A stretch of 26,388 bases of DNA from a virus. Within the stretch, counting starts at the first letter, position 1, and the number at the start of each line of letters is the position of its first letter. The notes under the pieces are model-generated. The model saw only the letters and a list, made by a program, of their open reading frames with translations, was not told the DNA's origin and did no database searches. Of the stretch, positions 1-26,388 are shown piece by piece. Both the position numbers and the translations under genes were made by a program. The DNA lies in IMG/VR virus record IMGVR_UViG_3300045999_009103, positions 1 to 26,388 of that record; one strand, given 5' to 3'.

Positions 1-554
1 TCGGTGCGTTTAATTAAAATAAAACCAGGAGCAACCCCCAAGGAATGCGCAATATCGTTGTTTGTGCCATTGCCCGTATAAGTCACCACATCAAAGAACT
101 TCGCCTGCTTGCGGAAGGTCCAGGAGGCAAAGGTGCCAGTATTAAAATTAGCGTTACCTGTATTATAACCTAGAGAAAAACCGCTGGATGTAAAACTAGT
201 TAGGTCGGTAAGTGAAGTTTGAGCTCCGTCTGTGCGTGTATCTAAACCTTTGCCGACACCTCTCGCTGTATCTACGAGCTCATGCGACGACGAGCTGTTA
301 CGTTGCTTGAACCAAACCAATCCACCGTTGCCACTCAGATCAATCCCATTTGTAATCGTCTGCGTGCTGCCGTTGCCGGTGTAAAGCCAAGTGGAAAATA
401 CGTCCTCCACACCAAGCGCGTTTGCCCATGAGTTATTTCTCTGTCGATCCAGCACATCGTCCAGCTTCCACACGCCACTAAGCTGGTTAAACATGGGCCT
501 GCGAGGAGGCTCGCCACCAATGTATCCGCCAGGGGCAATGGGATTCCGGGCCAT
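1..554 (-). CDS. Tail fibre/adhesin-like protein, DUF7483-type, partial (3' end outside window)
   Basis: The frame is open from an ATG at 554 to the window edge, giving 184 codons with no stop, so the C-terminus is missing. AGGA lies 7 nt upstream of the ATG and supports this start. The N-terminus (MARNPIAPGGYIGGEPPRRP) is followed by LSGVWKLDDV, then the block YTGNGSTQTITNGIDLSGNG, then GLVWFKQRN, a DT-RG motif, GFSLGYN, ASWTFRKQAKFFDVVTYTGN and HSLGVAPGFILIKR. This succession matches my memory of the DUF7483 domain, common in cyanophage tail proteins. It is probably a beta-rich, distal tail or fibre protein involved in receptor contact; that role is inferred. It is the last gene of the fibre cluster in the window and is separated from its upstream neighbour by a hairpin terminator. 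Family assignment is likely; exact function is unknown. Confidence 0.8.
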   Translation of the reverse strand, partial: MARNPIAPGGYIGGEPPRRPMFNQLSGVWKLDDVLDRQRNNSWANALGVEDVFSTWLYTGNGSTQTITNGIDLSGNGGLVWFKQRNSSSSHELVDTARGVGKGLDTRTDGAQTSLTDLTSFTSSGFSLGYNTGNANFNTGTFASWTFRKQAKFFDVVTYTGNGTNNDIAHSLGVAPGFILIKRT

Positions 555-571
555 GGTTTTTCCTAAGTTGT

Positions 572-602
572 AATCAATTATAGACGGCCCCTAAAGGGCC
601 GT
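572..602 (-). terminator. Hairpin terminator between two fibre-region genes, with a TATAAT-like box after it
   Basis: A perfect 7-bp stem (ACGGCCC at 584-590, GGGCCGT at 596-602, 5-nt loop) begins just downstream of the stop codon of the 606-998 gene. On the minus strand it is followed by CTATAATTGATT, which is only moderately T-rich, so termination may be partial. The same stretch contains a perfect TATAAT (577-582). The nearest -35-like hexamer, TTGAGA (604-609), is 21 nt away, which is too far for a standard promoter. A terminator is the better reading; a coupled promoter is only possible. Confidence 0.5.
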
Positions 603-605
603 TTC

Positions 606-998
606 TCAATAAATGTCCAGTGCGCTCACTGTGATTTCACAGTCATTAGCCGCCGATGCATAAGCGCGAAGCTTCTGGCCGTGCTTCAAAATCACTTTGT
701 TCGCCACGAATTCCAGCGATGCATCAGCAGGAATGGTAATGGTCTTCGCCAAATAAAAGCTAGTGGCTTCTCCTTCCACTGTGCCAACTGTCGTCGATGT
801 AGAGCCAGTAGCAGTTACAAACACGCTCACGTCAACGGCACTAGCTCCGTCAGCGTTGGCGCCAAGAATAGACAGCACCACAGAACGATCATCGCTACTG
901 TCCAGCAGACCATCTACGCCGCTAGTCGGATTGAAAATGTCAGTGACGCTATTGGCGCTACTAATCTTGGTGCTTTTTGCTTGGAAACGCTCGGCCAT
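606..998 (-). CDS. Small beta-rich virion protein, function unknown
   Basis: This encodes 130 residues from an ATG at 998 with no clear Shine-Dalgarno sequence. It lies between the 615-residue fibre gene and the hairpin at 584-602. The sequence is rich in Ser, Thr, Ala and Val with alternating hydrophobic residues (VDVSVFVTATGS, then TITIPADASLEFVANKVILK), as in a single beta-sandwich. The segment 'IPADASLEF..NKVILKHGQKLRAYAS' resembles small structural proteins seen among phage tail adhesion genes, but I do not recognise a named family. No signal peptide, membrane segment or Cys-rich motif is visible; there is a single Cys near the C-terminus. Its position suggests a virion component such as a fibre accessory or distal tail protein. 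The 134-residue product of 8859-9263 is similar in size and composition, but I cannot establish homology by eye. Confidence 0.75.
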   Translation of the reverse strand: MAERFQAKSTKISSANSVTDIFNPTSGVDGLLDSSDDRSVVLSILGANADGASAVDVSVFVTATGSTSTTVGTVEGEATSFYLAKTITIPADASLEFVANKVILKHGQKLRAYASAANDCEITVSALDIY

Positions 999-1031
999 GA
1001 TCGTTCGTGTGCTTTGTTTAGTATAAAAGGA

Positions 1032-2879
1032 TTAGCCGAGTGCAACGGCCAAGCCAAGACTTACGCCTCCCGCAGCCGGTGCAGGCACGTTAATCACCAC
1101 GTCAATTTCTTCATTTCCAGCGTCATCTGCAGCGCTAATTTCTGCAATGCCGCTAGGAATGAAATTAATCTTACGGCGAGTGCCAGCACTTACGCCAGTG
1201 ACACTCACTCCCACTCGCGCATTGCTATCCAATGCACCAGTAATGGTCACGCGAGCTTGATCAATGGCAGTCGTGCCGCCACTATTCACAATTTGAATGA
1301 TTTGATCGGCGGTCAAATCTTGCGGTGTGCCACTGACAATAGTACCCTTGACACGCAATGCCGGCATGTGCTCCAGCTTTGCATTGGAAATGCTGTCGTC
1401 TGGAATAGCCAGATCATTCAGCACCGTAAACACCAAAGGATCAGTGTCTAGCGTCGGGTTTTGCGTAGTTTGCACATATTGCTTGCCAGCATTCGTGCTG
1501 CCACTCAATACGAATGCAAAGCTACCAGCTTCTACTTCCGCATTGGAGTTGTAATCAGCAGCGCGAGTGAAGACGGCACTAATGCCAGTAGTACCAGAAG
1601 TGGTCAGCTCATAAATGCCGTTCTGACTAGCCGCAGCCTGATTCTTGAACAACACCCTGGTGCCAGTGGCCGCAACTCCCACACCATCAATGGAGGGAGT
1701 GCCAGTGGCTGTGTAAGTGAATGTCTGGCCGCTAGCTGCATAAGTGCCCACTTGTCCGCTAGTCGTCGCCAGTAGCACGGCCTCCTTGACGACCAAACCT
1801 TGAGCAACACTGTCTACATAGTCTTTTGTTGCAACATCAGTTGATGAAATTGGCGAACCAACGTTGGTAATCTTATATCCATTGAGATTGACATCTTGCG
1901 TGGCGCCAGCAAGAATCAAATCAGAATTGGCATTGATGCTAATGTCATTGGCCACCACGCCAACAGTGATCTTGCTGCTGCCAGCGCGAATGCCACGCAG
2001 TTCAGCTCGATAGTTTCCTGCCACCAGCGAGGAAGCGTTGGCCACAATGCTTTGACCAGCAGTGGCAACATTGGCCACACTATTCAGACCCTGCAGGTTG
2101 CGCAGCGCCACTTGAGCAGTGTTGCCGCCCGTGCCGCCCTGGTTAATCGACAGAGCTGTGGTCAAGCCAGACAGGCTTGTAATGTCAACGTTATCGCCAG
2201 CCTTGGCTGCGCCAAGATTGCTTCGTGCATCCGAGGCCGTGGTGGCATTCGTGCCACCAAGGCCAATGGCGAGCGGCGATGCCGTATTGAGATCATTGAT
2301 GCTGATGCCGCTGGGAACAATGTCAACAGTGACGGAATTACCGCCATCAGCGAGACCTAGTGACACCTTCGCACTACCAGCCTTAAGCGTGCGGAATCGT
2401 AGATCTTGCGTACCATCTCCTAGTGTTGAAACACTGGACAGCACGTTATAAGTGGTGCCGGCGCCTACCAGATTGCTTGCAGTTGAAACTGCATTTGTGC
2501 GAATGGCAAGATCAACGCGGTTGCTTCCAGGATTATCTGTGCCCGAAAGCAGGATAGACGCACCAGGGATGAAATTAATTTCACGCCGCGTGCCAATCGC
2601 AGTACCACCAGAGGAAATAACACTTCGCTGAACAGTGGTATCAGCAACGACAGACAATGTAAGCGTGTTACTGCCGTCGTTATACGACGCATTAATGCCA
2701 GTGCCGCCAGACACCAGCAAATCAATCATGTCCTGAAGGCCTTCCTTCAGATTGGCATAAGTGATACGCTTTGTAATAGAAAGCGAGGGGTTGGTCGTAT
2801 TATCTACAACGACAAACACATCGTCATTGTTGGGCGTTACAAGCTCAACAAGATCCGAAATCAATCGCGTTTGCGCCAT
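1032..2879 (-). CDS. Tail fibre protein (615 aa) with repeated beta modules
   Basis: The 615 residues have hallmarks of trimeric phage tail fibres: 'GLGGTNATTASDARSNLGAA' at about 206-225, a second 'INQGGTGGNTAQVALRNL' at about 245-262, and 'NLNGYKITNVGSP' followed by 'DVATKDYVDS' at about 331-357, a motif frequent in fibre shafts. The region at about 365-485 (SIDGV, RVLFKNQ, QNGIYELT, RAADYNSN, AGSFAFVLSG) matches a module found in many phage fibres. The protein is partly built from duplicated pieces: AGTRRKINFIPSG at about 565-577 repeats IGTRREINFIPGA at about 95-107, and two related 'KAGSAKVSLG / RAGSSKITVG' blocks lie at about 166-175 and 298-307. The N-terminus (SDLVELVTPNNDDVFVVVD) is probably the virion-attachment end. 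The gene starts at ATG 2879 without a recognisable Shine-Dalgarno sequence. Receptor binding is inferred. Confidence 0.88.
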   Translation of the reverse strand: MAQTRLISDLVELVTPNNDDVFVVVDNTTNPSLSITKRITYANLKEGLQDMIDLLVSGGTGINASYNDGSNTLTLSVVADTTVQRSVISSGGTAIGTRREINFIPGASILLSGTDNPGSNRVDLAIRTNAVSTASNLVGAGTTYNVLSSVSTLGDGTQDLRFRTLKAGSAKVSLGLADGGNSVTVDIVPSGISINDLNTASPLAIGLGGTNATTASDARSNLGAAKAGDNVDITSLSGLTTALSINQGGTGGNTAQVALRNLQGLNSVANVATAGQSIVANASSLVAGNYRAELRGIRAGSSKITVGVVANDISINANSDLILAGATQDVNLNGYKITNVGSPISSTDVATKDYVDSVAQGLVVKEAVLLATTSGQVGTYAASGQTFTYTATGTPSIDGVGVAATGTRVLFKNQAAASQNGIYELTTSGTTGISAVFTRAADYNSNAEVEAGSFAFVLSGSTNAGKQYVQTTQNPTLDTDPLVFTVLNDLAIPDDSISNAKLEHMPALRVKGTIVSGTPQDLTADQIIQIVNSGGTTAIDQARVTITGALDSNARVGVSVTGVSAGTRRKINFIPSGIAEISAADDAGNEEIDVVINVPAPAAGGVSLGLAVALG

Positions 2880-2882
2880 GGA

Positions 2883-3692
2883 TCAGGAAGCCCCGCTAAC
2901 TTTAATTTCCTTGAATACTGGTATCGTAGCACTATTGCTAGACTCCCTCGTCCAAAAGAATGGCCTCAAGGTTGCAGTGGTGCCACTGAATGCATATATC
3001 GCAGCATTGTTTCTGTAAAGGTCCACTGCGCCACTGAGTCCATTGCGTCGCATCTCAAAAATGTCATCGCTCTTGAGGTAGACAGGGCCTCCACTTACCG
3101 TGATATCAATGCCGCTACTTGCCAGCGCATTGGCTCTTGTTGACGCCAGTTGAATCTTATCTGCACCGGATGGAATCACGTAATAAGTGACACCACTCTG
3201 CAATGGAGTGGGGGTTGATCCGCTATAAATAACAACAGCATCACCAACTGCGTAACCATGCCCTGAAATCGTCAGAGTATCGAAACCAATATCAGTAGAC
3301 GTGCTGACTTTGTTTTTGACGACTGAAGCAATGGTGTTACCAGCACAGCACACATTTACCTTCTGTCCATCACTGGTGCTTTCTGCGAAGCTAACTGAAT
3401 AGATGCCGTAGTTTGCACCATTGTCTCGAATCTCGTTCGCAGCAGTCCACGTGGAAACCGTCGAAATATTTGCAGACGTAGCCAGTCCGATGGCTGTAGT
3501 GCCAACGGCATTTCCGCTGACGGTCACATCAAACAATGCAGGTTCAATCTTGAAACTGAACCTGCCATTGCGCGGCTCCTGCGAGGGATTTTGAAAGATC
3601 TGAGTGCCAATGCAGAATGCATAGGCGCGATCTTCTTGCTCCACGGGGAGACCGCTTGGAGACGTGTTAATAATAGAACTGCCGTTTGCCAT
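2883..3692 (-). CDS. Tail/baseplate structural protein with an adhesin-type beta module
   Basis: This encodes 269 residues. The N-terminus (SIINTSPSGLPVEQEDRAYA) is followed by a beta-rich domain at about 43-130. A recognisable module at about 132-200 has the pattern 'HGYAVGDAVVIYSG ... LQSGVTYYVIPSG..KIQLA'. Repeats of this kind are common in phage tail fibre and baseplate proteins. The C-terminal part contains 'GLSGAVDLYRNNAAIYAFSG' and 'TLRPFFWTRE', suggesting another beta domain. A related YYIV module appears near the C-terminus of the adjacent 694-residue protein, so the two may share ancestry for that piece. The gene starts at ATG 3692, 9 nt after its upstream neighbour ends, and stops 3 nt before the fibre gene starts, so all are probably co-transcribed. 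A virion role is well supported by context; the precise position in the tail is unknown. Confidence 0.8.
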   Translation of the reverse strand: MANGSSIINTSPSGLPVEQEDRAYAFCIGTQIFQNPSQEPRNGRFSFKIEPALFDVTVSGNAVGTTAIGLATSANISTVSTWTAANEIRDNGANYGIYSVSFAESTSDGQKVNVCCAGNTIASVVKNKVSTSTDIGFDTLTISGHGYAVGDAVVIYSGSTPTPLQSGVTYYVIPSGADKIQLASTRANALASSGIDITVSGGPVYLKSDDIFEMRRNGLSGAVDLYRNNAAIYAFSGTTATLRPFFWTRESSNSATIPVFKEIKVSGAS

Positions 3693-3701
3693 GCTTTTGC
3701 T

Positions 3702-5786
3702 CTATCGCAGCCCGTAGTTCAAGAACACTCGCGTTTCGGGCGCTGGGCTAACCACATTATACGTGTTTGTCGTGGTCGAGTTATAGAGCTTCATCCATTG
3801 AGCATCTTTCTCCGCCAGTGAATAAGGTAGCAAAGCATCATCCACTCGACGTGCTGCAAATACCACTGCACCTTGATCAATGGGGCGTGCGCGAGAAGCG
3901 ATTGCTTGGTTGATCACCAAGTCGTAATAAGCAGTACCGAATGTTCCGGCGGCAATGCCAACTCCAGAGAAGCCTGTGAAAACCGCGCCTCCGCGAGATG
4001 TGCTGACGCGAATAGTGCTCACTCCTGGAGTGGCAACAATGTAATAAGTGGTGAGACCAATGACAAAGCGGAAGCCGGTCTCAAGTGTGTGTTTGCGATT
4101 AAGTGTCAGCGTGCCGTCGCCGGCAATATTTGTGATTTCGTAATTCTCGTTGACAATGGGGAAATCAAACTTACTGTCATATTCAGTTGTGATCGCTTCC
4201 CTTACTAAATCATAAATCTTAGTTAGCTCAATACGCTCTGGCTTATTGGCAGCCATGAAGAAGGTGCCAAGCTTTTTGCCAGACACTGTTTGCTTGATGA
4301 CAAAGTTACCTTCCAGCGTGCCCATATCAGTAGTGTCGTATTGATCTTCCACTGAAATAGGCAGCCCTTCTGGCAGTTCAGTAAGCAATGTAATTACATT
4401 GCCATTTTCATCAATTCCTTGCAATATTGATTCTGTGAGGCCATACCCACCTTCGCTACCGCTGGGAAGTGTGCCATTGATGTGGCCCACCTCCTCGTCC
4501 ATCGAACCAAACTCTGGATCACGAATAATCGCAAGCTCGGTCCGATAGTTGCTCATTACGTCCAAAGACTTCGGAAGTCCTTGTAACGTGTTAAGAATGC
4601 GTCCAGGAGCAAAGTCTTTTGCGCGCAGAGCAAACAATGGGAAATAATGAGCGGCTTCAGATCCGCCCAGCACTGGACCAATGTCTCTTCCCTCGGAAAG
4701 ATCAGCGGCGTGCATGTCCGCCTTTTCGCTTTCCCCTCCATCAATCTGGAGGCTCAGTCCATACTTGATGATGTACTGAGGCTCGACGAGGTAGCCGCTG
4801 TTGCTGATTTCAATGGTAAATGGCAGTGCGGGCGTACCAAGGCTTGGCGCATTCAGGCTGTCAGGGATGAGCAGCTCGTGCATCAACACCCAACGACCTC
4901 TAGGAGTTTTGGAAACTGTTACAGGAAGGTCTGTCGCTTCATCTACAACAAAGGCATAGAAACGGGCTGAACTGGCGCCGTACCAGCCCCATTCCACCAA
5001 GTACATGCAGTTCTTGGTGAAATCAATTGAGGCATTGCTGCTGCCTGAGCCATCAAGCTTGTCACCATTAAATAGGCTACGCGGGACGATGGTCTCCTTA
5101 GGGAGACCATCGCCTGATGAACGACGATGGACAATGCGGAAATTGTCACCACTGCCATCAGCGACTGCCTGAAAGAAGAAGCCATCCAGGGTGTCACCAA
5201 TGCCCCATAGCTTTTCACATGCAGGCAATTCTGCCAAGCTCATCTGCAGACATACAGATGAGCGGATAACACGACCTGTTTGGTAACGGAAGCGCTTCTT
5301 GGTGCTAATCCTTACGCGCTGAAAACCGCCGCCTGCCTTGGCGAGTTCAATGCGAACAGCGCGTCGAGCAGCATCGTGCTGAATGTAGCCAGTAGGCAAC
5401 GGGCTATACTCTACCAGTACGTCTTGAAGTTGACTCCATTTAGCACTCTCTAGATCATCTTCGCCAGTTTCATTCAGTCCTTGAATTTCACTAACGTAAA
5501 TGTCTTCGCGGAGATCGTAATCATCCGTGTAATTAAACAGACTAAGGCTTTTTTCAACTCTTGGGTTGCCGAATAAATCGCCTCTAATTTCAGTGGGCTT
5601 TTCTTTGTAAAAGCTTACCGGCATATCTCCGCCGAATCGCGGCAGAACGACGGGGATACCGGATGCTCCCACCTTTTGCCCAAGTGGGAAATCACCAGCC
5701 TCTTGGAGAACTGTGCCTGCGTTAGCGCCGCTTGCAACGACAATATGTCGTTGCCCCACTTCATGGGGAAGCTGGTAATAAGCCAT
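3702..5786 (-). CDS. Large tail structural protein (694 aa), paralogue of the upstream 516-aa protein
   Basis: This protein shares an ordered set of motifs with the product of 5798-7348: GNPRV (about 73-77), YQTGR (168-172), IVPRSLFNGDKLDG (233-246), GWYGASSAR (267-275), LGTPALP (316-322) and IDGG (348-351). The central core resembles a beta-sandwich region I recall from many marine phage structural proteins (Y-Q-G, N-DKLDG, W-G motifs). It may fold like a carbohydrate-binding jelly roll, which is inference. The C-terminal half (about 400-694) is longer than in the paralogue and includes a 'TYYIVATPGVSTIRVST' module. The start at ATG 5786 has no obvious Shine-Dalgarno sequence. A 9-bp hairpin lies 32 nt into the gene and an 11-bp hairpin lies just before the FNGDKLDG codons. 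It is likely part of the distal tail and involved in host recognition. Confidence 0.8.
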   Translation of the reverse strand: MAYYQLPHEVGQRHIVVASGANAGTVLQEAGDFPLGQKVGASGIPVVLPRFGGDMPVSFYKEKPTEIRGDLFGNPRVEKSLSLFNYTDDYDLREDIYVSEIQGLNETGEDDLESAKWSQLQDVLVEYSPLPTGYIQHDAARRAVRIELAKAGGGFQRVRISTKKRFRYQTGRVIRSSVCLQMSLAELPACEKLWGIGDTLDGFFFQAVADGSGDNFRIVHRRSSGDGLPKETIVPRSLFNGDKLDGSGSSNASIDFTKNCMYLVEWGWYGASSARFYAFVVDEATDLPVTVSKTPRGRWVLMHELLIPDSLNAPSLGTPALPFTIEISNSGYLVEPQYIIKYGLSLQIDGGESEKADMHAADLSEGRDIGPVLGGSEAAHYFPLFALRAKDFAPGRILNTLQGLPKSLDVMSNYRTELAIIRDPEFGSMDEEVGHINGTLPSGSEGGYGLTESILQGIDENGNVITLLTELPEGLPISVEDQYDTTDMGTLEGNFVIKQTVSGKKLGTFFMAANKPERIELTKIYDLVREAITTEYDSKFDFPIVNENYEITNIAGDGTLTLNRKHTLETGFRFVIGLTTYYIVATPGVSTIRVSTSRGGAVFTGFSGVGIAAGTFGTAYYDLVINQAIASRARPIDQGAVVFAARRVDDALLPYSLAEKDAQWMKLYNSTTTNTYNVVSPAPETRVFLNYGLR
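5087..5112 (-). repeat. Perfect 11-bp inverted repeat inside the 694-aa gene
   Basis: CGATGGTCTCC (5087-5097) and GGAGACCATCG (5102-5112) flank a 4-nt loop. The repeat covers the codons for GDGLPKETI, immediately before the conserved IVPRS-FNGDKLDG motif. No T-run follows on the minus strand, so it is not an intrinsic terminator. Its role, if any, is unknown. Confidence 0.9.
5734..5754 (-). repeat. Perfect 9-bp inverted repeat near the start of the 694-aa gene
   Basis: GCAACGACA (5734-5742) and TGTCGTTGC (5746-5754) flank a 3-nt loop, 32 nt into the coding sequence of the gene that starts at 5786. It could form a tight RNA hairpin close to the ribosome entry region. Function is not established. 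Confidence 0.9.
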
Positions 5787-5797
5787 CGTTTTTTAGA

Positions 5798-7348
5798 TTA
5801 GCGTTCGCCCCAAGTGATGGAGCCAGCAACAGTGTTGCCACTATCGGCAACGGATTGAGCGGTCAGCACCAGTACGTCTCCGCTTTCTCCGGTGCTATTG
5901 GAAATTGGACGAGTGAGGAATTCGCGGTTATAACGGAAGATTTCCTCAAGGATGATGTTTTGACCATCGTCATCGCCCGTAAAGAACGTCGCTACGGGCT
6001 CACCACCAGTAACGCCAGTAGCAGTGGTGTTGTATTCAATGGCCGACAGCGCAGAGGTGGACGTAAAAGCCCCAGATGCTGTAACTGGATTGATGGTGCT
6101 GCCGCTGATAATTAGCGATGTGGGGTTCTTAATGAGCGCAAACTTAGCTCGGTATTGCGAGGAAAGATTGGCCATCAATGGCACAACGCGCATAATGTTT
6201 TGCTTGCTGTTGCCGTCATCGTTCGTGATATTTTCCTTGCAACGAATAGTCAGCAATGGACGAACTACGCCAGGGTTGATGCTGGCGGCGGCACTCTCTT
6301 CGGAGAAAACGTCGTATTTGCTTGCGTCGCCGCCATCAATTTCAGCTTTGGTACCATACACCTTCAAGTAGACAGCCTGCGCCAAGTTGCCAGTTTTTGT
6401 CACCTCAAAGGTCATGGGCAGATTGGGATTGCCCAGACTTGGGAACGGAATGCGGTCGCAAGTATTCAACTGATGGATGGTCACCCATCGAGCATTCTTT
6501 GCAACGGCACCTGCAGGCAGATTTTCGTCCACAGGCACATATGCCATCAAACGTGCAGCAGAGCCGCCATACCATCCCATCATGATGCGGAACATCGTGA
6601 CGTTAGACAGGCTTAGCGTATGAACGCTAGGAGCAGTGCCATCAAGCTTGTCGCCATTAAAGGCGCTGCGAGGAACAATCTCTTCTAATACAGAAGGATC
6701 AGACGGAAGCAGGCGATAACGATGGTCGTGGTAAAGACTGCTGGGATCGTTGATTGTGTAGTCAGTGCTGCCTACTGGAGCGCCGTGGTTTTGCGGAGAT
6801 TCGCCTGAATTAGTCCGACGAACAAAATAAAGATTGCTGCCAATAATGCGAATAATATAACCATTGCTGCCATCAAAAATTCCAAATTCAATGGTGGCAT
6901 TCGTGTCCTTCAGCATGCTGACGCCAAAGCTCACGTCAGTAATTCGGCCAGTCTGATACGGAAATACCAAACGGCTTTGCATCCGAGCAACAGTGCTGTT
7001 CGGAGCATTGGTATTAATCAGCAACTGGGCGCCGCTTTCCTGGGGAAGGTGCGTGACGCTGGAATAATCGGGAGTGCCAGTCGGATCAGCCGTCAGCTTC
7101 CACGCTTTTGGATCGATGGCAAGAATATTTGTGCTGTCCCAAAGCTGCAGACTACTCTGCACTCGAGGATTGCCAAGCAAATCATCATGCACCTCAGAAG
7201 GCGCACTTAGATTGTCAAGAATGGGAACCGGCGATTGGTCGCTCGCAATTACAACGGGCAGCGAGTTGGCCATTGTGGCCTGACCCGCTTGAATCGGTTC
7301 AGTTCGGCCAACCGTAACTACCTGTTTACCTTCTTCAATGTCAGGCAT
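5798..7348 (-). CDS. Tail structural protein (516 aa), paralogue of the downstream 694-aa protein
   Basis: The ordered motifs are GNPRV (59-63), YQTGR (131-135), IVPRSAFNGDKLDG (224-237), GWYGGSAAR (258-266), LGNPNLP (305-311) and IDGG (337-340), all matched in the next gene. The N-terminus contains ANSLPVVIASDQSPVPILDN, a segment of a type widespread in phage tail proteins. After the shared core, the C-terminal part (about 370-516) carries a shared 'PLLTIRCKENI...YRAKFALIKNP' block and then a beta-rich tail ending GSITWGER. The start at ATG 7348 is supported by AAGGA about 5 nt upstream. The two paralogues lie 11 nt apart and probably form neighbouring or alternative parts of the distal tail. 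Enzymatic motifs are not visible. Host-surface binding is inferred from context. Confidence 0.8.
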   Translation of the reverse strand: MPDIEEGKQVVTVGRTEPIQAGQATMANSLPVVIASDQSPVPILDNLSAPSEVHDDLLGNPRVQSSLQLWDSTNILAIDPKAWKLTADPTGTPDYSSVTHLPQESGAQLLINTNAPNSTVARMQSRLVFPYQTGRITDVSFGVSMLKDTNATIEFGIFDGSNGYIIRIIGSNLYFVRRTNSGESPQNHGAPVGSTDYTINDPSSLYHDHRYRLLPSDPSVLEEIVPRSAFNGDKLDGTAPSVHTLSLSNVTMFRIMMGWYGGSAARLMAYVPVDENLPAGAVAKNARWVTIHQLNTCDRIPFPSLGNPNLPMTFEVTKTGNLAQAVYLKVYGTKAEIDGGDASKYDVFSEESAAASINPGVVRPLLTIRCKENITNDDGNSKQNIMRVVPLMANLSSQYRAKFALIKNPTSLIISGSTINPVTASGAFTSTSALSAIEYNTTATGVTGGEPVATFFTGDDDGQNIILEEIFRYNREFLTRPISNSTGESGDVLVLTAQSVADSGNTVAGSITWGER

Positions 7349-7354
7349 TGTTCC

Positions 7355-8032
7355 TTAGATCGATGTAATGCGAGGCTTAACCTGCAGTGTTCCTAATACA
7401 ATCGTATCCTCTTTAAGCACCTTTAGAGTGCCACCAGAAGCAACAGAACTGAACAGGGGCGCACCGCCACTTGGCACCACTTCAAACACAGTGTTAGAAA
7501 CAATGCTCAAAGTATTGGCAGTGTAAGTGAGATTGTAGCCAGAAACGCTAGTTGCAGAAAGGCGAACAATGTCAGTGGGCGTAAGATTATGATTGCCACT
7601 GGTTGTCACGCGCATACGATACGTGCCAAGTCCAGCGTCCACCACTGAGCCCTGCGTAACAGACGCAATCCCATTACCTTCGTCAACGTAATAAAGCTCT
7701 TTTAAATCCCACAGGTAGAGGGCTCCAATGTCCGCTGGATCCGCCGCCTGCCTACCCACGTCATACGTGATACTGCGCTCACCGTAACCACTGGCAATAT
7801 TGCGCCTAAGCGCTTCCGTTTGAGTGGATGTAAGTGCCAGCTTTAAATGGCCGACAGTGGAAAGCTTCGTGATTCCAAATGTATCGATAACGTTGCCGCC
7901 AAAGGTTTCCTTGATTTGAGCGACAAGTTCCGAATTGGTAAAATTTCGCGGTGTGCCAACTGGCTTCTGGAAAGCAAGATACAGCTCGTCAAAGCTGTCT
8001 CCCTCGCGAACTGTGACGTTAATGCTTTCCAT
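7355..8032 (-). CDS. Baseplate/fibre-base protein, BppU-N-like start
   Basis: The protein has 225 residues. The N-terminal block (SINVTVREGDSFDELYLAFQ, then SELVAQIKETFGGNVIDTF) resembles the N-terminal domain of upper baseplate proteins such as BppU, which anchors receptor-binding modules to the tail tip. The typical features are a GD near the start, an aromatic-hydrophobic strand and 'AQIK' followed by a short strand. Residues about 100-125 carry 'LYLWDLKELYYVDEGNG', and residues about 126-200 form a beta module (NHNLTPTDIVRLSATSVSGY, then NTVFEVVPSG) like those in other fibre-region proteins here. Its ATG overlaps the upstream stop codon (TAATG at 8030-8034), implying translational coupling to the coiled-coil protein. 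The family link is by pattern only; a role as a baseplate adaptor is a reasonable guess. Confidence 0.75.
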   Translation of the reverse strand: MESINVTVREGDSFDELYLAFQKPVGTPRNFTNSELVAQIKETFGGNVIDTFGITKLSTVGHLKLALTSTQTEALRRNIASGYGERSITYDVGRQAADPADIGALYLWDLKELYYVDEGNGIASVTQGSVVDAGLGTYRMRVTTSGNHNLTPTDIVRLSATSVSGYNLTYTANTLSIVSNTVFEVVPSGGAPLFSSVASGGTLKVLKEDTIVLGTLQVKPRITSI

Positions 8033-8856
8033 TAGCCGTTAAGTAGTTTATCGAGATTGGCAATGGCCTCACTACGCAGCGACGAAGTGGTGCGCATTGG
8101 CGTTTTCAGCTCTTCAATGCGAAGGAGAAGCTGCTGCTTCTCATTGCTCAGTCTATCAATTTGAGCGTGCAGGTTCGTAAAATGCGTGCTCAGAGAAATG
8201 GTCTCTGCCATGCTCGCAGAAAGCTGCTTGTTCTCTTCCTCTAGCAGTGCAATTTGTTGGATGTAAGCGGCAATTTCACCAGCTCTTTCCCCATCGGACT
8301 TGATCCGCTCGACAACACGCTCTTTCTCAATCACCTGAGGCTTAGAAGCTGTCGCTAGCTGCTGGCGCGCTTTGCCAAGTTCTGCGGACAAAGACGCCAC
8401 TTGCGCCTGTGCCGCCGCTGCATTGCCCTCGGCTTGGCTTAACTGCCGCAAAAAGCTTGCGTTTTGCTCTTCAAGCTCCGCCACTGTTCTTTTCAGCTCT
8501 TCGGCCTCATTGCGAAGCATTGTCGCCTCAATCAAATCACCTTTGCGCACGCCGCCTATGCGTCGACCGTCTCCGCGAATCAAGCCACGCACTTCATCAA
8601 GACTCATCTCCTCAACAGGAGCCACCCTCCATCTCTCCACGTAAGACAAGCGACGCACGTCTCCAACAGCCCGCCAGTCAACGGCATACGGCATCCCAGC
8701 CGGGCACGGAGGTAGTTCGATGTCCACAAGTCCATCAGTAATCTTGAACACCAAATCGCCGCCAGGGGCGCCAATAAAGGCGCCCCCTGCCTTGATGAAC
8801 AAGCGACCATCTAGAGGCCCCTCAGGGCCATCTAGCCTGCCGACAATACGTGTCAT
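8032..8856 (-). CDS. Tail protein with beta N-terminal domain and long coiled coil
   Basis: The 274-residue product starts at ATG 8856, which has GAGGTG 6 nt upstream. A GTG two codons earlier (8862) is the alternative and overlaps the upstream stop. The first roughly 75 residues are Gly- and Pro-rich beta sequence (GRLDGPEGPLDGRLFIKAGG, then DVRRLSYVERWRV). From about residue 80 the protein becomes strongly heptad-like, with two coiled-coil stretches at about 108-170 (LRNEAEELKRTVAELEEQNA) and about 190-258 (LLEEENKQLSASMAE, then LSNEKQQLLLRIEEL), linked by KPQVIEKERVVERIK. It is probably an elongated, perhaps trimeric, rod in the tail tip or fibre. It sits between a small beta protein and a baseplate-like protein. 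It could also be an assembly factor rather than a virion part. I do not recognise a named family. Confidence 0.78.
   Translation of the reverse strand: MTRIVGRLDGPEGPLDGRLFIKAGGAFIGAPGGDLVFKITDGLVDIELPPCPAGMPYAVDWRAVGDVRRLSYVERWRVAPVEEMSLDEVRGLIRGDGRRIGGVRKGDLIEATMLRNEAEELKRTVAELEEQNASFLRQLSQAEGNAAAAQAQVASLSAELGKARQQLATASKPQVIEKERVVERIKSDGERAGEIAAYIQQIALLEEENKQLSASMAETISLSTHFTNLHAQIDRLSNEKQQLLLRIEELKTPMRTTSSLRSEAIANLDKLLNG
8763..8789 (-). repeat. GC-rich inverted repeat near the start of the coiled-coil gene
   Basis: GGGGCGCC (8765-8772) and GGCGCCCC (8779-8786) flank a 6-nt loop. After one bulged C, two further pairs extend the stem. It lies about 67 nt into the gene that starts at 8856. 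No T-run follows on the minus strand. Confidence 0.8.
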
Positions 8857-8858
8857 GC

Positions 8859-9263
8859 TCACACCTCGCGATAGGTGACGAATGCTTGGTATTCAATGCC
8901 ACTGCTGACGACGGTGCGAAGCGCTTCGCCCGCAGTCGTTGAAACAATGCCCATGGGGTTGGACAGTACAAACTGACCAGACGATGGGATAAGGAACGGA
9001 GGGGTGAGCGTGACGCCCGAAGCTCCGCTGCGCAATTGAATAGTCCCGCCGCTAGTTGCCGTAATAGCTACATTCAGCACACGCAGCGACTTGGTGGCCA
9101 CGCCGGACACAAGGATTTCTCCGCTGGTACTAGCCACCCAAGCACTCTTGATGCCAGAAGGCAAAATATCGTGCTGCAGAATGTATGGCGTCTCCTCAGC
9201 GCCATCGCCAGTCGCTTGGACGTAGGCAGAATTGCCGGCAGCATCAAGACCAAATAGTGCCAT
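8859..9263 (-). CDS. Small beta-sandwich-like tail protein, function unknown
   Basis: This encodes 134 residues with no Cys, no signal peptide and no membrane segment. It starts at ATG 9263, 2 nt after the preceding gene ends, and stops 2 nt before the ATG of the coiled-coil gene, so it belongs to the same transcription unit. The sequence is mostly short beta strands separated by Ser/Thr/Gly turns (SLRVLNVAITATSGGTIQLR, then TPPFLIPSSGQFVLSNPMGI, then EYQAFVTYREV), as in a single jelly-roll or Ig-like domain. Small proteins with this composition are common near the receptor-binding end of phage tails. I do not recognise a specific family. A virion role is inferred from its place between the tip genes and the fibre genes. 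Confidence 0.72.
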   Translation of the reverse strand: MALFGLDAAGNSAYVQATGDGAEETPYILQHDILPSGIKSAWVASTSGEILVSGVATKSLRVLNVAITATSGGTIQLRSGASGVTLTPPFLIPSSGQFVLSNPMGIVSTTAGEALRTVVSSGIEYQAFVTYREV

Positions 9264-9265
9264 GA

Positions 9266-9661
9266 TCAGAAAAGCAAAAACAGCAGACGCTGGTTCAATT
9301 TAGAGGAGCCATCAGGAAGTCGTACAGTGTTGGCTGCCGTAAAATCCATTCTCAATGGCGATGCAATGAACCGCTGGCTGTAAGACCACGGCGATTGCCG
9401 TCTATTTACCCCGATTGTAGCAATCCTTATTTGGTAAGAAGTTCTAATATCATAATCGGCTGAATCAATTTTTATGTAATCATTGGTAGTGTGGCCAAGA
9501 TCTATCCATATGTCGTCCTCTTCGCGATACAATTCCACCGCAAATTCCTTGATTAGCGGATTATTTCGAGGCTCCTGCCAGCACACCGCTGGATTGATTG
9601 CATTCAAGACTGAATAGCCACTGTATTGTGGCCATTTCCAAGTGACATCAATCTGCGCCAT
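9266..9661 (-). CDS. FNIII-like tail-tip protein, possibly a detached gpJ segment
   Basis: The 131 residues look like one fibronectin type III-like domain: 'IDVTWKWPQYSGY', a central strand region 'FAVELYREEDDIWIDLGHTTNDYIKIDSADYDIRTSYQI' (split here as seen) and 'RIATIGVNRRQSPWS', which matches the FNIII strand pattern before a conserved S-W. The C-terminus has DGSSKLNQRLLFLLF. In lambda gpJ, FNIII domains follow the conserved tip core in the same polypeptide. Here the gene begins exactly where the gpJ-like gene ends (TAATG overlap at 9659-9663), so it looks like the next domain of gpJ made as a separate, translationally coupled protein. No Shine-Dalgarno sequence is seen, which fits coupling. 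The domain call is by pattern and is fairly likely. Confidence 0.75.
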   Translation of the reverse strand: MAQIDVTWKWPQYSGYSVLNAINPAVCWQEPRNNPLIKEFAVELYREEDDIWIDLGHTTNDYIKIDSADYDIRTSYQIRIATIGVNRRQSPWSYSQRFIASPLRMDFTAANTVRLPDGSSKLNQRLLFLLF

Positions 9662-11646
9662 TAGGTAACCTGCAATACAATGCTGCCAGTGGTAACTGCA
9701 GGCGTGACGGTCAGCCCTGCAATTGACGTAATATGCGAAGACACTATTGTGAGATTGTCAACGGCAGCATACTTTTCCTCATAGTAGGCAGAAGCAAGCA
9801 CTGTCACAAGACCGTCGTCTTCATTTAGACCTAGCACTCGATATTTTCTTGGCTGAATACCCGCTTCCCTGATAATCCATGCCGCTGGTAACCCTGGCGT
9901 GACAGTGAACGATGGCGAGAATGTGATGTTGTCTGTAGAGCCTGGGCCATTGGTGATGGTGGCAGCAAGATCCGTTCCATCTCCAGTACGGACAATGATT
10001 TCATACGTGGTTCCTGCGTTTAATGTGACGGCCCTGTCAAGTACAACTGCACTGGCGTTGATGGCGGTCAGCATCCCCGCATAGATACCAACACTTTTGT
10101 ACGGATCGGCGATTTCAATAATTTCGCCTGGCATCAAGAAGAAGCCCTCTGCTGCCACCTTGAATGTAACAGTCTCAGTCTCGTTCAGATTGGTCATCAG
10201 CGCCCAGCGCCCAATGCGCTGGGCTTGTCCTTGCGAGGTGCAACCAAGAGCCCTTATCTCAAGCTCTCGATAGCCATAGCGATCAATCGCGGCGCGATCT
10301 TCCACGTATTCAATTTTTCCCCTATATCTATCGTCCCTGTCATTCCAAGACACAAGCGCAACTGTTTTCCTGGCCTTCAGTCCGGTGCCTTCATAAGCGA
10401 AGGCTGGTCTGTTTAGCGTGCCATCTTCTGCGATTTCAACGATGACATTGGCGGGAGAAAATTGCTTGACAACGGAAGTGGCTCGATCTTGCGTGGCGAC
10501 AATTAAGCCTTGCGCGTAATAAATCATCCCGCGAAATGCTGCAGCCAGCGAATTCAACACTTCATATGCTTCTCCCCGGTTATTAATGTATGCATTGAAA
10601 GTAAATCTCTTCTCCATTCCCCCCTTTCCGTCTGGGACCATTTCATCACAGTACTTTGCAATGGGAAGCAATGAGTAGATATCAATATCTTCCTTCTTGA
10701 TAAAATCTCCACATCCGTAACGCGGAGATGTTAGGAGATCGTAAAAAACCCATACAGGGTTATTATTGTATTCAGTCTTAAAAGAACCGTTCCAAACTCC
10801 CGAGTAAGTGTTGGAAGCTCTGTCATAATTGCTTGGCACTTGTATTTTTTGGCCAAGTAATTCGGCGGAAATTTCCGGCACGCTTTGGAAGAATTCCGCT
10901 GACACCTTAAAGCCAATGAGGGCGGAATTTGGATAGCGCAATGTCTCTTCAATGATGCCAACAATGGCCTTGAAATAAAGGTCGCTGTTTTCTTTTAAGT
11001 CTTTTGGATCACGAGTCTTTCTGCGCACTTTGACCGTCCATGGCCCAGTGCCGGTAAGGTCGAAATTGTATTCAACATCGTATGCGCCGCGAGACTTGCC
11101 CTTGATTTTTTCGTCTCTATCAACAATGGGAGTGCTGTCGTTTGTGGAATCAAAAATCTGAATATTAAATTCCACTTCAGTGCCCTTAACATCTCCGTCT
11201 TCTTCAACAACAAATAAAGACGCTACGCCTACTCGCACATTCAGGCGGTCCAGTTCGGAACTGCTGGTTGTCACTGCGACCGGACCGATATCTTTCGTCA
11301 CTTTTGTGCCGACAGATTGCTCCACCCTTATTTCATTAAACCCTGGTAGAGAAGACTGATCTTGGGTGCCGCGAGTGAATACAATTTCTACGTCTTCAAA
11401 ATTATCTTTCCCGTCTTTTCCTACAAGAGCTGTTCCATTCAAGAAAATGCGCTGGTTTCTTTCTTTTGCGCTAGACCCATCTGGAAAGCCCTGTATTTCA
11501 CCCTCGGAAAAAAGAGACAACACACTAGCTTTTGCTTTGCTTCGCAAAGAATCTGGATCCTCAGTAGGTGCTTCGCCACCACTTTTCCCGCCGCCCGCAC
11601 CACGCAGAGACCACTGCTGAATGTTGCCAGTAAGCTTTTCTTCCAT
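9661..11646 (-). CDS. J: Tail tip attachment protein, lambda gpJ-like (shortened)
   Basis: The start of gpJ proteins is clear: 'PDSLRSKAKASVLSLFSEGEIQGF', with SEGEIQGF being the typical motif and RIFLNGTAL following. Further conserved features are a central hub region with 'NPVWVFYDLLTSPRYGCG' (about 310-327), 'FTFNAYINNRGEAYEVLNSL', 'RATSVVKQFSPANVI' and 'VSWNDRDDRYRGKIEYVED', and a beta domain with 'GEIIEIADPY'. In lambda this trimer forms the central tail tip that contacts the receptor and docks on gpL. The product is about 661 residues, much shorter than lambda gpJ (1132), and ends after the hub domains. I chose ATG 11646; the TTG at 11652, overlapping the previous stop codon, is the alternative. 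The distal part is apparently supplied by separate downstream genes. The assignment is strong. Confidence 0.92.
   Translation of the reverse strand: MEEKLTGNIQQWSLRGAGGGKSGGEAPTEDPDSLRSKAKASVLSLFSEGEIQGFPDGSSAKERNQRIFLNGTALVGKDGKDNFEDVEIVFTRGTQDQSSLPGFNEIRVEQSVGTKVTKDIGPVAVTTSSSELDRLNVRVGVASLFVVEEDGDVKGTEVEFNIQIFDSTNDSTPIVDRDEKIKGKSRGAYDVEYNFDLTGTGPWTVKVRRKTRDPKDLKENSDLYFKAIVGIIEETLRYPNSALIGFKVSAEFFQSVPEISAELLGQKIQVPSNYDRASNTYSGVWNGSFKTEYNNNPVWVFYDLLTSPRYGCGDFIKKEDIDIYSLLPIAKYCDEMVPDGKGGMEKRFTFNAYINNRGEAYEVLNSLAAAFRGMIYYAQGLIVATQDRATSVVKQFSPANVIVEIAEDGTLNRPAFAYEGTGLKARKTVALVSWNDRDDRYRGKIEYVEDRAAIDRYGYRELEIRALGCTSQGQAQRIGRWALMTNLNETETVTFKVAAEGFFLMPGEIIEIADPYKSVGIYAGMLTAINASAVVLDRAVTLNAGTTYEIIVRTGDGTDLAATITNGPGSTDNITFSPSFTVTPGLPAAWIIREAGIQPRKYRVLGLNEDDGLVTVLASAYYEEKYAAVDNLTIVSSHITSIAGLTVTPAVTTGSIVLQVT
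10202..10224 (-). repeat. Perfect 9-bp GC-rich inverted repeat inside the gpJ-like gene
   Basis: GCCCAGCGC (10202-10210) and GCGCTGGGC (10216-10224) flank a 5-nt loop, deep inside the gpJ-like coding sequence. No terminator T-run follows. Confidence 0.85.
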
Positions 11647-11648
11647 TG

Positions 11649-12269
11649 TCAAACAGGGATGCTTTCAGTGCTGATAGCAGACGAAATTGTCAAGGGTGAC
11701 ACCGCTAAATAGCGACCGTATAGCAATGGAATAGGATAGCCCTGAGTTGTAAGTTCAACTGCTCTGTCAAACATGAAGCTGTCTTTCTTTTTTGAATCAG
11801 CGCTAGGTGTTTGCACTGCAGGAGTAAGCAAACCGGCAATACCGGTTAGTACGAGACTTGTGCCAATACCGAATAAGGCTGTGCCGACTACGGTAAACTT
11901 GCCGGCCAAGGCACCGGCAGTTGCAGTGCCGACACCAGGGATAAACGCAAGAGCAACCAATGCAACGCCTACAAGGATTTGTCCAATCGACATCCCCTTG
12001 CCGCCTGATCCGTTAATCACGGGCGCAATAATGAGTTTGTCGCAGCTCATCATGACGCCTTCGTAGCTCATGCCATTGGGATCTTGGTCAACAAGCTTAA
12101 AACCCACGCCATTTTCATGGGCGCCGCAAAGATAGTCCTTGAAGCCATCCACTTGGTTTGCAAGCGCAGAGATGACATCACGGGGATTGCGCACCATGAA
12201 ACTATATGAACGACCAAATTTGCGACCAAGCTCCCCGAGCAGTTTCACGCGCACCATTCGCCGCTTCAT
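11649..12269 (-). CDS. I: Tail assembly protein, lambda gpI-like
   Basis: The 206-residue product has the usual gpI layout. The N-terminal ubiquitin-like beta-grasp region (VRVKLLGELGRKFGRSYSFM, then RDVISALANQVDGFKDYL) runs to about residue 80 and ends in KLIIAPVINGSGG. A Gly/Ala/Val-rich hydrophobic stretch at about 95-150 (ILVGVALVALAFIPGVGT, LAGKFTVVGTALFGIG, LVLTGIAGLL) could be membrane-active. The C-terminal segment ends in 'TTQGYPIPLLYGRY', a motif I recognise from gpI C-termini. In lambda gpI is needed to form the tail tip complex with gpJ, gpK and gpL. The ATG overlaps the gpK stop codon by 4 nt (ATGA), and AGGA lies 3 nt upstream. Its position between K and J is the canonical one. 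Confidence 0.9.
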   Translation of the reverse strand: MKRRMVRVKLLGELGRKFGRSYSFMVRNPRDVISALANQVDGFKDYLCGAHENGVGFKLVDQDPNGMSYEGVMMSCDKLIIAPVINGSGGKGMSIGQILVGVALVALAFIPGVGTATAGALAGKFTVVGTALFGIGTSLVLTGIAGLLTPAVQTPSADSKKKDSFMFDRAVELTTQGYPIPLLYGRYLAVSPLTISSAISTESIPV

Positions 12270-12973
12270 GTTCCTACGTCCCTGTGCCGCAACACCTTAG
12301 CTGTTACTTTAGCCCAGTATCCGCCATAAACACTTTTTTCAGACAAGCGTCCCGTTAGGTGGTGGTAGAAACAATTGTCCTCTCCGGTGATAACGCCGGC
12401 ATGGTTTGGCGATGGGGCTCCGATTTGCATTAGAAGGAAGTCGCCTTTTTGCGCTGGCCTATTCACCTCGTAAAAACCTTGCTGATGGTAATTATCGATA
12501 AACATTGTCCAATCTTTGCTTTCCCATTCGTACTCCTCTCCTCGATCAAAATCGTCTAATTGAATGCTAAATTCGCGGCGATAAAAATCCCTCAAAATTG
12601 CATAGCAATCATGAATGCCGTATATCCATTGCCTCCCTTCGTAAGGGGCATGTCCGGTTGGATCTGCATAGAAGAAATCTGCTGATGGAGAATGAAATAC
12701 TATCCATGGCAAATTACTTTGCTTGCAAGCTGCAATATCAGGCTTGGAAAATCCTCGGACGCCATTCACGTGCGAATGATAAATGGCTTCTATTTCGCCA
12801 ATGGAGGATGCGCGCACGTAATCCTCTGCTGAAATGGTGAAGTAATCCGACGGAGATTCAGATGCGTTCTGGCAAGGCACTATCTCGCCATTGACAACAA
12901 ATCCACAGCATTCCGCAGGAGAGGCTTTCCTAGCCTCTCCTGCAATAGCTTGCTTAAGTGAAAAGCTAATCAT
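12266..12973 (-). CDS. K: Tail tip protein, lambda gpK-like JAMM + NlpC/P60 peptidase
   Basis: Two domains are visible in the 235 residues. The first (about 1-112) is a JAMM/MPN metalloprotease domain: Glu21 in 'SPAECCGF', the HSH motif (His66, His68) and Asp79 after 'GFSKPD' form the expected E-HxH-S-D zinc site. The second (about 118-232) is an NlpC/P60-type Cys peptidase with Cys123 in 'GIHDCYAILRDFY', His191 in 'PSPNHAGVIT' and a third polar residue probably in 'FYHHLTG'. The family cleaves peptidoglycan peptides and is linked to tail tip assembly or cell wall passage. The ATG at 12973 overlaps the gpL stop codon by 4 nt. A perfect 12-bp hairpin lies 30 nt into the gene. All predicted catalytic residues are intact. 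Confidence 0.93.
   Translation of the reverse strand: MISFSLKQAIAGEARKASPAECCGFVVNGEIVPCQNASESPSDYFTISAEDYVRASSIGEIEAIYHSHVNGVRGFSKPDIAACKQSNLPWIVFHSPSADFFYADPTGHAPYEGRQWIYGIHDCYAILRDFYRREFSIQLDDFDRGEEYEWESKDWTMFIDNYHQQGFYEVNRPAQKGDFLLMQIGAPSPNHAGVITGEDNCFYHHLTGRLSEKSVYGGYWAKVTAKVLRHRDVGT
12915..12943 (-). repeat. Perfect 12-bp inverted repeat near the start of the gpK-like gene
   Basis: GCAGGAGAGGCT (12915-12926) and AGCCTCTCCTGC (12932-12943) flank a 5-nt loop. On the minus strand the loop is AGGAA, the same loop sequence as the frameshift hairpin at 20352-20372. The stem starts 30 nt after the ATG at 12973. It is not followed by a T-run, so it is not a terminator. Confidence 0.92.
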
Positions 12974-14370
12974 CGCGTGAGATTGGCTCCAGGAAAGCCG
13001 CCAAACGGAAGTGCGCCATTGGTGCCAAACCGCAACTTACAGCTTTGCAAGCGTTTGCCACATCGATCATTCTTGCTTACAGCGTCTCCAGTTGGCAGGG
13101 CTGCGTATGCAGCGTTCAAAGCCGACTGAGCCGCGTTGTACTCTGCAAGAGCAGCGTTGTAAGCGTCTACAGCATTTGCATGTTGATTTGTTAGCGAAGA
13201 GCACTGAGGATTGGTGTAGTCAAGCTTTGCAATGCTCCTCATAGGAGAGAAGCCATTGTCTGCATAGTTGCCCAAATCGTATCCAGGTTGAGTTGAGCTG
13301 GTCCTGGCTTGCACAAAAGATCCATTGACAAAAAGTACAGGATCTCCGTCGTAATCTTTAATCCCAAAAGTGCTAGTGCTAAATCCCAAAGATGTTTTAA
13401 TTAAAGTGTCCCCGCTTGCCGCCACATATTGGTCAACAGCATATGCAGGCCCAGTTCCATTCCTTTCGCTTCCAGGCCCTCTATTTGTTCGCTGCTTAAA
13501 GTCGGGACGATAATCTGGCCTGTTTCCACTAATGTTTACAACCGCTCCATCCCAGACGGCGATAACATTGTTGCCATCTCCATCTTGGATAACAAACGAA
13601 TAGTCAGTGCCGAAGGTTTTTCTGAATACAAACAACACTTGGTCAACGTCGGCAGCATCCGGGTCGCACGCTGCTCGTTTTCTGCCCAGCAGATTGTTTT
13701 TCTTTGCTTCGGCATTGGCCAGTTTTTTCTTGGCATTGTCAAATGCAGTGTAAGCAGCTAAGTAAGCCGCACCGGCAGCAGATGATGCGCCGTCTGCCGT
13801 AATTGGCCGGTCGAATTCATTTGCCACCGGCGGCCCCGAATAACCACATTCAGTGCCTCGATATTCCCAAAGACAGTAATTTTGAGTGATAATTCGCCTT
13901 GGAAGCTGAAGGCCTTCTAGATCAATTTTGCTGGCAAGTTGCCATGTAATAGTTATACTGTTTTCGCTAATTTTGCGTTCGATGTAAAATTCGTCGTCTG
14001 GAAATTCTTGCGATGGATCGGGAGATGTCCCGCCATCAAGGTATTTCAATAGTGTACGCCGCCTAGTAACCTTAGCCCCAACGAGATCGTCGAAGGTGTT
14101 GACTACAGAAGCCAATGTCCCTAAGACATTGGCCACCGTTAATTCAGGAGTGGGAATCTGGCCTTTAGTGGTGCGCTCAAATCCGCTCGCCTCAATGGGA
14201 AAGGGTTCGTATATTTGCCCTTTCCACGAGATTTTCGTATTATCAGGCATCAAGTTGGCGGTGAAATAATACTTATCATTGGCATCGCCAGTGATTCCGC
14301 TCAGGTCAAGCTCGAACAGCTCGACAATCGCGTCATGCCAAGTTTGCGCTACGTCTTGTTGAATGGTCAC
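12970..14370 (-). CDS. L: Minor tail protein, lambda gpL-like, with large stalk-like insertion
   Basis: The numbering here is from the TTG at 14376. The N-terminal region (about 1-180) matches gpL: 'LFELDLSGITG', 'YFTANL', 'IPTPELTVANV' and 'YCLWEYRGTECGY'. Lambda-type gpL proteins bind a 4Fe-4S cluster through four cysteines. Here Cys168 and Cys177 are followed after about 260 residues by Cys439 and Cys446 in 'DRCGKRLQSCKLRFG', so the second Cys pair is retained at the far end. The insertion has two Ala/Asn-rich helices (about 197-232 and 397-427) flanking a beta-rich domain (about 245-390). The total of 468 residues is about twice lambda gpL. I use GTG 14370, with AGGA 7 nt upstream; the TTG at 14376 overlaps the gpM stop codon. 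The homology is confident; the insertion's role is unknown. Confidence 0.9.
   Translation of the reverse strand: MTIQQDVAQTWHDAIVELFELDLSGITGDANDKYYFTANLMPDNTKISWKGQIYEPFPIEASGFERTTKGQIPTPELTVANVLGTLASVVNTFDDLVGAKVTRRRTLLKYLDGGTSPDPSQEFPDDEFYIERKISENSITITWQLASKIDLEGLQLPRRIITQNYCLWEYRGTECGYSGPPVANEFDRPITADGASSAAGAAYLAAYTAFDNAKKKLANAEAKKNNLLGRKRAACDPDAADVDQVLFVFRKTFGTDYSFVIQDGDGNNVIAVWDGAVVNISGNRPDYRPDFKQRTNRGPGSERNGTGPAYAVDQYVAASGDTLIKTSLGFSTSTFGIKDYDGDPVLFVNGSFVQARTSSTQPGYDLGNYADNGFSPMRSIAKLDYTNPQCSSLTNQHANAVDAYNAALAEYNAAQSALNAAYAALPTGDAVSKNDRCGKRLQSCKLRFGTNGALPFGGFPGANLTR
14111..14133 (-). repeat. Perfect 9-bp inverted repeat inside the gpL-like gene
   Basis: GCCAATGTC (14111-14119) and GACATTGGC (14125-14133) flank a 5-nt loop, over the codons for ANVLGTLA. 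No T-run follows. Confidence 0.85.
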
Positions 14371-14372
14371 GG

Positions 14373-14726
14373 TCAATTCCTGGAGTCGTAAATGCGCTTA
14401 CAGGAGAAAGAAATAATGTTCACATTTGGACCAAGACTTTCCCACGCCCATTCATTTGGATCGAGTCTGTATTTGTAAACAGCGTCATCTTGGAAGAATT
14501 GCGAATAGAAAAAGTCCCCAGACAAGGCGGAAAGATCATCGTCTAATGCCTCTGCTTGTGCATCTGTAATTGGAACAGTTCTAATGTCATAGCGACGAAT
14601 GTCAGTATTGGCGCCATCTGGCACCACTTGCTCGTAACCATCGCCGAACTGCACGCGCCTAACGCGCGTGCCTCTGCGTACCGTTAGGCCGTATTCAACT
14701 TCAAGCGTGAGAGTTGGTTGTGCCAT
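14373..14726 (-). CDS. M: Minor tail protein, lambda gpM-like
   Basis: The 117 residues match the gpM family (phage minor tail protein, PF05939 by memory): 'TRVRRVQFGDGYEQVVPDGANT' gives the diagnostic R-FGDGYEQ...G-N pattern (split here around residues 20-41), and 'DIRTVPITDAQAEALDDDLS' and 'FFYSQFFQDDAVYKYRL' follow. Lambda gpM is a small protein joining the distal tail tube to the tip complex. The length is close to lambda gpM (109). It lies directly after the tape measure gene and before gpL, as in lambda. The start at ATG 14726 has no clear Shine-Dalgarno sequence and lies 5 nt after the tape measure stop. An 8-bp GC-rich hairpin (14651-14671) lies 55 nt into the gene. The assignment is strong. 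Confidence 0.92.
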   Translation of the reverse strand: MAQPTLTLEVEYGLTVRRGTRVRRVQFGDGYEQVVPDGANTDIRRYDIRTVPITDAQAEALDDDLSALSGDFFYSQFFQDDAVYKYRLDPNEWAWESLGPNVNIISFSCKRIYDSRN

Positions 14727-14731
14727 GATGA

Positions 14732-17700
14732 TCAGCGTCCGCTGTAAATGAGACCGCCAGGGCGGGTTTCCTTAAGGATGACGCTACGAACAGCCCCTTC
14801 GATTTCGCGCCCAAGCGCTTGTCCACCGCGTCCGCTCATCTGACTATTCGATTGACCATTGTTCATGTTGACAACAATGTTAGTAGAGATATTATTGCCA
14901 GCACCTTGGCCAAGATCCACAGGAATGCTCCTGCCGTTAGGCAATGGCACTACGGCTTCATTGAAGCGGCCTTCACCCACAAGTCCCAGTGTAGGCCCCG
15001 TGACAAGGCCGCCGTTTGCAAACGGCGTCCATCCACCTTGCATGACTCCGCCGTTGGCGGCAAACACGGTACCTGCTGACGGAGTGGTAGGCGCAGGCCC
15101 TTGAAGATTGGGGGCCATAAAGCTGAATAATTGTTTGACCGCCCAGTGAACCGCTGCCCTTAGCATTTCTTGAATAATCATATCGGCCATTTGCTTAAAT
15201 GCGCCAGCGACAGATTCGCGAAGACGCATAACTGCGTCGTTCATGGAATCAAAATCAGTGAGAACATCAGTAATCGCTGCACCCAGTGACGACCTGATTG
15301 AGTTTTCAAGATCACCGAAGCTCTGCTTAATTCGCTCGGCTTTTTCTGCATATTGCTCAAGGGCATCAACACCCTCAGCAAAAGAACGGTCATACCCTTC
15401 TTGCATCAAGCCGGTAATTCTTTCCTGCCCAAATGGAGCTTGAGCAATCCCAATTCTGTCCTGAATCTCTCCTAACAATTGCTGTCTTTTCAGGATGTCT
15501 TCATTCTTGTAGTACTCTTCGCGCCTTCTCCTGTAGGAGTCAATCAACTTCTCGACAGCTTTTCTTTCAGAGTCTGTTAAGTCTTTGGTTAATTCTTGGA
15601 CATCTAGAGCAGCTTTTTGATCATTAGTTAAATCTTTTATGCCTTCACTCAGGTTCTGACTAAGCATGTTTTGCTTAGTGATTTCTGCATTAACGCCACT
15701 GATAGCGTTTTCTAAGGGTTTTTGTAGTTGAAGCTGCGTTTTCAGTGTTTCAACGCCATAGCGTTTGTTAATGTTGTCAAGCTCAATTAATTTTTCTTTT
15801 TCCAAATCTGCAATCTTGAGCGCTTTGTCGCCTGCAGACATTTTCTCATTGTTTATCTCAACTCGGGCAACACGTAGAGCTTCTTCTACTGTGAGAATAT
15901 CGTACGTTTTGTTGATCAACGCCTCCAAATTTTTCGCTTCTGTTTCGCTAATTTCTTTACGCAGCAGCCTATCCTCAACCGCCAGCATTTCGCGCTCTTT
16001 CTCAACCTGATAGAGCTTACTAGCGTCAGCAATATATTGCTTAAGCTTTTCTTCTTTTTTATCTTTGTCTCCTGCGGCTTCAGGAATTGGCGCAAGCACC
16101 GCAGGCTTTTGCGCTTCTGCTTCCTGAAACTTAATCTGCCTCTGGCGATAATCTGCTTCCGCGGCCAATCCTTGCAAGCGAAGACGCTGTGCCTCTAATT
16201 GCGAAGCTTCTATAAACCTTCTTCCTGTCAAGTCCGTGCGAATTGGCACTCCAGATTCCTCAAGGCGTTTCGCCATGTCACCAGCCACGCCAACAACCTC
16301 TTGGCCGCCAAGGCGGCCACGATTTTGCGTCTTCTGGAGTGTCTCTATGTCCTTGATACTCCTTTGAACCCGGAACTGTTCCGTTCTTGCCTCTGTTTGC
16401 GACATAGCACGAATCGCTTGGGCTGCACCGGCCGCCTTATCGCGAACGTCTTGCATTCGTTGCGCCAAGCTAGAGAACCGCTCAATCAGCAGGCCAAGCC
16501 CAACGAGAACGATGCCAATGCCAGTCGTGGCGAACGCTCCACGAATAACGGCAGATGTAGCGGCGGCAGTCTGCCCTGTTGCCGCCATCATCGCCCTAAA
16601 AGCAGTCAATGTACTGGTGCCAGTCAGTATTCTTGCGTTGAATACAATAAATTGCACTGCTGTGCTCGCTAGTGCTCCTTTGAAGATGGCAAACGCAAGA
16701 TTAAGCGGCACAATAACTGCATACACCCTTGCAAGATATCCAACAAATGGATTACCAGCAATTTGAAGCAGCACTTTCGCCACCTCAAGCCCAACTCCTG
16801 CCATTTGCAGGAATTGCTTTGCAAGATCGCCAACATTTTTAGACAAACCTTCAAATGCTGGGCGCAGTTTTTCTAGCTCCTGTGCAATTCCGAACCCGCC
16901 AGATGTCTTGGCTGCTGCACCAGTAAAGAATGCATTAAGGCCGTCTGCCAGTGTTTTTATGCCATTAGAAACAGGCGAAACCACTGCATTCAGAAATCCA
17001 ATTGCAACCGGCTCAAATGTCTCATACAGAAGCTTCATGGAGTTCTGCATGCGGTTCATTGCACCTTGGAAGGTACGCGCTGCGCCTTCTGCTCCAGGAC
17101 CAAATTCCTGGTTCATGATTACGCCCACATTAGTGAGCAATACCTTCATAGCCTCGCCTTTATAGGCTCCATCTTCGAGGGCCTTAGAAAACTCGCTAAT
17201 AGCATTTGGCCCCTTGAATCCTGCCGCTTCCGTAAAGATGGCCATAGCGCCTGGCAGCACGTCGCCAAGCTGTCCTTTCAATTCTTCGGACATCACCTGT
17301 CCTTTGCTCGCCATTTGAGCAAAGGCATAATTCACGCGATCCACCTTATCGGCGCTCATGCCGAAGGTCGCAGCAGCTTTGCTGATGCCAGTAAAAAGAT
17401 TACGAATTTCTTCACCGCTAAAACCAGCGGGCTGCATTGAGGCATAAAGCTTTGTAAAGCCATCACGAGCAGATTGCAGAGGTACGTTGTACTTCTCTAC
17501 AAGGTCAAGAATGAGCTGGTTGGAATCTCGAAACTCCTCGGATGACGGAGTGATTGCAGTAAGAGTATTTCGGAAGTTCTGTAACGCAGATACTGCTTCT
17601 GTTACCTGCCCCGGAAGACCGGTGATTAACGCCAGTGCTTTATAGGCAGCTCCAAACAGCAAAACTTGCTTGGCAGCAAAGCTAAACTCTTCCCCCATTT

Positions 17701-19864
17701 CTCGAATGAGCCCTTGACCGGGAAGATTGGGAAGTGGGCCGCCAAAATTTATACGAGGGAATCCGCCACCGCCGCCACCGGCTCCACCGCCGCCACCAGC
17801 ACCACCGCCAGGCCCATTAGGTCCAAACATGCTGCTTTGAGCAGTAATAAGGCCAAGTGGGGACGATGGATAACCGGCCATGGGGAACTGTCCCATGGAT
17901 CCACGAGGGGATGATGGTCCCATCATTCCTTCCATCGGGAATGCATAGTTACCAATAGCCCCTCCTCTGCCGGCATAAGGAGCGCCTAACAGCATTCTTC
18001 CGCCAATAGCATTTTGACCGATTGCGTACTTGCGGAAACCGGCTTCGTTAGCGGTGATACCCTCAGGAGTCATCATCCCACCAGTAGGGAATCGAAAATA
18101 ATCCTGAGTGCCATAGCTTTGGGCTACGCCGCCACGTCCAATAAATTGACCGCCAAAAAGCCCTCCTTCGGCAGCCATTCGTGTTGCATATTTGCGCTCA
18201 TCAACACCCTCAGGGAGAGGATCTTCTCCTGCGACAAAATTGACAAATCTTTTCAAGCGCTGAGTGAAGCCCGTTAAAGCAATCCTTGCTTGCCCAGAAG
18301 CTTTGGCAACTTCTTGCATGGGAACAAAAGATCCGGCACCAGCTCCGATTCCACCGGTCATCATTGGAGACATCGGGAATTGAGAGCCACGAGGCGTCAT
18401 GCCATAGCGACCGGTAGTTCCAGCAGCAAGGCTTCCAAACGCACCGGGATCGATAAAACCAGTTCCATAGGCAGGCGGCATGCCTGCCGGATAATTCGCG
18501 AAACCAGGAGAGATGGCGCTACGACCAATGTATCCTGAGGCCAAAATCCCTGGATTAACAGCTCCTCCACCAGCAAGACGTTGGTTGACGCCCGCGGCTG
18601 GACTCAGATTGCCACGTGCGGATGCAAGCGCCGCAACAATATTGGCGATTCTTTGAGGCCTATTTCTTTCCCTAGCCTTCGCCCGTTCTCGTTCAATTAA
18701 ACCGGAAATGGATCCACCTGCACCACGCGGCGTGCCTCCCATGGGAATCACGCCACTCATCATCCCGAGCATGTAGGCGGCCAAGCCTCCTGTTTGAGCC
18801 TGACGCTCAGCCTGCACCTGCGCTCGTTGCTGGCGAATCATGGGACCAATGGATCCGCCTGCACCGCGCGGAGAACCCCCCATGGGCAACACTCCGCCCA
18901 TCATGCCCATCATCAAGGCAGACAGGCCTCCTGCTTGCGCTTGACGCTCAGCTTGTACTTGCGCCCGCTGTTGACGGATCATGGGACCAATTGATCCGCC
19001 AGCCCCGCGTTGACGCATGCCAGGTAGCTGGACAACCCCGCTCATGGCACCAGCCATGATTGCCTGCAATACCGCAGAACCAGCCTTTGCTTCCTGTTGT
19101 AGCCGCTTAAATAATTTCTCTATTTCTCGAACGCCAACATCACCTGCTTCGCCAAAACCAATTTTGAAACCCTGCTCAAGGCCCTCTCCAGAATCCTCGC
19201 CAATTTTCTTAAATTCTTTCGATGGAGATGCAATGCCAAGGACATCCTTGACGGTGCGAAGCGTTTCTTCGGCTAATTTTGCAGCAGCCTTGCTTACCTT
19301 GGACGATCCGTCCTTTAATCCATTAGCAAGGCCATTAACGGCTTCTTCTCCACTATCGCTAAACGCTGGTATTAGAGCCGCCTTTAATTCATCGTTTGTT
19401 ACTTTTCTGAGGTCGTCCGCGACCTTCCCGACTGCCATCCCAGCAGCTTTGAAGGTTTTATAAACTCCCTGCAATTGCCCTCTATTTAAGCTTTCTACTG
19501 CTTGAGCGCCAGCAATCCGCCCGGTTACCGCACGCGAAGCGGTGCCGCCAAAGCCAACGGGAGGCTTGCCCTGTTCTGTATATTTAATTTTGATTTCAAT
19601 GGGGGCAGCAACTGCTCGGCGAAAAGTTACAAGGCTACGATTTAACTGCCCTAAATTTTCGCGCGCTCCAACGATTTGACCATCGTTAACATTAATCCGC
19701 AGCTCTTTCGTGAGTCCAGTCAGTTGACGCTGGAAATCACGTTTATCGATGCTAAGCTTTACCTGTCCAGTAAATTCTGACGCGGCAATCTGACTCAGCT
19801 TGCCAAGCTGTTGGCGGAAATATACAAGATCAAACGATACGCCAAGCCGGAGTTCCGCCGCCAT
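14732..19864 (-). CDS. H: Tape measure protein (1710 aa)
   Basis: This is by far the longest gene, downstream of a frameshifting chaperone pair, the standard place for the tape measure. Residues about 735-985 match the tape measure N-terminal domain type (TIGR02675-like): 'LQNFRNTLTAITPSSEEFRD', 'SARDGFTKLYASMQPAGFSG', 'GMSADKVDRVNYAFAQMASK', 'ELKGQLGDVLPGAM' and 'RTFQGAMNRMQNS'. Hydrophobic segments lie at about 1038-1082 and 1106-1128. Long helical regions follow to about 1530. The C-terminus has 'GGWTPFANGGLVTGPTLGLVGEG' (seen in two parts), typical of tape measure ends. Residues 286-404 hold tandem 47-residue repeats, and about 430-710 are rich in Gly, Met and Pro, ending in a poly-Gly run. 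At about 1.5 angstrom per residue the tail would be roughly 250 nm. No strong Shine-Dalgarno sequence precedes ATG 19864. Confidence 0.97.
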   Translation of the reverse strand: MAAELRLGVSFDLVYFRQQLGKLSQIAASEFTGQVKLSIDKRDFQRQLTGLTKELRINVNDGQIVGARENLGQLNRSLVTFRRAVAAPIEIKIKYTEQGKPPVGFGGTASRAVTGRIAGAQAVESLNRGQLQGVYKTFKAAGMAVGKVADDLRKVTNDELKAALIPAFSDSGEEAVNGLANGLKDGSSKVSKAAAKLAEETLRTVKDVLGIASPSKEFKKIGEDSGEGLEQGFKIGFGEAGDVGVREIEKLFKRLQQEAKAGSAVLQAIMAGAMSGVVQLPGMRQRGAGGSIGPMIRQQRAQVQAERQAQAGGLSALMMGMMGGVLPMGGSPRGAGGSIGPMIRQQRAQVQAERQAQTGGLAAYMLGMMSGVIPMGGTPRGAGGSISGLIERERAKARERNRPQRIANIVAALASARGNLSPAAGVNQRLAGGGAVNPGILASGYIGRSAISPGFANYPAGMPPAYGTGFIDPGAFGSLAAGTTGRYGMTPRGSQFPMSPMMTGGIGAGAGSFVPMQEVAKASGQARIALTGFTQRLKRFVNFVAGEDPLPEGVDERKYATRMAAEGGLFGGQFIGRGGVAQSYGTQDYFRFPTGGMMTPEGITANEAGFRKYAIGQNAIGGRMLLGAPYAGRGGAIGNYAFPMEGMMGPSSPRGSMGQFPMAGYPSSPLGLITAQSSMFGPNGPGGGAGGGGGAGGGGGGFPRINFGGPLPNLPGQGLIREMGEEFSFAAKQVLLFGAAYKALALITGLPGQVTEAVSALQNFRNTLTAITPSSEEFRDSNQLILDLVEKYNVPLQSARDGFTKLYASMQPAGFSGEEIRNLFTGISKAAATFGMSADKVDRVNYAFAQMASKGQVMSEELKGQLGDVLPGAMAIFTEAAGFKGPNAISEFSKALEDGAYKGEAMKVLLTNVGVIMNQEFGPGAEGAARTFQGAMNRMQNSMKLLYETFEPVAIGFLNAVVSPVSNGIKTLADGLNAFFTGAAAKTSGGFGIAQELEKLRPAFEGLSKNVGDLAKQFLQMAGVGLEVAKVLLQIAGNPFVGYLARVYAVIVPLNLAFAIFKGALASTAVQFIVFNARILTGTSTLTAFRAMMAATGQTAAATSAVIRGAFATTGIGIVLVGLGLLIERFSSLAQRMQDVRDKAAGAAQAIRAMSQTEARTEQFRVQRSIKDIETLQKTQNRGRLGGQEVVGVAGDMAKRLEESGVPIRTDLTGRRFIEASQLEAQRLRLQGLAAEADYRQRQIKFQEAEAQKPAVLAPIPEAAGDKDKKEEKLKQYIADASKLYQVEKEREMLAVEDRLLRKEISETEAKNLEALINKTYDILTVEEALRVARVEINNEKMSAGDKALKIADLEKEKLIELDNINKRYGVETLKTQLQLQKPLENAISGVNAEITKQNMLSQNLSEGIKDLTNDQKAALDVQELTKDLTDSERKAVEKLIDSYRRRREEYYKNEDILKRQQLLGEIQDRIGIAQAPFGQERITGLMQEGYDRSFAEGVDALEQYAEKAERIKQSFGDLENSIRSSLGAAITDVLTDFDSMNDAVMRLRESVAGAFKQMADMIIQEMLRAAVHWAVKQLFSFMAPNLQGPAPTTPSAGTVFAANGGVMQGGWTPFANGGLVTGPTLGLVGEGRFNEAVVPLPNGRSIPVDLGQGAGNNISTNIVVNMNNGQSNSQMSGRGGQALGREIEGAVRSVILKETRPGGLIYSGR
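17301..17325 (-). repeat. Perfect 9-bp inverted repeat inside the tape measure gene
   Basis: CCTTTGCTC (17301-17309) and GAGCAAAGG (17317-17325) flank a 7-nt loop, over the codons for AFAQMASKG in the conserved tape measure domain. No T-run follows. Confidence 0.85.
18653..19009 (-). repeat. Tandem 47-residue (141-nt) repeats in the tape measure gene
   Basis: Unit 1 is 18869-19009 (residues 286-332), unit 2 is 18728-18868 (333-379), and a shorter third unit starts at 18727 (from 380). Units 1 and 2 begin with RGAGGSIGPMIRQQRAQVQA and end with a Met/Gly-rich segment (MMGGVLPMGGSP, MMSGVIPMGGTP). The third unit keeps RGAGGSI and then becomes Arg/Glu-rich. Residues about 270-285 before unit 1 resemble the end of a further unit. 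The DNA copies differ at many third codon positions, so the duplication is not recent or is under protein-level selection. Confidence 0.93.
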
Positions 19865-19916
19865 TACTATGCTTACAGCATTCTTCTATTAAGTGTAGCC
19901 TTTACAGGGCATCATA

Positions 19917-20384
19917 TTACTCGTCGCTGCGCATTGAAGAGTTCTTAAGCTCTTCTGCCAGCATCGATACCACCCTGGCATCCATTTTTCGTGTTTTCAT
20001 TAAACGTTTCAACACGGCGGCGCTTTCTTCTGTGATACCAGTTTCTTTCTTGAGTTTTCTGGTGTCAAATGGCAGGAAGTCATCGGCAGTTAAAGACACC
20101 TTTTTGCCGCCCAATGCATGGGCGACCATCGTGGCCATTTTTGCCACCGACAAGCTATGCAAATTGTACTGCGTGTGATCATGCTGCTCTAAAAACTTTA
20201 GAGCAGCAAGCACATCCTTCACCTTTTGCTTGGAAAAATTCTCAGGCCCCCATCGATCATCCTTAAGGCATGATGCATTAAGCCTGAAGAAAATAGCGTT
20301 CCAATTGGTTAGGCTCTTCAGAAATGCACGCGCCTTCTTCTCTACTCGTTCGGCGAGGCTTCCTGCCTCGCCTTCTTCTTCGAT
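19917..20384 (-). CDS. T: Tail assembly chaperone, T-like extension reached by -1 frameshift
   Basis: This frame is open without a stop from the slippery site at 20384 to the TAA at 19917, giving 155 residues. The first 54 codons (20384-20223) have no ATG, so most of this segment can only be translated by shifting from the upstream gene; the product would be a G-T fusion of about 323 residues. The new part begins IEEEGEAGSLAERVEKKARA, then FLKSLTNWNAIFFRLNASCL, and ends with a helical C-terminus (LKRLMKTRKMDARVVSMLAE). A GTG at 20222 could start a short 101-residue form, but it lacks a good ribosome site. In lambda, the equivalent gpG-T chaperone binds the tape measure and recruits tube subunits. 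The tape measure gene starts 52 nt downstream. Confidence 0.85.
   Translation of the reverse strand: MEEEGEAGSLAERVEKKARAFLKSLTNWNAIFFRLNASCLKDDRWGPENFSKQKVKDVLAALKFLEQHDHTQYNLHSLSVAKMATMVAHALGGKKVSLTADDFLPFDTRKLKKETGITEESAAVLKRLMKTRKMDARVVSMLAEELKNSSMRSDE
20182..20208 (-). repeat. Perfect 12-bp inverted repeat in the T-frame
   Basis: TGCTGCTCTAAA (20182-20193) and TTTAGAGCAGCA (20197-20208) flank a 3-nt loop. It lies 14 nt downstream of the GTG at 20222 and about 175 nt past the slippery site. It is too far to act as the standard frameshift stimulator and has no terminator T-run. Confidence 0.92.
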
Positions 20385-20887
20385 TTTTTTGCTTGTGCTG
20401 CTTTCACCTCCGCATCTTGTTCTTCGGCGATAAATTCCAGCATCCTACTTTGCATCTCGCGAGTCATAGTCTTAGTGTCGTCAACGGACCAGTCGTCAAG
20501 ACGCTTCCAATCCTCGCCAATTTTGCCTTCGCCACGACAGCGCATAAAGGCAGTAATCAGCTTGGCATTGCCAAGCTCTGCAGAGCCACCAGAGGTGACC
20601 ATGGAGAGGGTTTCTTCTGTGTACTCAGAAAGAAGTTCGGCTTCTGAAAATCCGCCACCACCCTGCAGCATTTCAAAAGCTTCATCCAAAGGGATAGCCT
20701 TTGCGGCAGCAATCTTCTTGGCAAGCTGCACTGCCTTGATCGTGCTCTGACTTTGAGCTTTGGAGATTTCCTCTTGCTCAATGCTTTCAGCAACTAACCA
20801 GCCACCATGACGCTGTAGGCGCAGGGTCGGAGTGAGTTCAAAGTAGCTGGTCTCTTCGGAGGCCAGCAGAAAGCTGTACTTGCTCAT
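20342..20887 (-). CDS. G: Tail assembly chaperone, G-like (0-frame product)
   Basis: The 0-frame product is 181 residues, in the slot just before the tape measure gene where lambda gpG lies. It starts 'MSKYSFLLASEETSYFELTP', has helical middle segments (IKAVQLAKKIAAAKAIPLDE, then ELGNAKLITAFMRC) and ends in a Lys-rich tail (QAKKSKKKARQEASPNE). The Lys codons near the end contain the slippery heptamer A AAA AAA (20384-20390), after 168 codons. Most ribosomes would make G; some would shift to give G-T. The ATG at 20887 has no strong Shine-Dalgarno sequence and lies inside the end of the previous gene (50-nt overlap), suggesting coupling. Sequence similarity to known G proteins is not obvious by eye; the call rests on position, size and the frameshift cassette. 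Confidence 0.87.
   Translation of the reverse strand: MSKYSFLLASEETSYFELTPTLRLQRHGGWLVAESIEQEEISKAQSQSTIKAVQLAKKIAAAKAIPLDEAFEMLQGGGGFSEAELLSEYTEETLSMVTSGGSAELGNAKLITAFMRCRGEGKIGEDWKRLDDWSVDDTKTMTREMQSRMLEFIAEEQDAEVKAAQAKKSKKKARQEASPNE
20352..20390 (-). promoter_or_regulatory. -1 programmed ribosomal frameshift signal
   Basis: On the minus strand the 0-frame reads GCA AAA AAA TCG, so A AAA AAA (20390-20384) is a perfect X XXY YYZ slippery heptamer. After an 11-nt spacer comes a perfect 8-bp GC-rich hairpin: GGCGAGGC (20372-20365), loop AGGAA, GCCTCGCC (20359-20352). The -1 frame from this site is open for 155 codons. Site, spacer, structure and downstream open frame together match the tail chaperone frameshift of long-tailed phages. 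The spacer is a little longer than the usual 5-9 nt. Confidence 0.9.
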
Positions 20888-21122
20888 AATTCAGAATGGC
20901 CAACGGCACATTAAACGCCTTGAGACGCTCGCCTTTGATACGCACGTCTTCTGGCAGTTCAATCAAAAACGAATGTTGCTCGTTTGAGATTCTAATAGTC
21001 GTTTCCGAGAAAGAAATAACACACAAGATGCCGGCTTCTAACGTTGGGCCATCGACCTTGGCGTTAATTACATGGACCTCGCCAGAGTCGCTTTCTAGGT
21101 AGTCAATGGGACCATCAACCAT
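20838..21122 (-). CDS. Small protein between gp10-like and chaperone genes, function unknown
   Basis: This encodes 94 residues. Its ATG (21122) overlaps the stop codon region of the gp10-like gene by 8 nt, and its 3' end overlaps the chaperone gene start by 50 nt. Predicted strands dominate (EVHVINAKVDGPTLEAGILC, then TTIRISNEQHSFLIELPEDV), ending with a basic tail (SAGLRRDQLL). No membrane segment or catalytic motif is visible. No Shine-Dalgarno sequence is seen, so translation is probably coupled to the upstream gene. It could be a small neck or tail-tube accessory protein. The overlap at both ends makes it less certain than its neighbours, but leaving it out would open a 227-nt gap in an otherwise gapless block. 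Confidence 0.65.
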   Translation of the reverse strand: MVDGPIDYLESDSGEVHVINAKVDGPTLEAGILCVISFSETTIRISNEQHSFLIELPEDVRIKGERLKAFNVPLAILNYEQVQLSAGLRRDQLL

Positions 21123-21564
21123 TCAGGCTTTGATCGATGCGAGTCATTAGTCTATCCTTGATTTCGCTTTGATCAAACAAATATTCCGAAGCCAGTTGAT
21201 CGGTCCAGCGTCTTGGCTCCCTGGAATAAGGACCTTGCCCCTCGTGTACAAACCAAGCATATTCTTCGCCGCTGGAGTTTTTAGCGTTCCAATGCCAATT
21301 TGCTTGTCCCTTGTTCGCATCACTTGAATACTCATAGGACTCAACCCCGCTGTCATATAGTTTTTCTGTATCCAAAATATTCCGAGGGTCGCCAACTACT
21401 TCGCCGTTTTTTCGGAGAGTAGGAGGGCCCTCATACGGATATTGCTCTTCAAATTTTTCTCGCCAATATTGCCCATTCACATCTTCCTCTGTCCACACTT
21501 GAAAAGCATCGAGCAAAGCTTTTTCCAAGTCCTTGGTGCCAGTAATTCTTGCAATCCCAGCCAT
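21115..21564 (-). CDS. Tail completion/neck protein, HK97 gp10-like
   Basis: The 149 residues fit the HK97 gp10-like family of head-tail joining proteins. The recognisable part is 'NILDTEKLYDSGVESYEYSS', then 'NWHWNAKNSSGEEYAWFVHE', 'GQGPYSREPRRW' and a C-terminal helix ending in SLNG. The family pattern is a central D-G-L/YDS, a strand, then the Y-hydrophobic-HE-G motif with 'P-R-W'. In HK97-like phages it sits between the head-closure and tail-terminator proteins. GAGGAAAG lies 5 nt before ATG 21564, one of the better ribosome sites here. The gene follows the tail-terminator-like gene by 9 nt and overlaps the next by 8 nt. Its place after the tail tube gene is unusual. Confidence 0.82.
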   Translation of the reverse strand: MAGIARITGTKDLEKALLDAFQVWTEEDVNGQYWREKFEEQYPYEGPPTLRKNGEVVGDPRNILDTEKLYDSGVESYEYSSDANKGQANWHWNAKNSSGEEYAWFVHEGQGPYSREPRRWTDQLASEYLFDQSEIKDRLMTRIDQSLNG

Positions 21565-21573
21565 CGGCTTTCC

Positions 21574-21984
21574 TCACTCGTAGGCAGTTGGTCGATACTG
21601 CGTCATGATTTCAATGTCAGGCAGAATAAAACGCGCATATTGATATTCGCGGTCGCTAGACGGAAAGCCTTGCAATGTGGCATCAGGAAAATGGCGCAGA
21701 ATTCTTGTCACAGCCTCGTCCATGTTCTCACTAGAAGGATCGTACTGCGATAGCACAACTTCCCATGCCTTACGCATCTCCACCATCCCCATCAACGGGC
21801 GGCTGCGGCGTGTTGGATACTGCCTGATAGACGCCTCCATGCCACTCACCTTCCATCCCTTTGGCAAGCCGCTCCTGCCATCCACCCATAAGGCTGGCAG
21901 TGTGGTGCCGTTGGGCAGCGTGTAGCTGCCCAACAAGCCTGCGAGCAATTGCGAAATTGTATCTCTTACTTGCAGGATGTTCAT
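21574..21984 (-). CDS. Tail-terminator-like protein
   Basis: The 136 residues start 'MNILQVRDTISQLLAGLLGS', then 'YTLPNGTTLPALWVDGRSGLP', with a GWKVSGMEASIRQYP segment and a C-terminal 'AVTRILRHFPDATLQGFPSS' helix-turn. This mix of an N-terminal helix, an 'LPNG..PAL' strand and a late helix with FP is typical of tail terminator proteins (lambda gpU-like group) that cap the tube. Similarity is at pattern level only. The ATG lies just 12 nt after the terminator hairpin at 21996-22013, with no real Shine-Dalgarno sequence; the GGGGGC of the hairpin arm is 13 nt away. Expression therefore probably depends on readthrough. A perfect 10-bp hairpin lies 50 nt into the gene. Confidence 0.75.
   Translation of the reverse strand: MNILQVRDTISQLLAGLLGSYTLPNGTTLPALWVDGRSGLPKGWKVSGMEASIRQYPTRRSRPLMGMVEMRKAWEVVLSQYDPSSENMDEAVTRILRHFPDATLQGFPSSDREYQYARFILPDIEIMTQYRPTAYE
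21910..21934 (-). repeat. Perfect 10-bp inverted repeat near the start of the tail-terminator-like gene
   Basis: GTTGGGCAGC (21910-21919) and GCTGCCCAAC (21925-21934) flank a 5-nt loop, 50 nt into the gene that starts at 21984. It covers the codons for LGSYTLPN. No T-run follows, so it does not look like a terminator. Confidence 0.92.
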
Positions 21985-21986
21985 AC

Positions 21987-22014
21987 TAATAAAATAGCCC
22001 CCTTTCGGGGGCTT
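21987..22014 (-). terminator. Intrinsic terminator after the tail tube gene
   Basis: A perfect 7-bp stem (AGCCCCC 21996-22002, GGGGGCT 22007-22013) closes a GAAA tetraloop on the minus strand and is followed by ATTTTATT, a T-rich tract. It lies 25 nt after the tail tube stop codon and 12 nt before the next ATG. This is the strongest intrinsic terminator in the window and should lower transcription of all genes downstream of the tail tube. Confidence 0.85.
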
Positions 22015-22038
22015 GTGAGACTTCTCTTACGGGAAGAA

Positions 22039-22617
22039 TTAGGAGTTGGGAGCAGTGGGCAGAATGGCGCCAGAGATGGTGCAACGGCCGGTGCCGTACT
22101 TGCTACGGCTCATCAGGTCGAAGGTGGTCTCAACAAGGTTGTCAGCGGGATAGCTCTCGTTGTAGTTCATCACCGTGGCAGCGAAACAGGTGAGGTCGTA
22201 AGTTTGACCGCCAAGGTATTTGAAGATTTCCACATACACTTCAAAGTCCTTCTCGGTACGACCGCGCAGGATGACGTTCATCGCTTCGTCAAACGCGGTT
22301 TCGTCGATGGTAGAACCATCCAGATCTTTCTGGAAGTAAGAAGTGATAGAAGCTTGGCAACGCTGAGTCACTTTCACGCTATCAGCGAAACCGCCACCAC
22401 CAAGCAGGTAGTACTCTTGTTCGCCGTCATTGAAAGAAACAGAAGCATTGGTCACGCCACCCAAGAAATACATGTTGGCAGGCACGCCAGATGTGGGGCG
22501 GGACAGAACGCCGGCAACAGCCGGAGTGATCACAGGACGAGTGGCGCCAGACAGGGCACCCACATACACGATGGTGTCCTGACTCTTAATGATCTGAGTG
22601 GGATGTTGGATGGACAT
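22039..22617 (-). CDS. Major tail tube protein
   Basis: The 192 residues match tail tube patterns I associate with cyanophage-type siphoviruses: 'FLGGVTNASVSFNDGEQEYY' with 'LLGGGGFADSVKVTQR', then an acidic 'EKDFEVYVEIFKYLGGQTYD' and the block 'FAATVMNYNESYPADNLVET', ending with 'MSRSKYGTGRC'. Tube subunits stack as hexamer rings around the tape measure. A tube protein must be made in hundreds of copies, and a strong terminator directly after this gene fits that need. The gene is 24 nt downstream of the head-closure gene. No Shine-Dalgarno sequence is evident before ATG 22617, which is odd for a highly expressed gene. Assignment rests on sequence pattern and context. Confidence 0.85.
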   Translation of the reverse strand: MSIQHPTQIIKSQDTIVYVGALSGATRPVITPAVAGVLSRPTSGVPANMYFLGGVTNASVSFNDGEQEYYLLGGGGFADSVKVTQRCQASITSYFQKDLDGSTIDETAFDEAMNVILRGRTEKDFEVYVEIFKYLGGQTYDLTCFAATVMNYNESYPADNLVETTFDLMSRSKYGTGRCTISGAILPTAPNS

Positions 22618-22640
22618 TGAAACAATGCGAAGGAGCGTGA

Positions 22641-23030
22641 TTAACGATTAAGGACACTTCCTGCTCCCACAACTCTAAAGTAGCCGTGGATAGGGGTGCC
22701 CAAAAACTGACGGTAGTGGTCAGTCATTTCAGTCGTAGGGAGTAGTTCAAAACGCCCCTCCTGATTTTCAATAGTGGCCTTCGCCACGCTTCCAGGGGGC
22801 ACTCCCGAGAATGCTAGTGGGCCAACTAACCTGCCTTTCATGTAGATGGCAGTTTCATCGGCCCCAAGCCTCTGATCGTACTGAGGATCCCTGCTCTGCT
22901 TCAATGTGGCATAGTATGTGACATCTCTGGTGAGTTCCACATAATTACCGGTGGCCGAATCTGTGGCATATCCACTCACCACAGCAAACACCAGGGTGGT
23001 ATTGGCAAGTGGTGGAGCTGGATTAGTCAT
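22641..23030 (-). CDS. Probable head-closure (stopper) protein
   Basis: The 129 residues are mainly beta strands with the segment 'DPQYDQRLGADETAIYMKGR', then 'LVGPLAFSGVPPGSVAKATI' and 'GRFELLPTTEMTDHYRQFLG', ending in a short barrel-like 'IHGYFRVVG'. Head-closure proteins of siphoviruses are small beta-barrels that sit directly after the adaptor gene, as here. The similarity is to the general shape rather than to a named family, so other neck roles remain possible. Its ATG overlaps the adaptor stop codon (TGATG at 23029-23033), which implies translational coupling. No Shine-Dalgarno sequence is seen. The tail tube gene follows after 23 nt. Confidence 0.7.
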   Translation of the reverse strand: MTNPAPPLANTTLVFAVVSGYATDSATGNYVELTRDVTYYATLKQSRDPQYDQRLGADETAIYMKGRLVGPLAFSGVPPGSVAKATIENQEGRFELLPTTEMTDHYRQFLGTPIHGYFRVVGAGSVLNR

Positions 23031-23341
23031 CAGACAACAAAACCAAGCAGAGAAGATGATGCCGCTTCAGTGAGACGCTTGAACTCCTGGCCATACAATG
23101 TGGCTTCCAGCCCCTTGCCATATACCTTGCCATCTGTAGCGCCAATTTGAGCGCCCATTTGAGCAAGCTGGATGGAAATGATGTGAGCAGCTAGAAAACG
23201 TACAGCTCGGTCAGTCTGATCACCAAAGATGTCGGACGATACGTCTGCTGATGCACTTTCAATGGCGCCGTTCACAATCCCCGATGGATGAGGACTGAAT
23301 TCAGGGAAGCGTTGTAGAAACCCAGAGTAAGTGACCGTCAT
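23030..23341 (-). CDS. Head-tail adaptor, DUF4054-like
   Basis: The 103 residues carry the pattern of the DUF4054 family: 'FLQRFPEFSPHPSGIVNGAI' (F-R-FPEF near the N-terminus, then an acidic-helical segment), 'ASADVSSDIFGDQTDRAVRF', 'LAAHIISIQLAQMG' with the conserved AAH, and a final 'GLEATLYGQEFKRLTE'. These proteins join the portal to the head-closure ring. It sits between a small unknown gene and the probable stopper gene. The ATG overlaps the previous stop codon by 4 nt, and a GGGAAGG run lies close upstream, which is a plausible ribosome site. Assignment is likely. Confidence 0.85.
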   Translation of the reverse strand: MTVTYSGFLQRFPEFSPHPSGIVNGAIESASADVSSDIFGDQTDRAVRFLAAHIISIQLAQMGAQIGATDGKVYGKGLEATLYGQEFKRLTEAASSSLLGFVV

Positions 23342-23724
23342 GCCTTCCCTGTGCGAATGGCTTCAAGGCGACGATTAATCGCATTGCGCACCCTTACGCG
23401 ACCTTCAATCTTCTTCCAATCTCCGAGTTTGTCCTCATCATGGAGAAGTTCGATGGCTTGGATGGCCTGACTGAGAGGAAGTTGTGAAAGATTCTCGGCA
23501 GACTTGGGAATAGTCTCAATCTCCACCCGCTCTTTCATTTCCTCAATGGCCCCAATACGAAGAAGACCCTGTACCGTTGGGTTCAGTTTTGCTTCTTCCC
23601 ATTGCTCATCAGGGATTTCCTGATTAAGGCCGGGAGCAAGACTAATCATGCCTCGCTTTGTAATCACTCCGAAACTGGCCTCTCGCGGCGGATTCTCAAG
23701 TTCAGGGCGGTAAGCAATCAACAT
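23338..23724 (-). CDS. Small head-region protein, gp35-like pattern, function unknown
   Basis: The 128 residues contain 'SLAPGLNQEIPDEQWEEAKL' followed by NPTVQGLLRIGAIEE, a pattern (L-PG-N-E-P-W, then P-V-L-G-I) shared with small head-region proteins such as the Mu gp35-like group. The C-terminal half ('LSQAIQAIELLHDEDKLGDW', then KKIEGRVRVRNAINRRLEAI) is a helical element also common in such proteins. The gene is between the major capsid gene and the adaptor gene. A decoration, capsid-vertex or assembly role is possible but not shown. ATG 23724 has no Shine-Dalgarno sequence. The 67 nt between it and the capsid gene contain only imperfect hairpins, none followed by a T-run. Confidence 0.72.
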   Translation of the reverse strand: MLIAYRPELENPPREASFGVITKRGMISLAPGLNQEIPDEQWEEAKLNPTVQGLLRIGAIEEMKERVEIETIPKSAENLSQLPLSQAIQAIELLHDEDKLGDWKKIEGRVRVRNAINRRLEAIRTGKA

Positions 23725-23791
23725 TGTGTGTTCATAAGAACTGCCAATTAGCTTAACCGCCCTTTTCTTGACAAACTACCTAAGGGCTTCC

Positions 23792-24706
23792 TCAGGGAGC
23801 CTGAACGTAGATGACGCTCTTGGGATAGTACAGAGCGACACCACCCACGCGAGCGTGAGCAGGAACGATGAACTCAAGGCCGCGCTGTTGGGGCGGGAAG
23901 AGTTCCAGGGGCTGAGGGATGTGCAGTTGCACTTTGCCGGGATCACGCTTGTAGATGACCATCCGGTTCTTGTTCAGCTCGCTCTTGTCGGCATCGAGCT
24001 GATTAATGGGCTCAACATTACGGATGAAGGGGTTGGTGCGCAGGAAGTACTCCAGCACAGTCACATCCGAAGAATCAGAATTACGAGTGGTGGACACCAC
24101 GTTGTAATCTTCCCACGCCATCAGAATGGTGTCGGGCTGCTCCTTCATGTTGGAGCCATTGATGATGGCAGTAACACCCTGGTTCAGCAGAGCCAGCATG
24201 TCTTGTGCAGTGGTGCCAGTGGCGGTAGCGCCAGTGAACCACTTATCAGCAGCCAGCACGTCAACAGTCGAGTTGTTGAAGAAACCAGCCAGGCTCACAG
24301 AAGCCTCACCGAACAGAGCCACCTGCTCAACCTTCTCCTCATAAGCGCGACGCACAGCAGCGGCGCGGCGTTGCTCAAGAGCCACATTGGCCATTTGAGC
24401 AGCACGCAGTTCCTGTACGGTGTAACCGAAGGAACCACCGAAGGAGCGGATGTTCAGGCTCTTTTCGGTTTGGCTCACGTCAGCACGCGGCAGATCGTCC
24501 GCAGCGTCAGAAATGAGCTTGAAGTCACCAGTCGCATCCATAATGCGATAGGTGAAGGTTTGTGCGCCAGGACCAGCTTCGCTGGTTACAGGCAAAATGG
24601 TGGGATATTTGATGTCGGCATATTCGACTTCAAATACTTGCGGGCGGATGTACTCAAGCTGGCGCTCAAGAAACAGACCCGCTTCATCCATACGAAATTC
24701 GCTCAT
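23792..24706 (-). CDS. Major capsid protein, DUF2184-type
   Basis: The 304 residues match the DUF2184 capsid family: an N-terminal arm 'FRMDEAGLFLERQLEYIRPQ', then 'FEVEYADIKYPTILPV', a spine-like 'QTFTYRIMDATGDFKLISDA', 'SLNIRSFGGSFGYTVQELRA' and 'RRAAAVRRAYEEKVEQVALF', and a C-terminal region with 'KRDPGKVQLHIPQPLELFPP' and 'EFIVPAHARVGGVALYYPKS'. This is an HK97-fold major capsid protein that assembles on the scaffold encoded just upstream. AGGAGG ends 4 nt before ATG 24706, one of the strongest Shine-Dalgarno sequences in the window, in line with high expression. The gene follows the cement-like gene by 11 nt. Confidence 0.93.
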   Translation of the reverse strand: MSEFRMDEAGLFLERQLEYIRPQVFEVEYADIKYPTILPVTSEAGPGAQTFTYRIMDATGDFKLISDAADDLPRADVSQTEKSLNIRSFGGSFGYTVQELRAAQMANVALEQRRAAAVRRAYEEKVEQVALFGEASVSLAGFFNNSTVDVLAADKWFTGATATGTTAQDMLALLNQGVTAIINGSNMKEQPDTILMAWEDYNVVSTTRNSDSSDVTVLEYFLRTNPFIRNVEPINQLDADKSELNKNRMVIYKRDPGKVQLHIPQPLELFPPQQRGLEFIVPAHARVGGVALYYPKSVIYVQAP

Positions 24707-24710
24707 GGTG

Positions 24711-24716
24711 CCTCCT
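24711..24716 (-). promoter_or_regulatory. Strong Shine-Dalgarno of the major capsid gene
   Basis: AGGAGG on the minus strand, 4 nt before ATG 24706. Only the capsid and cement genes (AAGGAGG at 25299-25305) have full-strength sites; most other genes in the window lack one. Confidence 0.8.
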
Positions 24717-24717
24717 A

Positions 24718-25287
24718 TCAGGAATCTGCGTCAAGGGTGAAGCTGGGGCCATTCAGCTCCAGCAGGGCGATACCGGCGCCAGTGGTCTTAGACACCCAAC
24801 GGGCGGAGCTAAGACGGCGAGTTTTACCGCTCACGAAAACGTGAGAGAAGCGACCGGGATGAGCGCCAGCGGTAGTGCCAGTATGAGTGGCATACAGCAC
24901 GCGCACGGGAGAAGTGAGATCGACAGCGCCGGTGACATACACAGCAACCACGCCTTGATTCACCACATTCAGGGCTTGCTTGTCGGAAGCTGCGGGACGG
25001 CTATTGGCATCAACAGCTTTCTCCTCAATGTAGGTGAGAGCATTCACGCCCACCACGGTGTCGCCAGTAGCAGCAATAGTCTTGGCAGAGTTGCCAACAC
25101 TGCCACCAGTGTTAACGACAAGCAGATCACCAAAAGCAATGCCAGCGCCAGTTTCGTTGACGAAAGTGGCAACATTGTTATCGGCAATGTCGGCAAATTG
25201 ACCTTCAAGAGCGGCGGTCAGTTCCAGCTCGTAGCTGGACTGGACGCCACCAGCGGCACCAGGAGTGCTCGAAAAAGTTACGGCCAT
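24718..25287 (-). CDS. Capsid cement/decoration-like protein
   Basis: The 189 residues are rich in Ala, Thr, Val and Gly with many short beta strands: 'ETGAGIAFGDLLVVNTGGSV', then 'KTIAATGDTVVGVNALTYIE', 'QALNVVNQGVVAVYVTGAVD' and 'PVRVLYATHTGTTAGAHPGR', ending 'GAGIALLELNGPSF'. This resembles phage cement or DUF2190-like decoration proteins, which stabilise the capsid surface, and the place between scaffold and major capsid genes is standard for them. AAGGAGG lies 11 nt before ATG 25287, inside the last codons of the scaffold gene. Strong translation fits a protein made in capsomer-scale copies. A 7-bp hairpin (25223-25239) lies 48 nt into the gene. Confidence 0.82.
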   Translation of the reverse strand: MAVTFSSTPGAAGGVQSSYELELTAALEGQFADIADNNVATFVNETGAGIAFGDLLVVNTGGSVGNSAKTIAATGDTVVGVNALTYIEEKAVDANSRPAASDKQALNVVNQGVVAVYVTGAVDLTSPVRVLYATHTGTTAGAHPGRFSHVFVSGKTRRLSSARWVSKTTGAGIALLELNGPSFTLDADS

Positions 25288-25290
25288 GGA

Positions 25291-25911
25291 TTACTTAGCC
25301 TCCTTAGAAATGGAGAGAGGGGACTTCCAGGCATTCTGCAGCTTCTCCATATAAGAAGAAGGTGCGGAAGCAGGGGTGGCGATAGAAGCCACAGCCTTGC
25401 GAAGATTCTCGGTGGAATCAGCGCGGCTGGCAGCGTCTTCAGAAATGGTGTCGAACATTGCCTGCACGTAGTCGTCGGAACGCTCGTCCAGTGCAACAGA
25501 ATCGCCGCGAACTGCCTGAATGGCATCCACCATCACCTCGCGGGCGCTCTTGCCACTGAATTCATAAGCGGCATCGAGCACGGGCTTAGCCTTGGAAATC
25601 AGAGCCAGACGCTCTTCAACGATGGAATCAACGTTGATTTGTTTGGCCTCTTCCAATTCAGCCTTAAGAGAATCAACTTGCTCAGTCAGGGCATCAGCGC
25701 GACCCTCGGCGGAATCGCACTTGCCTTTCATCTCCTCTTCCATGGCGTCCATTTCGGACTTCATGGCATCGGCGGATGCCTGCAGCTCGTCGTACTTCTT
25801 CTTCATGTCCTCAAAGGACATCTTGGCGTCTTCTCGTTCTTTGGTGATCGCCAGAGCAACGCTCTCGCTCACCTCAAACTCAGCGCCGTCAAAATTGACT
25901 TTTGCGCTCAT
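25291..25911 (-). CDS. Internal-start scaffold protein (Nu3-like product)
   Basis: An in-frame ATG at 25911 begins 'MSAKVNFDGAEFEVSESVAL' exactly at the junction between protease and coiled-coil parts. AGAGGA lies 10 nt upstream (25922-25927). The product would be 206 residues: a short N-terminal beta segment, a coiled coil (about 25-95) and a helical C-terminal part (KPVLDAAYEFSGKSAREVMV, then MFDTISEDAASRADS). The C-terminal end probably binds capsid protein, as in other scaffolds. Many phages make scaffold alone in excess over the protease fusion by this kind of nested start. The start signal is seen; the product is inferred. Confidence 0.75.
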   Translation of the reverse strand: MSAKVNFDGAEFEVSESVALAITKEREDAKMSFEDMKKKYDELQASADAMKSEMDAMEEEMKGKCDSAEGRADALTEQVDSLKAELEEAKQINVDSIVEERLALISKAKPVLDAAYEFSGKSAREVMVDAIQAVRGDSVALDERSDDYVQAMFDTISEDAASRADSTENLRKAVASIATPASAPSSYMEKLQNAWKSPLSISKEAK

Positions 25912-26388
25912 GGTTTGATTTTCCTCTGTGGAAAGTAGGGAGGGATCGGCAGCATCTTGGCGATCCAAATGCAACCTCACCTGCGGGCCGGCTCGGCCCC
26001 GACGAACGATAGCAACGTGATTACCACTGATCTCCTTTTGGATGCCGTCGTAATGTTCGCCACTATCGGTAACGCCAGGCGTCGGATCATAGTTGACCCT
26101 ATAGCCGGCGCTCACTTCACGAACATCGCCTTTCATTACTTTTTCGATGGTCTCCCTGTCGGTGACCGTCATCACTGCTTTCACGAAACCGTTGTCGTAA
26201 ACGATTTCAGATCCCGTGAAACCAATTTGGTAATTCTTGGTGTTCTCGCTGTCCAAAAGGACAGGAGGATGTTCCATAGTGATGGCCTTCCCCGCAAATG
26301 AGGCAAGGCTTTCTGGAGACGCCACTTCAGTTTCAGGACGGAATTCCTTCCTGATTGAACCGTCAGCATCAGTGTAATGCTGAATGCT
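25291..26388 (-). CDS. Prohead protease-scaffold fusion, DUF2213-type, partial (5' end outside window)
   Basis: The frame is open from the window edge, giving 365 residues to the TAA at 25291; the true start lies beyond 26388. DUF2213-type protease signs are 'VASPESLASFAGKAI' followed by TMEHPP (His at 26269-26271), 'KGDVREVSAGYRVNYD' with a likely nucleophile Ser, and 'SGNHVAIVRRGRAGPQVRL'. By analogy to herpes/HK97-type prohead proteases, the HP His and the VSAGY Ser may be catalytic; that is inference. The second part (from about 25911) is an acidic coiled-coil scaffold (MKKKYDELQASADAMKSEMD, then DALTEQVDSLKAELEEAKQI). The arrangement resembles lambda C/Nu3, with protease and scaffold in one reading frame. 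A GTG at 26325 is only an internal codon, since upstream codons continue the same domain. Confidence 0.9.
   Translation of the reverse strand, partial: SIQHYTDADGSIRKEFRPETEVASPESLASFAGKAITMEHPPVLLDSENTKNYQIGFTGSEIVYDNGFVKAVMTVTDRETIEKVMKGDVREVSAGYRVNYDPTPGVTDSGEHYDGIQKEISGNHVAIVRRGRAGPQVRLHLDRQDAADPSLLSTEENQTMSAKVNFDGAEFEVSESVALAITKEREDAKMSFEDMKKKYDELQASADAMKSEMDAMEEEMKGKCDSAEGRADALTEQVDSLKAELEEAKQINVDSIVEERLALISKAKPVLDAAYEFSGKSAREVMVDAIQAVRGDSVALDERSDDYVQAMFDTISEDAASRADSTENLRKAVASIATPASAPSSYMEKLQNAWKSPLSISKEAK
25922..25927 (-). promoter_or_regulatory. Internal Shine-Dalgarno for the nested scaffold start
   Basis: AGAGGA on the minus strand, with a 10-nt spacer to the in-frame ATG at 25911. 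It lies in the linker-coding region between protease and scaffold domains, where there is no strong protein-level constraint that would explain it. Confidence 0.65.

Follow-up and report, generated by a model that had tools for sequence, protein, structure and literature searches.

The window analysed here (the whole 26,388-base virus record) is a siphophage fragment related to the Synechococcus phage S-CBS4. Its genes follow the order capsid, small tail genes, G, T and tape measure, and then proteins of the lambda M-, L- and K-types. Right before the tape measure gene lie two overlapping open reading frames, the second in the −1 frame, a layout common to 80 relatives (Table 1). G begins at the same ATG, with an MSKYSFLL-type N-terminus, in the relatives. 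No Shine-Dalgarno (SD) sequence is seen upstream of this start in the window (20887–20910, minus strand), and the start codon lies within the end of a preceding 94-aa ORF (20838–21122), with a 50-nt overlap; the two observations together suggest that G may be translationally coupled to this ORF. The tape measure protein contains three similar repeats starting with RGAGGSI at residues 286, 333 and 380 (spacing 47; region ~286–400), the first two being nearly identical.

Table 1. Coordinates of the features at the tail chaperone locus of the window
Feature	Position	Strand	Description
G, 0-frame putative tail assembly chaperone, 181 aa	20342..20887	−	ATG 20887, stop TAG 20344–20342; open frame
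T, −1-frame extension, 155 codons past the slip	19917..20384	−	ends at TAA 19919–19917; open frame
Slippery heptamer A AAA AAA	20384..20390	−	0-frame codons GCA AAA AAA, in phase
Predicted G-T fusion, 323 residues, via −1 slip at the heptamer	19917..20887	−	conceptual translation; predicted junction ...AAQAKKIEEE...
SD-like GGAGGTG	20405..20411	−	14 nt upstream of the heptamer; anti-SD duplex, conservation
33-nt block (SD-like element, linker and heptamer)	20380..20412	−	near-invariant among 17 sequences
8-bp stem-loop GGCGAGGC-AGGAA-GCCTCGCC	20352..20372	−	perfect stem, 5-nt loop, 11 nt downstream of the heptamer
Tail tape measure protein gene	14732..19864	−	phrog_2335, E 4.7e-69; directly downstream of T

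At the candidate slip site, the 0 frame reads GCA AAA AAA TCG, with the first A of the heptamer at codon position 3, which fits the X XXY YYZ pattern, and the spacer that separates the heptamer from the stem is TCGAAGAAGAA (11 nt, 20383–20373). The −1 frame is open from 20444, just past a TAG at 20447–20445, down to the stop codon of T, and its first ATG and first GTG/TTG are found at 20138 and 20222, respectively; from the measured −1-frame stop frequency, the chance of an open −1 frame of 155 codons is ~2e-5. An earlier note on this DNA had described the heptamer in the right phase, the 11-nt spacer, the perfect 8-bp hairpin, the 155 open −1 codons, a 181-residue G and a G-T protein of approximately 323 residues, and all of these elements and numbers proved correct on the minus strand. 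Note that the heptamer provides only weak evidence by itself, since genes of the window contain two further in-phase A AAA AAN sites. However, the −1 frames of these two sites are shut after 8 and 19 codons, on which ground a heptamer arising by chance was rejected; the control A AAA AAC at 21412, for which the −1 frame is shut after 19 codons, is not kept in relatives. What lifts the site above chance is the 155-codon open frame together with the conservation seen in over 130 related loci.

This conservation was followed in two sets of relatives. These relatives are not mutually independent, and the counts below should therefore not be read as probabilities. In the first search (80 viral contigs with G relatives, G identity down to 54%), an in-phase A AAA AAR was found in 80/80 relatives, a few of which carry A AAA AAG, with the −1 frame open through the site. 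For the wider family, which was collected by a T protein profile search (best 80 of 296 matches, 55 loci analysed), a slippery heptamer is in phase in 54 loci, namely A AAA AAA (47), G GGA AAA (5), A AAA AAG (1) and A AAA AAC (1), the remaining locus being cut off at its end. In these loci, the slip site therefore changes only between known slippery heptamers. Codon usage at the site can be read against that of the rest of the gene: among 62 distinct sequences, the two Lys codons are AAA AAA in 55 and AAA AAG in 7, and the AAA share of Lys codons elsewhere in G is 39%. In addition, the length of the fusion remains between 320 and 326 residues in every relative with a complete T. The earlier note had regarded the A-only heptamer as specific to this sequence, which is wrong given that the heptamer is family-wide; it had also named, as an observation that would refute the cassette, homologues in which the heptamer is missing and the two genes each retain a start of their own, and none was found among the more than 130 loci.

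Two variations on the site were also observed. In one sublineage (L222, L234 and L239), a G GGA AAA located ~70 nt before the G stop replaces A AAA AAA and G has a longer tail, so that the heptamer differs both in sequence and in how far it lies from the stop, with T intact. In four other relatives (L037 and L069–L071), two in-phase heptamers overlap, a G GGA AAA that continues into A AAA AAA.

Upstream of the heptamer, the earlier note had missed the SD-like GGAGGTG; its description of a complete cassette holds for the elements that it listed and is short of this one. The duplex of GGAGGTG with the anti-SD (−13.8 kcal/mol) is the strongest anywhere in G, and 17 close relatives show no variation in the element. 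A further 32 distinct relatives have an upstream AGGAGG with its end exactly 10 nt from the heptamer. In the gap-free alignment of the 17 close relatives (971 aligned columns), the 33-nt block shows a single variable column, and it consists of two 16-nt invariant runs that are the longest of the whole alignment; its third positions are variable in 1/10 cases vs 127/147 elsewhere in G (P about 1e-7). Synonymous resampling gave the SD-like element moderate support, with P 0.03 in the window and 0.17–0.44 in some lineages, and the absence of support in several lineages is partly due to the Glu-rich sequence that the region encodes. It was reported that SD-like elements lying 6–17 nt before the motif stimulate −1 frameshifting (PMC4066793), a range into which GGAGGTG falls with its 14 nt. 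The presence of such an element in a nearly invariant block thus makes the site dnaX-like.

The downstream hairpin presents a more contrasted picture. In the window, the 40 nt that follow the heptamer (+1..+40) have a minimum free energy of −17.5, a value as low being reached in 0/500 shuffles, and no fold of the gene is more stable than the hairpin. It is strong in the window and in its close relatives, and two of the aligned sequences (L019 and L020) retain the full 8 pairs, two of these pairs via compensatory change. In contrast, stem pairs are broken in 7/12 aligned sequences, and the +1..+40 segments of S-CBS4, in which the hairpin is weak or degenerate, and of three other relatives (L008, L022 and L056) fold no better than shuffles. 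Other lineages show a different 5-bp hairpin near the site, or none. An intrinsic terminator was rejected as an explanation for the hairpin, as no U-run follows the stem. The earlier note had proposed an alignment of homologues to follow both elements, and here the heptamer is conserved and the stem is not conserved family-wide; its view of the hairpin as specific to this sequence is right insofar as the hairpin is lineage-restricted, but must be extended to the close relatives.

The hairpin is thus rated as a putative, lineage-specific stimulator. A serious competing reading, to which we give somewhat less than an even chance, is that frameshifting depends on the heptamer and the SD-like element, with the hairpin having little or no role, or a role in one sublineage only; this reading is compatible with the main explanation. 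It draws on the broken pairs and unremarkable folds mentioned above and on the 11-nt spacer, which places the stem farther than the usual 5–8 nt between heptamer and structure (PMC4066793), whereas the perfect 8-bp stem of the window, for which no shuffle is as stable, the compensatory changes and the different hairpins near the site in other lineages argue for a contribution of the structure. We also put forward, tentatively, that a slippery heptamer is kept fixed and the stimulators have been swapped among lineages, with an SD-like element at 7, 10 or 14 nt and an 8-bp hairpin, a 5-bp hairpin or none. If true, cyanobacterial phages would adjust the G:G-T ratio through the exchange of stimulators and not of the slip site, and the family would offer a natural series of such exchanges.

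The homopolymeric nature of the site raises another explanation, in which the fusion is made by RNA polymerase, gaining or losing an A on the A run, and not by ribosome slippage. Indeed, the heptamer is a homopolymer of A (A7), and transcriptional slippage on poly-A is known, as for a run of 11 A (PMC4256274). However, published sites are usually homopolymers of at least 8 nt (PMC3711429), whereas the runs observed here are of 6–8 nt, with 7 in 52/62 sequences and 6 (A AAA AAG) in 7/62. Moreover, distant relatives carry G GGA AAA or A AAA AAC with no longer A run and with the X XXY YYZ phase kept, and the SD-like element and the hairpin make sense only for ribosomes. Run lengths and non-homopolymer slippery replacements both argue against transcriptional slippage, which we consider very unlikely, and slippage by the ribosome is the reading retained below.

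The manner in which T is expressed can be followed through the phase of substitutions among the 17 close relatives. Within G, the variable columns fall at position 3 of the 0 frame (127/147) and much less at position 2 (21/148), and past the G stop they fall at 0-frame position 2, i.e., position 3 of the −1 frame (132/141). Between the heptamer and the G stop, a stretch of only 39 nt, 9/13 columns are already variable at 0-frame position 2, vs the 21/148 observed upstream. The coding phase of substitutions consequently switches at the heptamer, ahead of the 0-frame stop, which suggests that T is translated as part of a fusion, with no start of its own; the −1 frame would be translated from the heptamer onward, a pattern that an internal T start cannot explain. 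That T is instead a separate gene initiated by reinitiation or coupling at GTG 20222, ATG 20138 or another internal codon, with the heptamer incidental, has a negligible probability in our view, and was rejected on the phase of selection: such internal start codons are present and the S-CBS4 record lists gp032 and gp033 as distinct hypothetical proteins, but selection on the −1 frame is already seen over the 39 nt that lead to the G stop and upstream of every possible start codon, no T start-codon position is common to the relatives and none has an SD in the window, and the first ATG of several relatives lies 344 nt past the G stop.

Regarding protein identities, T is conserved at 47–96% in the relatives and appears distantly related to lambda gpT, according to weak but consistent matches. 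Indeed, phrog_337, which matches the lambda T ORF with an E-value of 1e-8, weakly matches 13/21 T members (best E 6e-4), and Pfam PF06223 (Phage_tail_T) weakly matches 8/21 (best E 0.0046), these E-values being given per single protein. Direct profile comparison (hhalign) with the single lambda T sequence gave no match, nor did that of G with the single lambda G sequence. For G, searches by profile, PDB sequence and fold returned no known family. AlphaFold models of both proteins were of low confidence (pLDDT 62 for G and 58 for T), and Foldseek searches with these models did not yield a usable match to any named chaperone; note that the absence of a fold match for G is uninformative with so poor a model. 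The name of tail assembly chaperone that we propose for G is drawn from its position, the frameshift and T.

Altogether, we are confident that the locus encodes a programmed −1 frameshift of the lambda G/G-T type, in the tail chaperone pair of a lambda-like siphophage that probably infects marine cyanobacteria of the genus Synechococcus. The junction of G and T by a −1 frameshift upstream of the tape measure gene, as the earlier note had it, is strongly supported by in-phase conservation and by the phase switch. One relative was found in a bacterial genome collection, on a 12,725-base contig (L164) that carries G, is binned in a Rhodobiaceae MAG and equals in length the viral contig IMGVR_UViG_2786546945_000008; it is probably this same contig, of stray phage origin, and gives no clue to the host.

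In the mechanism that we propose from the sequence comparisons, most ribosomes would terminate at 20342 after translating G (181 aa). Others, a minority, would be paused by the contact between the upstream SD-like element and the anti-SD and, in the lineage of the window, probably by the downstream hairpin too. The paused ribosomes would then slip back by one nucleotide, with two Lys-tRNAs on A AAA AAA (tandem slippage), and read the −1 frame to produce the 323-residue G-T as a minority product. By analogy with lambda, the G part may coat the tape measure protein, the T part may recruit the tail tube protein, and the G:G-T ratio may set correct tail assembly. In lambda, the binding partner of both G and G-T is the tape measure protein, that of T is the tube protein, and the G:G-T ratio is near 30:1 (PMC5009743). 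Frameshifting of 6–7% was measured for phage tail chaperone cassettes tested elsewhere and of 10% for an unrelated A AAA AAA cassette (PMC3711429).

These results correct the annotation of the tail chaperones in the S-CBS4 group and in related environmental viruses, and they provide a large alignment of natural sequences, through which evolution can separate the slip site, the SD-like element and the hairpin from one another. The general picture of phage tail assembly remains unchanged, as G/G-T frameshifting is widely conserved (PMC5009743). No description of the frameshift in S-CBS4-type cyanophages was found in the literature searched, which was mostly that of non-subscription journals.

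The closest known systems include the gp032/gp033 pair of S-CBS4 (HQ698895), the only cultured relative found, which shares 79% nucleotide identity over the cassette and has an identical heptamer and SD-like element, but in which the 8-bp hairpin is degenerate. In its record, gp032 and gp033 are both shortened and the G-T fusion is unannotated (L001:6113-7083; record about 19779-20749): the annotated start of gp032 is internal, 69 nt past the conserved ATG, and gp033 spans only the C-terminal half of T. The same heptamer at the same gene position was predicted earlier for tail assembly frameshifting (AAAAAAA) in Paenibacillus larvae siphophages (PMC6256562), likewise a prediction, and for an unrelated host. 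With E. coli dnaX (A AAA AAG), in which frameshifting yields a shorter product (PMC5009743), the site shares the layout of an SD-like element 10–14 nt upstream, an A-rich heptamer and, in the window and its close relatives, a stem-loop, and many of the relatives have AGGAGG exactly 10 nt upstream; it differs by the gene concerned and by a stem-loop that is 11 nt away and lineage-specific. Lambda G/G-T (G GGA AAG) differs in turn, since G here has no detectable sequence relation to gpG and the site is an A AAA AAA flanked by an SD-like element and a hairpin. Nevertheless, both systems place a short G and a −1 fusion near the G end in the same order before the tape measure gene, the T domain distantly and weakly matches gpT, and some of the relatives use G GGA AAA, which is close to the G GGA AAG of lambda.
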